Shown here: positions 1 through 64,000 of the stretch, one piece after another
How positions within the stretch are numbered: the stretch's first letter is position 1
How the letters are laid out: each line of letters opens with the position of its first letter
Origin: Humidesulfovibrio sp.
GTDB taxonomy: Bacteria > Desulfobacterota > Desulfovibrionia > Desulfovibrionales > Desulfovibrionaceae
Direction of reading: 5' to 3'
NCBI RefSeq assembly: GCF_030689645.1
Contig: NZ_JAUYFU010000020.1
Location: 1 to 64,000 of the forward strand
Length of the DNA: 64,000 nucleotides
The notes under the pieces: model-generated
Told to the model about the DNA's origin: nothing
Seen by the model: only the letters and a program-made list of their open reading frames with translations
Database searches by the model: none
Position numbers and translations under genes: made by a program

Positions 1-576
1 GTGGCTGCCGCCACCACGTCTGGAGATGAGACCGCCTTTGTCCAAGCTGGCGGTTGCCGGGTCGGTGTGTCTTTTAGCGCTTGCGCTAATCTCCCGGTCA
101 TGTCTACCGTGGGCCGACACGAGTTGCATTTCTGCGAGAAAGGCGGGCCTGGCGCTTAACGCAGGTCCATCTTTGGAGGATTTGCGGCGAGTGCTCTTTA
201 TTCGGCTTTCTTGGCTTCCCGGCTTTCGAGTCGGGTGAGGCTGAAAACGAGGGCATGGCAGCAGGGTCGGCGAGAAAAGCGAGATCTTTCTGGCAAAGCG
301 CGATTGGCGTCTCGCTTTTGGAGCGCGCCGGCGTATGGTTGGATGGCAAGGGTTCGTCTTGAACCAGGCCCGGACGCTGATGACGACGGCGCTGGCAGGC
401 TTAAGGTTGCACTTGGGCCCTAGGGCTTCAGGCGCCAGAAGTGCCCGGCGTTGCCGCCCAGGGTTTCCGGCCGCAGCGCCCCTGGTCCGCATCGGCAATA
501 TGAGCGACAAGCACTACCGAGGGCAGCCCTTGCTGGCGCTCCCTCTCAATCCCCTGAAACAGGGCAAGGATATATC
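1..576. other. Leader region with no supported gene
   Basis: About 575 bases precede the first convincing gene. Short open frames run through it on both strands, but none has a recognisable protein or a well-placed ribosome-binding site. The one notable element is a 26-codon frame from the ATG at 500 to the TGA at 578-580. That stop overlaps the ATG of the next gene in an ATGA arrangement, and the frame begins with the same 11 bases (ATGAGCGACAA) as the downstream gene. It may be a leader peptide or a chance duplication. I see no good Shine-Dalgarno sequence in front of it. Confidence 0.4.
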
Positions 577-1467
577 ATGAGCGACAATAATCTCCTGGTG
601 GGATCGTATGTGACGAACGAGAAGGCGCCTGACTGGGGCGTGGGCAAAATCGTGGAGCTGAGGGACGGAGGGAACTGGCGGGTGCTCTTTGAGTATTCCG
701 GAGTGAAGATAATGCCTTCCGCCAGCCTTGCTTCGTTCTCTCCTCCGCATAATCATCCGTTGCTGAAGAATGTTACTCCGGCCACGGACCTTTCGGGCGC
801 CAAGTCCTTTGCGGTCATGGAGAATGATTTTGCGGTGCAATTCAAGAACGGCGGCTTTGAAGATCCTGAGTATCTCAAGGAAGAGCGGACCTACAAGGTT
901 GAAGCCTCCGACACCTTGCGGGCCCTGTGCTCCAAAGAGGAGCTTGATGCGCTGATCCAGGCGGGCGATTATGCCGAGGTGTGCGCCCGTGCAACGCGGC
1001 CTGTCACCAAAACGAACCTGCTTTTTGCCATTGAAGTCATCAAGCTGGCGGACGGGCTGAAGCGTGTGCCGGAAGCGCAAAAGCTGTTCGCTACGCGTTT
1101 TTATTCGTTGCTGCATGGCGCAGGGGAGATCTCGGAAAGGTTCAACGCGTACACCGAAGCGCTGGATAAGTTGGATGCCTGCAAATGGCCTGTTGCGACA
1201 TATCCCCTGTTCCTGTTCAAGCCTGAGGAATATCCTTTTGTGAAGCCCCGCTATATTACCGAGGCCGCCAAGGCCTATTCCTACGATATCAAATATGAGG
1301 TGCATCCCAGCTGGAAAAGCTACTCCAGCATCATCGCCTTTGTTCATTATGTGGCTGGTGCGTTGGAGCGCCGGGGCAAGCTCAAGCCGCGCGACTTCAT
1401 CGACGTCCAGGGTTTCATCTGGAGCTCCTTGCACGCCTCCCTGGCCCCCAAGAAAAAGGTGGCCTAG
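577..1467 (+). CDS. DUF3553-type N-terminal domain protein of unknown function
   Basis: The frame encodes 296 residues starting at the ATG at 577, preceded by AAGGA about seven bases upstream. An earlier in-frame start would add 42 residues of low-complexity sequence, so the later one is chosen. Residues about 8-45 carry a WGVGKIVEL...WRVLFEYSG stretch, which resembles the small beta-rich DUF3553 module found beside helicases and in stand-alone proteins. The remaining ~250 residues look helical and soluble and I do not recognise them. There is no signal peptide or membrane segment. The gene appears monocistronic, with a strong terminator downstream at 1653-1683. The DUF3553 match is from memory; the function is unknown. 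Confidence 0.75.
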   Translation: MSDNNLLVGSYVTNEKAPDWGVGKIVELRDGGNWRVLFEYSGVKIMPSASLASFSPPHNHPLLKNVTPATDLSGAKSFAVMENDFAVQFKNGGFEDPEYLKEERTYKVEASDTLRALCSKEELDALIQAGDYAEVCARATRPVTKTNLLFAIEVIKLADGLKRVPEAQKLFATRFYSLLHGAGEISERFNAYTEALDKLDACKWPVATYPLFLFKPEEYPFVKPRYITEAAKAYSYDIKYEVHPSWKSYSSIIAFVHYVAGALERRGKLKPRDFIDVQGFIWSSLHASLAPKKKVA

Positions 1468-1973
1468 CGCAGGGGCCCTGCCGGGGCGGAACCGCCTTGA
1501 AACCGAGGAGTGATCCAGGCGCTGATGGACTTCCCCGCCCGCATGGGTTTCGCCATCGGAAGCTAGGGGCCGGTCCAGGTTGCAGCAAGCGGGGGCGGCT
1601 GCTCCAGCGTGCAGCAGGTCGCTGACGATTTAGAATATCTACGCAGATTCAGGCGGTCAGGGGAAACCCTGGCCGCTTTTTTTGCCCGGCGCTTTGCTCT
1701 CGCCTGTTTTGCCGCCGCCGCCTGTGCCAATGAGAAGCCGCTGGCCTTGAGCTCCCCCGCTTGCTCCTGCCAGTACTTTTCGGTAGATGTGCGTATGAGG
1801 TCAGAAGCACGTTTTGGCCCGCCATGAAGGTCTGCGCACACTCGCCGCGCCCCTGTTCTTTCAGCCTGGCCCCGTCGCTTAGGGATACTGCCGGTTTGTT
1901 TTCGCAGCCGGAGAGAGGGACGCGTAAGGCCGTCTTGCATCGTGCATCCTCTGCACCCGCCAAGGAGCTCCAT
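1468..1973. other. Intergenic region holding a terminator
   Basis: About 500 bases lie between the DUF3553 gene and the DUF2254 gene. They contain one clear intrinsic terminator at 1653-1683. The minus-strand frame of 199 codons over 1563-2162 overlaps the start of the next gene and has no recognisable protein, so it is treated as a shadow. The 5' part of the longer plus-strand frame (1761-1973) lacks family similarity and is assigned to the leader of the DUF2254 gene. Confidence 0.5.
1653..1683 (+). terminator. Rho-independent terminator
   Basis: A ten-base stem (GCGGTCAGGG with CCCTGGCCGC, one non-Watson-Crick position) closes a four-base loop and is followed immediately by seven T residues. 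It lies 185 bases after the DUF3553 gene stop and ends that transcription unit. Confidence 0.85.
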
Positions 1974-3353
1974 ATGGCCTGGAACCGATGGTACAGCATG
2001 ATGAGCAACCTCCGGTCCTCGATCTGGGTTGTCCCGATCATCTCCTTGATTGCAGCGGCGACGCTGAAGCGTTTGGCGGAAAAGCTGGGCGGCTGGATGG
2101 TGGACCAGGGCTATTATGACCTGAAGGTGGCGTTCTTCGGATTGAACCGGGAAGAGGCGCACGCTTTCCTTGACCGCATATTCTCCATCAACATGGCGTG
2201 CCTGGTGTTCACCTTCGGCTCGCTTCTGGTGGCGATCCAGGTGGCGGGCGGGCAGTACACGCCGCGGATCATCGCCACCACGCTGCTCCGCGACAAGGTC
2301 ATCCGCTCCATTGTCGGGCTGTTCGCCTTCACCCTGCTATGGACCAACAGGGCGATGATGCAGCTTGGGTTTGACCCCAATGTTCCGCAACTACAGGTCT
2401 TTCTGGCCGGCATGTTCGGTGTGGCCAGCCTCATCGCCTTCATCGTGCTCATCGACTATTGCGCGAAGCTGCTCCGTCCGGTGAGTCTTGTGGGCCGCGT
2501 CGGCCAGCAGGGAATCCAGGCCATACGGAACATCTATCCCAACCTGACCACCAACGTGCGCACTCCGCACGGTCATTATGGAAAGCGCGGCATGCCGCTG
2601 CCGCCCTGGCGCGCAGGCGGCGTGACCGCCGCCATGTCCCCGGCTGTGGAGCGCGGGCCGGCTGACCGCACCATCAGCCATGCCGGTCAATCCGCCATCG
2701 TGCTTGCTGTGAATCTGCAAAAGCTGGTGCATGAGGCGCAACGCGCCGACAGCATCATCGAGCTTGTCCCCCAGGTCGGCGACTTTGTGGCCGTGGACGA
2801 GCCCCTGTTCCGCGTGTACGGCAACGCAGAGTCCATCGACGCCAGCGTGTTGCGCACGCTTGTGGCTTTCGGCGCCGAGCGCACCATCGAGCAGGACCCG
2901 ATGTTTCCGTTCCGCATCGCGGTGGATATCTCCCTGAAGGCGCTGTCGCCTGCGATCAATGACCCCACCACGGCTGTGCTCGCCATCGACCAGCTGCATC
3001 GTCTGCTGCGCCAGGTGGGCGAGCGCTCCCTCCACGGTCAGGAAATGCTGGACAGCGCCGGGCGACCCCGGCTGATCTTCCGCACCCCGAACTGGGAGGA
3101 CTTCGTGCACATCACCTTCAGGGAGATACGCCATTGCGGCATCGGCAATCTGCAGGTGGTCCGCCGCTTGCGTGCTGTGATAGAGAATCTGCAGCAATCC
3201 CTGCCAGAACATCGGCATCCCGCGCTGCTTATTGAACTGGAGCTTCTTGATCGGGCGGCGGAGCGGCAATACGAATTCCCGGAGGATCTCGCCCTGGCCA
3301 GAATAGCTGACTCCCAAGGCCTGGGAGGTTCCTCGGGATCTTCGGAGAACTGA
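1974..3353 (+). CDS. DUF2254 family membrane protein
   Basis: The protein has 459 residues. The ATG at 1974 is chosen because AAGGAG lies six bases upstream and the family similarity begins here. Four hydrophobic segments are visible at about residues 17-32, 72-92, 108-126 and 142-163, followed by a long soluble C-terminal half. Features I associate with DUF2254 are present: the segment [14 protein letters not shown] after the second membrane helix and the AINDPTTAV motif in the C-terminal part. The family is broadly distributed in bacterial inner membranes and its function is unestablished. The gene stands alone, with a terminator upstream and an unrelated kinase downstream on the same strand. 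Confidence 0.85.
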
Positions 3354-3541
3354 ACAGCCGCCTGGGAGGCTGGCGCAGATGTTGTTGCTGGGCGCGCTTT
3401 CGGCGCAGCCAGACGAGAAACCCTTGTGCTGTGTTCGTCGTAGGGATATGGAGTAGCAATCCTGATAAGGTCAGTGTTGCAAGCCCAGCCGGTCCACGTG
3501 GCGCCGGAGTCGGCAAAAGGCTTCACTGCCGGGCGGTTCCC

Positions 3542-6500
3542 ATGGCCATGCGTCGCCTTGGCTTACCCATATTCCTCCTTTCGGCAGTCGGCGTGGCGCT
3601 GTTCTCCTGGTGGCTAGCCCTGCGCGTGGACAAAGACATGCGCGAAGAGCAGTTGGCCACCGCCAAGCTCGTCTCCCAGCTTATCTCCCGCGACCACCTC
3701 GCCGCGCTGAATCTGAGTCCCGCAGCCCCTGCCCCCAGAGAGCCCGGTCTACTCCACCTTCAGCTCGATACCATCCGCCGCACCCTGCCCGGCTGCAGCC
3801 GAGTGCTGCTGCTGGGGCAGTGGGCCACGGGCGCGCCCGCCTTGCTGGCTCAGTCCGTGGGGGGAGAGCCCCTTTCGTCCCGCAGCGTCGCGCCTCTGGC
3901 CGAGAAAGACAACGAGGCCCTGGCTCTGGCCTTTTCCAGCGGGCAGGCCAGCGTCATCGGCCCATTGGACGAGGATGGCCGACAACGGGTGGGGGTGTAC
4001 ATGCCCCTGGCCGGAGCTGGCTCCATGTCCCTGGCCCTTGGGTTGCACCTGGACGCGGAAAACTGGTCCATGGAGCGCGCCGGGCGCATGGCCCTGCCCT
4101 TGGGCATGCTGGTGCTGGGATTGGGTCTGGTGCTTTGGCTGCTCGGCGCTTCCGAGGGGGGGGTGCCCAGGGCGCGGCCTGTCATGTGGCTGCTGCTGCC
4201 CCCGGTGCTGCTCATGGTTGTGGTGCTGGTGGTGGGCTTTGGCGCCCTGTTGCGCTATCGCGAGCATGAACGCATGCGCGAATCCATACAGCAGAACGTG
4301 CACGACCTCTCCCAGGCCTTCCAGAGAACCATGCTTCTGCAGGGGGCGCACCTGCGGGCGATTCTGGGCGGCATCGTGTACGCCGAGGCCAAGACGCTGC
4401 CGCCGCTTCTGAAGGCGCAGGACGCGGAAGCCCTGTGGGCCATGCATGAGCAGCTCTACAGCAATCTGCTCCATGAGCACGGCTTCACGCATATGTATTT
4501 CATCAGCTTGGACGGAACCTGCATTTTGCGCATGCACGCGAAGGCGATCCGCGGCGACCGCATTGACCGCAAGGTCTTTCAGACGGCTCAAAGCACCGGG
4601 CAGGCCGTTGCTGGCATCGAGCTTGGGCGAATGGGCTCCTACACCCTGCGCGCCGTGCAGCCCGTGTATTGGCGCGGAGCCTGCGTGGGCTACATGGAGA
4701 TCGGCAAGGAGATAGAGGACTTGGTCCATGCCATGCGCGGCGAGCAGACCACGGAGCTGGCCGTGCTGGTGCGCAAGGACCACCTTGAGCAGGGACGTTG
4801 GGAAGAGAGCATGCGCCGCTCCAACCGCAACAGCGACTGGAACACCATGGAGCGCGAGGTGCTGTCCTACAGCACCATGGGCTTTTTGCCGCCCGAGGTC
4901 ACTGCAGCCCTCAAGGGCGTCGGAAATTCTGAAGTCTCGATGCTTGAAGTCAAAACCATGGGCCGCGACTGGATCCTGTCCTCTTTCCCCCTTCCCGATG
5001 TGGTGGGCCGGGGCGACGCCCGGATGCTGGTCATGCAGGACATCAGCGCGGTCAAGGCTGAATTCCGGCGTCTGACGGTGCTGGCCGGAGCAGGCCTGGG
5101 CGGCCTGCTGGTCCTGCTGTTCGCCCTCGTCTTCGTGCTATTGCGCCGCACGGACCAGGGCATACTCCTGCGGGAAATCGCCCTGCGCCAAAGCGAGGAC
5201 CGCGCCCGCAAGCTATCCCGCGCCGTGGAGCAGAGCCCGGTGACGGTGGTCATCACCGATCTTGCGGGCACCATCGAATATGTGAACCCCAAGTTCACGC
5301 AGACCACGGGCTACACGCCGGAGGAGGCCCTGGGCCAGAACCCGCGCATCCTGAAGTCTGGAGACATGCCCTCCGAGGACTACCGCGAGATGTGGACGGC
5401 CATAAGCTCCGGGCGCGAGTGGCGCGGCGAGTTCAAGAATCGTCGAAAGGACGGTGCGGTTTACTGGGAATTCACCTCGGTTTCGGCCATACGCAACCAG
5501 GCCGGGGACATCACCCACTACCTGGCCGTGAAGGAGGACATCACCGAACGCAAGGAGGTGGAGCAGGCCCTGCGGGAGAGCGAGGCGCGTTTCCGCAGAC
5601 TCTTCAGCTCCTCCACCGTGCCCATGGCCTATCTGGGCGGCGATGGCGGCATCCAGGACCTGAACGACCGCTTCTTCCTGGTTTTCGGCTACTCCAGGGA
5701 TGAACTGTCCACCATTGAGGACTGGTCGCTCCTGGCTCAGCCTGACCCGGCATACCGCAAGCAGGCCATAGCCCAGTGGCGCAGGGCCGTCGCCAAGGCT
5801 ATGGAGACAGGAGCCGACATCGAGGCCCAGGAGTACCGCGTCACCTGCAAGGACGGAAAGGAGCGCATCGTCGTGGTTTCCGGGATTCTGCTGGACGGCG
5901 GAATGCTGTTGAGCTTCTACGACATCACAGAGCGCAAAAAGGCCGAGGACGAGGCTCGCGAGCTGGCCGAGCGTCTGCACAAGATCGCCAGCCGCGTGCC
6001 CGGCATGGTGTTTCAGTATCTGCGCCGGCCTGACGGCACCGCCTGCTTCCCCTATGTCAGCGAGGGCATCCGCGAGATCTACCGCGTGGAGCCTGAGGAC
6101 GTGCGGCAGAGCAGCGCCATGGCGGTCCGGGCTGTCGACCCCGACGACCTGCCCCTGCTTGAGGCGTCCATCCTTGAGAGCGCACAAAGCCTTAATCCCT
6201 GGCAATTGGAATACCGCGTGCGCTTTCCGGACGGGGGGGTGCGTTGGCTGGCCGGCAACGCCGTGCCCCAGCGCGAGCCGGACGGGGGCACCCTCTGGCA
6301 CGGCTTTCTTTCCGACATAACCGAGCGCCGCGCGGGTCAGGAGGCCTTGCGCCAGAGCGAGCAGACACTGCGCGATCTTTACGAGCACGCGCCCGTGGGC
6401 ATCTTCCGCTCCACCCCGGAAGGCCGCTACCTTGAGGTGAACCGCTACTACGCCAGTATCTTCGGGTACGACAGCCCGGCGGAGATGGTGGGCAGCGTCA

Positions 6501-9500
6501 CTTCCATCGCCACGCAGATCTACCGAAATCCGGCGGACCGGCAACGGCTCATGGAGGCTCTGGACCAAAAGGGCGAAGTGCTGAACTACGAGGTGGAGCG
6601 AAGGACGCGCAACGGCGAGGTGCGCTGGGTCTCCTTAAGCATCCGCGCCGTGCGCGGCGCCGGCGGCGAAGTGACGCACATGGACGGATTCTGCTCGGAC
6701 ATCACCGAACAGAAGCTGGCCCAGCAGGCTTTGGTCGAGAGCGAGAGCCGCTTCCGCATGCTGTTCGAGAATTCGCCCGTGGCCTACCAGTCTCTCGACG
6801 AGAACGGCTGTTATGTGGATGTCAACGAGCAGTATACGTTTCTCCTGGGTTACTCCCGTGAGGAGCTTTTGGGCCGCCGCTTCAGGGATTTTCTGGCCCC
6901 GGAGTCCTCGGAGCGTTTTGACCGCAGCTTTTCCGAGTTCTTGTTCACCGGGCAGAGTGCCGGCGAATCGCGCCTGAGGCACAAGGATGGCCGGACCATT
7001 GTCGTCATGTTGGAAGCGCGTGTGCAGCGCGACACCTCGGGCCGGTTCCTGCGCACCCACTGCGTGCTTTATAATATAACCGAGCGTACGGAGATGGAGG
7101 CCGCCCTGCGCGAGGCCACCGAGCGCCACCAGCGCATCGCCGATACCGCGCCCCTGGTGCTGTATGACTTTGTGCAGGATGAGAACGGAGAGAGCTGGTA
7201 CCAGTACCTGAGCCCTCGCTTCAGCGAGATCTTCGAGGTGGAGCCTTCGGCTGTGCTGGACAGCCGCCTGGGCATCGAGCCCTGGGTGGAGCCGGGGGAC
7301 CTCCCGCGCTTTCAGGATGCGGCCCGCGTGTCTTTGGCCACGGGCGGCGTCTTCAACGTCGAGGTGCGCATCGTCCCGCCGTCCCGCAGGATGAAGTGGG
7401 TGCATCTCATGTCCCTGCCGCGCAAGCTGGAAGGCACGCCCTTGACTGTGTGGAGCGGGTTCATGCTCGACATCACCCTGCGCAAGAACATGGAGGAGCG
7501 CGTGCTTGAGGCCAGCAGGCAGCTTGAACTCACCACCGCCCATGCAGAGGCCCTGGCCGCCCAGGCCGAGGCGGCAAGCCGCGCCAAGGGCGAGTTTTTG
7601 GCCAACATGAGCCACGAGATCAGGACGCCCATGAACGCGGTCATCGGCATGACGCACCTGGCGCTGACCACCGATCTTTCGCCAAAGCAGCGAGACTATT
7701 TGAACAAGATCGATCGCGCGGCGCGCTCGCTGCTGGGCATCCTGAACGACATTCTGGACTTCTCCAAGGTGGAGGCGGGCATGCTTACGGTGGAGGCCGT
7801 AGATTTCGACCTTGACCTTGTGATGGACGACCTCGCCGGGCTGTTGGCCGTGAAGGCCCACGAAAAGGGCCTGGAGCTTTTGCTCGATGTGGCTGGCGAC
7901 GTCCCTCGCAGGCTCACGGGCGACCCCCTGCGCCTGGGCCAGGTGCTGGTGAATCTCGCGGGCAACGCCGTGAAGTTCACCCAAGCGGGCGAGGTGCGCA
8001 TCGCCGTGACCTCGCTGCCCTCGCCAGCGCCGGAGCAGGCCCGGCTGGCCTTCGCCGTGCGCGATACGGGCATAGGCATGACGCCGGAGCAGCAGGCCAA
8101 TCTCTTTCAGGCCTTCACCCAGGCCGACGCGTCAACCACGCGGCGTTTTGGCGGCACCGGTCTCGGGCTGTCCATCTCGCGCAGGCTGGTGGAGCTCATG
8201 GGCGGCGACATCACAGTGACCAGCCAGCCGGGCCAGGGCAGCGAGTTCCGCTTTGAACTCACCCTGCCCCTGGCGGCGGAGCAGGGCCGCGTGGCCGCGC
8301 CGCAATCATTGGCGGGCAGGCGCGTGCTGGTGGTGGACGACAGCCGCTCGGCTCGTGAGATAATGGCCGCTGGGCTGCGCCGCCTGGGCCTGCAGACGGA
8401 ATTGGCCTCAGGCGGGAAGGAGGCTTTGGCTCTGCTTGCCGAAGCGGCCAAGGCCCCTGGCGGCAAGCCGTTTGAGCTGGTTCTGCTGGACTGGCGCATG
8501 CCGGGCATGGACGGAGTGGAAACGGCGCGGCGCATGCGCGAGGATGCCGGGATTTCTCCACAGCCCGCCGTGGTCATGCTGACGGCCCATGACCGCGAGG
8601 CTTTGGCCCGCCTGCCGGAGAGCGGCCTGGCCAGCGCGCTGCTCATGAAGCCTGTGGGGCAGTCGCTTCTGCTCAACACCCTGGTGGAGGTCTTCGGCGG
8701 CAAGGCTGTGACCCCTTCTCTGGCGGCGTTGCCCCTGGACCCCGGCGCTTGGTCGGCTTTGAAGGGTTTGCGCGTGCTCTTGGTGGAGGACAACGAGATC
8801 AACCAGCAGGTGGGGCAGGGGATTTTGGAGCGCGTGGGCGTGGCGGTGACCTTGGCGAGCGATGGCGAGACGGCGTTGGCGCTCCTGGCTGTGCAGCCCT
8901 TCGACGTTGTGCTCATGGATATTCAAATGCCTGGCATGGACGGCTTCGAAGCCACCCGGCGCATGCGAGAGAACGAGGCGCTGCGCGCCTTGCCGGTCAT
9001 CGCCATGACGGCCCACGCCCTGGCCTCGGACCGGGAGCGCACCCACGCCGCAGGCATGTGCGACCATGTGACCAAGCCCATCGATCCCCTGACGCTGTAT
9101 AGGGCCCTTGCCAGGCACGTGCGGAGCATTGAACCGGGCGGCGAGGAGTCTTCGCCTGTTCTTGGGGAGGCGGCTGCGGAGGCCCCAGCGGCAGATTTTT
9201 TGGCGGCCCGTCTTGTTGAGAGGCTGCCGGACGTGGATGTTGGCGACGCCCTGGACCGTCTGGGCGGGGACGCGGAGCTGTATCGCGATCTTCTGAGGCA
9301 CTTCTCCGTCCAGTATGCCGACTGTCCGGCGCAGCTGCGCCAGGCGGTCCAGGCCGGGGACCTTGTGGGAGCCCGGTTCCTTACCCACAGCCTGCGCGGC
9401 GTGGCCGCCAATCTTGGCGCGCGGGCAGTAATTCCCGCTGCAACAGCGCTGGAGCGCGCCCTGGCCGAGGGCGCGGACGAGGCTTCGCTTCTGGATCTGT

Positions 9501-9832
9501 GCGCTGGCGTGGGGCAGGCCTTGTCCGCCCTTTTGTCCGCCCTGCAAACGCTGGATGCCGGAACCGCGACTCCGCCGGATGCGGTTTTGCCGACGGCAGA
9601 GCCTTCGGCCCCGGCAGAACGCCGCGCAGCCCTGGAGTCCCTGATTCTGGCCCTGCGGTCCCGCAGGCCCAGGGCCTGTGCGGTCGCGTTGCGCGCCTTG
9701 CGCGCCCTGAGCTGGGCGCGATCTGATGCCGCAGCGGTGGAGGCCATCGCCGCCTTTGCCGGGCATTTTCAGTATGCCGAGGCGCTGGCAGGGGCCGAGG
9801 CGATGCTGAATTCCCTGAAGGAGGGCGTCTGA
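3542..9832 (+). CDS. Giant hybrid histidine kinase, 6 PAS, 2 REC, Hpt
   Basis: This is an inner-membrane phosphorelay kinase of about 2096 residues. Membrane segments lie near residues 6-24, 182-203, 215-238 and 512-535, with extracytoplasmic sensor regions between them. Six PAS domains follow, starting near 559, 683, 813, 943, 1071 and 1195, most closed by a DITER-type linker. The phosphoacceptor His is near 1358 (NMSHEIRTP), with N- and G-boxes after it (DTGIGM near 1508). Two receiver domains have Asp near 1650 and 1793. A C-terminal Hpt domain has His near 1949 (THSLRG). All relay residues are present. The start is uncertain because no good ribosome-binding site precedes it; the ATG at 3548 is equally possible. 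A receiver protein follows one base after the stop. The ligand is unknown. Confidence 0.93.
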
Positions 9833-9833
9833 C

Positions 9834-10454
9834 GTGAGGTCCTTGCCGGAATGCGTGATTCTTGTGGTGGACGACGCCGAGATTAACCTGAGCATACTGA
9901 CTGAAGCCTTTGCCGACGAGTACGAGGTGGCCGTGGCCACCAATGGCCGCACCGCCCTTGAGGCCGTGGCCGACTCTCCGCCGGATCTCATTCTGCTGGA
10001 CGTGATGATGCCGGGCATGGATGGCTATGAAGTGTTGCGCAGGCTCAAGGAATACCCGGCCTGGGCGGATATTCCGGTGGTCTTTCTTACAGCCCTTTCC
10101 GATGTGGGGAGCAAGGCGCGCGGGTTTCGCCTGGGCGCGGTGGACTACGTGTCCCAGCCCATTGAGCTGGAGGAGGTGCGCGCCCGCGTTGCCACCCACC
10201 TTTCTCTGCTGCTGGCCCGGCGCGAACTGGCGCATCAGAACGAATTGCTAGAGGAGAAGGTGCGCGAGCGCACCCAGGAGCTCATCCTCACCCAGCAGGC
10301 GGCCATGGAGGGCCGGGGCAGCCAGTTCGATCCTGACCTGACCGATTTGTTTTTGACCATGCACGAGGAGTTTCGCTCGGTGGCCTTGGCCTTTATGGAG
10401 AACGAGGACGAGCGCCCCGGGCTTTTGGCCGCTTGCGGCGAGGCCGCTGTCTAG
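9834..10454 (+). CDS. Response regulator receiver protein with coiled-coil tail
   Basis: The protein has 206 residues. The GTG start at 9834 lies one base after the stop of the giant kinase, and GGAGGG about eight bases upstream, inside the kinase's last codons, supports it. Residues 6-120 form a CheY-like receiver with the acidic DD pair (VVDDAEIN), the phosphoacceptor Asp in LLDVMMPGMDG and the conserved Thr in FLTA. The usual Lys that follows appears to be replaced by Gln (SQPIE). A charged heptad-like segment (EKVRERTQEL) forms a coiled coil, and no output domain follows. It probably receives phosphate from, or acts with, the upstream kinase. Its 3' end overlaps the convergent receiver gene by four bases. 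Confidence 0.9.
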   Translation: MRSLPECVILVVDDAEINLSILTEAFADEYEVAVATNGRTALEAVADSPPDLILLDVMMPGMDGYEVLRRLKEYPAWADIPVVFLTALSDVGSKARGFRLGAVDYVSQPIELEEVRARVATHLSLLLARRELAHQNELLEEKVRERTQELILTQQAAMEGRGSQFDPDLTDLFLTMHEEFRSVALAFMENEDERPGLLAACGEAAV

Positions 10455-10873
10455 CCGGACAGGCGGGCCAGTTCGGCCACAAGGTTCTTGATGTCGTGCG
10501 GGCCCAGGGGCTTGGGCAGGAAGGCCAGCGGGCCGAGGGCCAGGGCCCGCTCCTGCGTCGCCGCGTCGGTGTAGGCGGAGGTGAAGGCCACAGGCGGCCC
10601 CTGGCGGTCTTGTATGGCCTGGGCCGTGGCGATGCCGTCCAGCTCCCCTTCCAGGTGGATGTCCAGCAGCACCAGGTCCGGCCTTTGGCTGTCCAGGGCG
10701 GCCAGGGCCTCCTCGCCCGAGGGCACACAGCTGACGACGCGATGCCCAAGCCCCCGCAGCATGCTTGCCAGGGCCAGGGCGATGATGCGCTCGTCCTCCA
10801 CAATCAGCACGGCGAGACTGTTCAGGATCTCTCCTCCGCCTGCGCGTTCGGAGGCTGCGAAGCCGTCAGGCAT
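10451..10873 (-). CDS. Response regulator, single receiver domain
   Basis: This is a single receiver domain, up to 140 residues long. The acidic pair (VEDE), the phosphoacceptor Asp in LLDIHLEG, the conserved Thr/Ser in FTSAY and the Lys in PKPLG are all visible. It is probably the partner of the HisKA_2 kinase directly upstream. The start is uncertain. The ATG at 10873 overlaps the kinase gene by 52 bases and adds about 17 non-conserved residues. A GGAGGAG box lies right at the kinase stop codon, so translation may start at the CTG or GTG codons a few bases after it, which would fit termination-reinitiation coupling. Receiver-only proteins with HisKA_2 partners are common. Confidence 0.85.
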
Positions 10874-12528
10874 GCATCTCCCAAGGGCATCTCCAGCCGG
10901 AACAGGGCCCCTGCGGGGGTGCTGTGCGCGCTTATCTGACCGGCAAGCTGCTCTGAGAGGCTGGACACCAGGGTCATGCCCAAGGTCGGGGTTTCAGTGA
11001 TGTCAAACCCTTCGGGCAGGCCCGGGCCGTTGTCCTCCACCTCAAGGACCAGCAGCACCCCTTCGCACAGCAGCGAAACGCGCAGGCGGCCCTCGGCTTG
11101 TGCGGAGTTGCCGAGCCGGAAGGCATGCTTCACGGCGTTCATCACCAACTCGTTCAGGATGAGTCCGCAGGGAATTGACCGCGTCACAGGCAGGAGTATT
11201 TTGTCCACCTGGCAGTTGAGCTGCACCGGGATGTCCGCGCTGGTAAGCACCCGCTCCACAAGCCGGGGCACATACTGGCGCATGTCCACGGAGGAGAGGT
11301 CCTGGGCGCCGTAGAGCTCCTCATGCACCAGGGCCATGGCCTGGATGCGCTTCTGGCTTTCGGTGAACAGCTCCTTGTCCTGGGGCAGGCTCACGTACTC
11401 CATTTGCAGGAACAGCAGGCTGGAGATGATCTGCAGGTTGTTTTTGACCCGGTGGTGGATCTCCTTCAGCAGGATTTCCTTTTCCGCCAGGGAGCGCTTG
11501 ACCACGTCCATGGCCTCTTTGCGAAGAGTGATGTCCATGCCGTAAAGATTCACATAGCCCTCGGGGGGGACGAGCCGGGTCACGAAAGCAAAGGTGCGGC
11601 CATCGTGCGCGACTTCGAACTCCACCATGGCCTTTGAGGAAAGGGCCGCCAGAATGTTGGCCCCGTAGGGCTCCGGTAAGGGCAAGCCGTGAACGCACTG
11701 CTGCTCCGTAAGAACGTTTCGGCTGGCCTTGTTTGCGAAGCGCAACAGGCCGTCTGGCCCCACGCGCAGCACGGGGTTCGGGTTCTCCTCCGGGAAACGC
11801 GCCTGGCTCCTGGCCTCCTGGTCGGAAGCAAGGGCCTGGGTGTAGGTGCTGGCGAGATCCTGCTGCATGTGGTTTACGGCCATGCACAGGATGTCCAACT
11901 CGTCGCCCGCCCATTTTTTGTCCAGGCGGAGCTCCCGCATGTTGCTTTCCTTGGGGCTGATGCGCGTGGACTGGAAGTGCCGGGCCAGGGCGGTCAGGTG
12001 CTGGGAAATCATGTTGCGTGTGAGCAGGAAGATGGCCAGGGAAACCAGCGCCACCATGCCGGTGTCGAACCCCAGAGAGATCAGGGCGGCGCGCAAGGCT
12101 TGGCTGCGGGCCAGGCCCAGGTCGATCTGGATCCGCAGGGAGCCAAGGCGCACCGGGCGTCCATCGTGCTGCCGCACCAGGGCTGCCTCGTGCACCAGCA
12201 CATCTTTGGTTTTGCTCTGGCCCCGCTCCACCACAACCTTGTCTTCGTCGACCACGGCGGCGTAATTGATCCCTGGGATATTGATCATGCCCTCAAGCTG
12301 CAGGGCGAGCTGCTCGGTGTTGACCTCCCAGAGGCTGTTGGCGAGGGACTTGAGCTCTGCGCTCTTGATGGTGCTCAGGTGCTGGTCTGCTTCAGCCAGC
12401 TTCTGGCGATATTCCCAGGCTGCGCGGAGCCCGGCGATGATAAGGATAAGGGCAACGGAGAGCAGCAGCAAGCGCCGCAGCAGGCGCATCGTCAGGGGCG
12501 AGGTGACGGTGAAGCTTGGGACGCTCAC
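10822..12528 (-). CDS. HisKA_2 sensor histidine kinase
   Basis: The kinase has 568 residues and a GTG start at 12528. The start overlaps the stop of the solute-binding protein gene as GTGA, so the two are translationally coupled. Two membrane helices (about 13-35 and 160-185) bracket a periplasmic sensor of about 120 residues. A PAS domain follows ([11 protein letters not shown]...[11 protein letters not shown]), then a HisKA_2 dimerisation domain with the phosphoacceptor in [10 protein letters not shown] (His 358/359), and a HATPase_c domain with DNGPGLPEG. It should signal to the receiver encoded immediately downstream. Because a periplasmic binding protein is encoded upstream in the same operon, that protein may present a ligand to the sensor; this is inference. 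Confidence 0.9.
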
Positions 12529-13286
12529 TGTCGGGCCCCGTCCATCACGGCCTTGGTGATGCGCTGCTGGGTGCCGTCCCGGCGCATGCTGCGCAGGGCT
12601 TCCGCCAGCTTTGGAACCAGGGCGGCGTGGCGCTTGTTCAGATAAAGATACATGGGCTCGGTGGCCAAGGGCGGGCTCAGGGCGCGCATGCCCTGGTAGC
12701 CGTGAGTGCGGATGATCTCGCGCCCGGTGTAAAGACCGCCCACGATGGCCTCGACGCGGCCCTTGTCGAGCAGCGCGAAGGTGGCCTCCTCATCGCGGAC
12801 GCGTTGCAGGTGTTGCCCGTTCCTAAGGTTCATCTCCACAATCTTCCAGCCGTTGACGACGCCCACGTGCCGGCCTTGCAGGTCGGCCCAGGTGGTGGCG
12901 TTGAAATCCGGCGAGCGGGTGAACACCGTGAAGATGAGCTCGCTTACAGGCTCAGGCACCATGATCAGATTTGGATATTGGGCAAGAGGGAGTCCTGCGA
13001 TGCGGGTGTAGTTGCCATCGTCGATGCCGGCGTTGGCGTTTTGCAGGCAGCGCTCGGACGGCAGGATGATCAGCTTTACTTCCACGCCGATGCGCCGGAA
13101 GGCCTCGGCCACGATGCGGTCCTCGAAGCCTGTGCCGTTTGGCCCGGAATGGGGCGGGGCGCCGTCGGTGTTCAAAACCAGCGGGCGGGCCTGGGCCGCA
13201 TGCGCAGGGAATGCCGCCAGCAGCAGGCAGACGAGAGTGCCAAGCACTCGCTTGCAATAAGTATCTTTACTGACCATGTGCCACAT
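12525..13286 (-). CDS. Periplasmic solute-binding protein, family 3
   Basis: The protein has 253 residues. A typical signal peptide is visible (hydrophobic core [16 protein letters not shown]), and a start at the second Met (13277) would be equally good. The mature part has the family-3 solute-binding layout: DGAPPHSG near the N-terminus, a [15 protein letters not shown] segment, and [11 protein letters not shown] close to the end. Such proteins usually bind amino acids or similar small polar ligands for ABC importers. Here no permease or ATPase is nearby and the next gene is a sensor kinase, overlapping by four bases. A role in signal perception rather than transport is therefore likely. The ligand cannot be told from sequence. 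Confidence 0.85.
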
Positions 13287-13430
13287 TAGCCCTTTCGTGC
13301 AGCAGAGGGCAAGCGTTGTGTTTGAAAAGAGGGCGCTCGTCTAAATGCCTCGTGTCATTCGTTTGCGCCCGTACATCGTCGCCAAATATCCTTGGCGAGC
13401 GTCATCGCATGGGAAGTTCGCGGGCCGCAT

Positions 13431-14585
13431 CTAGGCTTTGGGGGCAGGCGCTGCGCAGATGTCCTGAAAATGTTTCTGCCTGGGGAGGTTCCATAACTCC
13501 TGCCGCTCCAGGCACCGCATGAACTGCTCCACGCTGTTGCCTTGCCCGAAATGGAAGCAGGGCGCGCAGCTTTCCATGCTCCAGCACTGCCGGATGGATT
13601 CCAGCATGGCTTTGCGGTTCTCCGGCACGTTGTGGATTGACTCGTGCAGGAACCGGCCCTTTTGCCGCGACCCCACATTGATGGTGCGCACGCCATAGAT
13701 GGGGGCCTCGCGGATGCCTGCGCTGGAGTTGCCGATGATGAAACGCGCGTTGCGCATCAGTTGCAGGAAGAACTCAAAGCGCATGGACGGGAAAAGCCGA
13801 AAACGCGAGTTGCCCTTCAGGGCCTCGTAGGCCTTGTGGATATGCTCGCTGCCTGCGTCGTTGTTCGGCGAGATGACGACAAAGTCCAGCAAGGAGTCCT
13901 GCAGGGCCAGGGCGAAGGCCTGCGCGCGCTCCACCTGTGTCGCCGGCTCGGTGGTCACCGGATGGTAGAGGGCAACGGCGTACTGCGGGAACCGGATGTC
14001 ATAGCGTTCGCGCACGGCGTCCAGGTCCGGCAGGTCTGGCGAGAGCATGATGTCGATGTCCGGCGAGCCGATGACGAAGACCGCGTCAGGGTGTTCGCCC
14101 ATCTGGAGCAGGCGTCCGCGCGCCTCTTCATTGGCCACGAAGTGCAAATGGGCCAGCTTGGTCACGCTGTGGCGGATCATCTCGTCGATGGTGCCGCTTC
14201 GCTCGCCGCCCTCCACATGGGCCACCAGGATGTTGCGGAAGGCGCCCACGATGGCCCCGGCCAGGGTCTCCAGGCGGTCGCCGTGCACCACGATCATGTC
14301 GGGCGGATCTTCGGCCACATATTTGCCCAGCGCCTCCACCGTGTTCGCCAGCACCAGGTCCATGGCCTCGCCGCCCACCTGGTTCATGGCGGTGAAGACA
14401 TTGGAGAAGCCTTCGCGCTCCACCTGGCGGTAGGTGTAGCCATAGCGCGCCAGCAGGTGCATCCCGGTGACGAAGATGTGGCACTCCATGTCTGCGCTGG
14501 TCTCCACCGCACGCATCAGCGGCTTCAGCTTGCCGAAATCCGCCCGAGTCCCGGTGATGAAGAGTATGCGCCGTTTAGCGGTCAT
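13431..14585 (-). CDS. neuC: UDP-GlcNAc-type 2-epimerase, hydrolysing (NeuC/LegG)
   Basis: The protein has 384 residues. N-terminal ITGTRADFGKLKPL, then VVHGDRLETLAGA and VEGGERSGTIDEMIRHSVTK, are hallmarks of the hydrolysing UDP-N-acetylglucosamine 2-epimerases (NeuC, and LegG acting on UDP-diacetylbacillosamine). These cleave off UDP and give free ManNAc or a 2,4-diacetamido-trideoxymannose for nonulosonic acid synthesis. IGNSSAGIREAP near residue 285 matches the C-terminal nucleotide-binding half. It follows neuB with an 11-base overlap, so product and enzyme are paired. The choice between sialic and legionaminic acid pathways cannot be settled from sequence reading alone. Confidence 0.88.
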   Translation of the reverse strand: MTAKRRILFITGTRADFGKLKPLMRAVETSADMECHIFVTGMHLLARYGYTYRQVEREGFSNVFTAMNQVGGEAMDLVLANTVEALGKYVAEDPPDMIVVHGDRLETLAGAIVGAFRNILVAHVEGGERSGTIDEMIRHSVTKLAHLHFVANEEARGRLLQMGEHPDAVFVIGSPDIDIMLSPDLPDLDAVRERYDIRFPQYAVALYHPVTTEPATQVERAQAFALALQDSLLDFVVISPNNDAGSEHIHKAYEALKGNSRFRLFPSMRFEFFLQLMRNARFIIGNSSAGIREAPIYGVRTINVGSRQKGRFLHESIHNVPENRKAMLESIRQCWSMESCAPCFHFGQGNSVEQFMRCLERQELWNLPRQKHFQDICAAPAPKA

Positions 14586-15618
14586 GGACCATGTCCCAGT
14601 CGATCTGCGTGTTCACGTCGATGTCCTGGCTGGCCGTCTTGCCCAGCAGGCTTTCGAAGTGTTCGGCCAGGATCTTTCCGGTGCCGGGGCGCTTGACCCA
14701 CAAATTCGCCTTGCTGAAGGCCTCGCCCTTCTTGATCGCGCCGATGGTGACGCAGGAGGCGTAAGCGAAGTCGATGGTCACCTGCTCCTCGGGCAGCACG
14801 CCTTTTGTGCCGCCCAGGGCCTTGTGGATGATGGCCGAGCCTTGGATGAGCTCCTTCATCTCCTGCGGGTCCATGGACAAAGACACGTCCGGTCCGGGCC
14901 AGGCTTTGTCGGATGTGAAGTGCCGCTCCAGCATGGTGGCGCCCAGGGCCGCCGCGCCAAGGCAGGGGTAGATGGTCAGCGTGTGGTCGGAAAGGCCCAC
15001 CACGGCGTCGGGGAAGGCCTCCATGAGCTGCACCATGGCCCCCAGGCGGACCTTCTCCGGCGGGGTGGGGTACATGCTGGTGGTGTGCATGAGGCCGAAG
15101 GGCACGCCGCGCCTGCGCAGGATGTCCACGCTCTTGGCCACGCTCTCCATGCTGTTCATGCCTGTGGAGAGAATCACCGGTTTGCCGAAGCTGGCGATGT
15201 GGTCCACCAGCGGGTAGTTGTTGCATTCGCCGGAGCCGATCTTGTAGCCGGGCACCCCCATGGCTTCCAGGCGGTCTGCCGCGGCGCGGGAAAAGGGCGT
15301 GGACAGGTAGATCATGCCCAGGCTCTGCACCAGGTCCATGAGCTTGCGCTCGTCGGCCTCGGAGAGCTGGCAGCGGTCCATGATCTCGTAGATGGACACG
15401 TCGGCGTTGCCGGGGATGACCGCCTTGGCCTGGGGGCTCATCTCGTCCTCCACCACGTGGCACTGGAACTTCACGCACTCGCAGCCGACTGCATGGGCAT
15501 CGCGCACCATGCGTTCAGCCTTGGCGTAGTCGCCCTCATGGTTGATGCCGATTTCGGCGATGACGAGGGGGGCGTGGTCCGGTCCGATCTTGCGTCCGGC
15601 CAGGGTGATTTCGGGCAT
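14575..15618 (-). CDS. neuB: N-acetylneuraminate / nonulosonate synthase (NeuB family)
   Basis: The protein has 347 residues and starts at the ATG at 15618 behind AAGGAG. It condenses phosphoenolpyruvate with a ManNAc-type sugar to give a nine-carbon sugar acid. NeuB features are visible: LVIAEIGINHEGD at the N-terminus, KFQCH, YLSTPFSRAAADRLE, YKIGSGECNN, ILSTGMNS and GLSDHT, with LERHFT near the end of the barrel. A C-terminal SAF-type antifreeze-like domain is present (VTIGAIKKGEAFS, KRPGTG). It overlaps neuC by 11 bases. A CMP-sugar synthetase (neuA), needed to activate the product, is not in this window. The exact nonulosonic acid is not determined. Confidence 0.9.
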   Translation of the reverse strand: MPEITLAGRKIGPDHAPLVIAEIGINHEGDYAKAERMVRDAHAVGCECVKFQCHVVEDEMSPQAKAVIPGNADVSIYEIMDRCQLSEADERKLMDLVQSLGMIYLSTPFSRAAADRLEAMGVPGYKIGSGECNNYPLVDHIASFGKPVILSTGMNSMESVAKSVDILRRRGVPFGLMHTTSMYPTPPEKVRLGAMVQLMEAFPDAVVGLSDHTLTIYPCLGAAALGATMLERHFTSDKAWPGPDVSLSMDPQEMKELIQGSAIIHKALGGTKGVLPEEQVTIDFAYASCVTIGAIKKGEAFSKANLWVKRPGTGKILAEHFESLLGKTASQDIDVNTQIDWDMVHDR

Positions 15619-15755
15619 TGCTGGCTCCTTTTCATGACTCGCGTCAGCGTGGGCGGACGATAGAGAAAAGGGCGCGAAGAATCAAGGCGGGCGGCGGCGC
15701 GGGGAAGCCGGTGTGGAGGGGGTGCGCGCCGACTCGATGGCTCGCGGCGTGGATG

Positions 15756-17039
15756 CTACTCCAGCGGATTGCGCCGGGTGATGAGCCGCACCGCGCGCTC
15801 GGACAGGAAGTAGTCCACGGCCCAGTTGGCCAGCACGAAGAGCCGATTGCGGAAGCCGATGAGATACGCCAGGTGGATGGCCAGCCAGAGCAGCCAGGCC
15901 GGAAGGCCCTTGAGCTTGAGCGGACCAAGGCGCGCCACCGCCGCCCTTTTGCCGATGGTGGCCATCATGCCCTTGTCCAGATAGCGGAAAGGCCGGACTT
16001 CCTGCTTGCGCAGGAGTCGCAGGATGTTATGCGCGGCGTGGCGGCCTTCCTGAATGGCGGGCGGCGCGAACATGGGCAGGGGCCGCCCCTGGTGGTCGGC
16101 GCGGCAGATGTCTCCGGCCAGGAAGATTTGGTCGTGCTCCGGGCTTTGCAGGCTTGGCCGGGCCAGAAGCTGGCCGTTGGGGGCCTGGGGCATTCCCAGG
16201 CGCGCGGCCAGGGGCTCGCCTTTGACCCCGGCGGTCCAGACGGTGGTGGCGGCGTGCAGGGACGCCCCGTCCTTGAGCTCCACGCCCTGCGGGCCCACGC
16301 TGCTTACCTGGGCGTTTACGCGCACGTCCACGCCAAGGGCCGTGAGCTTTTTTCGGGCATAGGCGCGCAGGCTGTCCGGGAAGCCGGGGAGCAGGTCGTC
16401 GCCCGCCTCCAGCAGGGTCACGCAGGGCCGGTCCAGGCCCAGGCGCGGGAAGTCGCGCTTCAGCGCTCCAGCCATGAGTTCAGCCATGGCTCCTGCCAGC
16501 TCCACGCCGGTGGGCCCGCCGCCAACCACGATGAAGCACAAGCGGTTCAGGCGCTCCGCAGGGTTCGCGGTCCAGGCTGCGGCCTCGAAGCTGCGCAGAA
16601 TGTGGTTGCGCAGGCGCACGGCCTCCTCCAGGTTTTTGAGCGAATAGGCGTGAGCGTCGGCCCCGGGCACGCCGAAGGTGTTGGTGACGCTGCCGGGCGC
16701 CAGGAGCAGGTAGTCGTAGGGCAGACGCAGGATGTTGCCGTCTTGGCCTTCTGCCGTGAGCACGCGCTGCGCCAGGTCCACGGCCTGCACCTCGGCCATG
16801 AGGAAGTCCAGGTTGGCGGCGCGGCGGCCCAGGGCGCGGATGATCCCGCGCACCGGGGCGGCGATGTGCTCCGACTCCACGGCTGCCGTGGCCACCTGGT
16901 AGAGCAGGGGCATGAAGGTATGGGCGTTGTTGCGGTCGATGATGAGCACTTCGCAGGGGCCGCCAGCCAGCTCGCGCGCGGCGAAGATTCCGGCGAACCC
17001 GGCTCCGACGATGATGACGCGTGGCTTGGTATGCTGCAT
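15756..17039 (-). CDS. ndh: NADH dehydrogenase type II (NDH-2)
   Basis: The protein has 427 residues. The ATG at 17039 is preceded by GGGGAGGA, and the longer upstream frame has no family similarity. It is a single-subunit FAD enzyme that passes electrons from NADH to quinone at the inner membrane without pumping protons. The first dinucleotide fold is VGAGFAGIFAARELA, the second is FIVVGGGPTGVELAG, and FLAGDI binds the flavin. A hydrophobic C-terminal segment (LPAWLLWLAIHLAYLIGF) is the expected membrane anchor. It sits inside the surface-glycan block, separated from the upstream glycosyltransferase by 80 bases and from neuB by 137. A metabolic link to the glycan genes is not evident. Confidence 0.9.
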   Translation of the reverse strand: MQHTKPRVIIVGAGFAGIFAARELAGGPCEVLIIDRNNAHTFMPLLYQVATAAVESEHIAAPVRGIIRALGRRAANLDFLMAEVQAVDLAQRVLTAEGQDGNILRLPYDYLLLAPGSVTNTFGVPGADAHAYSLKNLEEAVRLRNHILRSFEAAAWTANPAERLNRLCFIVVGGGPTGVELAGAMAELMAGALKRDFPRLGLDRPCVTLLEAGDDLLPGFPDSLRAYARKKLTALGVDVRVNAQVSSVGPQGVELKDGASLHAATTVWTAGVKGEPLAARLGMPQAPNGQLLARPSLQSPEHDQIFLAGDICRADHQGRPLPMFAPPAIQEGRHAAHNILRLLRKQEVRPFRYLDKGMMATIGKRAAVARLGPLKLKGLPAWLLWLAIHLAYLIGFRNRLFVLANWAVDYFLSERAVRLITRRNPLE

Positions 17040-17119
17040 CTGTCCTCCCCAAGGGTGCGGACTCTGCGCGGCCGTGTTTCGCGTGCCGGGGCCAGCCCCC
17101 GGTGAAAAGCTGCTCCGCC

Positions 17120-18199
17120 CTATGGTTCCAGCATGGCCAGCAGCCGGGGCAGCACCGCCTCGGGCGTAAGCCCGGTGAGGCACTTGAGGTCGTGGGGGCA
17201 GCCTGTTTCGCCGCAGGGCTGGCAGGGCAGGCCCAGGGCCACGTCCTCATGCCCAGGGCCGGGGAAGGTCCAGGCGTCGCTGCTGGAGCCGCGCACCGTG
17301 AGGGTCTTGGTGCCCACGGCCACGGCGAAGTGCCGGGGCGAGGAGCAGTTGCCCAGGTGCAGCGCGGCCAGGGATAGGATGGCGGCCATCTCGCGCAGGG
17401 TGGTCAGGCGCGGGGGCACCATGAGCTGCCCGGGCGGCAGGCCGGCGGCCAGGGCGGCTTCGCGCACCTGCTCAACCATTTCGAACTCGCCGGGGCCGTA
17501 GAGCAACAGGAAGCGCAGGTCCGGGCGCTGCTTGGTAGCCAGGCCCAGGAGCTTGGCGTAGTGCCCGGCGGGCCACAGCCGCCAGATGCGCCGGTGGGTC
17601 GCGTCCACGGTGACGAGGCGCTGGCCGGGCTTAAGGCCCCAGGCGGCCAGCTCTGCGCGGGCGTGGTCCCTTTCGGCGTCGGTCAGGTGGATGCGCGGGG
17701 GATCGTTCTCCCAGGGGAGATTGAAGGCGTGCATGAGCACCCCGGCCTTGCACTTGGCGGCGTATGGGCCGGAGACCTTGGCCCAGTGGGTGTACACGAG
17801 TTGGTTGTACCAGGGCGGCGGGTAGGAGAGCTTCACCGGCGCATCGGAGAACAGCAGCACCCAGCGGATGCGCGGCAGCTGCTGGAAGTCGATGACCAGA
17901 TCGTAGCGGCCCATGCCGCCGCCGGTGCCCACCTTGCGGTAGTAGCGCAGGGACTCCAGTACGCCCATCTTGCGGTCCATGGCCCAGACGTGGTTGACTT
18001 CCGGGTTGTTCTCCAGCGCGGGCGCGCATTTCTTCTCGGTGAACACGTCGATTGCGGCGTCCGGCCAGCGCTTTTTGAGCATGTGGATGCTCGGCGTCAG
18101 CAGCAGCACGTCGCCTATCTGGCGCAGCTGGCAGCAGAGGATGCGCCTCGGGTTCAGGCGCTCCAGGCCGTCGATGCGGCAGGAGGTCGGATTGGCCAT
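17120..18199 (-). CDS. Glycosyltransferase family 9 (heptosyltransferase-like)
   Basis: The protein has 359 residues. The N-terminal CQLRQIGDVLLLTPSIHMLK and the C-terminal HLGNCSSPRHFAVAVGTKTL are typical of the GT9 / ADP-heptose:LPS heptosyltransferase family, which transfers heptose or related sugars to lipopolysaccharide core on the cytoplasmic side of the inner membrane. A CxxC...C pattern (LPCQPCGETGCPHDLKC) near the C-terminus is common in this subgroup. The ATG directly follows the stop of the methyltransferase gene with no gap. Given its place in a sugar-biosynthesis run, it may transfer one of the sugars made by its neighbours; the actual donor is unknown. Confidence 0.88.
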   Translation of the reverse strand: MANPTSCRIDGLERLNPRRILCCQLRQIGDVLLLTPSIHMLKKRWPDAAIDVFTEKKCAPALENNPEVNHVWAMDRKMGVLESLRYYRKVGTGGGMGRYDLVIDFQQLPRIRWVLLFSDAPVKLSYPPPWYNQLVYTHWAKVSGPYAAKCKAGVLMHAFNLPWENDPPRIHLTDAERDHARAELAAWGLKPGQRLVTVDATHRRIWRLWPAGHYAKLLGLATKQRPDLRFLLLYGPGEFEMVEQVREAALAAGLPPGQLMVPPRLTTLREMAAILSLAALHLGNCSSPRHFAVAVGTKTLTVRGSSSDAWTFPGPGHEDVALGLPCQPCGETGCPHDLKCLTGLTPEAVLPRLLAMLEP

Positions 18200-19429
18200 C
18201 TACAAAATCTCCGGGCTGGGAATGGGGGTGACGAAGCGTCCTCCCCATTGGCGGATATAGTCCAGCTGCGACATTAATTCATCCTTGATGTTCCAGGGCA
18301 GGATGAGCACGAAGTCCGGCTTCTGCTCGCGGATGGCCTCCGGGGCAAGCACGGGGATGCGGCTGCCGGGCAGGAACAGCCCTTGTTTGTGCGGGCTGGC
18401 GTCGCACACGAAGGCCACCTGGCCGGGTTTGACCCCGCAGAAGTTCAGGAGCGTGTTGCCCTTGGCCGCCGCGCCATAGGCCGCGACCTTCTTGCGAGCC
18501 AGGGTCTGCTCGGCCAAAAATCCCAGCAGTTCTGCCTTGATGCGCTCCACGCGCTCCTGGAAGCCCTGGTAGTAGGCCGGGCTCTGCATGCCCGCCGCCT
18601 GCTCCATGCGCAGCAGAGCGTTCAGGCGCTCGGTGCCCTGCGCCAGGGGATCGGCCTCGCGCCGGGCGTGGATGCGCAAACTGCCGCCGTGGGTGGCAAG
18701 CTCCTCCACATCGAACACGTTGAGCCCGTGGGCGGCGAAGACGCGGCGCACGGTGGTGAGGGAAAGATATGAGAAGTGCTCGTGGTACACGGTGTCGAAC
18801 TGGGCAGACTCCACCAGCCGGTACAGGTGCGGAAACTCCATGTTGATGAGTCCGCCGGGCTTGAGCGCCAGGGCGAGCCCGCCAACGAAGTCGTTCAGGT
18901 CTGGGACGTGGGCCAGCACGTTGTTGCCGATGATGAGATCGGCCTGTCTGCCCTCGCTGGCGAGCCGGGTGGCCAGGCCCACGCCGAAAAACTCCTCCAG
19001 GGTGTCCACGCCCTTTTCCCGGGCCGCACGCGCCGTGCTGGCCGTGGGCTCGACGCCCAGGGCCGGAATTCCGGCCTTGCGCACGTACTGCAGCAGGTAG
19101 CCGTCGTTTGAGGCGATCTCCATGACCAGGGAGTCCTTGCCGAGGCCGAGCCTGGGCAGGGCGGATTCCACGTAGGCTCGGGCGTGATCGAGCCAAGTGC
19201 GCGAGAAGGACGAAAAGTAGACGTATTCGCTGGAGAATATTTCCGTACTGCTTTTGACCTCGTCCACCTGCACCAGGAAGCAGTCCGGGCAGACGAAGAG
19301 CTTCAGCGGATAGTAGGCCTCAGGCCCGTTCAGCTCCTCAGGCTTGAGGAAGGAGTTGGACGGCGGAGCGGCGCCCAGGTCCAAAAAGACCTGGGAAAGT
19401 GTCGTATGGCAGAAGCGGCAGTTCATCAT
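18200..19429 (-). CDS. Sugar C-methyltransferase, SAM-dependent
   Basis: The protein has 409 residues. Its N-terminus has a zinc-binding CRFCHTT...CPDCFLVQ module (two CxxC pairs). The central part is a class I methyltransferase fold with the SAM site VMEIASNDGYLLQY and the GVEPT acidic loop. The C-terminal domain has AAYGAAAKGNTLLN. This three-part layout is that of the NovU/TylC3/EryBIII family, which adds a methyl group to C-3 of nucleotide-linked 4-keto-6-deoxyhexoses. It overlaps the rfbC-like gene by four bases. In a CDP-glucose dehydratase cluster the expected product is a 3-C-methyl branched sugar; this is inferred from context. Confidence 0.88.
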   Translation of the reverse strand: MMNCRFCHTTLSQVFLDLGAAPPSNSFLKPEELNGPEAYYPLKLFVCPDCFLVQVDEVKSSTEIFSSEYVYFSSFSRTWLDHARAYVESALPRLGLGKDSLVMEIASNDGYLLQYVRKAGIPALGVEPTASTARAAREKGVDTLEEFFGVGLATRLASEGRQADLIIGNNVLAHVPDLNDFVGGLALALKPGGLINMEFPHLYRLVESAQFDTVYHEHFSYLSLTTVRRVFAAHGLNVFDVEELATHGGSLRIHARREADPLAQGTERLNALLRMEQAAGMQSPAYYQGFQERVERIKAELLGFLAEQTLARKKVAAYGAAAKGNTLLNFCGVKPGQVAFVCDASPHKQGLFLPGSRIPVLAPEAIREQKPDFVLILPWNIKDELMSQLDYIRQWGGRFVTPIPSPEIL

Positions 19430-19986
19430 GTCTCCAGTGGGGCGAAGTCTGGGCCCAGAAGCGGGTGGGCGCGGTCGCGGGCCGAAGGCTCGGCTGCGGG
19501 CAGGGGCCAGGCGATGCCTAGCTCCGGGTCGTCAAAGCGTATGCCCCCCTCGTGCTCCGGGCTGTAGAATTCCGTGTGCAGGTACAAAAGCTCGCAGTCG
19601 GCCTCCAGGGTCTGGAACCCGTGGGCAAAGCCCTGCGGCAGGTAAAAGGCCAGGCGGTTCTCTGGCGAAAGCTCTACGGCATGCCATTTGAGGAACGTTG
19701 GCGAACCCTTGCGCAGATCCACGGCCACATCCAGCACGCGGCCCTTGAGGCAGCGGATGAGCTTGGCCTCGGCCTTGGGCGGGCGCTGAAAATGCATGCC
19801 GCGCACCGTGCCTTTGGCTGCAGTGAAGGAGTGGTTGACCTGGGCGATTGGCCCGGGCAGGCGCAGGGGCGCAAGCTCACGTGCGCAGAACAGGCGCGCA
19901 AAGCAGCCGCGGGCGTCGCCCACGGGCGTGGTCTCCACCACCATGAGCCCGGCCAGGGGCGTTGCGTGCAGGGTCAGGCTGGCCAT
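19426..19986 (-). CDS. rfbC: dTDP-4-dehydrorhamnose 3,5-epimerase family (RfbC-like)
   Basis: The protein has 186 residues, the usual RfbC length. It keeps the cupin fold and the catalytic region VNHSFTAAKGTVRGMHFQ with its active-site His, plus the LPQGFAHGFQTL strand. Authentic RfbC epimerises dTDP-4-keto-6-deoxyglucose at C3 and C5. Here no rfbA or rfbB is present and the adjacent genes make CDP-4-keto-6-deoxyglucose, so it more likely epimerises the CDP-linked sugar, at C3 or at C3 and C5. It overlaps the downstream methyltransferase by four bases and follows rfbG with a nine-base gap. The symbol refers to the family; the substrate is inferred. Confidence 0.85.
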   Translation of the reverse strand: MASLTLHATPLAGLMVVETTPVGDARGCFARLFCARELAPLRLPGPIAQVNHSFTAAKGTVRGMHFQRPPKAEAKLIRCLKGRVLDVAVDLRKGSPTFLKWHAVELSPENRLAFYLPQGFAHGFQTLEADCELLYLHTEFYSPEHEGGIRFDDPELGIAWPLPAAEPSARDRAHPLLGPDFAPLET

Positions 19987-19995
19987 GGTCGGCGG

Positions 19996-21117
19996 CTACT
20001 CGTCAAAGAATTCGTCGATGCGGGTGTTGCACAGCTCGCGCAGGTCCGGCGTCTTGGAGGACGGTCCATCGGCCCAGGCGCGGTACCAGCCGCAGGTCCA
20101 TACTAGGGCCGCGTCCAGGTCCAGCCTTGGCCGCCAACCCAGCAGAGCGTGGGCCTTGGCGCAGTCCAGGGTCAACAGGCCAGCCTCGTGGGGCCCGGTG
20201 TCCTTGTCGCGCGTCAGGTCCAGGCTGGCCTCCGGCCCCCAGAGCTCGGCGAAGCGCGCGGCCACGGCCCCAACGGTGCGTACGTCGCGGCTCGATGGCC
20301 CGAAATTCCACGGCCCGGCGAACTGATGCCCGGACTCCACCATGCGCCGCGCCAGCAGCAGATAGGCGCTCACCGGCTCCAGCGCATGCTGCCAGGGGCG
20401 GACAGCCTGCGGGCGGCGGATGCGCACGGCCTCTCCCTTGGCAAAGGCCCGGGCCATGTCCGGCACGAGCCTGTCCGTGGCGAAATCGCCCCCGCCGATG
20501 ACGTTGCCCGCGCGGGCGGTGGAGACGATGGTCCCGTGCTCACGCAGGGTCTCCGGTCCGAAAAATGAGCGCGCATAGGATTGTGCGGCGATCTCCGCGC
20601 AGCCCTTGCTGGCCGAGTACGGGTCGTGCCCGCCCAGGCGGTCGGTCTCGCGGTAGCCATGGACCCATTCGCGGTTTTCGTAGCACTTGTCGCTGGTGAC
20701 AACCACGATGGCACGGCGCTGGCCCTTTTGCGGCGGATTCCGGCGGCAGGCCTCCAACAGGTTTACCGTGCCCATGACGTTGGCCGCAAAGGTGCCTGCC
20801 GGGTCGGCGTAGGACGGGCGCACCAGCGACTGGGCGGCCATGTGGATGACCACCTCGGGGTCGAACTCGGCCACGGCCTGAGTCAGGCGCGGCAGGTCCA
20901 GAACATCGGCGTGGATGGAGGCAAGACCCGCCAGGGGTTCGGCATCCATGCGCGTGAGGCTGAAGAGGCTGGGCGTGCTTGGCGGGTCCAGGGAATAACC
21001 CAGCACCTTGGCCCCGGCGCGCGCAAGCAGCAGGCACATCCACGCGCCTTTGAAGCCCGTGTGCCCGGTGACGAGCACCCTCCGGCCCTGGTAAAATCCG
21101 TCCATGACGCGCAGCAT
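19996..21117 (-). CDS. rfbG: CDP-glucose 4,6-dehydratase
   Basis: The protein has 373 residues. The ATG at 21117 is preferred because AAGGAG lies six bases upstream and the longer frame adds no conserved sequence. It is an extended short-chain dehydrogenase that converts CDP-glucose to CDP-4-keto-6-deoxyglucose. Visible features are the NAD-binding VLVTGHTGFKGAW, the HMAAQSLVRPSY segment that distinguishes RfbG/DdhB-type enzymes, the VTSDKCYEN strand, and YSASKGCAE with the catalytic Tyr and Lys. RfbF, which supplies the substrate, is encoded 29 bases upstream. Confidence 0.93.
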   Translation of the reverse strand: MLRVMDGFYQGRRVLVTGHTGFKGAWMCLLLARAGAKVLGYSLDPPSTPSLFSLTRMDAEPLAGLASIHADVLDLPRLTQAVAEFDPEVVIHMAAQSLVRPSYADPAGTFAANVMGTVNLLEACRRNPPQKGQRRAIVVVTSDKCYENREWVHGYRETDRLGGHDPYSASKGCAEIAAQSYARSFFGPETLREHGTIVSTARAGNVIGGGDFATDRLVPDMARAFAKGEAVRIRRPQAVRPWQHALEPVSAYLLLARRMVESGHQFAGPWNFGPSSRDVRTVGAVAARFAELWGPEASLDLTRDKDTGPHEAGLLTLDCAKAHALLGWRPRLDLDAALVWTCGWYRAWADGPSSKTPDLRELCNTRIDEFFDE

Positions 21118-21146
21118 GGGATCTCCTTTTATTTGGCCTTGCGAGC

Positions 21147-21935
21147 TTACCAGACTTTCCAGCCGGCCCGGCCCTCGTTCCACAGCTTGTTCAAATATTC
21201 CGTGTCGCGCAGGGTGTCCATGCAGGCCCAGAAGCCGTGGTGGCGGTAGACCATGAGCTGGCCTTCATTGGCCAGGGCCTCCAACGGGCCGTACTCCAGG
21301 TCGCAGGAGTCGTCGTCGGTGACGCGTTCGAAGATGGCGCGGTTCATGACCATGTAGCCGCCGTTGATGAAGGCGTCCTTGCCCTGGCCGGGACCGGTGG
21401 GCTTCTCGTGGAAGCACGTCACCCGGTCGCCGTCGAGCTTCAACTCCCCGAAGCGAGAGGCCGGGTTCACGCCGGAGAGCGTGCAGATTTTGCCGTGGGA
21501 CTTGTGGAAGGCGATGAGCTTATCCAGGTCCACGTTGGCCACGCCGTCGCCGTAGGTCAAAAGGAAGGTGTCGCCCTTGACGTACTTTTCCACCCTCTTG
21601 AGGCGCGCGCCCTTGAGGGCTTTCTCTCCTGTGCTGGCCAGGGTGATCTTCCAGCCGCACTCTTCGTGGCAGGAGTGCAGCTGGGCCTGGGCCGGCTTGC
21701 CAAGCTCTATGGTGACGTCGTTGTTCATGGCCTCGTAGTTGAGGAAATAGTCCTTGATGCTCTCGCCTTTGTAGCCCAGGGCCAGCACGAAGTCCGTGTG
21801 CCCTTGGGAGGCGAAGATCTTCATGATGTGCCACAAGATGGGCCGTGAACCGATGCCCACCATGGGCTTGGGCCGGAACTCCGTTTCTTCGCGCAGGCGG
21901 GTGCCGAGACCGCCGCAGAGCAGGACGACTTCCAT
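21147..21935 (-). CDS. rfbF: Glucose-1-phosphate cytidylyltransferase
   Basis: The protein has 262 residues and makes CDP-glucose from CTP and glucose-1-phosphate, the first step of the CDP-6-deoxyhexose pathways. The N-terminal nucleotide-binding signature VVLLCGGLGTRLREET, the PKPMVGIGSRPILWHIMK segment and LTYGDGVANVD are diagnostic of RfbF. Its length is normal for the family. The next gene is rfbG. No rfbH (E1 dehydrase) or CDP-abequose or tyvelose synthase is recognisable, so the pathway here probably keeps the 3-hydroxyl and methylates C3 instead of making a 3,6-dideoxyhexose. Confidence 0.95.
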   Translation of the reverse strand: MEVVLLCGGLGTRLREETEFRPKPMVGIGSRPILWHIMKIFASQGHTDFVLALGYKGESIKDYFLNYEAMNNDVTIELGKPAQAQLHSCHEECGWKITLASTGEKALKGARLKRVEKYVKGDTFLLTYGDGVANVDLDKLIAFHKSHGKICTLSGVNPASRFGELKLDGDRVTCFHEKPTGPGQGKDAFINGGYMVMNRAIFERVTDDDSCDLEYGPLEALANEGQLMVYRHHGFWACMDTLRDTEYLNKLWNEGRAGWKVW

Positions 21936-21959
21936 ATGCAGGTCCTTTCGCGTTCGAGA

Positions 21960-22742
21960 TTAAGGTTTGAAGATCAGGCCCTGGCCCGTAGGCATGGAGA
22001 GCACCTGCACGCCGCGCTGGGCCGCAAACTCGTCAAAGGCGCGCTTCTGCGGCTCGTGCAGCTCAAAGCCGTAGTCATCGAGCACCATTACAGCGCCGCT
22101 GACCAGCTTGTCCCAGAAGTGCTCTGCCGCCGCAATTTCCGGGGCCACGCAGTTCATGTCTATGGACAGATAGCTGACTTTCTCCGCTGTGACCTGCCCA
22201 AGGGTGCCGGGGATGACGCCCTTCACCACGCGCACGCCGGGGTAGTTCTTGAAGGTCTCCTTCACCGCGCCATGGCATTCGGTGTAGTAGTCCCTGTGCG
22301 CGGTGCGCCCCTGGCCGCGCTCTTCCTCGTTGATCAGGTCCTCGTCCAGGCCGTGGTAGGTGTCGAGCAGCCAGAACAGTTTGTCGAGCTTTTCGAAGCC
22401 TACATAATGGCAGATGGCGCGGCTCATGCCGCCCCGGTTCACGCCGCACTCCACGAAGTCGCCCTCGAGGCCCACGGCCTTCTGCGCGGCCCAGCAGGCG
22501 ACGTAGGTCCGCCAGGCAGGTTCGCCGCCGGGCCAGGATCCTGTGGCCTTGCCCAGGCGGTAGCTTTCGGCGAAGAGCGGGTCATGCATGAAGTCGGTGT
22601 TGTGCCGTGTCACCAGCCCGTCTTGCGAGAAGGTCGGGTCCGGAAAATGGATGAATTTGTTGGGCGCGCCGATGCAGCGGATGATCTTGGACAAGGGCGT
22701 GGGCAGAGCGTCCAGGGCGGCGCGGCGCAGTTTGCGAAGCAT
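21960..22742 (-). CDS. TylF/macrocin O-methyltransferase family protein
   Basis: The protein has 260 residues. The SAM-binding region reads FVECGVNRGGMSRAICHYVG and is followed by LLDTYHGLDED; later segments include LSIDMNC and VLDDYGF. These match the TylF/macrocin O-methyltransferase family, which methylates sugar hydroxyls in antibiotics and, in many Gram-negative surface-polysaccharide loci, probably glycan sugars. It lies 24 bases after rfbF's start side and 18 bases after the CmcI-like gene, so it is in the same run. It may cap or decorate the glycan. The substrate is unknown. Confidence 0.82.
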   Translation of the reverse strand: MLRKLRRAALDALPTPLSKIIRCIGAPNKFIHFPDPTFSQDGLVTRHNTDFMHDPLFAESYRLGKATGSWPGGEPAWRTYVACWAAQKAVGLEGDFVECGVNRGGMSRAICHYVGFEKLDKLFWLLDTYHGLDEDLINEEERGQGRTAHRDYYTECHGAVKETFKNYPGVRVVKGVIPGTLGQVTAEKVSYLSIDMNCVAPEIAAAEHFWDKLVSGAVMVLDDYGFELHEPQKRAFDEFAAQRGVQVLSMPTGQGLIFKP

Positions 22743-22760
22743 TATATATCTCCTTGGCGC

Positions 22761-23516
22761 TTAGTCGCGCACGCAACGCAGGTAGCCGCGCGGGGCCATG
22801 CTCACGCTGAGCTTGGCGTCCATGGCTTCGTCGATGACGAAACGGTCATTGGTCTTGAGAAAGGCGTCCACGGCGGTCATGGGATTGTCGCCCAGGCCCC
22901 AGGGGCGGTCCGGGTAGAAGTCGCCGGGCATGATCTCGACCACAGTGTCGAAGACCACCAGCCAGCCGCCTTTTCTAACCAGGGGCGAATAGAGTTCCAG
23001 CTCACGCAGCACGTGTTCGTGGGTGTGGTTGGAGTCGAGGACCACCAGCGGGTTCTTGCATCCAGCCAGTTCGGCGTGCACGCGCTGGGCCATGGCCTCG
23101 TCGATGCTCGAGCCTTCGAACATGCGGATGCGCGGAGACATCGGGTGGGCCTCTATGGCGGCCCTGTTGTGGGCGCGGATGTCGATGTCCACGCCGAGCA
23201 CGAAGCCGTCGCCGCCGAGCAGTTGCAGCAGCGAGGCCGAGTAGATCAGGCTGCCGCCGTGGGCGATGCCGGTCTCAAAGATGGCGTCGGGGCGCATATC
23301 CCAAACGATCTCCTGCATGGCGAGCATGTCTTGCGGGTACTGGATGATCGGGCGGCCCATCCAGCTGAAATTGTAGGAGTAGCCAGCCTTTGTGGATTCC
23401 TCGGTAAAGGCCTGCGCCGTGGTCTTGAGCTCCCGGTTCTGACCCATGGCGCGGATTCGCTCGGCGCGCTCCTGGATGAAGGCTCTAGCTTCGTCCACGG
23501 TATCCATCTTTTCCAT
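22761..23516 (-). CDS. Cephalosporin hydroxylase (CmcI)-like protein
   Basis: The protein has 251 residues from the ATG at 23516; a start at 23561 would add 15 non-conserved residues. The fold is a class I SAM-dependent methyltransferase type with FETGIAHGGSLIYSASLLQ, the VDIDIRAHN acidic loop and VLDSNHTHEHVL. This pattern is the CmcI / rhamnosyl O-methyltransferase family. Despite the hydroxylase name, members outside antibiotic clusters are generally taken to be sugar O-methyltransferases. The gene start overlaps the end of the epimerase gene by 32 bases. Its place beside a TylF-like gene suggests two separate methylations of one glycan, which is an inference. Confidence 0.82.
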   Translation of the reverse strand: MEKMDTVDEARAFIQERAERIRAMGQNRELKTTAQAFTEESTKAGYSYNFSWMGRPIIQYPQDMLAMQEIVWDMRPDAIFETGIAHGGSLIYSASLLQLLGGDGFVLGVDIDIRAHNRAAIEAHPMSPRIRMFEGSSIDEAMAQRVHAELAGCKNPLVVLDSNHTHEHVLRELELYSPLVRKGGWLVVFDTVVEIMPGDFYPDRPWGLGDNPMTAVDAFLKTNDRFVIDEAMDAKLSVSMAPRGYLRCVRD

Positions 23517-24414
23517 GTGCGATCCCTTTGCAGCGGATGTCCTGCGCGTCGCCGGCGGCAAGGGCCGCGGCGAGTTTCGTTGTGTCGCCCCAGAAGCTCA
23601 TGGGCTCATAGTCCGGGTAGGGGTAGCGGCCCAGGTTGAGCCGCATTGCGGCTCTGTGCAGGCGGAGATGCGCTTCCACCAGCGCGCGCACCGTCACCGG
23701 GTGGCCGCTGGCGCAATTGATGACGCCCGTGACCACGCTTTGCGCGGTCACGCGAACCAGTATGTCGGCGACATCCTCCACCGGAAGATAGTCGCGCAGC
23801 TGCTCTCCGCCGGACATGTCGAACTCCAGCATATTGTTTTGAATAGCCCGGTCAAGTTGGGAGAGCAAGGATTTTTCGGACTGTCCAGGTCCGTGCATAT
23901 AGAATAGGCGTACCCATTGCAGCGCAGTGCCGCTCTCAGCGCAGAGGGGCTCAAGCGCCCGCCGCAAGGCGTCCTTGGCCCGGCCATAGGCCGTGGTGGG
24001 CTGTGGGGCGAGCTCCTCAGTCAGGGCTCCCTCCCTTAGTCCATATTCCAGGCAGGTGCCGGACACCAAAAGCCTTTTGGCTCCGCGGCTGATGAGCTGC
24101 GTCAGGAATTCCTGGTGCCGGGGCAGAACCTCTTCCTCGTGGACGTTGGATTTGTAGGCGTTGAGGTGCTCCCAGGCCAGGTGCAGAATGCGCCCGTGCC
24201 CGGCCAGGTGGTCCAGCTGCTTCGGCGAAAGCCGGGCCAGGTCGCCCTGGACGAACTCTACCTGGCCGCTCCAGGGCATAGCCCCGGCTTTTTGCGCATC
24301 GCGGCAGAGCACCGTGACAGGAACCCCGCGCGCCAGCAGCGCCCGCACCACATGAGAGCCGATGAAGCCAGTGCCGCCGGTGACCAGCACGCGCATATCC
24401 TTGCAGTCTGCCAT
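23485..24414 (-). CDS. NAD-dependent sugar epimerase/dehydratase
   Basis: The protein has 309 residues from the ATG at 24414, which lies seven bases after the preceding stop. It is an extended short-chain dehydrogenase with the Rossmann motif VLVTGGTGFIGSHVV, a Ser/Thr/Cys segment (LLVSGTCLEYG) and the catalytic pair in YGRAK. It resembles nucleotide-sugar 4-ketoreductases and epimerases. With CDP-4-keto-6-deoxyglucose made by the neighbouring rfbFG, a final C4 ketoreductase role is plausible: it would complete the branched CDP-sugar after epimerisation and C-methylation. The specific reaction cannot be read from the sequence. Confidence 0.82.
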   Translation of the reverse strand: MADCKDMRVLVTGGTGFIGSHVVRALLARGVPVTVLCRDAQKAGAMPWSGQVEFVQGDLARLSPKQLDHLAGHGRILHLAWEHLNAYKSNVHEEEVLPRHQEFLTQLISRGAKRLLVSGTCLEYGLREGALTEELAPQPTTAYGRAKDALRRALEPLCAESGTALQWVRLFYMHGPGQSEKSLLSQLDRAIQNNMLEFDMSGGEQLRDYLPVEDVADILVRVTAQSVVTGVINCASGHPVTVRALVEAHLRLHRAAMRLNLGRYPYPDYEPMSFWGDTTKLAAALAAGDAQDIRCKGIAHGKDGYRGRS

Positions 24415-24421
24415 GTTGTTG

Positions 24422-25456
24422 TTACCCCGGGTTGCACTCCAGGCCGGTGAGGAGGCAGGCAAGCTCCTCGTGGGCCTGGGCTCCAGCCGGGGAGAGGTAC
24501 GTTTCCAGCGCGGCGATGCGCGCGGCCTGCGCCTGGGCGTCCTGGCTGGCGGCCTGGCCAGGAACAAGCACACGCGCCAGCCGGCGGGCGTACTTTGGAA
24601 GCTTTCGCCATAAAGGCCTGCGTTTGCCTCGGGCGCAGTAGCCGACCACAAATCCAGCGATGGAATCGAGCACCGCCTGTCGCGCCGAAGCCTCGTCCAG
24701 GCCGGAAACCTCGGCCATGATGTGGCTGAGCCGTTTCGTGAACAGGCCGTAAACTTCACGGTACTGGGGCGCGGTGCTGACGACGCCCAGATTGTCGCAG
24801 CGGGGGCCCGCAAGATCCACGCTGGGGATTATGTCCCGCACAGTGTGCAGGGTGGGCAGCACCGCCACTTTGCCCAGCATGGCCGCTACCATGCCCAGCG
24901 CCAGTTCCGAGGAGGCGTAAAAACGCTCGGCCTCGTGCCCTGGGCCAAAGCTGCGGCGCAGAACCTCTGCGCGCAGCACGGCGTAGAAGAGCGGCACATA
25001 GGGCTGGCAGAGGTCAAGCAGGCGCTGGCGGGGAACGTCAGACAGGATGCCCGCCCGGTGCGTGTCCAGGTAGCAGGGTTCCACAAGGCACCGGCCCGCT
25101 TGGCGCAGCACGCGCACATAATGGCCGTGCGCGCCCACATGGTCGGGGTGCGCATCCAAAAAGTCGGCGCAGCGGCGCATGCTGGCGATGTTGGTCAGGT
25201 CGTCGTCGGCGCAGAGCACCGCGTAGGGCGTCTCTACGGATTCCGCGAGGCGCTGGAGCTTGGACTCAAAGGGCATGCCCGGCAGGTGCAGGTAGCGGGC
25301 CATGGGGAAGTCCATCGCCAAGGCAAAGGGTTCCTGCGTGGAGTCGGCCACGATGACGTTTAGCCCGCTTGCCGCGTAGTGCCGCAGGGCGCGCGCCAGC
25401 AGGAGGGGCCTGCGGTGCGTGGGGATGAGTATGGTCAGTTGCGGGCTGTGCTGCAT
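24422..25456 (-). CDS. TIGR00180-type family 2-like glycosyltransferase
   Basis: The protein has 344 residues. The N-terminus LTILIPTHRRPLLLARALRHY and the segment YAVLCADDDLT give a GT-A nucleotide-sugar transferase fold with a DDD metal/donor site. The sequence fits the TIGR00180 glycosyltransferase domain. The protein is clearly related to the product of the next gene upstream: both share IPTHxR, VxADS, METPxxVLCADDD-like segments and a C-terminal LPKYxRR stretch. This points to an old duplication. It is soluble or peripherally membrane bound, and its donor and acceptor are unknown. It is followed seven bases later by the epimerase gene. Confidence 0.85.
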   Translation of the reverse strand: MQHSPQLTILIPTHRRPLLLARALRHYAASGLNVIVADSTQEPFALAMDFPMARYLHLPGMPFESKLQRLAESVETPYAVLCADDDLTNIASMRRCADFLDAHPDHVGAHGHYVRVLRQAGRCLVEPCYLDTHRAGILSDVPRQRLLDLCQPYVPLFYAVLRAEVLRRSFGPGHEAERFYASSELALGMVAAMLGKVAVLPTLHTVRDIIPSVDLAGPRCDNLGVVSTAPQYREVYGLFTKRLSHIMAEVSGLDEASARQAVLDSIAGFVVGYCARGKRRPLWRKLPKYARRLARVLVPGQAASQDAQAQAARIAALETYLSPAGAQAHEELACLLTGLECNPG

Positions 25457-25587
25457 GGCTGGGGACTATGGTCCGCGCTGCGGGCTTTGTCAAAACAGAC
25501 TTGTGCTTTGCGGAAAATCTGGCGCGTTGTTTGCGCTGGGTTTGCTGATTGCCTCCACTCCGGCCCCAGTGTTGAGCTGTTGCGTGT

Positions 25588-26652
25588 TCATGCGCCCTTG
25601 CTGCCCGGAGTAACGCGGGCTCCGGGCGACATGCGCACCAGGATGTCCATGAGGTCGTCCACTGCGCCAGCGCCCACCGCGCTGGCCTGGTGCCCGGACA
25701 GCAGGCTGCTCACGGCGCTCTCATCTGCGGCGCGCAGAGCCAGGCCCTCGGGGTCGCGCCCGGCGATGCGGTTCTTGGCGCGGCGAAAATACTTGGGCAG
25801 TTTGCTCCAGAAGCTGCGCCGCCGGGTCTGGCCGCAATAGCGCGAGGCGAACAGCGCCACAGCGTCGCGAACGGCCTGCTCCGCAGCCTGGGGAGCCAGC
25901 CCCTGGCGCTCGGACAGCAGCGCCGCTGCTGCGGCCACGAACCGGCCATACTCCGCAGCATGCTCCGGCAGGGTGGACACCTTGTCCAGCCCGTGGCGGC
26001 GGTTGGGATCCTTGGCCGCGCCGCTCGGCGCCGCCTCGCGCACGCCGAAAAGCATGGGCAGGCGCGCGTGCTTGCCGTGGATGGCGGCCACAAAGGCGAA
26101 AAGCATCTCCAGCAGGTTGCCGTTCTCCAGCCCCTCGGCCAGCCGCACGTAATCGCGCAGGGACTGGACGCGGTGCACCGCGTGGTTCACGGGCACGTAG
26201 GGCGAGGAGATCTCCAGCAGGCGCTCCGTGGCAAGGGCCGACTCCACGCGCACCTCCAGGGCCTGGGGATACGCGGGCCGCAGATGGATTCCGCCGGGTT
26301 CGAGCAAGGCGTTCAGGAGGTCGCCCTGGGCCGAGGAGCAGTCCGGGTTGGCCTCCAGAAACGCCTGGCAGGCGGCCACGGCGCGCGGCACGGTGAAGTC
26401 GTCGTCCGCGCAGAGGACCACAAAGGGCGTCTCCACCATGGGCGCAACCTGCGAAAGCTTCTGCACGTATCCCTGGCCAGGAAAGTGCCGGTAGCTCACC
26501 CGCGCGGGCAGCGAACCAGCCTCTGGCAGGGCTTGGGCGCTGGAGTCCGCCACCAGGATGTCTGCGTCCACGTCCCGGTAGTAGTCGAGCGCCCGGCGCA
26601 GGGAGCCGTGGCGTTCGTGGGTGGGGATGATATACGTGATGGGCGCGGCCAT
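25588..26652 (-). CDS. TIGR00180-type glycosyltransferase, paralogue of neighbour
   Basis: The protein has 354 residues. The ATG at 26652 is chosen for the GGAGG box nine bases upstream and because similarity starts with ITYIIPTHERHGSLRRALDY. The donor-site motif FVVLCADDDFT and the C-terminal KLPKYFRRAKNR match its downstream paralogue at 24422-25456. It is the first gene of the minus-strand glycan block; the promoter should lie in the 174 bases between it and the divergent SIS-domain gene. A 131-base gap separates it from its paralogue. The role is probably transfer of a sugar to the surface glycan, substrate unknown. Confidence 0.85.
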   Translation of the reverse strand: MAAPITYIIPTHERHGSLRRALDYYRDVDADILVADSSAQALPEAGSLPARVSYRHFPGQGYVQKLSQVAPMVETPFVVLCADDDFTVPRAVAACQAFLEANPDCSSAQGDLLNALLEPGGIHLRPAYPQALEVRVESALATERLLEISSPYVPVNHAVHRVQSLRDYVRLAEGLENGNLLEMLFAFVAAIHGKHARLPMLFGVREAAPSGAAKDPNRRHGLDKVSTLPEHAAEYGRFVAAAAALLSERQGLAPQAAEQAVRDAVALFASRYCGQTRRRSFWSKLPKYFRRAKNRIAGRDPEGLALRAADESAVSSLLSGHQASAVGAGAVDDLMDILVRMSPGARVTPGSKGA

Positions 26653-26826
26653 AGGCCAGAATCCTCCAGAACAACAGGGGCAAAACCTAGAGGGCTTGCG
26701 GCACGCTGTCAACAACAGGCCTACTTTCCCGCATTGGCAAAGGGACCGGATCTTGCATTGTCTTGTGTATCAGGCCACAATGAATTCTGAACTTTCTGAC
26801 CTGCGGGCAACGAAAGAGGAGTGAGA

Positions 26827-27399
26827 ATGAGCGCGTGGAAGGATTTTATGACCGATGTCGCCGGGCTTCTGGCCCACACTCAGACGCATACCCATGGCGG
26901 CGTGCGGTCAGATGTGGAGCAGGCCTTTGCCCACTGGGTCGACTGGGCCGTGCTCACCCGCAGTGCTGGCGGAACCGCCTACTTTGCTGGAAACGGGGCA
27001 AGCGCATCCTTGGCCTGCCATTTTTCCGCCGACTTGGCCAAAAATGGCCGCGTGCGCACCCAGGTGTTCACCGACCCCTCGCTCATGACGGCCCTGGGCA
27101 ACGACGTGGGGTTCGACTCTGTGTTTTCCGAGCCCCTTACCTGGTTCGGGCGCGAGGGCGATCTGCTCGTCACAATTAGTAGCAGCGGCAATTCGCCCAA
27201 CGTTATTAAGGCTCTGGAAGTAGCCCGCAGCAAGGGCATGCGTTCCGTGGCCCTTTCGGCCATGCGGGCCGACAACGCCAGTCGCCGCCTGGCCGACCTT
27301 TCGTTTTATGTTCCCGCGCATACCTACGGCCTGGCCGAAACCTGCCACGCAGCCATTCTGCACCACTGGATGGATTTGGTGGAGGCGCAGAGCCGGTAG
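26827..27399 (+). CDS. SIS-domain phosphosugar isomerase (GmhA-like)
   Basis: The protein has 190 residues and starts at the ATG at 26827, with GAGGAG six bases upstream. A single SIS domain covers nearly the whole length: YFAGNGASASLACHFSADLAKNG and VTISSSGNSPNVIKALEVA are the phosphosugar-binding loops of the GmhA/DiaA family. GmhA converts sedoheptulose-7-phosphate to the heptose precursor of lipopolysaccharide core, which would fit the adjacent glycan genes and the GT9 transferase. It could also be a non-enzymatic DiaA-like or other SIS protein. It is divergent from the glycosyltransferase gene and probably shares its promoter region. Confidence 0.82.
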   Translation: MSAWKDFMTDVAGLLAHTQTHTHGGVRSDVEQAFAHWVDWAVLTRSAGGTAYFAGNGASASLACHFSADLAKNGRVRTQVFTDPSLMTALGNDVGFDSVFSEPLTWFGREGDLLVTISSSGNSPNVIKALEVARSKGMRSVALSAMRADNASRRLADLSFYVPAHTYGLAETCHAAILHHWMDLVEAQSR

Positions 27400-27434
27400 C
27401 CTGGCGTCTCCCACCGGCGAGCCTGCGGAGTCCT

Positions 27435-27450
27435 GAGGGCGTATGCCCTC
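27435..27450. repeat. GAGGGC-GTAT-GCCCTC hairpin between convergent genes
   Basis: A perfect six-base inverted repeat with a four-base loop lies in the 87-base gap between the convergent SIS and cupin genes. It resembles the core of the longer hairpin at 51235-51256 (CCAGAGGGC-GCAT-GCCCTCTGG), so it may be a degenerate copy of a dispersed 3'-end element. No T-run follows. Confidence 0.45.
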
Positions 27451-27486
27451 TGTTTGGGTCCAGAGGCGGCGTTCCCTGTTTCCCTG

Positions 27487-28025
27487 CTAAGCCTCCGGCG
27501 TCAGCGCCTCAATCTCCCTGGCCCAGCGCGGGTACTGCGCGGTCAGCGTGTCGCGGCGGCCGTGTTCGTAGTCGCAGAAGTCGAAGCCCGGGCTCACTGT
27601 GCAGCCCAGCAGGGCGAAGCGTCCGCCGGGGGCGAGCCGCGTTCCTTGCCAGACGCCGCGTGGGACGACCATTTGGGGCCGTTGCCCGGCGGGAATGTCT
27701 GTGCCGATGACATGGGTTGTGCCTGACCCGTCTGGATGCAGTTGCAGCATGTGCACTGGGTCGCCCAGGTAGAAGTGAAATATTTCGGTGCTGGCCACGC
27801 GGTGCAGGGCGGAGAAGCGCGTGGGCGTGACAAGGTAGTAGATGGCGGTGGCGCATGCGCGCGGGCCGCTTTGTCCCGGTCCGGCCGCCCCGGCGGGCAG
27901 AATGCGCGCCGAACGGTAGGTTTCGGCGTAAAGACCGCCTTCTTGGGGCAGGGGCGCAAGGCCCAGGGCGCGCACGATGGCGTTTATTTCCGGGTCGTCT
28001 GGCAGTGGCCCGCGAGGGTTGGTTC

Positions 28026-28029
<4 letters not shown>
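27487..28029 (-). CDS. DUF985 cupin family protein
   Basis: The protein has 180 residues. The features of the DUF985 / YML079-like cupins are visible: LPQEGGLYAETYRS near the N-terminus, TAIYYLVTP, FSALHRVASTEIFHFYLGDP, and a C-terminal LGCTVSPGFDFCDYE. The fold is a double-stranded beta-helix; family members are small-molecule-binding proteins of unproven activity. The ATG overlaps the stop of the giant kinase gene as ATGA, so the two are translationally coupled. A role in signalling or in handling a ligand of the kinase can only be guessed. Confidence 0.88.
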
Positions 28030-34697
<6,668 letters not shown>

Positions 34698-34748
34698 GAG
34701 TCGGGCAACATCAAAGAGCTACCAGAGCGCGTAGCCGCAAGCAAGGCC

Positions 34749-35732
34749 TCACTGGCTAAGGGCCGGGGCCCAAACAGCGTAGAACCCGGCCTGGGGCGGC
34801 AGCAGGCTGTCCAGGCTCAAATGGATGAGGGCAGGGCGCAGATCCTCGGCCTCGGCGCTGGCCTGATACCAGGTGGAGTCTGCCGCAGGGCGGCGGCGGT
34901 AGGTCACCACGCGGGCGTCTTCCGGCAAACCGGCCAGGCTGGCGGCCTTGGCCACGGCGTCCTCCATGTAGCCCACGGAATCGATGAGTCCAAGGTCCCT
35001 GGCCTCCTGGGCCGTGAACACGCGGGCCGAGGCCGCGATGGTCAGGGCGGCGGGTTCAAGCTTGCGGTGCTGCTGCACCAGATCCAAAAAGCGTGCGGCC
35101 TGGGCCTTGACCATGGCCTCGGCGAGCTTCTTTTCTTCCGGGGTGGAGTCGCGGAAGGGCGAGCCCATGTCCTTGTGCAGGCCGGACTTGCTCACGTCCA
35201 CGCCCACGCCGATCTTGTCCAGCAGGCCCGCCACGCGGGGTTGCAGAAAGATCACACCCACGCTGCCCGTTACAGTGGTCGGGTGCGCGATGATGTGGTC
35301 CGAGGGCAGGGCCACGTAGTAGCCGCCGCTGGCGGCCAGGCCCATCATCACCGTCACCACCTTGGCCTGGGTTTCCTGACGGTAGCGCATGAGCTCGTGG
35401 TAGACGATGTCGCTGGCGGTGGTTGTGCCGCCAGGGGAGTCGACCTTGAGCAGCACGGCCTTGATGTCCTTGTCCTTTCTGGCCAGCTTGAGCTGGGCCG
35501 CGACTTCCTCCACTACGCTTTGCCGCGTGCGCAGCATGCTCTCGCGCGGGCGTTCGCTGATGAGCCCGTCCACGCTGATGAGCAGGATCTTGCCGCCGCC
35601 CGTGCCGGACAGGGTCTGCTCCTTGTAGGGAGCGCCCGGCGAGCCGAAGGGATTCACGTTGAACGCGCAGCCGGTGAGGGCTAAACTGACGAGGAGCAGA
35701 AGGGGAAGCAAGGCGGTTCTGATGGGGCGCAT
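34749..35732 (-). CDS. sppA: Signal peptide peptidase SppA, lipoprotein form
   Basis: The protein has 327 residues. The ATG at 35732 has GGAGGA upstream. The N-terminus is a lipoprotein signal with lipobox LTGC (Cys22), so the enzyme is membrane-anchored by lipid rather than by a helix. The S49 serine protease domain carries KVDSPGGTTTASD, the nucleophile Ser in GLAASGGYYVA and the general-base Lys in SGLHKDMGSPF. The length matches the short, single-domain SppA form. It degrades cleaved signal peptides in the membrane. It is the last gene of the tight yitT - SAM hydrolase - cobS - sppA run; its start lies 25 bases before the cobS stop region. Confidence 0.9.
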   Translation of the reverse strand: MRPIRTALLPLLLLVSLALTGCAFNVNPFGSPGAPYKEQTLSGTGGGKILLISVDGLISERPRESMLRTRQSVVEEVAAQLKLARKDKDIKAVLLKVDSPGGTTTASDIVYHELMRYRQETQAKVVTVMMGLAASGGYYVALPSDHIIAHPTTVTGSVGVIFLQPRVAGLLDKIGVGVDVSKSGLHKDMGSPFRDSTPEEKKLAEAMVKAQAARFLDLVQQHRKLEPAALTIAASARVFTAQEARDLGLIDSVGYMEDAVAKAASLAGLPEDARVVTYRRRPAADSTWYQASAEAEDLRPALIHLSLDSLLPPQAGFYAVWAPALSQ

Positions 35733-35757
35733 ACGTCCTCCGTGGGGTTCCAAAAAG

Positions 35758-36558
35758 TCAGGGGCTTGCGAACAGGCTCGCAATGGAGTTCAGCCGAGAC
35801 AGGGCGGGCGAGGCGGACAGGGCCAAAGCCGCAGCCGCAGCGGTTTCGCCGATGACGATGGAGGCTCCGAGGAAGTCGCCGTTGACGCCGTTCACGGCGC
35901 GCGCCAGCCGATACAGCGGGATGAGCCCCAGAAGCGCCAGAAGCGTCGCTGAACCGGCGGCCACGGGCAGCAGGGCCAAGGTCGGCGCGAGGGCCAGACA
36001 AAGCGCCCAGGCTACGGCGGGAGCGGTGGCCCCGGCCAGAAACAATCCGCCCAGGCCAGGCCGGATGAGCCTTCGGGTGATCCGGCCAAAAACCACGGCG
36101 CAGGCGCGGCCAAACACGAACATCCAGGGCAGCGCCCAGACCGTCCAGGCCGGATGCGCGCGCAGGGCCTCGGCCAGCAGCACGGTCTGCCCCAGAAGCG
36201 CCAGCACAAGGGCCGCCACGCCGAAGGTGCCTGAGCGGCTGTCCTTGATGATGACCCAGAAACGCTCCGGGTTTAAATGCTGGCCCGCGCCGTCCATTAC
36301 GTCGGCCAGGCCGTCCAGGTGCAGCCCGCGCGTGAGCCAGGCCGAGAGCATGACGCACAGCCAGGCCTGAGCCAGAGGTTGGCCAGCAAAAAGACCGGCC
36401 AGCACCGGGCCGCAGGCGGCCAGCCCGATGACCAGGCCGCACAGGGGCAGGTGGAACATGCTGCGGCGCATGTCGGCCTCGTCAATGACGCGGGCTGGGG
36501 CCAGGCGCGAAAGAAAACCCAGGGTGGCGAGGAAGCGGAGAAACGCGCAGGGCGGCAT
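35758..36558 (-). CDS. cobS: Adenosylcobinamide-GDP ribazoletransferase (CobS)
   Basis: The protein has 266 residues and is almost entirely hydrophobic, with about six membrane segments. Its signature HLDGLADVMDG (residues about 84-94) marks cobalamin-5-phosphate synthase, which joins adenosylcobinamide-GDP with alpha-ribazole in the last steps of vitamin B12 assembly at the inner membrane. SRSGTFGV and NGVNGDFLGA are further family motifs. It stands apart from other cobalamin genes and sits six bases after the SAM hydroxide adenosyltransferase gene. I see no B12 riboswitch upstream of the operon. Confidence 0.93.
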   Translation of the reverse strand: MPPCAFLRFLATLGFLSRLAPARVIDEADMRRSMFHLPLCGLVIGLAACGPVLAGLFAGQPLAQAWLCVMLSAWLTRGLHLDGLADVMDGAGQHLNPERFWVIIKDSRSGTFGVAALVLALLGQTVLLAEALRAHPAWTVWALPWMFVFGRACAVVFGRITRRLIRPGLGGLFLAGATAPAVAWALCLALAPTLALLPVAAGSATLLALLGLIPLYRLARAVNGVNGDFLGASIVIGETAAAAALALSASPALSRLNSIASLFASP

Positions 36559-36564
36559 GCGTGG

Positions 36565-37368
36565 TCAGTTCCAGAGCAGGCGCACGGCGTCGCCCCGGCG
36601 CAGGCCGAGGGCCTCTGCCGCAGAGGCCTGGTTGGCCGCAAGTTCAAGGAAGCCCTGGCTGCCCGCCAATAGGCCTATCTCGCCGGGGCCAAGGTCCGCA
36701 TAGGTATGCACGGGCAGCACGCCCCGGCGCTGGCCCCAGGGCATGCGCAGCCAGGCGGGCGGCTTGGGCGGGGCGAAGTTGGCGCGCAGGGAGAGCAGGC
36801 AGTTGCCGTAGCGGTCCACGTGCAGCACGCGGACGTCCACGCCGCAGGGGCCGCAGGACGGATCGGCCCAGGCCGGGCGTTCAATGTCCGTGCGGTCCAT
36901 GGGCAGGCCCAGGCCCGACATGGACTCGCCATGGGCCAGCCGGGCGGCCAGCGGCGCGAACACGTCGCGGCCATGAAAGGTGGCCGAGGCCTCATACTGC
37001 TGGGCGGCGAGAGAAAGATCATAAACCTGGGCCGCAGCCAGGCCGGGAGTGAAGAGCAAAAGGCCCAGCAGGCCGTTGTCCGGGGCCAGGAAATCCTGCC
37101 CGCCCGCCTCGGTCTCGATGTGTGCGCCGATGATGCGCCGGGTGGAGCCCACGCCGGGGTCCACCACGCACACGAACACCGCGTTGGACGGAAAGTGCAG
37201 TGCGCTGGCCGCCAGGAAAAAGGCCGCCTGATCCACGGCAAAGGGCTCCACCTGGTGGGTGATGTCGAGAATCTGCGCGCCGGGTGCGTTGCGGGCCAGG
37301 GCTGCGCGCAATTGGCCTGCGTAAGGGTCCGCAAGGCCGAAGTCGGAAAGCAGGGCGAAGGGCCGCAT
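36565..37368 (-). CDS. SAM hydroxide adenosyltransferase (DUF62/SAM hydrolase)
   Basis: The protein has 267 residues. ALLSDFGLADPYAG at the N-terminus, VVDPGVGSTRR, FLAPDNGLL and FHGRDVFAPLAARLA are the conserved blocks of the DUF62 family, related to fluorinase but using water or hydroxide to split S-adenosylmethionine into adenosine and methionine. A CGPCGVDVRVLHVDRYGN segment starts the C-terminal beta domain. The length is normal. Its start overlaps the stop of the yitT gene by one base (TGATG), so it is coupled to it. Why cells hydrolyse SAM this way is not clear. Confidence 0.9.
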   Translation of the reverse strand: MRPFALLSDFGLADPYAGQLRAALARNAPGAQILDITHQVEPFAVDQAAFFLAASALHFPSNAVFVCVVDPGVGSTRRIIGAHIETEAGGQDFLAPDNGLLGLLLFTPGLAAAQVYDLSLAAQQYEASATFHGRDVFAPLAARLAHGESMSGLGLPMDRTDIERPAWADPSCGPCGVDVRVLHVDRYGNCLLSLRANFAPPKPPAWLRMPWGQRRGVLPVHTYADLGPGEIGLLAGSQGFLELAANQASAAEALGLRRGDAVRLLWN

Positions 37369-38255
37369 CAGTATTCCTTCCGGCCGGAAAATCCCTGGCC
37401 CAGCACGTTGAACCCGGAACCCATGATGAGGAACGCGGCCGGGTCGATCTCGTAGACCAGCTCCTCCAGGCGCTTGACCTCAAGATTGTTCAGCATGACG
37501 AGCACCACCTGCTTCTCCTCCCCGCTCCAGCCTCCGCGCGCCATGAGCATGGTGGCTCCGCGGCCCAGGCGGTGCAGCACCGACTGCACCACGGCGGCGG
37601 GCGAGTTGGAGATGACGAGGGCCATGCGCCGCTCGCTGAACATGGACAGGCAGGCGTCGGTCACCCAGCCCACAAGGAAGTTCATGGCCACTGAGTACAG
37701 CACGGCCTCAAGCTTCATGGTGGCGAAGCCGATGGCGAACACGCCAAGGTTGAACAGGAACTCGAAACGGCCGATGGGCATGCCCATACGCTCGCGGACG
37801 GCAACGGCCAGGATGTCCGCGCCGCCGGTGGAGCCCATGGACCGCAGCGCGATGCCGATGCCCGCGCCCAGCGTAACGCCGCAGGCGATCACCGCCAGCC
37901 AGGGGTCGGTGACGGGCAGCACGTAGTGCATGCGCTCGACGAGCACGCTGGTGGCGGCCATGCCGTACAGGCTGTAGAGCACGAAGCGGCGGCTGACCAT
38001 GTACCAGCCCAGAACCATGATGGGCAGATTGAGCAGGAAGTACCACACGCCGGCGTCCAGAGCCGGTATGAAGTGAAACCCGATCAGCGCCAGGCCGGAG
38101 ACGCCGCTGCTGAGCAGGCCGTGGGGCACGGCCACGCATTTGATGGCAAAGGCCACAAGAAAAGATCCCACAGTGAGCAGGAACAGGTTCCAGGGAACCG
38201 TGAAGGCGTAGCGGCGCAGGCTGCGGCGCAGGGAATCGGGGTTTGCGGTCGTCAT
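37368..38255 (-). CDS. YitT family membrane protein (DUF161, DUF2179)
   Basis: The protein has 295 residues. The first two thirds hold about five or six membrane helices with conserved Gly-rich segments (KCVAVPHGLLSSGVSGLALI; RSMGSTGGADILA). The C-terminal soluble part (ALVISNSPAAVVQSVLHRLG, then MLNNLEVKRLEELVYEIDP) is the DUF2179 regulatory domain. YitT proteins are widespread inner-membrane proteins of unproven transport function. This is the first gene of a four-gene minus-strand run and ends with a one-base overlap onto the SAM hydrolase start. Confidence 0.88.
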   Translation of the reverse strand: MTTANPDSLRRSLRRYAFTVPWNLFLLTVGSFLVAFAIKCVAVPHGLLSSGVSGLALIGFHFIPALDAGVWYFLLNLPIMVLGWYMVSRRFVLYSLYGMAATSVLVERMHYVLPVTDPWLAVIACGVTLGAGIGIALRSMGSTGGADILAVAVRERMGMPIGRFEFLFNLGVFAIGFATMKLEAVLYSVAMNFLVGWVTDACLSMFSERRMALVISNSPAAVVQSVLHRLGRGATMLMARGGWSGEEKQVVLVMLNNLEVKRLEELVYEIDPAAFLIMGSGFNVLGQGFSGRKEY

Positions 38256-38393
38256 GGGGTTGTACCTGCGGGGATCTTACAGGATTCCCTTGGACAGGGA
38301 AAGGGCCGGGCACACTCCTCCCCCGGCGCGCGTCCCGATGCCGCGCACCCCTTCAGGAGCCCCTTTCAGCCGTGGTTCCGCCCCACGCATTCG

Positions 38394-38738
38394 CTATAGG
38401 CTGTGCAACATGCGCGAAACGCTCAGGCACTCTGCATGATAGGCGCAGTCGCCCTGATCGCAGTAGCCCTCGCCAGCCCTGCCGAAGCAGTCGAAGTGCC
38501 CCCCGGAGCGCTGCTCAAGGCGCACGCTCTCCACGCGGGCCAGCATGGCTTCGCGGCTGGTCATACGCTTGGCGGGCGTTTTGGCGGAGGTCTTCAGCGC
38601 CGGGGCTTTCGCCGGGGTTTTCGTGGCCGGGACAGCGGCCTGGATCTTTTTGGACGGGGCAACCGCCTTGGGGGCGCTGGAGGCCTTTTGCGTCTTGCTT
38701 GACGAGGTTGCCGCAGTCTTCTTCATGCTTGCGCTCAT
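38394..38738 (-). CDS. Small basic protein with histone-H1-like tail and Cys4 motif
   Basis: The protein has 114 residues from the ATG at 38738, which has AAGGAG ten bases upstream. Residues 1 to about 65 are rich in Lys, Ala, Pro, Ser and Thr, with repeated KTPAK-like units, like bacterial histone-H1-type nucleoid proteins. The C-terminal part has the pattern C-x8-C-x4-C-x5-C with a preceding His (HFDCFGRAGEGYC, then DQGDC, then AYHAEC), which could bind zinc or iron. I do not recognise the family. A DNA-associated role is an inference from charge and composition. The gene stands alone on the minus strand and is divergent from purDE. Confidence 0.75.
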   Translation of the reverse strand: MSASMKKTAATSSSKTQKASSAPKAVAPSKKIQAAVPATKTPAKAPALKTSAKTPAKRMTSREAMLARVESVRLEQRSGGHFDCFGRAGEGYCDQGDCAYHAECLSVSRMLHSL

Positions 38739-38936
38739 GCTGCTTCCACTCCTTTTATTCTGGCGACTATTGGTATTCAGCATTAGAATACTTGATCCTG
38801 CGAAGGATGCAAGACCATTTGAAAGAGAATTCGTGTTTGAAACGTGGCGCCGGGGGGCGGCGCTCGCGGCGCCGCCTTGCCAAAGCCGCTTGTTTTCTCT
38901 ATTTCAGGAACACGAAAACGCAAATGGAGTCACCGC

Positions 38937-40772
38937 ATGAATGTGCTTGTCATCGGTTCTGGCGGCAGGGAACATGCCCTGTGCTGGAAGCTATCCAAGA
39001 ATCCCGGAGTGGACAAGGTCCTGGCCGCGCCCGGCAATGGGGGCACCAACGAGGTGGCCCAAAATGTGGACGTGAAGGACGACGACATCGAGGGCTTGCT
39101 GGCCCTCGCCAAGGCCGAGAACGTGGGCCTTGTGGTTGTTGGGCCGGAGGCTCCGCTGGTTGCGGGCATCGCCGATGCCTGCGCGCGGGAGAACATCCCC
39201 TGCTTCGGGCCGGACGCCTTCGCCGCCCAGCTTGAGGGCAGCAAGGCCTTTGCCAAGAACGTCATGCGCGATGCGGGCGTGCCCACAGCGCCCTTCGGAG
39301 TGTTTGACGACGCCGAGGAGGCCAGGGTTTATGTGAAGAGTCACGGCGCGCCGCTGGTGGTCAAGGCCGATGGCCTGGCCGCAGGCAAGGGCGTTGTCGT
39401 CGCCAAGACCGTGGAGGAAGCCCTTGAGGCCATCGACGACATGATGGTGAAGAAGAGCTTCGGGGCGGCTGGCGCGCGCATCGTCATCGAGGACGCCCTG
39501 ATGGGCGAGGAGGCCTCGTTCCTGGCCTTTTGCGACGGCGTGAACTTCGCGCTCCTGCCCTCGGCCCAGGACCACAAGGCCGCGTTCGACGGCGACACCG
39601 GCCCCAATACGGGCGGCATGGGCGCGTACAGTCCGGCCCCGGTGCTGCCGGAGTCCAAATACGCCGAAACCGCAGAGCTGTGCATCCGCCCCATTTTAAA
39701 GCGCCTGGCCGAACTGGGCCATCCCTTCAAGGGTGTGCTGTACGCCGGGCTCATGTTCACCAAGAGCGGCCCCATGGTGCTTGAGTACAACGTGCGCTTC
39801 GGCGATCCCGAATGTCAGCCCCTGCTCATGCGCCTGGACGCGGACCTTGTTCAGATCATGCTGGCCTGCGCGGCCGGGCGGCTTACGCCGGACATGGTGC
39901 GCGTGCGGCCCGAGACGGCGCTCTGCGTCGTGGTGGCGGCGCCAGGCTATCCCGGCTCCTATCCCAAGGGTATGGAGATTTCCGGCCTGGCCGAGGCCGA
40001 TGCGCTCTCCGGCGTGAAGGTTTTCCAGGCAGGCACCAAGGCCGTGGACGGCAAGGCCGTCACCAGCGGTGGCCGGGTGCTGGGCGTCACGGCCCTGGGG
40101 TCCACGCTGGCGGAGGCCAAGGCCAAGGCCTATGAGGCCGTTGCCAAGGTTGGCTTCGACGGGTGTTTTTTTCGCCGCGACATCGGCGACAAGGGCATTG
40201 CCCGAAACTATAATCCTAAGGAGAAGACAATGACCAAAGTTGCCGTTTTCATGGGAAGCGCATCCGACGAAGACCTGATGAAGCCCTGCGCCGAGACCCT
40301 GGCCAAGCTCGACATTCCCTATCTGTTTACCGTGACGAGCGCCCACCGCACCCCGGAGCGCACCGAGCGGCTGGTGACCGAGCTTGAGGCTGCGGGCTGC
40401 CAGGTGTTCATCTGCGCCGCGGGCATGGCCGCGCACCTGGCCGGAGCCGTGGCCGCGCGCACCACCAAGCCCGTGCTTGGCGTGCCCCTGGCCGCCTCGC
40501 CCCTGGGCGGCATGGACGCCCTGCTCGCCACGGTGCAGATGCCTCCGGGCTTCCCCGTGGGCACCCTGGCCCTGGACAAGGCCGGAGCCAAGAACGCCGC
40601 CTGGCTGGCCGCGCAGATCCTCGCCCTTTCCGACCCGGCCCTGGCCCTGCGCCTGAAGAAAGAGCGCGCCGAGTTCCTGCCTGCGGTGGAAAAAGCCGCC
40701 GCCGCAGTGGAGCAGGCCGACGCCGAGCGCCGCGCCCACAAAAAGGACAAGAAAGACAAAAAGGACAAATAG
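38937..40772 (+). CDS. purDE: PurD-PurE fusion protein
   Basis: This is a single 611-residue frame. Residues 1 to about 424 are phosphoribosylamine-glycine ligase (PurD): [22 protein letters not shown], the ATP-grasp segment [30 protein letters not shown] and the C-terminal [11 protein letters not shown]. After a linker of about nine residues, PurE (N5-CAIR mutase) follows: [34 protein letters not shown] and [20 protein letters not shown] Lys-Asp repeat ends the protein. The ATG at 38937 has TGGAG upstream. No stop codon separates the two enzymes, yet PurE's own ATG and AAGGAG are intact (see next entry). Both act in de novo purine synthesis. The stop overlaps the moaA start by one base. Confidence 0.9.
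40218..40223 (+). promoter_or_regulatory. Internal Shine-Dalgarno sequence for purE
   Basis: AAGGAG lies six bases before the in-frame ATG at 40230, inside the PurD-PurE coding frame. Spacing and sequence are ideal, suggesting that free PurE is also translated from the same mRNA. Confidence 0.7.
40230..40772 (+). CDS. purE: PurE, likely also made from an internal start
   Basis: N5-carboxyaminoimidazole ribonucleotide mutase, 180 residues if translated from its own ATG. It rearranges N5-CAIR to CAIR in purine synthesis. The active-site SAHRTP and GSxSD-type loops are present. The glycine-rich loop reads [10 protein letters not shown] where class I enzymes usually have AGGAAHLPG-like sequence. 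The C-terminus carries a Lys-Asp rich tail ([11 protein letters not shown]) encoded by a short tandem repeat. Whether the free form exists besides the PurD fusion is an inference from the internal ribosome-binding site. Confidence 0.55.
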
Positions 40773-41782
40773 TGGCCAGCGTGCCCGCCCCCCGGCTCGC
40801 GGATGATAAAGGCCGCCAAGTCAGCTATCTGCGCCTCTCGGTGACGGATCGCTGCAACCTGCGCTGCCTTTACTGCGATGGACAGATGCGCCAGCGCCTG
40901 ACGCACCACGACGTGCTGCGCTACGAGGAGCTGCTGGAGCTTATGGGCATGGCCCAGGCCCTGGGCATCGGCAAGGTGCGGCTCACCGGGGGCGAGCCCT
41001 TTGCCCGCAGGGACTTCATGGAATTCCTGGAGAGCGCCCGCGCGCGTTTTCCGGACATGAGCCTGCGGCTCACCACCAACGGCACCCTGGTGGCGCCCTA
41101 TGCCGCGCGGCTGGCAGCAGCCGGGGTGGACCGCGTGAACATCTCCCTCGACACCCTGATGCCGGAGACCTTTGCCCGCATCACCGGTCAGGACCTCTAC
41201 GCCGAGGTTCGGCGCGCCATCGACGCCTGCATCGGGGCGGGCATCAGGGTCAAGATCAACGCCGTGGCCATGCGCGGCGTCAACGACCTGGAGCTGCCAG
41301 GGTTTCTGGCCTTGGCGCGCGAACTGCCTGTGGACATCCGCTTCATCGAGTTCATGCCCATGGGTGGGGCCGAATGGCGTGCCGAGCAGGTCTGGCGCGC
41401 CTCGGACATTCTGGAGAAGGCCCAGGTGCTGGCGCGGCTCACCCCGCTTCCCCGCGACGCGGAGGACGCAGGCCCGGCTCAGATGTTCGCCATTGAGGGA
41501 GGCCGGGGGCGGCTCGGGCTCATCACCCCGCTTTCCAACCATTTTTGCGGCTCCTGCAATCGCCTGCGCATCACCAGCGGCGGCGTGCTGCGCACCTGCC
41601 TGTTCAGCGACCGCGTGTACAGGCTGCGGGAGGCGCTGCGCCACCCGAAACTCGGCCTGCCCGCTGTGGAGCGCATTGTGCGCCTCGCTTTGCGCAATAA
41701 ACCCCTGGGCGCGGAGCTGCTGGCCGCGCGCCGGTCCGGCCAGGGCGTTTCTGAAGCGGCCATGTCGTCCATTGGCGGATAG
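40772..41782 (+). CDS. moaA: GTP 3',8-cyclase MoaA
   Basis: The protein has 336 residues and a GTG start that overlaps the purDE stop (TAGTG), with AAGGAC six bases upstream. It is a radical-SAM enzyme of molybdenum cofactor synthesis. The N-terminal cluster site is CNLRCLYC and the C-terminal cluster site is [28 protein letters not shown] binds SAM, and the protein ends with the functionally important SSIGG double glycine. Translational coupling to purine genes is unusual but logical in one sense, since GTP is the substrate. Other molybdopterin genes are not nearby. Confidence 0.94.
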
Positions 41783-41863
41783 CGAGGGCAGCCGCCCCAT
41801 TCATGCGGGCCCGCCCGCCGATGACGCTTTCCTAATTGTGTAGTGAACGGTCCCGGTTCCGCA

Positions 41864-43492
41864 ATGAATAGACCTACTCGCTCGTTCAGCCTCGCCGCTC
41901 GGCTCAGATCCATGCTGTGGGCCATGCTGCTTTTGCCCATCTTGGCCGGGGTGGGCTTTTTCCTCGCGCACTCCAGCCGCACCCTGCAGGACAAGGCCGT
42001 CGGGGAGCTCAAGGCCGCTGTCCGCTTGCAGCAGCAATTCATAGAGCAGTGGGTTAGCGAGCGCTCCGGGGACATCGACTTCCTGGCCGCAGACCCGCGC
42101 ATCCTGGCGTTGCCCCCGCAGGCCCTGAACGACCTGTTTCTGGGCATCCTTGGCGGAATTCCCGGCTTCATTGACATCATATATGTGGACGAGACCGGAT
42201 TCACCAAGGTGGACCCCAAGAGTCCGGCGGGGGTGGACCTGTCCGACCGAGACTACTTTCTTATGGCCAAGGCCGGTAAAAGCAACGTTTCCGATGTGCT
42301 GGACAGCCGACTGTCTGGCGAGAAAGTCTTCGTGGTCAGCTCGCCGGTGCACGACGCCCGTGGTGTTTTCAAGGGCCTGGTGCTCGGGGCCGTGAGTCTT
42401 GAGGCTTTGTCTACCCTCATGCAGACCGTGCAGGACGAGTCCGCCAGCCGGACCTACCTGCTGCGGGCCAACGGGGAGCTCATCGCCCCAAGCGGACCCG
42501 ATGGCGGCTGGGCGGGGCTCAAGCCCGGCGACACGCTCTTCGAGCGGGCGCTGGCCAATGAGGAGTCGCGGGGCATTTACAGAAGCGCCGAGCAAAAGCG
42601 CGTGGTGGGCACCTACCAATGGGTGCTGGGCGGCAAGTGGCTTCTCGCTGCGGAACGTCCTGAGTCCGACATCCTGAGCACTCACGCCTGGGTGCTTGGC
42701 GTTCCGCTGCTCGGGGCGACGCTGGTGTTTTTGATTTTTGGGCCTGCGGCGCTGCGGCTGGCGCGTTCGCTGGACGCTCCCCTCAGGCGCCTTGAAGAGC
42801 ACGCCCGGCAGATCGAGGCCGGAAATTTCGATGTGGACTGCACCCCCCTGTCCAGCAGGGGCGTGCCGGAAGAGGTGCTGCGCCTGAACCAGGCCTACTG
42901 CCTCATGGTGGACCGCGTGCGCATAGCGCTGGATGCTCTGCGCCAAGCCTCCTACACCGACTTTCTGACCGGAGCGGCCAACCGCAAGCAGTTGTTCCTC
43001 GAAGGTCCGCGCCTGTTGGACGCTTCGCTCCGGTCCGGGCAGCCTGTCAGCCTGCTCATGCTCGATCTGGATTTTTTCAAGCGCGTCAACGACACCTTCG
43101 GCCATGCCGCAGGCGATGCCGTGCTGGCGGGATTCTCATCCCTGCTGCGCAATGCCATCCGCAAAAGCGACCTGTTCGCGCGCTATGGGGGCGAGGAATT
43201 CGCCGTGCTGGCGCCTAACGCCGGAGCTGTTTCGGCTCGCGAACTGGCGGAGCGCATCCGCCAGGCCGTGGAGCGGCTGGAGGTCCCTGCGGGCGGAGTA
43301 TCCGTTCGATTCACCGTGAGCATCGGCGTCGCAACCCTGGAAGGCCCTGTATGGCCAAGGGAGGAAGGGAGCGGGGCAGAGCCCCTGGAGGCTTTGCTGG
43401 CCCGGGCCGATGAAGCCCTGTATCTGGCCAAGGCTGCGGGTCGCAACAGGGTGGAGCTGCTGGCCCTGGAGCACAATACAGCCCAAGCTTAG
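41864..43492 (+). CDS. Diguanylate cyclase with Cache sensor and HAMP
   Basis: The protein has 542 residues from the ATG at 41864; a GTG at 41843 is an alternative, and neither has a clear ribosome-binding site. A membrane helix near 14-33 and another near 276-297 bracket a periplasmic double-Cache-type sensor ([21 protein letters not shown]). A HAMP-like linker and a GGDEF domain follow. The active-site loop is RYGGEEF (about 440-446), which is catalytically competent. RKSD five residues upstream forms the inhibitory I-site, so cyclic-di-GMP product inhibition is expected. The ligand is unknown. It follows moaA by 81 bases on the same strand and probably has its own promoter. Confidence 0.92.
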
Positions 43493-43552
43493 ACCCCCGC
43501 CGTTCCTCGTCATCCGGGCCGACCGCAGCCTCCAGTAGCCTTCCCTCGGCGT

Positions 43553-43816
43553 CTAGTTGACAGGGGCTCCGCGTTTTTGCGCGCGCCCCGCCGCAGACTT
43601 GCGCAGGCGCACCACCTGAGTGCTGAAGCTGTTTTTTCCCGGCTGGCACACCGGGCACCCCTCAGACACGATCATGCACTTCTCGTCCAGGGTGCCAGCG
43701 TCAATGCCCGCCCAAGCCAGGATTCGGGTGGTGTCGCCCGGACTCCAGAGCACAGGCTGCCCGCACTTCGAACACTCCACATACAAGAGCTCCGGGTCGA
43801 ACTTCTCGGTGTACAT
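43553..43816 (-). CDS. Small CxxC zinc-ribbon-like protein of unknown function
   Basis: The protein has 87 residues; AAGGAG lies eight bases before the ATG. Two CxxC pairs (VECSKCGQP near residues 14-20 and EGCPVCQPG near 53-59) plus another Cys suggest a zinc ribbon or rubredoxin-like metal site. The C-terminus is basic. I do not recognise a named family. It is convergent with the diguanylate cyclase gene, with a 60-base gap, and divergent from the mucR-type gene. The clear ribosome-binding site and paired cysteines argue for a real gene. Confidence 0.72.
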   Translation of the reverse strand: MYTEKFDPELLYVECSKCGQPVLWSPGDTTRILAWAGIDAGTLDEKCMIVSEGCPVCQPGKNSFSTQVVRLRKSAAGRAQKRGAPVN

Positions 43817-44140
43817 ACCGGCATCTCCTTGCTGCTGTTCTCTGCCGCCCGCGCCGCAAGCGCTTGGACCGGGGCTGGCAGGGGCCTGTGTCCTTGTTTT
43901 AAGATAACCCTCCCAGCATAAAGCGCAAGGGCTGTGTAGCGTGTGCCCCCCGGCCCGCTCTTCTTTGCTCTAAATACGCGAAGAGGTGTTTCTACGTATA
44001 TTTTTGTGTATATTTGGGCCGCTTCCTACTTTACTTCCCGGCTTTACTACCGTATTTTTGTTAAGCAGTGCTGTTTTGCTGTCGCCAGATGGCTGCACCA
44101 CATGCCAAGATGATCGATAACCCCCTTTGAGGAGAATACG
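43817..44140. promoter_or_regulatory. AT-rich divergent promoter region of mucR-type gene
   Basis: This 324-base gap lies between the CxxC gene and the MucR-type gene. Its second half (about 43970-44075) is strikingly AT-rich for this genome, with CTACGTATATTTTTGTGTATATTTG and further T-rich tracts. Ros/MucR proteins bind AT-rich promoter DNA and often regulate their own genes, so an autoregulatory site is likely here. No exact operator or promoter elements were assigned. Confidence 0.5.
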
Positions 44141-44536
44141 ATGGACGATTTTCTGAAGGAAGCACTGGACATCGTTAAGGCCCAAGCGACTGTGCGGACT
44201 ATGACGGAGGAAGAGATTCTCTCCATGGTGCGCAGTTTGTGCAATGGCATCCGTTCCATCAGCGAAACGACGGTAGAGGATGATGATGTCGCGGCTGTTC
44301 CCACCGAGGATCCTAAAAAGGCTGTCCGCGAAAAAAGCATTCTTTGCCTGGAGTCTGGAAAAGCATTCAAAGTGCTGACCAAGCGTCACCTTGCTAAATT
44401 CGGTCTGACTCCGGACGAATACCGCGCGAAATGGGGCTACCCCAAGAAGATGCCCCTGGTGTGCAAGGAATTGCAGCGCCAGCGCCGCAAAAAGATGAAG
44501 GAAATGAGACTTTGGGAGAAACGCGTCAAGAAATAG
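44141..44536 (+). CDS. mucR: Ros/MucR family transcriptional regulator
   Basis: The protein has 131 residues behind a GAGGAG box. The N-terminal half is an acidic helical oligomerisation region; the C-terminal half carries the Ros/MucR motif ILCLESGKAFKVLTKRHLAK, then GLTPDEYRAKWGYPKKMPLV, and a basic tail. In classical members two Cys and two His bind zinc. Here only one Cys and one clear His remain at those places, so it may fold without zinc, as described for some family members. It probably acts as an H-NS-like regulator of surface and motility genes. A strong terminator follows. Confidence 0.88.
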   Translation: MDDFLKEALDIVKAQATVRTMTEEEILSMVRSLCNGIRSISETTVEDDDVAAVPTEDPKKAVREKSILCLESGKAFKVLTKRHLAKFGLTPDEYRAKWGYPKKMPLVCKELQRQRRKKMKEMRLWEKRVKK

Positions 44537-44556
44537 CGTTTTCCGTTCTTCAATTG

Positions 44557-44587
44557 AAAAGGGGGCCAGATTGGCCCCCCTTTTTTT
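44557..44587. terminator. Bidirectional terminator between mucR and pstA
   Basis: GGGGGCCA and TGGCCCCC pair around a three-base loop. Seven T residues follow on the plus strand (for the mucR-type gene), and four A residues precede the stem, giving TTTT on the minus strand (for pstA). It marks the end of both convergent transcripts. Confidence 0.88.
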
Positions 44588-44604
44588 GTCTGGCGCTTGC
44601 GCGG

Positions 44605-45534
44605 CTAGCGGGCGTGGCGCTTCTGCAGCCAGGCGCGCACCATGATGGCCGCCAGGTTCATGCCAAGCACCAGGCCGATGAGCACAAGGGCCGTGCCGTA
44701 CTGGATGGGCCGGGTCTTCTCGATCTCGGTTCCTGCCGTCGCCAGCACGTAAATGTGGTATGGCAGAGCCATGACGTCTGAAAAGATGCTGTCCGGCATC
44801 TTGGGCGTGTAGAATACCGCCGCCGTGAACATGATGGCTGCGGTTTCGCCTGCCGCGCGGCCCACTCCAAGGATGCTGCCCGTCAATATGCCCGGCAGGG
44901 CGCTGGGCAGCACCACCCGCCAGATGGTCTGCCACTTGGTGCCGCCAAGGGCGAGGGAGGCCTCGCGATAGGTGTTGGGCACGCTGCGCAGGGCCTCCTC
45001 CGCTGTGCCAATGACAACCGGCAGGCACAGCGCTCCCAAGGTCAGCCAGCCTGCGGCGAGCGAAACGCCAAGCTTCATGACCGTGACGAAAAGCCCCAGA
45101 CCGAACAGCCCGAACACGACAGAGGGCACTCCTGCAAGGTTGTTCACCCCCAGCCGGATGATGCGCATCATGGTGCCGGGCCGCGCATACTCGTGCAGAT
45201 AGATGGCGCTTGATACGCCAAGGGGCAGAGCCACTGCCATGGCTCCAAGAGCCAGCAGCAGCGTGCCGACGATGCAAGGCCACACGCCGCCCTCGGTCAT
45301 GTTGTTTCTCGGAACCTCCGTCAGGAAGTCCCAGCTGATGGCCGATATGCCGTTCTTCACCAGAAAGCCCACAATAATCACCAACGCGGCGGCCACAATG
45401 AGGATGGCTGCGCGCAGCAGCAGGAACACAAGCCATTGCGTTCCTTTGCGCCGGATGTCGCGCCCTTTGGAGACGTTCAGGGACACCGAACCAGGCGAAG
45501 GGGCGGAAAGTGCGGAGGCGGCCGGTTGGCTCAT
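44605..45534 (-). CDS. pstA: Phosphate ABC transporter permease PstA
   Basis: The protein has 309 residues and about six membrane helices after an N-terminal cytoplasmic stretch of 35 residues. Family motifs are visible: PLGVSSAIYLHEYA, NNLAGVPSVVFGLFGLG, and the ATPase-contact EAA loop EASLALGGTKWQTIWRVVLP, then GVGRAAGETAAIMFT. With PstC it forms the inner-membrane channel of the high-affinity phosphate importer. It is the last gene of the pstSCA run. No pstB ATPase follows; the transcript meets a bidirectional terminator. Confidence 0.94.
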   Translation of the reverse strand: MSQPAASALSAPSPGSVSLNVSKGRDIRRKGTQWLVFLLLRAAILIVAAALVIIVGFLVKNGISAISWDFLTEVPRNNMTEGGVWPCIVGTLLLALGAMAVALPLGVSSAIYLHEYARPGTMMRIIRLGVNNLAGVPSVVFGLFGLGLFVTVMKLGVSLAAGWLTLGALCLPVVIGTAEEALRSVPNTYREASLALGGTKWQTIWRVVLPSALPGILTGSILGVGRAAGETAAIMFTAAVFYTPKMPDSIFSDVMALPYHIYVLATAGTEIEKTRPIQYGTALVLIGLVLGMNLAAIMVRAWLQKRHAR

Positions 45535-45564
45535 GCGTTCTTCCTCATGGTTGCAGGCTTCTCG

Positions 45565-46467
45565 TTACAGCGAGGCGGAGCCAGTCTGGCGGTGCTTATG
45601 GGAAATGTAGTCGGCCAGGACGTTGAAGAACAGCGTCACCAGGAACAGCACCATGGCGATGGCGAAAAGCGAGTGGTAGTGGTGGCTTCGGAACGGGGCT
45701 TCGGCCATTTCCGCCGCGATGCTGGCGGGCATGGGCCGCACGGGACCGAAGAGCGAATCTGGCAGGACCGCAGCGCCGCCCGCCACCATGAGCACCACCA
45801 TGGTTTCGCCGATGGCCCTGCTCATGCCCAGGATGACGGCCGTGCCGATGCCGGAAAGGGCCGCCGGAAGGGTGACGCGCAGGAGCGTTTCCAGATGCGT
45901 GGCGCCAAGGGCCAGGCTGGCCTCCTTCAGCTCGCGCGGAACCGCGTAGATTGCGTCCTCGGAAACGCTGGCGATGGTGGGCACGCTCATGAAGGCCAGC
46001 ATCAACGAGGCGTTGAACAGGTTCAGGCCGATGGGGATGTCGAGGAGCTCTTGAAGGAATGGGGCCATGACCACCATGCCGAAGAAGCCGATGACCACCG
46101 AGGGCAGGCTCGCCAGCATCTCTATGATGGGCTTGGCCAGGGCGCGCACGCGCGGGCTGGCTATCTCGGCCAGATACACCGCGCTCATGACGCCCAGCGG
46201 AATGGCCAAAAGCGAGGACAGGGCCGTCACAGCAGCGCTGGCCGTAATAAGCGGCAGGATTCCATAGTCGGGCCGGGCCTCGTCTGTGGGGTACCAGTCC
46301 AGGCCGAACAAAAAGCCCTTCGCGCTTACAAAGGTGAAGGTGGGCAGCCCCTCCATGAACAGGAAGACCATAATCAGCGCCAGCACCGCCAGGGAGGTGA
46401 TGGCCGCGGCCAGAAAGGCCCGCTTGATGAGCAACTCTTTGGTTTGTCTGTGCATGGTGTCCTTCAT
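45565..46467 (-). CDS. pstC: Phosphate ABC transporter permease PstC
   Basis: The protein has 300 residues from the ATG at 46467; a start at 46455 is also possible and has AAGGA in front. Six or so membrane helices are visible, with LPSVVIGFFGMVVMAPFLQ, the cytoplasmic loop EASLALGATHLETLLRVTLP that docks the ATPase, and GMSRAIGETMVVLMVAG. It pairs with PstA, 30 bases downstream. A very stable GC hairpin lies directly upstream between it and pstS, reaching to within six bases of its start codon, so expression relative to pstS is probably reduced. Confidence 0.93.
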   Translation of the reverse strand: MKDTMHRQTKELLIKRAFLAAAITSLAVLALIMVFLFMEGLPTFTFVSAKGFLFGLDWYPTDEARPDYGILPLITASAAVTALSSLLAIPLGVMSAVYLAEIASPRVRALAKPIIEMLASLPSVVIGFFGMVVMAPFLQELLDIPIGLNLFNASLMLAFMSVPTIASVSEDAIYAVPRELKEASLALGATHLETLLRVTLPAALSGIGTAVILGMSRAIGETMVVLMVAGGAAVLPDSLFGPVRPMPASIAAEMAEAPFRSHHYHSLFAIAMVLFLVTLFFNVLADYISHKHRQTGSASL

Positions 46468-46472
46468 GCCTT

Positions 46473-46531
46473 CTTTGCCCTGACCCGTCCCCCCCCCCGC
46501 GCCGAGGGGGCGGGGGGGACGGGGCGCAAAG
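46473..46531 (-). promoter_or_regulatory. Long GC hairpin between pstS and pstC
   Basis: An imperfect inverted repeat pairs CTTTGC with GCAAAG at the ends, then CCCGTCCCCC with GGGGGACGGG inside; it includes a run of ten C. It is positioned to protect pstS mRNA, to attenuate read-through into pstC, and possibly to mask the pstC ribosome-binding site. Confidence 0.6.
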
Positions 46532-46602
46532 GAAGGTCTTCTTGGCGCCACGGGGAGGGGGAACTTGGGGCGGCGCCGTGCTTTGATCTCTAATTCGTAC
46601 GT

Positions 46603-47451
46603 CTACTTCTTGGCCTTCTGGGCGCCCTTGGCGTCCTTGAGGCCCTTTACCGGCACGTAATCGACGGAGGCAACGATCTTTTGGCCGGCGTCGGAGAGGA
46701 TGAAGTTCACGAACTTGGCCACATCGCCGGTGGGCTCGCCGTTGGTGTAAAGGTAGAGCCCGCGGGAGATGGGGTAGGTACCGTTCAGGGTGTTTTCCAC
46801 GCTGCCGACGACGCCTTCAACGGTGAGGGCCCTGAGGCCAGGAGCGTGGGCGTAAGCCAAGCCCACATAGCCGATGGAGCTCTTCTGCTTACTGACAACC
46901 TGGGCCACTGCGCCGTTTGAGGCCTGCATCTGGGCGCGGGCGTAAACGCGCTCCTTCTTCAACACATGCTCGCCCCAGTACTCGAAGGTGCCGGAGGAGG
47001 AATCGCGGGAGACCACGGAGACGGGACCAGCGCCGCCAAGCTCTTTCCAGTCGGTGATCTTGCCGGTGTAGATGTCCTTCAGCTGGGCCAGGGTGATGTT
47101 CTTGACGGGATTGGAGCTGTTGACCACGGGGGTGAGGCAGTCATAAGCGATGAGGATAAGCTTGGGATTGACGCCTTTTTCCTTGGCCTGCTTGAGCTCT
47201 GACGCCTTCATCTCGCGGCTCAGCATGGCCAGGGGGGCGCTGCCGTCGATGAGGGCCTTTGCGCCGTCGCCGGAGCCGGAGGCGGAAATGGAGATGCTGA
47301 TGCCCTTGTTCTGAGCCATGAAGGCTTCAACAGCCTTCTGCATGATGGGCTGGACGGTTGTGGAGCCCTTGACGGCGATGTCGCCCGCGAACGATGTTGC
47401 GGCGAGGCCCAAAACCAACATGGCGGCCAGGGCGAGGCTTAAGCGTTTCAT
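46603..47451 (-). CDS. pstS: Periplasmic phosphate-binding protein PstS
   Basis: The protein has 282 residues; the start at about 47451 follows GGAGGA by six bases. A signal peptide covers residues 1-22 (cleavage after SFA). The mature protein has IAVKGSTTVQPIM, the phosphate-contacting SRDSSSGTFEYW, and YVGLAYA, as in PstS. It captures phosphate in the periplasm and delivers it to PstCA. It is the first gene of the run and has a Pho box and -10 element at the proper spacing upstream, so induction under phosphate limitation by PhoB is expected. Confidence 0.94.
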   Translation of the reverse strand: MKRLSLALAAMLVLGLAATSFAGDIAVKGSTTVQPIMQKAVEAFMAQNKGISISISASGSGDGAKALIDGSAPLAMLSREMKASELKQAKEKGVNPKLILIAYDCLTPVVNSSNPVKNITLAQLKDIYTGKITDWKELGGAGPVSVVSRDSSSGTFEYWGEHVLKKERVYARAQMQASNGAVAQVVSKQKSSIGYVGLAYAHAPGLRALTVEGVVGSVENTLNGTYPISRGLYLYTNGEPTGDVAKFVNFILSDAGQKIVASVDYVPVKGLKDAKGAQKAKK

Positions 47452-47495
47452 GCGTTCCTCCGAATAGGGTTGATGTTCATGTCCGGTACGGGCAT

Positions 47496-47529
47496 CATAT
47501 AGACGCGCCATGTGACGGTTGTGTGACAG
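47496..47529 (-). promoter_or_regulatory. Pho box and -10 element of pstS promoter
   Basis: On the minus strand, CTGTCAC-ACAA-CCGTCAC (47529-47512) matches the PhoB direct-repeat box: two 7-base repeats, four-base spacer, one mismatch. Ten bases further on, TATATG (47501-47496) is a good -10 element with no -35 needed, as in PhoB-activated promoters. The start codon of pstS lies 44 bases downstream. Confidence 0.82.
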
Positions 47530-47642
47530 CGGGGAGAAAGGTGGGTGACGCGCCGGACAGCGGAAACCCGCAACGGTTTTGGAGCGAGCATAGCACATCT
47601 GCGGCGCAGGTCCAGAGCCGGAACCATTCAGGAGGAAGCTTC

Positions 47643-49007
47643 ATGCAGGTCGATTACGCCATCATCGGAGCCGGGCCCACGGGCCTGGGCGCGGCGCGCA
47701 GGCTGACCGAGCTGGGCTGCCGCTCCTTCGTGGTCCTGGAAAAAAACGCCTACGCCGGGGGCCTGGCCGCCAGCTTCAAGGACCCCCAGGGCTACACCTG
47801 GGACATCGGCGGGCATGTGGCCTTCTCGCATTACGAGTATTTCGACCGCCTGCTGGACGACCTGCTGGGCGACGGGCAGCTGCACCACCAGCGCAAGGCC
47901 TGGGTGCGCGCCTGCCAGTCCTGGGTGCCTTATCCGTTTCAGAACAACATCCGCCACCTGCCCAAGGACGCCCGCTGGGAGTGCGTCAAAGGCCTGCTTC
48001 CCGGCAACCGCCCGGATGGGCCGCCCGAAAATTTTCGCCAGTGGATCCACGGCGTGTTCGGCGAGGGCATCGGCAACGTGTTCCTCTGGCCCTACAACTT
48101 CAAGGTCTGGGCCATCGACCCCGCGCACATGAGCACCTCCTGGGTGGGCGAGCGGGTGAGCATCGTGGGCCTTGAGACTGTGCTAAAAAACATCATTCTT
48201 GAGTTGGACGAGCACGGCTGGGGGCCCAACCGCACCTTCGCCTTCCCGGCCTCCGGCGGCACGGGCGAGATCTTCCGGCGCATGGCGCTGCCCCTGGCCG
48301 AGCACATCCGCTACGGCTGCGGCGCAGCCAGGGTCGACTCCAAAGCCAAGACCCTCATCACGGATTCCGGCGAGGAGATCACCTACGGCGCGCTGCTCAA
48401 CACCGCCCCCCTGGATCTGCTGATTACGAATCAGCTGTCCTCGCCGCCGGACGCCATGGTGGCGGCGGCCAAGCTGCTCAAGCATAACGGGGTGTATGTG
48501 ACGGGCGTGGGGGCGCGCGGCCGCACGAGCTTCCAGGGGGCCGAGGACGATCGCTGCTGGATGTACTTCCCGGATGACGACTGTCCTTTCTACCGCGTGA
48601 CGAATTTTCACAATTACGCGCCCGCCAACGTGCCCGGCTCCGACCCAGGCCGCGCGGCGCTCATGTGCGAGACCAGCTACTCCGAGCACAAGCCCGAGGA
48701 TCTCTCGCGGATCATGGACCGCAGCATCAAGGGACTGGACACGGTGGGGCTTCTGGCGAAGAATGCGGAGATAGAGAGCCGCTTCGAGCTGGACGTGGAG
48801 TACGGCTACCCCGTGCCCTGCCTGGAGCGCGACCTGGCCCTGCGCACTCTGCAGCCCTGGCTTGAAGCCCAGGGCATATACTCGCGCGGGCGCTTTGGCG
48901 GCTGGAAGTACGAGGTGGCCAATATGGACCACAGCGTCATGCAGGGCGTGGAATGGGCCGAACGCATGATGCAAAACACACCGGAGAAGACCTACTCGTG
49001 GAACTGA
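47643..49007 (+). CDS. FAD-dependent oxidoreductase, UGM/amine-oxidase-like
   Basis: The protein has 454 residues. The ATG at 47643 follows AGGAGGAAGC; longer upstream frames lack similarity. The N-terminal dinucleotide fold is YAIIGAGPTGLGAARRL, followed by VLEKNAYAGGLAASF and WDIGGHVAFSHYEYFD. This resembles UDP-galactopyranose mutases and protoporphyrinogen-oxidase-like amine oxidases. The segments GNVFLWPYNFKVWAIDP and FGGWKYEVANMDHSVMQGVE are typical of a subgroup found near polysaccharide genes. The reaction is unknown; a nucleotide-sugar role is possible. Its stop overlaps the following peptidase gene by ten bases, so the two are co-translated. It is divergent from pstS. Confidence 0.82.
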   Translation: MQVDYAIIGAGPTGLGAARRLTELGCRSFVVLEKNAYAGGLAASFKDPQGYTWDIGGHVAFSHYEYFDRLLDDLLGDGQLHHQRKAWVRACQSWVPYPFQNNIRHLPKDARWECVKGLLPGNRPDGPPENFRQWIHGVFGEGIGNVFLWPYNFKVWAIDPAHMSTSWVGERVSIVGLETVLKNIILELDEHGWGPNRTFAFPASGGTGEIFRRMALPLAEHIRYGCGAARVDSKAKTLITDSGEEITYGALLNTAPLDLLITNQLSSPPDAMVAAAKLLKHNGVYVTGVGARGRTSFQGAEDDRCWMYFPDDDCPFYRVTNFHNYAPANVPGSDPGRAALMCETSYSEHKPEDLSRIMDRSIKGLDTVGLLAKNAEIESRFELDVEYGYPVPCLERDLALRTLQPWLEAQGIYSRGRFGGWKYEVANMDHSVMQGVEWAERMMQNTPEKTYSWN

Positions 49008-50089
49008 CCGATCCTGCGGTTTTCGCCGCCCGGCGCGAGCGCCTGCGCGCCCGCATGGCCGAGGAGAATCTCCCGGCACTGCTCGTCAACCACGCGGCCA
49101 ACCGCTACTACTTGTCCGGCTTCGAACTCCACGACTCCCAGTGCAACGAGTCCGTGGGCTGGCTTGTGATCCTGGCCGACAAGCGGGCGGGCGCACGCGA
49201 CCTGCTCCTGACTGATGCGCGCTTCACTGACGCGGCCAAACGCCTGTGGCCCGAGGAAGACCTCGTCATCTACGGCCCAGGAAAGCACGCGGCCCTGGCC
49301 GAGCGCCTGCACGCCTTGGGCGTGCGCACCCTGGGCTTCGACCCCAAGGCCGTCAATGTTTTTGATTACGAGGCCCTGCGCGAGCACTTCGAGCTGGCGC
49401 CCAGCTCCGGTCTTGTGGAGACCCTGCGCCGCGTGAAGGAGCCAGCCGAGATCGAGCTTTTGCGCGCCGCTTGCGGCCTGAACCATAGGGTCATGCGCGC
49501 CCTGCCTGATGTGCTGGTTCCCGGCATGAGCGAGTCCGAGGCCTCCTGGGCCATCGAGCGCCTGTTCCGCGAGGCCGGGGCCGAGGGGCTCTCGTTTCCG
49601 TCCATTGTGGGCGTGAACCAGAACGCCGCCCTGCCTCACGCCATCCCCGGCGACACCAAGATCCCGCGCGAGGGGCTGGTGCTGGTGGACGCGGGCTGCC
49701 GCCTGGCCGCCTACTGCTCAGACCAGACGCGCACCTTCTGGGTGGGCCGGGAGCCCACGGAGCGCTTCCAGGAAACCAAGCGCCTAGTGCTGGACGCGCA
49801 AAAGGCCGCCATGCAGGTCATCCGCCCAGGCGCAAAAATTGTAGACTCCTACCACGCGGCCCGGCGAGTGTTCGAGGACGCGGGCGTGGCAGCGCAGTTC
49901 ACGCACTCCCTGGGCCATGGCATCGGCCTGGAAACCCACGAAGGGCCCAGCCTCAGCCCCCGCGCTGAAGGCGTCTTCGTCCCGGGCATGGTCGTCACCG
50001 TGGAGCCCGGCCTGTACGACGCAGCCTGGGGCGGCATCCGCTGGGAATATATGGTCGTGGTCACCGATACCGGCTGCGCCGCACTCTAA
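48998..50089 (+). CDS. M24B family peptidase (Xaa-Pro aminopeptidase-like)
   Basis: The protein has 363 residues. The GTG at 48998 is chosen because GGAGAAG lies about nine bases upstream and the creatinase-type N-domain begins here (LLVNHAANRYYLSGFEL). The C-terminal pita-bread domain shows the metal ligands: VDAGCRLAAYCSDQTRTF (two Asp), HSLGHGIGLETHEGP (His), VTVEPGLY (Glu) and the final Glu in RWEYMVVVT. It should cleave N-terminal residues before proline or act as a prolidase on dipeptides in the cytoplasm. It overlaps the upstream oxidoreductase and is followed 13 bases later by era. Confidence 0.92.
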   Translation: MELTDPAVFAARRERLRARMAEENLPALLVNHAANRYYLSGFELHDSQCNESVGWLVILADKRAGARDLLLTDARFTDAAKRLWPEEDLVIYGPGKHAALAERLHALGVRTLGFDPKAVNVFDYEALREHFELAPSSGLVETLRRVKEPAEIELLRAACGLNHRVMRALPDVLVPGMSESEASWAIERLFREAGAEGLSFPSIVGVNQNAALPHAIPGDTKIPREGLVLVDAGCRLAAYCSDQTRTFWVGREPTERFQETKRLVLDAQKAAMQVIRPGAKIVDSYHAARRVFEDAGVAAQFTHSLGHGIGLETHEGPSLSPRAEGVFVPGMVVTVEPGLYDAAWGGIRWEYMVVVTDTGCAAL

Positions 50090-50102
50090 CGCAAAGGAAT
50101 TT

Positions 50103-51014
50103 ATGACCTCGCATCGATTCGGGCACGTGGCCCTCATGGGCCCGCCCAACGCCGGCAAAAGCACGCTGATGAACCGCATTCTGGGGCAGAAGCTGGCCAT
50201 TGTGTCGCCCAAGCCGCAAACCACCAGAAACGCCATCAGCGGCATCCATTCCACGGACGAAGCCCAGATCGTGTTTTTGGACACGCCGGGCGTGCATCGC
50301 ATGGCCGGGCGCATGAACCGCCTGCTGCTTGAGGCCGCCTGGGGCGCGCTGCACCAGTCGGATGCCGTGGTGATCATTCTGGATGTGCAGCTTTACGCCA
50401 AGAAGCCGCAGCTCTTCGACCGTGAGATCCGCCCCCTCACCGATCCCGTGAGCCGCGTGGGCAAGCCCCTGTTCATCGCCGCCAACAAGGTCGACATGAT
50501 CCGGCCCAAGGAAAAGATGCTGCCGCTTTTGCTGCGCATCGGCCAAGCCTTCCCCCAGGCCGAGGTGTTCCCCATCTCCGCGTCGACGGGCGAGGGCGTG
50601 GACGCCCTGCTGGCCGCCCTCACCAAGCTTTTGCCCGAGGGCGAGTCCCGCTACCCGGAAGACCAGCTCTCCACCGCATCCCTGCGCTTCATGACCTCGG
50701 AAATCATCCGCGAGAAGCTGTTCTTGGAGCTGGAGGACGAGCTGCCCTATAACACGCTGGTGGAGATTGAGCAGTGGGAGGAGCCCGAAGAGGGCGTTAT
50801 GCGCATCAACGCCTGCATCCACGTGGCCAGAACCACCCATAAGGGCATGGTCATCGGCAAGGGCGGGCAACTGCTGAAAAAGGTGGGTACCGCCGCGCGC
50901 GTGGAGCTGGAAGTGCTGCTGGAACGGCCCGTGCACCTGGAGCTCTGGGTCAAGGTGCGCGAGGACTGGACCGAAGACTCCGCCTTCCTGCGCGAGATGG
51001 GCCTGGGCGAATAG
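50103..51014 (+). CDS. era: GTPase Era
   Basis: The protein has 303 residues and an AAAGGAA box before the ATG. GTPase motifs are complete: G1 GPPNAGKST (about 13-21), the switch QTTRN, G3 DTPG, G4 NKVD and G5 SAST. The C-terminal KH domain has GMVIGKGGQLLKKVGTAAR. Era binds 16S rRNA and helps mature the small ribosomal subunit. Its length is typical. It ends the three-gene run that begins with the FAD protein; hairpins follow at 51075 and beyond. Confidence 0.95.
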   Translation: MTSHRFGHVALMGPPNAGKSTLMNRILGQKLAIVSPKPQTTRNAISGIHSTDEAQIVFLDTPGVHRMAGRMNRLLLEAAWGALHQSDAVVIILDVQLYAKKPQLFDREIRPLTDPVSRVGKPLFIAANKVDMIRPKEKMLPLLLRIGQAFPQAEVFPISASTGEGVDALLAALTKLLPEGESRYPEDQLSTASLRFMTSEIIREKLFLELEDELPYNTLVEIEQWEEPEEGVMRINACIHVARTTHKGMVIGKGGQLLKKVGTAARVELEVLLERPVHLELWVKVREDWTEDSAFLREMGLGE

Positions 51015-51074
51015 AGGGAAAAGAGAAAAGAATCTTCCGGGGGGAGGATTGATTACCCCCGAGCCTCCTCAGGA

Positions 51075-51125
51075 TAATTGAAGCGGCCAGGGACGAGCTT
51101 TGCTCGTCCCTGGCCGCTTCAATTA
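51075..51125. repeat. Perfect 23-bp inverted repeat after era
   Basis: TAATTGAAGCGGCCAGGGAC-type arms of 23 bases pair perfectly around the five-base loop CTTTG. There is no T-run on either side, so it is not a textbook terminator, but its place 60 bases after era suggests transcript termination or 3'-end protection. Confidence 0.75.
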
Positions 51126-51178
51126 CAGCTGCGGTGCCGGAAGCGTTCACCCATCACCCGACATTCGGCCCAACCAAA

Positions 51179-51282
51179 GCGAAGGGCTCCTTCCGGCGTC
51201 TTTGCCGGAAGGAGCCCTTCGCGTCATGGGGAGCCCAGAGGGCGCATGCCCTCTGGCGGGGTGCAGGGGGCAGCGCCCCCTG
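51179..51282. repeat. Three-hairpin intergenic block (dispersed repeat type)
   Basis: Three perfect inverted repeats lie in tandem: 51179-51222 (19-base arms, loop GTCTTT), 51235-51256 (CCAGAGGGC, loop GCAT, GCCCTCTGG) and 51264-51282 (CAGGGGGC, loop of three, GCCCCCTG). They sit between the convergent ends of era and cobA/hemD. The last two, read on the minus strand, resemble a block I recall as common at gene 3' ends in Desulfovibrio-type genomes; a shorter relative occurs at 27435-27450. Confidence 0.65.
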
Positions 51283-51288
51283 ATTCTC

Positions 51289-52794
51289 TTACAGCCCTTC
51301 GCCCAGCGCAGCGGCCAGACCGGGGATGGTGTAGTCTTCAGGCTGGATGTTCGGGACAAAGCCGAAGCGCTCCAGGGTCTTGGCGGTGACAGGCCCGATG
51401 CAGGCGATCTTCACTTCCGGGTACTTTTTCAGGGTATCGGGCGCGAGCAGGGTGAAGAAATTCTCCACGGTGCTGGAACTGGTGAAGGTGATGGCCTGGA
51501 TCTTTCCTTTTTCCAGAGCGTCCACGATTTCGGAGGGATCCTGCTGGGTGAGCTTGGTCTCATATACTGGCAAAATGCGGACGTTGGCTCCGGCCCGGGC
51601 CAGCTCTTCAGGCAACACCTCGCGGGCCACCTTGGCGCGGGGGATGAGCACATGCTTGCCCGCAATGCCGCGCTCGAGCAGTCCGGCCACCACTTCCTCG
51701 GCCACGTATTTGGCCGGAACGAAGTCCGGGGTCACGCCGCGCGCCTTCAGTTCGTCGGCGGTGGCGGGCCCGATGGCGGCCACGCTGAGTCCGCCCAGGG
51801 TGCGGGTGTCCAGGCCGATCTCGGCCAGCTGGTTCCAGAAGTGCTTCACCCCGTTCACCGAGGTGAAAATGAGCCAATCCACGGCGCCCAGGCCAAGGAT
51901 GGCCTTCTCGACCTCTTCGTAATCGTCCAGGGGCTCCACCGTGATGGTGGGGAATTCGTATACGCAGGCGCCCATGTTTTTCAACACGTCGGCCAGGTCG
52001 GTGGCCTGTTCGCGGGCGCGGGTGACCACCACGCCCTTGCCGAGCAGCGGTTTCTTCTCGAACCAGGAGAGCTTCTCGGCCAGGGAGCACACGCCGCCCA
52101 CGACGATGATGCTGGGCGCGGCGAACTTGCGCTTCTCGGCCTCGGCGGCCACGTTCTCCAGGGTGCTGACCATGCTCTGCTGGTTGCAGCGCGTGCCCCA
52201 GCGCACCAGGGCCACGGGGGTGTCCTTGTGGCGGCCGTTCTTCATGAGGTTGCCCGCGATCATGGGCAGGTTCTTGACGCCCATGTAGAACACCAGGGTG
52301 CTGTTGCTCTTGCCGTAGACTTCCCAGTTGTGGCCGGACTCTTCCTTGGTGGGGTCTTCGTGCCCGGTGATGAAGCACACGCTGGTGGTGTGGTCGCGGT
52401 GGGTGACAGGAATGCCCGCGTAGGCCGGAGCAGCCACGCCAGCGGTGACGCCGGGCACGACTTCGAAGGTCACGCCCGCCTCGACCATCTCCTCGGCTTC
52501 CTCGCCGCCGCGGCCAAACACGTAAGGATCGCCGCCCTTGAGGCGGGCCACGCTCTTGCCCTCTTTGGCCTTGCCGATGATCAGCGCGTTGATCTGGTCC
52601 TGGGGCAGGGTATGGTCGCCGCCCTTCTTGCCAACGTAGATGATCTCAGCATCCTTGCGGGCGTATTTGAGGAATTCCTTGTTGGCCAGGTAGTCGTAGA
52701 CCACCACGTCGCAGGTCTCGATGAGCTCCTTGGCCCGGATGGTGAGCAGGCCGGGATCGCCGGGACCCGCGCCGATGAGGTAGACTGTGGACAT
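51289..52794 (-). CDS. cobA-hemD: CobA-HemD fusion: uroporphyrinogen III methyltransferase/synthase
   Basis: The protein has 501 residues from the ATG at 52794, which has GGAG six bases upstream; a TTG four codons earlier is less likely. Residues 1 to about 250 are the SAM-dependent uroporphyrinogen-III methyltransferase: VYLIGAGPGDPGLLT, RLKGGDPYVFGRGGEE, EVVPGVTAGVAAPAYAGIP. Residues about 255-501 are uroporphyrinogen-III synthase: VVTRAREQATDLADVL, DWLIFTSVNGVKHF, IGPATADELKARG. The fusion makes precorrin-2 from hydroxymethylbilane, the entry to siroheme, heme d1-type and cobalamin pathways. It follows the GNAT gene by 12 bases in the valS operon. Confidence 0.95.
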   Translation of the reverse strand: MSTVYLIGAGPGDPGLLTIRAKELIETCDVVVYDYLANKEFLKYARKDAEIIYVGKKGGDHTLPQDQINALIIGKAKEGKSVARLKGGDPYVFGRGGEEAEEMVEAGVTFEVVPGVTAGVAAPAYAGIPVTHRDHTTSVCFITGHEDPTKEESGHNWEVYGKSNSTLVFYMGVKNLPMIAGNLMKNGRHKDTPVALVRWGTRCNQQSMVSTLENVAAEAEKRKFAAPSIIVVGGVCSLAEKLSWFEKKPLLGKGVVVTRAREQATDLADVLKNMGACVYEFPTITVEPLDDYEEVEKAILGLGAVDWLIFTSVNGVKHFWNQLAEIGLDTRTLGGLSVAAIGPATADELKARGVTPDFVPAKYVAEEVVAGLLERGIAGKHVLIPRAKVAREVLPEELARAGANVRILPVYETKLTQQDPSEIVDALEKGKIQAITFTSSSTVENFFTLLAPDTLKKYPEVKIACIGPVTAKTLERFGFVPNIQPEDYTIPGLAAALGEGL

Positions 52795-52806
52795 GGTGTT
52801 CTCCAA

Positions 52807-53361
52807 TCAGGCTTTGCGTATCAAGGTGATGGCCCGCGCATCGGCCAGGACCACGGAGGTCTCGACCTGGCGCGCCGGGATGTTCCAATAGGTGCGCAGA
52901 AGTGTTTCCTTTTCCGCATGCGAGGTCAAGGTGAAGCCGTGCTTCTGGTAGAAGCCCACGGCCCAGTTCGCGGCGGCCCAGGTGCCCATGAGCATGGGCC
53001 GCTCAGCAATGCCCACAAGATGCGTAAGCAGCTTGCCGCCCACGCCCTGTCCGCGCTGCGCAGTGCGCACGTAGGCATGGCGTATAAGCGTCACGTCGCC
53101 AATGCCCGCAGGGGCATCGTTGGCAACGTCCTGAATGCCCATGACGCCCACCAGTTCGCCGCCGACCTCAGCGCCCCAGAAACGCACGCCAGCGGTGATT
53201 TCACTGCGCAGCTCGTCCAAGGGCATGTAGGGCTCGTGGTAGCGGTCCGCCGGGATGACGCCCTTGTACGCGGACGCGGCGTCGTTGACGATGTCCGCCA
53301 TGCATGGCTCCTCAGCGGGAACGCAGGGCCGAATACGCATTTCCTGTGCGGCAAAAGACAT
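52807..53361 (-). CDS. GNAT family N-acetyltransferase
   Basis: The protein has 184 residues. The acetyl-CoA-binding motif A is visible as HAYVRTAQRGQGVGGKLLTH, after the beta strands GGELVGVMGIQDV and DVTLIRHAYV; FYQKHGFTL is the motif B region. The substrate is unknown. The gene lies four bases after valS and 12 before cobA/hemD, so it is the middle gene of an operon. Its ribosome-binding site is inside the valS stop region (GAGGAGG). Confidence 0.88.
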   Translation of the reverse strand: MSFAAQEMRIRPCVPAEEPCMADIVNDAASAYKGVIPADRYHEPYMPLDELRSEITAGVRFWGAEVGGELVGVMGIQDVANDAPAGIGDVTLIRHAYVRTAQRGQGVGGKLLTHLVGIAERPMLMGTWAAANWAVGFYQKHGFTLTSHAEKETLLRTYWNIPARQVETSVVLADARAITLIRKA

Positions 53362-53365
53362 AGTC

Positions 53366-56089
53366 CTAGGCCTCCTCGGTCAGAGCGCTCTTGAGCCGCT
53401 CCTGCAATTCCGCCAGTTTTCCTTTGGCGTCCTCCAGGCCCGCCAGCTTCTCCTGCTCCGCAGCCACGATGTCGGCCGGGGCGTTGCCCGCAAAACCGGG
53501 GGCCGAAAGCTTGCCCTTGAGCGCGGCCAGCTGCTTGTCCAGCTTGCCCAACTCCTTGTCGAGCCTCGCCACCTCGGCGTTGAAGTCCACGATGCCCTTG
53601 AGGGGCACGAAGATGCGCGCGCCCTCCACAACCGCCGTGCCGCTGGCGCGGGGGCCGGTCTTGCCCGGGCCGATGTCCGAGGAATCGATGCGGCCCAGCT
53701 GGGCGATCAAATGCGCGTTGCCCGTGAGCACGGCCTGAGCGCCGTCAAAGGCGCCGTCGGTGTCGATGATCAGCGGCAGCTTCTTGGCCGGTTCGATGCA
53801 CAGCTCGGTGCGGATGGTGCGCACAGCACCCACCACGCCCTGGAAGAAGGCCATGTCGCGGGCCGCCTGCGGGCTTTTGCACTCCGGCCTGCGCACAGGA
53901 TAGGGCTGGCAGGCAAGTTCCTTGTCCGTAATGCCGGGCAGCACGCTCCAGATCTCCTGGGTAACGAAGGGCATCACCGGGTGCAGCAGCACCATGGTCT
54001 CAGAAAGCACGGTCAAAAGCACCTTGCGCGTGGCGTCCTTTTTGGCCTCGTCCTCGCCGTAGAGGTCGCCCTTGGCCATTTCCACATACCAGTCGCAGAA
54101 CTCGTTCCAGATGAACTTGTACAGGCCCTGGGCGATGTCGTTGAAGCGGTATTCCAGGGTGGCGCTCTCCACCTCGTCCTTCACTTCCTCAAGGCGGTGC
54201 AGGATCCAGCGGTTGGCCAGGGGCGCGTTCTCAAGGGCCTGGGCCAGCGTGGCCTTGGGGGCCTCGGGCAGGTTCATGAGGGCGAAGCGGGCGCTGTTCC
54301 AGATCTTGTTCACGAAGTGGCGGTAGCCCTCGATGCGCTTTTCACTCAACTTGATATCGCGCCCCATGGCGGCGAAGGCGGTGAGGGTGAAGCGCAGGGA
54401 GTCGGTGCCGTACTTGTCGATCATCACCAGCGGGTCGATGACGTTGCCCGTGGACTTGCTCATCTTCTTGCCCTGCTCGTCGCGCACAAGGGCATGAATG
54501 TACACGTGGTGGAAGGGCACCTGCTCCTGGAAGTGGATGCCCATCATCATCATGCGCGCCACCCAGAAGAACAGGATGTCGAAGCCGGTGACCAGCACGC
54601 CAGTGGGATAGTAGGCCTTGAGCTTGTCCGTCTTCTCGGGCCAGCCCAGGGTGGAGAAGGGCCACAGGGCCGAGCTGAACCAGGTGTCCAGCACGTCGTC
54701 TTCCTGCTTCAGCGCGCCGCCGCACTTGGCGCAGCCATGCGCGAGGTCAGCCGGATCCTCCATCTGCACTAGGAGCTCGCCGCAGGCCTGGCAGGTCCAG
54801 GCCGGAATGCGGTGCCCCCACCAGATCTGCCGGGAGATGCACCAGTCGCGGATGTTGTCCAGCCACTCGTAGTAGGTCTTTTCCCACTGGGCCGGGAAGA
54901 TCTGCGTCTGGCTGGGCACGGCCTCGCGCGCGGCCTTGGCCAGGGGGCCCACCTTCACGAACCACTGCTCGCTCACGTGGGGCTCGATGACGCTCTTGCA
55001 GCGGTAGCACTCGCCCACGCTGTGGTCGTGGTCGGCGATGTCCACCAGGAGGCCCAGCGCCTCCAGATCCTCCACCACCTTGTCGCGGCAGGCGGTTTTG
55101 GAGAGGCCCCGGTAGGCCTCGGGCGCGTTCTCGTTCATGTGGCCCGTGTCGTCGATGACCGGGATGACTTCGAGGTTGTGCGTTCTGGCCAGCGCCCAGT
55201 CGTTCATGTCGTGGGCGGGCGTAATTTTGAGGCAGCCGGTGCCGAATTCCTTGTCCACGTAGGCGTCGGCTATGACCGGGATCTGCTTGCCCACCAGGGG
55301 AAGAACCACTGCCTTGCCGATGGCGTGGGTGTAGCGCTCGTCCTCCGGGTGCACGGCCACGGCCACGTCGCCCAAGAGGGTCTCGGGGCGCGTGGTGGCG
55401 ACGATGAGTTCGCCGGAGCCGTCGGCCAGCGGATATTTGATGCGGTAGAGCTTGCCCTTCTTGGGGGCGTGCTCCACCTCGTCGTCGGCCAGGGCCGTGT
55501 GGCAGCGGTTGCACCAGTTGACGATGTAGTTGCCCTTGTAGATGAGCCCCTCGCCGTACAGGCGCACAAAGACTTCGCGCACGGCCTTTGACAGCCCCTC
55601 GTCCAGGGTGAAGCGCTCGCTGGTCCAGTCCACTGATGCGCCCATGCGGCGGATCTGGTTCAGAATGCGGTCGCCGTACTCCTTTTTCCAGTCCCACACG
55701 CGCTCGATGAACGCCTCGCGGCCCAGGTCGTCGCGCTTCTTGCCCTCTTTTTTCAGCTGGCGCTCGACAACGTTCTGCGTGGCGATGCCCGCGTGGTCGG
55801 TGCCGGGCACCCAGAGCACGCTCTTGCCCTGCTGGCGCATGAAGCGGCACAGGATGTCCTGAAGCGTAAGGTTCAGCGCGTGGCCCATGTGCAGCGCGCC
55901 CGTGACGTTGGGCGGCGGAATCACGATGGAGTACGGCTGCTTCTCGCCGGAAAGGACTTCAGCCGGATTGGGCGAGAAGGTCTTGTTGTCCTCCCAGTGC
56001 TTGTTCCAGCGGGCCTCCACATCAGCGGGCTCGTAGCCCTTGGGCAATGCGGCGTCCTGCGGAGCGGCGGGAGCGGAAATATCGGACAT
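53366..56089 (-). CDS. valS: Valyl-tRNA synthetase
   Basis: The protein has 907 residues, normal for bacterial ValS, and starts behind AAGGAGAATTC. The class I signatures are HMGH (residues 67-70, in PPPNVTGALHMGHALN) and KMSKS (about 538-542). The editing domain (IKYPLADGSGELIVATTRPE, HDMNDWALARTHNLEVI) and the C-terminal coiled-coil arm (VARLDKELGKLDKQLAALKG) are present. It charges tRNA-Val in the cytoplasm. I see no T-box or other leader in the 130 bases upstream. It leads an operon with the GNAT and cobA/hemD genes. Confidence 0.97.
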   Translation of the reverse strand: MSDISAPAAPQDAALPKGYEPADVEARWNKHWEDNKTFSPNPAEVLSGEKQPYSIVIPPPNVTGALHMGHALNLTLQDILCRFMRQQGKSVLWVPGTDHAGIATQNVVERQLKKEGKKRDDLGREAFIERVWDWKKEYGDRILNQIRRMGASVDWTSERFTLDEGLSKAVREVFVRLYGEGLIYKGNYIVNWCNRCHTALADDEVEHAPKKGKLYRIKYPLADGSGELIVATTRPETLLGDVAVAVHPEDERYTHAIGKAVVLPLVGKQIPVIADAYVDKEFGTGCLKITPAHDMNDWALARTHNLEVIPVIDDTGHMNENAPEAYRGLSKTACRDKVVEDLEALGLLVDIADHDHSVGECYRCKSVIEPHVSEQWFVKVGPLAKAAREAVPSQTQIFPAQWEKTYYEWLDNIRDWCISRQIWWGHRIPAWTCQACGELLVQMEDPADLAHGCAKCGGALKQEDDVLDTWFSSALWPFSTLGWPEKTDKLKAYYPTGVLVTGFDILFFWVARMMMMGIHFQEQVPFHHVYIHALVRDEQGKKMSKSTGNVIDPLVMIDKYGTDSLRFTLTAFAAMGRDIKLSEKRIEGYRHFVNKIWNSARFALMNLPEAPKATLAQALENAPLANRWILHRLEEVKDEVESATLEYRFNDIAQGLYKFIWNEFCDWYVEMAKGDLYGEDEAKKDATRKVLLTVLSETMVLLHPVMPFVTQEIWSVLPGITDKELACQPYPVRRPECKSPQAARDMAFFQGVVGAVRTIRTELCIEPAKKLPLIIDTDGAFDGAQAVLTGNAHLIAQLGRIDSSDIGPGKTGPRASGTAVVEGARIFVPLKGIVDFNAEVARLDKELGKLDKQLAALKGKLSAPGFAGNAPADIVAAEQEKLAGLEDAKGKLAELQERLKSALTEEA

Positions 56090-56219
56090 GAATTCTCCTT
56101 GAATGCGCGGTTGCCGCGGCCAGGCGGCGGTTTGCCCCTTTTGCCGGTGCCCCTTGTCAGGGTCGGCTTGCCAGGGAGGGCGGGCGCGGATAGGATGCCC
56201 GGAAACCCTGGGAGCTCAA

Positions 56220-57578
56220 ATGACGCGCGTTTTCGTCTTGTGGGATGACTCGCACCTGTGGGGCCTGCTGGTGCTGCGCTCGTTGCGCGCGCTCGGAGTG
56301 CCCCACGGGATTTTACGCGCACATGACATAGCCGAGGGCGCGCTGTCTGGCAAGCCCGAGGCCTTCGGCCCGTCTCATGGGGGCTCCGCCATCTCGGGCG
56401 GTGGAGAAGCGCACGCCCAACATCCTTCCCTGCTCATAGTGCCGGGCGGCTGGGCGCGAGGCAGGGCCCTGCGCCTGGGCGAAGCCGGGCTCGCGGCCAT
56501 CCGCGAGTTTGTAGCACGCGGCGGAAACTATCTCGGCTTTTGCGGCGGCGCAGGCCTGGCCCTCACCAGCCCGCGTCCGGGCGAGAGTCTGAACCTCTGC
56601 CCCTGGGGCCGCATGGGCTTTGCCGGGCGCTTGCAGCATTTTCTTTCCGGCGACGTGCGCCTGGGCCTGAACGCGGGCGCAGGCGATGACCTGATCCTGC
56701 CCGGCGCAGCCGAAACCCTGGCGCAGGTGTGGTGGCCCGCCCAGTTCGCGCCGCCGCCGCGCGCGGCCAATGACGGCGTCATAGTGCTGGCGCGCTATGC
56801 GGGCCTTGGCCCGGACTTCTGGGTGGCCGACCTGGACCTCTCGCGCTTCCCGGACGAGGCGCTGAACGATTGGGAGAACCTCTACGGCCTGCAAGTGCGG
56901 CCGAATTTCCTGGCAGGCCGTCCGGCTGTCATCTCCGGCCGCTTCGGCCAGGGCCGCTACGTTTTATCCTACCCGCACCTGGAAACGCCGGATTCGCCCC
57001 AGGCCAACGCCTGGCTGGCGCACCTGCTGTGCGGCCTCGCGGCGGACGACTGCCCCGGCGACACGCGCATCCCAGCCTGGAAGGTCGGCCAGGAACCCGC
57101 GCTCTGGGCTGACCCAGCGCTGCTGGAGGCCAAGGCGGCGCTTAAGGAGGCCATCGGCGTGGGGCAGGAGCACCTGCTTCTGTTCTGGCGCAACCCCTGG
57201 CTGCTTGGCTGGCGGCGCGGCGTGCCCGGTCCGGGCATCAACAGCGTGTACGCCCTGGTGTGCGAGGCCCTCGAATGCCCGCCGCCCGCTCCGGGCAGCC
57301 CGGCCCAGACCTTCTGGGACGCGCACGCGGCCGACTTCGCACGCCTGGCCACCCTGTTTTGCAAGGGGCTCTCCGGCCTGCTTCTGGCCGAGCGCCTGGA
57401 CATGACCGTGCGCCAGACGCCGGGCGTGGATGGGGCGGACGACATGTTCTCCAAAAACCTGCGCGACATGCGCGCCGCGCTCTTCGGCCCGCCGCCAGGG
57501 GCCGGGGGCATCTGCGGCCAGATGCTGGGGCTGCTTGAGGATCTGTGCGCGGGGCTGTGGGACACGACCGCCCGTTGA
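56220..57578 (+). CDS. BPL_N domain protein (amidotransferase-like)
   Basis: The protein has 452 residues, starting at the ATG at 56220 after GGGAG. The N-terminal ~260 residues resemble BPL_N, the class I glutamine-amidotransferase-like domain found at the N-terminus of eukaryotic biotin-protein ligase: [23 protein letters not shown], and [15 protein letters not shown] with the nucleophile-type Cys, then [13 protein letters not shown]. No biotin ligase domain is present. The C-terminal ~190 residues, ending in many Leu-rich helices, are not recognised. The gene is divergent from valS and precedes the guanidine riboswitch by 50 bases. The function is unknown. Confidence 0.8.
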
Positions 57579-57628
57579 CACCCGTCCGCGCCTGAACTAC
57601 CGCATCTTCAACGCATTCACCCGGCCCT

Positions 57629-57671
57629 GCGGGACGACCCGCCTGCGCCGCCCTTCCATGGGGACGACCCC
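57629..57671 (+). promoter_or_regulatory. Guanidine-II (mini-ykkC) riboswitch
   Basis: Two short GC stems each cap an ACGA tetraloop: GCGGG-ACGA-CCCGC (57629-57642) and GGGG-ACGA-CCCC (57660-57671), separated by 17 bases. The second ends nine bases before the AAGGA ribosome-binding site of the exporter gene. Twin hairpins with ACGR loops next to the Shine-Dalgarno sequence are the defining layout of the guanidine-II class, which turns on translation when guanidinium binds. Confidence 0.9.
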
Positions 57672-57693
57672 GCCAGCTTCAAGGAACACCATT

Positions 57694-58011
57694 ATGTCGT
57701 GGATCTATCTGGTCATCGCCGGGGTCTTCGAGGTCGCCTGGGCCGTGGGGCTCAAGTCAACCGAGGGCTTCACCAAGCTCGTGCCCTCCCTGCTCGTCGG
57801 CGGGGCAATGATCGCCAGCATGGGCCTGCTGGGCCTGGCCGTGCGCCAACTGCCCATCGGCACAGCCTACGCCGTGTGGACGGGCATAGGCACCCTGGGC
57901 GCGGCCATATTCGGCATGCTGGTGCTGGGCGAGCCAGCCGGAGCGCTGCGCCTGGGCTGCATCGGGCTCATCGCCGCAGGCATCGTGGGCCTCAAGCTGC
58001 TGCACACGTAG
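57694..58011 (+). CDS. gdx: Guanidinium exporter Gdx (SugE-type SMR protein)
   Basis: The protein has 105 residues and four membrane helices, the size of a small multidrug resistance family protein. The conserved Glu in the first helix is in [30 protein letters not shown] and [11 protein letters not shown] are typical of the SugE/Gdx branch. Gdx proteins exchange guanidinium for protons as dual-topology dimers. The guanidine-II riboswitch directly upstream supports this substrate over quaternary ammonium compounds. AAGGA lies nine bases before the ATG at 57694. A shared hairpin terminator follows. Confidence 0.95.
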
Positions 58012-58058
58012 AACCAAGCGCCTGCCAGCAGACGCGGGACCCGGCGCAAGACAAAGCA

Positions 58059-58092
58059 AAAGCCCCCGAGCCATGCAGGCTGCGGGGGCTTT
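58059..58092. terminator. Terminator between gdx and the RRM gene
   Basis: AGCCCCCG-AGCC pairs with GGCT-(G)-CGGGGGCT, one bulged G, five-base loop. On the minus strand TTTTGCTTTG follows the stem, so it mainly ends the RRM transcript; on the plus strand only a weak TTTGT follows. Confidence 0.7.
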
Positions 58093-58132
58093 GTCATCAA
58101 AGTGCTAACTTTCTGAAGGTGCTTCTTTTCTG

Positions 58133-58399
58133 CTAGTAGCGGCGGGGCGGGCGGGGAGCACGCTCCTTGGCCTCGTTGACGCGCAGGGTGCGGCCACCGA
58201 AGTCTTTGCCGTCGAGGGCCTCAATGGCCTTGACGGCTCCTGCGTCCTCCATCTCCACAAAACCGAAGCCGCGGAAACGGCCGGTTTCGCGATCCATGAC
58301 GAACTTGACCATCTGCACCTCACCGAACGTGACGAACAGATCGCGAATTTCATCTTCCTTGGCGCTGAAAGGCAGATTGCCAACGTAAATGGACTTCAT
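58133..58399 (-). CDS. RRM-domain RNA-binding protein
   Basis: The protein has 88 residues. It is a single RNA-recognition motif: RNP-2 is IYVGNL at residues 4-9 and RNP-1 is RGFGFVEM at about 43-50. The aromatic RNA-contact residues (Tyr5, Phe45, Phe47) are kept. A short Arg/Pro-rich tail (RAPRPPRRY) follows. Such proteins are known from cyanobacteria and several proteobacteria, some induced by cold. The start has GGAGTAGGAAG in front. The unusually long leader (58400-58662) may carry regulation. It is convergent with gdx. Confidence 0.94.
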   Translation of the reverse strand: MKSIYVGNLPFSAKEDEIRDLFVTFGEVQMVKFVMDRETGRFRGFGFVEMEDAGAVKAIEALDGKDFGGRTLRVNEAKERAPRPPRRY

Positions 58400-58662
58400 C
58401 GCTTCCTACTCCTCAAGTGAAATACACGGAATACCCGCCTTGTTTCGCCCGCGTACGACATCACCCGAAGCCGCGTTTGGACGCCCCAAGCTTGCCTTGA
58501 CCTATTTGCCGCATTATCCCAGCACATAAAAAACAGCAAGGGTAAAAAGACCTGAATACGGGGGTGTTGCAAGAAAAAACTCATCGCTTGATTACCCTGC
58601 CTTGCCACCCCTGCCAGGGTAAAAGCTGCGGAGCCTTACGCAATCGACGTTTATTGGTCTTT
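58400..58662 (-). promoter_or_regulatory. Leader and promoter region of RRM gene
   Basis: These 263 bases contain no gene. Read on the minus strand there is a possible extended -10 promoter: TGGGATAAT with the GATAAT at 58518-58513, and TTGCTG further upstream at 58539-58534 (spacing of 15 bases, shorter than ideal). That would give a 5' untranslated region of about 100 bases. The stretch is AT-richer than its surroundings. Confidence 0.35.
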
Positions 58663-60534
58663 TTAGCCCCGGCGCCGCAACAACGGCCCCCGGCTGCCCC
58701 CTTCAAAAATATCTAATGCAGGGCTGGCGCTTGCATCATACAAATCAAGCAGCTGGTTGGCCTTTTCCACCTGAATCTCCGTGCGGGCCCCCTGCGCGTT
58801 CATATACTGCTCCGGCCCGGATTCCCCTGCACGCGTCTGCGCCCGCGCCGAAATCCAGCTCGAAACGCCGCTTTCTGGCCCTTCCGCCAGCGCCTCCGTG
58901 GTTTTCGTCTTTAACGCGGAAAGGAACCCCTCAGCCCCCAGCAGGGTTTCCTGAACCGCATCGGGCCGCGAAAGCAGGGCGGTCAAAAATGTTTCCTCCG
59001 CCAACCATAAGAACTGGCTGGCGCGCTCGATGCCGATCTGACCCAGGGCGCTGGCGCGGGTGGCTGCCATGCTGTTCCAGCCGTCAGCCAAGCCGGGCCG
59101 GATTTCCGAGGCGCTCTTGGTCAGCATGGCGCCAACGTCATTGTAGGCCGAGAGCACATCGGCCAGGGAGTCGGCGAGGCCCGTCGCGCCCTCGATGACG
59201 CGCACGGGCGCTGCCTCGCCAAAGGTGCCGGAAACGCCAAGGGTGAGTCTGCCGGAATCGGCGCTGAAGGTGCCGGTGGGGCTTTGGCGCACCTGGCCGT
59301 CGATAACGGCCTCCCCAGTGCTGCCCGGATGGGCCAGAACATCCATTCCGAGCGCGGCCAAGAAGTTCTCCGAGGCAGCGTCCGCGCCGGAAAGCCTGAG
59401 CCGCCAGCCGCTCTTCTGCGTTGCCGGCAGCGCCTCCACGCCCAAGGCGTCGGCAAGGCCGTGCTGCCCGCCCACGCTGTCGGGCAGATCCCACACGCGC
59501 TTGGCCGGCACCAGCCGCGCCACCATGGCCGGGCTGGCCGAGCCCAGCACATTGGCCATGCGCGAAAGCACATCCCGCCATGTGTCGCCGCTGGACACCC
59601 GGATGCTCACGCTGCCAGATTCACCCAGGGAGTCCGCGCTTTGTCCAACAGTGGAAGGGCCCACAAGATAGTCCAGGGTGTAATTGCCTGGGGCCAGGGT
59701 GGTGGGCGCTTCGGGGTCAAATCCCTGGCTGGCGTAGCGGGTGGGCTTCGCCGCAGCAAGCCCCGTCACGTTGGTGACGCCCTTGTCCGCTAGGCCGTCT
59801 TTGCTGCCGGGGCTCACGTTCTCGGCGGAGAGCCCCAGCCAGGAGGCCAGCCTGTTCGATGCGCTGGCCGTGGCCGCCAGGTCCACGTCCAGACGCGTTA
59901 GTGAGGCGTCGGCGCGCAGGGCCAGGGTTTGCAGACCGTTCAAGTAGCCGTCGGTGCTGGTGCTCGCCAAGGCATCCACGGGCAGGGACGAGGCGTTCAC
60001 TGCCCCGGCCACGGCGTCGAAGACTTGTCCAGTGGTCCAGCCTGAGCCGATGCTGACGCTCAGTTCGTCCGACCTCTCGCCCAGGGACAAGGTGAGGGCG
60101 TAGGTTCCCGCAGCCATGCCCGAGGCCGAGGCCCCGTTGCGCGGGGTGGTGGCAAGGCGTTCCTCCAGGGAGGACACGCCATAGGGATTCAGGGTGGCGG
60201 AGAGGTCGGCGGAGAGATTGGCCGGCACGCTCACCAATCGCGTGCCCGACAAACCCGAGCCCGGCAGGCCGGACCCGGAAAGACCAGAGGGCCAGACCAC
60301 GGCGTCGAGGCGTTGGTTGAGGCGGCTGAACGCGCCGGAGAGGGTGTCGGTCAGGGAGCCGATGAGGCGGTTCTGGGTGGCGGCGGAGAAGGGGTCGCGA
60401 GTTTCCGGGGCGGCGGGATCGGTTGGGCCCACGCGCACGCGGCTGTTTTCAATATAGAGGGAGACCCCGGCAGCAAAACTGGTCTGCCCGGGTTCAACCG
60501 CGTTGGCTCCCTCCTGCCATCTGAAGGTCGTCAT
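58663..60534 (-). CDS. FliD-like flagellar-associated protein, function unclear
   Basis: The protein has 623 residues from the ATG at 60534, which overlaps the truA end by 41 bases. It is rich in Ala, Ser, Gly and Leu and has no signal peptide. Two segments, about residues 143-185 and 283-340, share a pattern (YxLxx then SVSIxxGxTWxxV then AxxxxA), which resembles the repeated N-terminal modules of hook-associated FliD. The C-terminal part (QVEKANQLLDLYDAS) is coiled-coil-like. Neighbouring fliJ and motE genes support a flagellar link. It could be an unusual cap or hook-associated protein; the assignment is tentative. Confidence 0.6.
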   Translation of the reverse strand: MTTFRWQEGANAVEPGQTSFAAGVSLYIENSRVRVGPTDPAAPETRDPFSAATQNRLIGSLTDTLSGAFSRLNQRLDAVVWPSGLSGSGLPGSGLSGTRLVSVPANLSADLSATLNPYGVSSLEERLATTPRNGASASGMAAGTYALTLSLGERSDELSVSIGSGWTTGQVFDAVAGAVNASSLPVDALASTSTDGYLNGLQTLALRADASLTRLDVDLAATASASNRLASWLGLSAENVSPGSKDGLADKGVTNVTGLAAAKPTRYASQGFDPEAPTTLAPGNYTLDYLVGPSTVGQSADSLGESGSVSIRVSSGDTWRDVLSRMANVLGSASPAMVARLVPAKRVWDLPDSVGGQHGLADALGVEALPATQKSGWRLRLSGADAASENFLAALGMDVLAHPGSTGEAVIDGQVRQSPTGTFSADSGRLTLGVSGTFGEAAPVRVIEGATGLADSLADVLSAYNDVGAMLTKSASEIRPGLADGWNSMAATRASALGQIGIERASQFLWLAEETFLTALLSRPDAVQETLLGAEGFLSALKTKTTEALAEGPESGVSSWISARAQTRAGESGPEQYMNAQGARTEIQVEKANQLLDLYDASASPALDIFEGGSRGPLLRRRG

Positions 60535-61354
60535 CTCCCCTGTCCTTTGAAACGGCGTCCGCAGCGGCAGCGCTCTCCCCCTCGCCGGGGTAGAACACCC
60601 GCTCCATGCACAGGCCCATGGCCGGGGCTGTGGGCGGGGCGATGCTGCGGTCACGCCCTTCGAGTATGCATCGGACGTCTGCGGGCGTGACTTTACCCCT
60701 GCCCACCGCCACCAGGCAGCCCATGATGTTGCGCACCATCTGCTTCAGGAAGCCGTTGGCCTGGAAACGCCAGACCATTTCCGGCCCGTCGCCCGGTTCG
60801 CGCCAAATGCCCGTCAGGGTGCGCACCGTGCCGCGGGAGCCCAGCGGCGTGCCCAGGTTGCGGAAGCTGTTGAAGTCGTGGGTGCCCATGAGGATGCCTG
60901 CGGCCTCGTCCATGGCGGCCACATTCAGGCGTGGCGGCAGCACGTCCCAGACGAACCTGCGGCGCAGGGGATTTACGTGGCTGCGGTCGAGCCACAGAGT
61001 GTAGGCGTAGATCTTCGATTGGGCATCGAACTGGGCGTGAAAATTCGGAGGTGCGACAGTGGCCGAGACCACGCGCACGTCGCGGGCCAGCAGGCAGTTC
61101 AGGGCCTTGGCCCAGGGCACGTGGGACAGGTGCTCCGGGGCGTCGAAGTGCGCGCACTGGCCCAGGGCGTGAACGCCGGAATCCGTGCGCCCTGCGGCCT
61201 GCACGTGGGTCGGGGCCTGGATGATCTTGGCCAGGGCCGCTTCCACGTCGCTCTGCACCGTGCGCACGCCGCCCTGGTGTTGCCACCCCGCGAAATCAGT
61301 GCCGTCGTAGGCCAAAAGAAGCTTGATGCGCATCGTCTTCGCCGTCTTTGTCAT
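60494..61354 (-). CDS. truA: tRNA pseudouridine(38-40) synthase TruA
   Basis: The protein has 286 residues. LLLAYDGTDFAGWQHQ at the N-terminus, the catalytic Asp in GRTDSGVHALGQ, and FLKQMVRNIMGCLVAVGRGK near the end are the TruA signature. It isomerises uridines 38-40 of the tRNA anticodon arm. A start at 61333 (MRIKLLL) would be closer to the family length. About 25 residues after the conserved core form a variable acidic tail. It overlaps the FliD-like gene and follows motE by 102 bases. Confidence 0.95.
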   Translation of the reverse strand: MTKTAKTMRIKLLLAYDGTDFAGWQHQGGVRTVQSDVEAALAKIIQAPTHVQAAGRTDSGVHALGQCAHFDAPEHLSHVPWAKALNCLLARDVRVVSATVAPPNFHAQFDAQSKIYAYTLWLDRSHVNPLRRRFVWDVLPPRLNVAAMDEAAGILMGTHDFNSFRNLGTPLGSRGTVRTLTGIWREPGDGPEMVWRFQANGFLKQMVRNIMGCLVAVGRGKVTPADVRCILEGRDRSIAPPTAPAMGLCMERVFYPGEGESAAAADAVSKDRGDDDLQMAGGSQRG

Positions 61355-61456
61355 GGGCCCGCACCTAGCACAGCCCCGCCCGGGCGTCCACGGGGAGTTC
61401 TCCGCGTGGTCCGCCAGGACGGGGCTGATGGTTTCAAAAAATCAGGTATCGGCGGG

Positions 61457-62155
61457 CTACTGGCCGGGGCCACCCTGCATGGGGGCCTGGATCTTGGTCA
61501 TGGCCTCGGTCAGCTTGGCGGCCTTGTCGGTCTTCACGTAGGTCATGATCTCGCCAGCCACCTTGGGCTTCATGCCGGTCAGAATCTTGACGGCCAGCTC
61601 CTGGTCCATGTTGGACAGCACCTCGGCGGCCTGCTTGGGCTTCATGGCCATGTAGGTGTCCACCTGGCGCTTTATGCGCGCATCCTTCAGCACGTCGGCC
61701 TCGTCGAGCAGCTTCTTGATGGAGCCCTCCACGCGCTTGAGCTCGGCCAGCTTGTCGTCGATGCTCTTCTCCATGGCTGTCAGCGCGCGCTCCTTGGCGG
61801 CCAGCTCGGCCTCGCGGCGGTTGGCGCCTTTGGCTTCCTGGCTTTCGCCCACCTTTGCCTGGGGGATGGCGCTCTCGGCCAGCATGTCCGGCTCTGCGGG
61901 CGCGGCTTCGGCAGCCGGAGCCACCGCTGGGGGCGCCGCTGGCTTGGACGGCTGACCGGCCAGAGCCTTGGGAATGGGCAAGAGATCCTGCTCGGCCAAC
62001 TGCTTCCACAAATCCAGGCCCAGCGCCCCAAGCACAGTGAGCTTGAGGGCGGCCACAACGGACAGCGCCAGCAGGACCTTAACGATCCTGGGGCTTATAG
62101 CGAAGCGTGGCCATTTCATCATACTCTTTCTGCTCTTCGAGGTTTTCTGCGACAT
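61457..62155 (-). CDS. motE: MotE-type flagellar protein (MgtE_N-like)
   Basis: The protein has up to 232 residues. A single N-terminal membrane helix (about 25-45) precedes an Ala/Pro-rich linker, a long coiled coil (about 110-160), and a C-terminal MgtE-N-like domain (AAEVLSNMDQELAVKILTGM, then KAAKLTEAMTKIQ). This layout matches MotE, the periplasmic motor chaperone of MotAB-type stators in Rhizobiales and delta-proteobacteria. The start is uncertain: the ATG at 62155 gives a basic N-terminus, and the ATG at 62122 is also possible. Either overlaps the fliJ end. Its product probably localises to the inner membrane at the flagellar motor. Confidence 0.85.
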   Translation of the reverse strand: MSQKTSKSRKSMMKWPRFAISPRIVKVLLALSVVAALKLTVLGALGLDLWKQLAEQDLLPIPKALAGQPSKPAAPPAVAPAAEAAPAEPDMLAESAIPQAKVGESQEAKGANRREAELAAKERALTAMEKSIDDKLAELKRVEGSIKKLLDEADVLKDARIKRQVDTYMAMKPKQAAEVLSNMDQELAVKILTGMKPKVAGEIMTYVKTDKAAKLTEAMTKIQAPMQGGPGQ

Positions 62156-62519
62156 GGTGTTTCCCGGCCTGCCGGTCCTTGAGTTTTTCCAGGAGTTTCT
62201 TCTCCCGGGAGCGGAGCACGGCCTCTTGGCGACAGGATTGCAAAAACGAGGCCAGCCGCTCCAACTCAACCACTGCCGCAGCCACGTCGCGCTCCAGGGC
62301 CTCGCGGTAGCGCATCCACAGCCAAATATCCGCCTGGGTCGCCGCATCGCCGAAGCCCTTGGCCAGGTGCGCTGCCAGCCTCGCCTCGATGTCGTCCAGG
62401 GCCAGCTTCTGGGCGTCGTGGGCGGCCTTGGCCTTGGCCAGCGCCATGCGCGCCTGGTCCTCCAGCTGTCGCCGGTACTCCAGCACCTTTTCCAGGCGGA
62501 ACACGAATGGTTTGGCCAT
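62079..62519 (-). CDS. fliJ: Flagellar export protein FliJ
   Basis: The protein has 146 residues, the usual FliJ length. FVFRLEKVLEYRRQLEDQA at the N-terminus, long continuous helices rich in Lys, Glu, Ala and Arg, and a C-terminal KLLEKLKDRQAGKHHVAE fit FliJ, the coiled-coil stalk that sits in the export ATPase ring and links it to the gate. The ATG at 62519 is chosen; the longer frame upstream lacks similarity. Its 3' end overlaps the motE start. fliI is not in the window: upstream lies a divergent phosphatase gene. Confidence 0.9.
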   Translation of the reverse strand: MAKPFVFRLEKVLEYRRQLEDQARMALAKAKAAHDAQKLALDDIEARLAAHLAKGFGDAATQADIWLWMRYREALERDVAAAVVELERLASFLQSCRQEAVLRSREKKLLEKLKDRQAGKHHVAENLEEQKEYDEMATLRYKPQDR

Positions 62520-62715
62520 GCCCGTAGATGCCACGATCCCAGGCCTGCGGCAAGGCCCCCGGCCCACGCCCGCCGTCAGGCCCAACGGCACCCCGTGCCA
62601 ATCATTCAAAAGCCCGCCATGCGGCGGCAAAGGCGCGCCTGCTTGCGCGGGAGCCCCTATGGGTGTACGGTCCGGGCTCCCGGAACGTCCACGCACAGCC
62701 CCATGAGGACCCCCC

Positions 62716-63423
62716 ATGAGCACAGCCCCGCGCGCCATCATCTTTGACCTGGACGGCACCCTGCTGGACACCCTGACCGACCTGGCCGACTCAGGAAACG
62801 CGGCCCTGGCCGCCCTTGGCCTGCCGCCGCACCCGGAAGACGCGTACCGCTATTTCGTGGGCCTCGGCATAGAGGAGCTGGTGCGCCGCATGCTGCCGGA
62901 GCACCGCCGCGATCCAGCCACCACGCAGGAGGCCGTCGCGCTCACTTCGAAAGAATACAAGCGCCGTTGGAAGGACAAGACCCGGCCCTACGAGGGCATT
63001 CCGGAACTGCTGGAAAACCTGCGCCAGCGCGGCCTGCCCGTGTGCGTGCTTTCGAACAAGCCGCAAGTCTACACCGACCTCACCGTGCAGGAGTTCTTCC
63101 CGGGCTGGCCCTTCGCCTTTGTGCGCGGCGCCCGGCCCGAGGTGCCCAACAAACCGCACCCGGCGGGGGCATTGGCCCTGGCCAAAGACCTGAACCTGTC
63201 GCCCGGCTCCGTGCTCTTTGTGGGGGATACGGCCACGGACATGAGAACCGCGCATGGCGCGGGCATGTTGCCCGTGGGCGTCTTGTGGGGCTTCCGCGAC
63301 GAGGCCGAGCTCAACGACAACGGTGCGTTGCAGATCATTGCCCGGCCTGCGGAGCTGCTGGCCCTGCTGGACTCGCCCGCCTTGCTTGCGGGCCTTGCCC
63401 GCGCGGCCAAACCGGGAGCGTAG
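62716..63423 (+). CDS. gph: HAD-family phosphoglycolate phosphatase (Gph)
   Basis: The protein has 235 residues. HAD motif I is FDLDGTLLDTLTDL with the nucleophile Asp, motif II is CVLSNKPQ, the Lys of motif III lies in NKPHPAGALA, and motif IV is FVGDTATDM. The helical cap between motifs I and II is of the Gph type. It should hydrolyse 2-phosphoglycolate or a related phosphate monoester in the cytoplasm. The start is divergent from fliJ by about 200 bases. A PAS sensor gene follows six bases after the stop, so the two may be co-transcribed. Confidence 0.9.
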   Translation: MSTAPRAIIFDLDGTLLDTLTDLADSGNAALAALGLPPHPEDAYRYFVGLGIEELVRRMLPEHRRDPATTQEAVALTSKEYKRRWKDKTRPYEGIPELLENLRQRGLPVCVLSNKPQVYTDLTVQEFFPGWPFAFVRGARPEVPNKPHPAGALALAKDLNLSPGSVLFVGDTATDMRTAHGAGMLPVGVLWGFRDEAELNDNGALQIIARPAELLALLDSPALLAGLARAAKPGA

Positions 63424-63428
63424 ACGCC

Positions 63429-64000
63429 ATGAACCTGCCCCGGCCCGCAAGCCCATGCCCCCTGCCCGGGGGCGCGGATCTGCTGAATGCGGTGAACGCG
63501 GGCGTGCTGGTGCTCAACCCGGACAACGGCGAGATCCTCTCGGCCAACGACCGCGCCCGGGGCATACTCTGCGCCGGGGGACAGCTTCCGACCCTGGGCA
63601 GCCTGTTCCCGCGCGGCGAGTTCCGTCTGGCTGACCTGCTGGAAGGCGTCAGCGGCGTGGAATGCCGGGTCTACGGGTCCCAGGGCCAGCCCGTGCCGGT
63701 GCTTCTCGCTTCGCGCCTGGTGGAGCGCCCCGACAGCCAGGCGAGGCTCATCCTCACCATCACTGACCTTTCCCTGCTGCGCCGGGCCGAGGCGCGCTAC
63801 CAGAGCTTCTTCGAAAACGTCATTGAGGGCGTTTTCCAGTCCACCAAAAGCGGCCGCTACCTCATGGTCAATCCAGGTCTTGCGAGCATTTTGGGCTTCG
63901 ACTCCCCTGAGGAGCTCATCGCCCACTTCAAGGATCTGCGCAGCCAGCTCTACGTGGACCCGGCGGACCGCGACACCCTCTTCCGCGTCCTGGGTGAGTC
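63429..64000 (+). CDS. PAS-domain sensor protein, truncated by window end
   Basis: The first 190 residues are in the window and the frame is open at the end. The ATG at 63429 has GGAG ten bases upstream and lies five bases after the gph stop. Two PAS-like domains are visible: residues about 18-115 (LLNAVNAGVLVLNPDNGEIL) and about 122-190 (FFENVIEGVFQSTKSGRYLMV, ILGFDSPEELI). No signal peptide or membrane segment precedes them, so a cytoplasmic sensor is likely. It could be a kinase, a cyclase or a c-di-GMP enzyme; the output domain lies outside. Confidence 0.85.
   Translation, partial: MNLPRPASPCPLPGGADLLNAVNAGVLVLNPDNGEILSANDRARGILCAGGQLPTLGSLFPRGEFRLADLLEGVSGVECRVYGSQGQPVPVLLASRLVERPDSQARLILTITDLSLLRRAEARYQSFFENVIEGVFQSTKSGRYLMVNPGLASILGFDSPEELIAHFKDLRSQLYVDPADRDTLFRVLGE

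Follow-up and report, generated by a model that had tools for sequence, protein, structure and literature searches.

A small Humidesulfovibrio protein joins a histone H1-like tail to a widespread and conserved four-cysteine module

Introduction

PhaF of Pseudomonas is a granule and nucleoid protein with a histone H1-like tail that belongs to a storage or starvation setting, and proteins of the HupB type are nucleoid proteins in which an HU fold is combined with a tail. WhiB-type proteins have the cysteine pattern C-xn-C-x2-C-x5-C, and WhiB, FNR and IscR, each in its own way, show redox-type sensing that alters nucleic-acid binding. The H1-like protein AlgP, which binds DNA, is reported to be required for polyphosphate granules to be evenly spaced (PMC9239181).

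In this study we describe a protein of 114 residues encoded in a stretch of 64,000 nucleotides (the window) of a Humidesulfovibrio sp. genome (contig NZ_JAUYFU010000020.1, positions 1 to 64,000). It carries the Lys/Ala/Pro-rich tail by which AlgP/PhaF-like proteins are recognized, and this basic, Ala/Pro-rich stretch of low complexity resembles the tails of the two Pseudomonas proteins, whose setting is storage or starvation. However, the AlgP tail is reported as C-terminal whereas the tail of the window protein is N-terminal, and the head of the window protein is a four-cysteine (Cys4) module. An HU domain was not matched by Pfam in the window protein at E up to 10. As in the Fe-S loops of the WhiB and endonuclease III types, the four cysteines of the module end in C-x5-C, although the middle spacing is x4 in the module and x2 in those loops; the window protein, with spacings of x8, x4 and x5, thus departs from the WhiB type, and neither the PDB profile search nor Foldseek gave a sequence or structure match to WhiB or endonuclease III. 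Most relatives carry a domain of the Rho_N (PF07498) or SAP (PF02037) kind before the Cys module. The window protein lacks the first helix of this domain and matches neither Pfam model, and the Cys4 module lies outside these domains.

Results

The gene and its surroundings

The features of the locus are the following:
37368..38255, minus strand: next downstream gene, on the same strand, presumably for a YitT-type membrane protein; it also adjoins the relative in L036-L039
38394..38738, minus strand: coding sequence of the 114-residue protein, stop codon included (ORF listing and relatives)
38397..38564, minus strand: conserved module, residues 59-114, with helix 61-79, Cys loop and helix 101-113 (relatives and model)
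38427..38489, minus strand: Cys84 to Cys104, C-x8-C-x4-C-x5-C, putative metal site (invariant columns in relatives)
38565..38738, minus strand: H1-like tail, residues 1-58, rich in Lys/Ala/Pro/Thr/Ser (composition; predicted without secondary structure)
38749..38754, minus strand: ribosome-binding-site-like AAGGAG, 11-16 nt before the ATG (read from the sequence)
38938..40772, plus strand: divergent gene whose frame runs on into the next gene (ORF listing), which we take to be purD running on into purE

Judged from sequence comparison, the window gene is real. Its frame runs on the minus strand from an ATG at 38738 to a stop codon at 38394-38396. A longer form of 129 residues is possible from an upstream ATG in the ORF listing; we prefer the shorter one because AAGGAG precedes the ATG at 38738 and because several relatives (L037, L039, L120) have similar starts of the MSxMK type. 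No sigma-70-type promoter came out of the promoter scan, and the two terminator-like sites were weak. In L036, L037 and L039, too, purD lies next to the relative. In the window contig purD has no stop before purE (junction near 40200-40230) and purE keeps its own RBS-like site and ATG, while in L036 and L037 a stop codon ends purD at the junction.

One clear paralog was found in the same genome with the last 56 residues as query (56% identity, E 3e-16). This copy (L187, on contig C8) lies directly downstream of an Hsp20 gene with a gap of 56 nt, and farther downstream on the same strand, past a frame of 79 codons, there is by eye a UspA-like gene. A third match, on C107, was dropped as weak (E 0.345); the largest ORF listed around it is by eye a flavoprotein/ferredoxin-like frame.

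Tail and module of the window protein

A preliminary description made from the letters of the DNA had proposed a Lys/Ala/Pro/Thr-rich tail with KTPAK-like units joined to a C-x8-C-x4-C-x5-C motif, and both are borne out: the units lie within residues 1-58, and Cys84, Cys93, Cys98 and Cys104 follow the pattern exactly. The residues K/A/P/T/S/R account for 83% of positions 1-65. An AlphaFold2 model of the protein is of modest confidence (mean pLDDT 64.1), with block means of 50-60 over residues 1-60, and its first helix begins at residue 61.

Six relatives (L036-L040, L120) share the tail-plus-module design. When the window gene was compared with them (L037 begun one residue late), 87 silent and 74 non-synonymous codon changes were counted in 324 codon comparisons of the module, and 57 silent and 207 non-synonymous ones in 326 comparisons of the tail. 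On these counts the module is conserved, and the tail keeps mainly its composition. Since six relatives have the design in common and their codons change in this pattern, it goes beyond chance.

The preliminary description also knew of no named family that combines such a tail with four cysteines, and our searches agree. Pfam (E up to 10) and PADLOC gave no match to the window protein, and the best values in NCBIfam (E 4.3) and PHROGs (E 0.058) represent nothing real. Nor did Pfam or NCBIfam yield a model for the module. When PDB sequences were searched with the family profile, the single match was to subunit O of photosystem I (E 2.5), and Foldseek returned no chain for the window model and four chains, all with E above 6, for a typical member. 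In the literature on SAP/Rho_N proteins, the Cys motif and the glycogen synthase link, no description of the family was found among the papers listed, as judged by titles and the starts of abstracts.

At E up to 1 the Pfam Trefoil model was touched by 16 of 54 members, the best match having E 0.0011, and one could think of a disulfide-rich exported protein of that kind. However, Trefoil domains are defined by six cysteines and the module has four, the window protein itself has no such match, no signal peptide was seen in it by eye and its tail is basic, and some relatives are fused to kinases. We therefore set the Trefoil matches aside as chance likeness and regard an exported protein as extremely improbable.

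A conserved and widespread Cys4 module

The last ~47 residues form the conserved module, L-I-R-x-I-Q-x-x-E-G-N-x-x-C-F...C-x-Q-x-x-C-x-W-R-x-D-C. Searching for homologues with the Cys pattern was successful: a 23-row profile found the module in 87 of the 297 genomes sampled from the phylum and in 68 of 198 genera, and a two-row profile found it in 33 of the 119 genomes that represent the taxonomic family. Genome contig records gave 52 module loci, and their titles name Desulfovibrionales, other former deltaproteobacteria, Gammaproteobacteria, Gallionella, Nitrospirae and Omnitrophica. One of them (L087) is titled Polarisedimenticolaceae, a doubtful placement because a Sedimenticola record (L086) has exactly the same target. 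Since seeds such as FDCF and CDQ served to find these 52 loci, conservation among them is partly due to selection by the search. One IMG/VR contig matches the family, and phage records gave no match to a hand-typed query. A member is also found on a Leptospirillum ferrooxidans plasmid predicted to be mobilizable (NC_006909.1, 23781-23957).

For a closer view 100 loci were fetched, chosen from 53 rows of the family search and more than 100 rows of the phylum search. All four cysteines are kept in 99 of them (95 by pattern, 4 by eye), a number that flatters the module because many of the weakest matches were left out, stronger ones being favoured and kinase-like long frames also omitted, and because the profile itself favours cysteines. 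In the exception, L146, only two cysteines are left; Cys1 and Cys3 are lost together, both replaced by Tyr, which fits either one metal site shared by the two or the decay of this copy. Among the 95 pattern-readable loci the first spacing is 8 in 48, 7 in 31 and 6 in 16. The C-x5-C end usually contains W/F/Y-R, and the conserved pattern has no CxxC knuckle of the Zn-ribbon kind. The family pattern can thus be written as C-x6-8-C-x4-C-x5-C, preceded by E-G-N/H-x-x-C-F/Y and usually with Q between Cys2 and Cys3. The window protein agrees with this pattern, with G-G-H where most relatives have E-G-N. The histidine upstream of the cysteines to which the preliminary description drew attention is indeed present (GHFDCF), but it is not a conserved ligand, since among the 95 relatives 78 have Asn there and 11 have His. 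Taken together, the alignments show a module that is conserved in sequence and near-constant in spacing across several phyla.

Different N-terminal parts before one module

Domain architectures were compared in 141 loci, after 11 had been dropped whose last 60 residues were identical to those of another locus; the set includes the paralog L187 and not the window locus. A two-helix, Rho_N/SAP-like helix-extension-helix (HeH) domain precedes the module in 104 loci: 100 have HeH alone, two HeH with a C-terminal H1-like tail and two HeH with an N-terminal tail. Twelve loci have no HeH but an N-terminal tail, nine a Cys domain of the SHGxCxxC type and 16 none of these, although some of the 16 hold a weak or partial HeH (L103, L179-L182, L188, L192), and L115, counted as a tail without HeH, retains part of one (score 11). 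H1-like tails therefore occur in 16 of the 141 loci, 14 at the N-terminal and two at the C-terminal end. In L068, L071, L072, L078, L080, L082, L136, L141 and L143 a domain of the CxxC...SHGLCxxC type replaces HeH, and the first Cys spacing is x7.

Of 54 members scanned with Pfam at E up to 1, 19 match Rho_N (best 3.8e-6) and two match SAP. The model of a typical member has helices at 3-12 and 22-32, with block pLDDT of 86-88 over residues 1-30 and low confidence, 56-72, in the Cys loop. Its Foldseek match to the N-terminus of E. coli Rho is weak (E 7.7), and the two structures superpose with Z 3.0 and an rmsd of 3.5 over 43 residues. The window protein, with one helix in its model and no Pfam match, departs from the two-helix arrangement, and its six tail-bearing relatives score no HeH. 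In seven loci of the same taxonomic family (L028-L032, L034, L035) the module forms the C-terminal end of a frame 477-523 codons long; three of these frames were read over their whole length, and both of the two scanned with Pfam are PAS-HisKA-HATPase kinases with HeH and module at the C-terminal end.

A FastTree phylogeny was built from 141 modules of 47 residues each, with L146 omitted and the window protein included. In this tree the 19 members of the window's family that lack HeH group in one clade (support 0.915) nested in a 32-member clade (0.982) that also holds glgA-linked HeH forms of this family, and the same two groups appear under three other rootings. The H1-like tail is present in 12 of the 19 and absent from L041, L163, L170, L172, L173, L175 and L178. 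On this evidence the tail of the window lineage is a local replacement of HeH. The simplest history would be that a glgA-linked gene copy lost helix 1 and that a tail was gained in most lines, a course that 47 residues cannot prove. The tail might instead be low-complexity drift without a role, so that the module alone acts, and the free divergence of its codons and the seven tail-less relatives are in line with this. However, the Lys/Ala/Pro composition is kept among the relatives of the window protein, L115, L154 and L197, which belong to other families, have such tails too, and L067 and L069 have them at the opposite end, and we think drift unlikely.

Glycogen and stress genes as neighbours

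The 141 loci have 948 neighbour genes at a distance of up to four genes. The GlgA cluster touches 22 of the loci, against an expectation of ~0.3 (948 genes, one glgA per roughly 3,000 genes; kinship of loci is ignored, and the glgA-linked loci are partly interrelated). A motif search re-found 21 of the 22, and in 13 of these glgA is adjacent on the same strand with gaps below 160 nt; L169, the locus missed by the motif, is also adjacent with a small overlap. Five loci that belong to the window's family (L169, L176, L179-L181) have the order glgA-module-glgB, and five family f39 genomes (L125, L126, L128, L138, L139) have module-glgA. Three gammaproteobacterial loci (L067, L069, L077) show glgA-large gene-module; glgA lies on the opposite strand in L061 and L079, and L140 has the order module-GH57. 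Counting glgA, glgB, glgC-type and GH57 branching enzyme genes, motifs placed an alpha-glucan gene within four genes of 27 of the 141 loci. In the other 114, some of them cut by contig ends, the motifs found none, and glycogen therefore need not be the core function. The glgA gene is present in 240 of 297 genomes of the phylum, mostly as a single copy.

Hsp20 adjoins the module gene in four loci (L065, L081, L175, L187; three confirmed by Pfam), Usp-type genes are near five, and in five f16 loci (L135, L154, L188, L192, L197) a ribonucleotide reductase gene, presumably of class II, lies directly upstream. All ten neighbours chosen for checking match the expected Pfam families (GlgA, branching enzymes, GlgC-type, Hsp20, Usp, ribonucleotide reductase). 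These surveys of gene order show that module relatives sit in or around glycogen synthesis genes far above simple expectation and that others lie beside Hsp20, Usp and ribonucleotide reductase genes.

Possibly the protein, like AlgP or PhaF, is a storage-granule tether; its module would bind glycogen or its enzymes while HeH or the tail binds DNA. The alpha-glucan neighbours would suit such a tether, as would the H1-like tails at different ends in several lineages, among them L067 and L069, where glgA lies two genes away, and the example of AlgP makes it thinkable. Against it, the Pfam hits of 54 members include no carbohydrate-binding match, and no glycogen gene lies near the window gene or its paralog: the single glgA of this genome is on C21 and the module copies are on C101 and C8, as glgA is on C3 and the module on C2 in the sister genome G029. 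We consider the tether quite unlikely.

Discussion

The Cys end of the window protein is, from these comparisons, more than the preliminary description had seen in it, namely a widespread module that usually follows a Rho_N/SAP-like domain and has glycogen and stress genes as neighbours. Both N-terminal kinds in the family, HeH and the H1-like tail, point to nucleic acid. As two different grips, HeH and a basic disordered tail, surround one head, we infer that DNA or RNA is what the family works on, with the Cys4 head as the functional constant. The best reading is that of a small nucleic-acid-associated protein, probably with one metal centre (Zn or Fe-S) and a link to storage or stress. We consider it rather likely that the window protein belongs, as a derived member, to a so far unnamed family of small proteins, in which an N-terminal part of a nucleic-acid-binding type is joined to the Cys4 module and for which metal centre, nucleic-acid grip and storage or stress role would follow.

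In such a protein the four cysteines would hold one metal centre, either Zn or a 4Fe-4S cluster, that folds the loop between two helices, which would be irregular without it. DNA or RNA would be held with little specificity by HeH or by the tail, and in the window protein the tail would supply the DNA contact instead of HeH. Under storage or stress conditions the protein might act as a nucleic-acid-associated accessory or regulator, and the Cys centre may make it responsive to redox state or metal.

How far the centre is a sensor can be weighed from the same comparisons. The Cys4 module may be a redox switch in which a 4Fe-4S cluster or disulfides sense oxygen, nitric oxide or sulfide and alter nucleic-acid binding. 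The lack of a Zn-ribbon-type knuckle and the W/F/Y-R within the C-x5-C end agree with this, as do the fusion to histidine kinases and the stress-gene neighbours, and the Cys spacing of WhiB and endonuclease III resembles that of the module. On the other hand, the module also occurs in a record titled Glaciecola (L057), an aerobic genus, L146 has kept only half of its cysteines, and AlphaFold cannot place a metal; a switch is thus a real possibility that falls somewhat short of probable. A plain structural Zn knuckle in a constitutive nucleoid or RNA-binding accessory that senses nothing is a possible, if tentative, alternative. It would suit the very small size with one centre and the retention of cysteines while the first spacing varies, but kinase fusions and stress-gene neighbours suggest a conditional role and favour a responsive over a purely structural centre.

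In conclusion, we characterized a family that has no Pfam or NCBIfam model that we could find, yet is present in about three of ten sampled genomes of one phylum. It might be possible that these proteins are a widespread, undescribed class of redox- or metal-responsive nucleic-acid proteins that couples glycogen storage and stress to the nucleoid, with HeH and H1-like tails as interchangeable grips around a Cys4 sensor, although we hold so far-reaching a reading to be doubtful. The link of the Cys4 family to glycogen storage and stress can be tested, and the natural pairs, with HeH or an H1-like tail on the same head, would allow the role of basic disordered tails to be asked.
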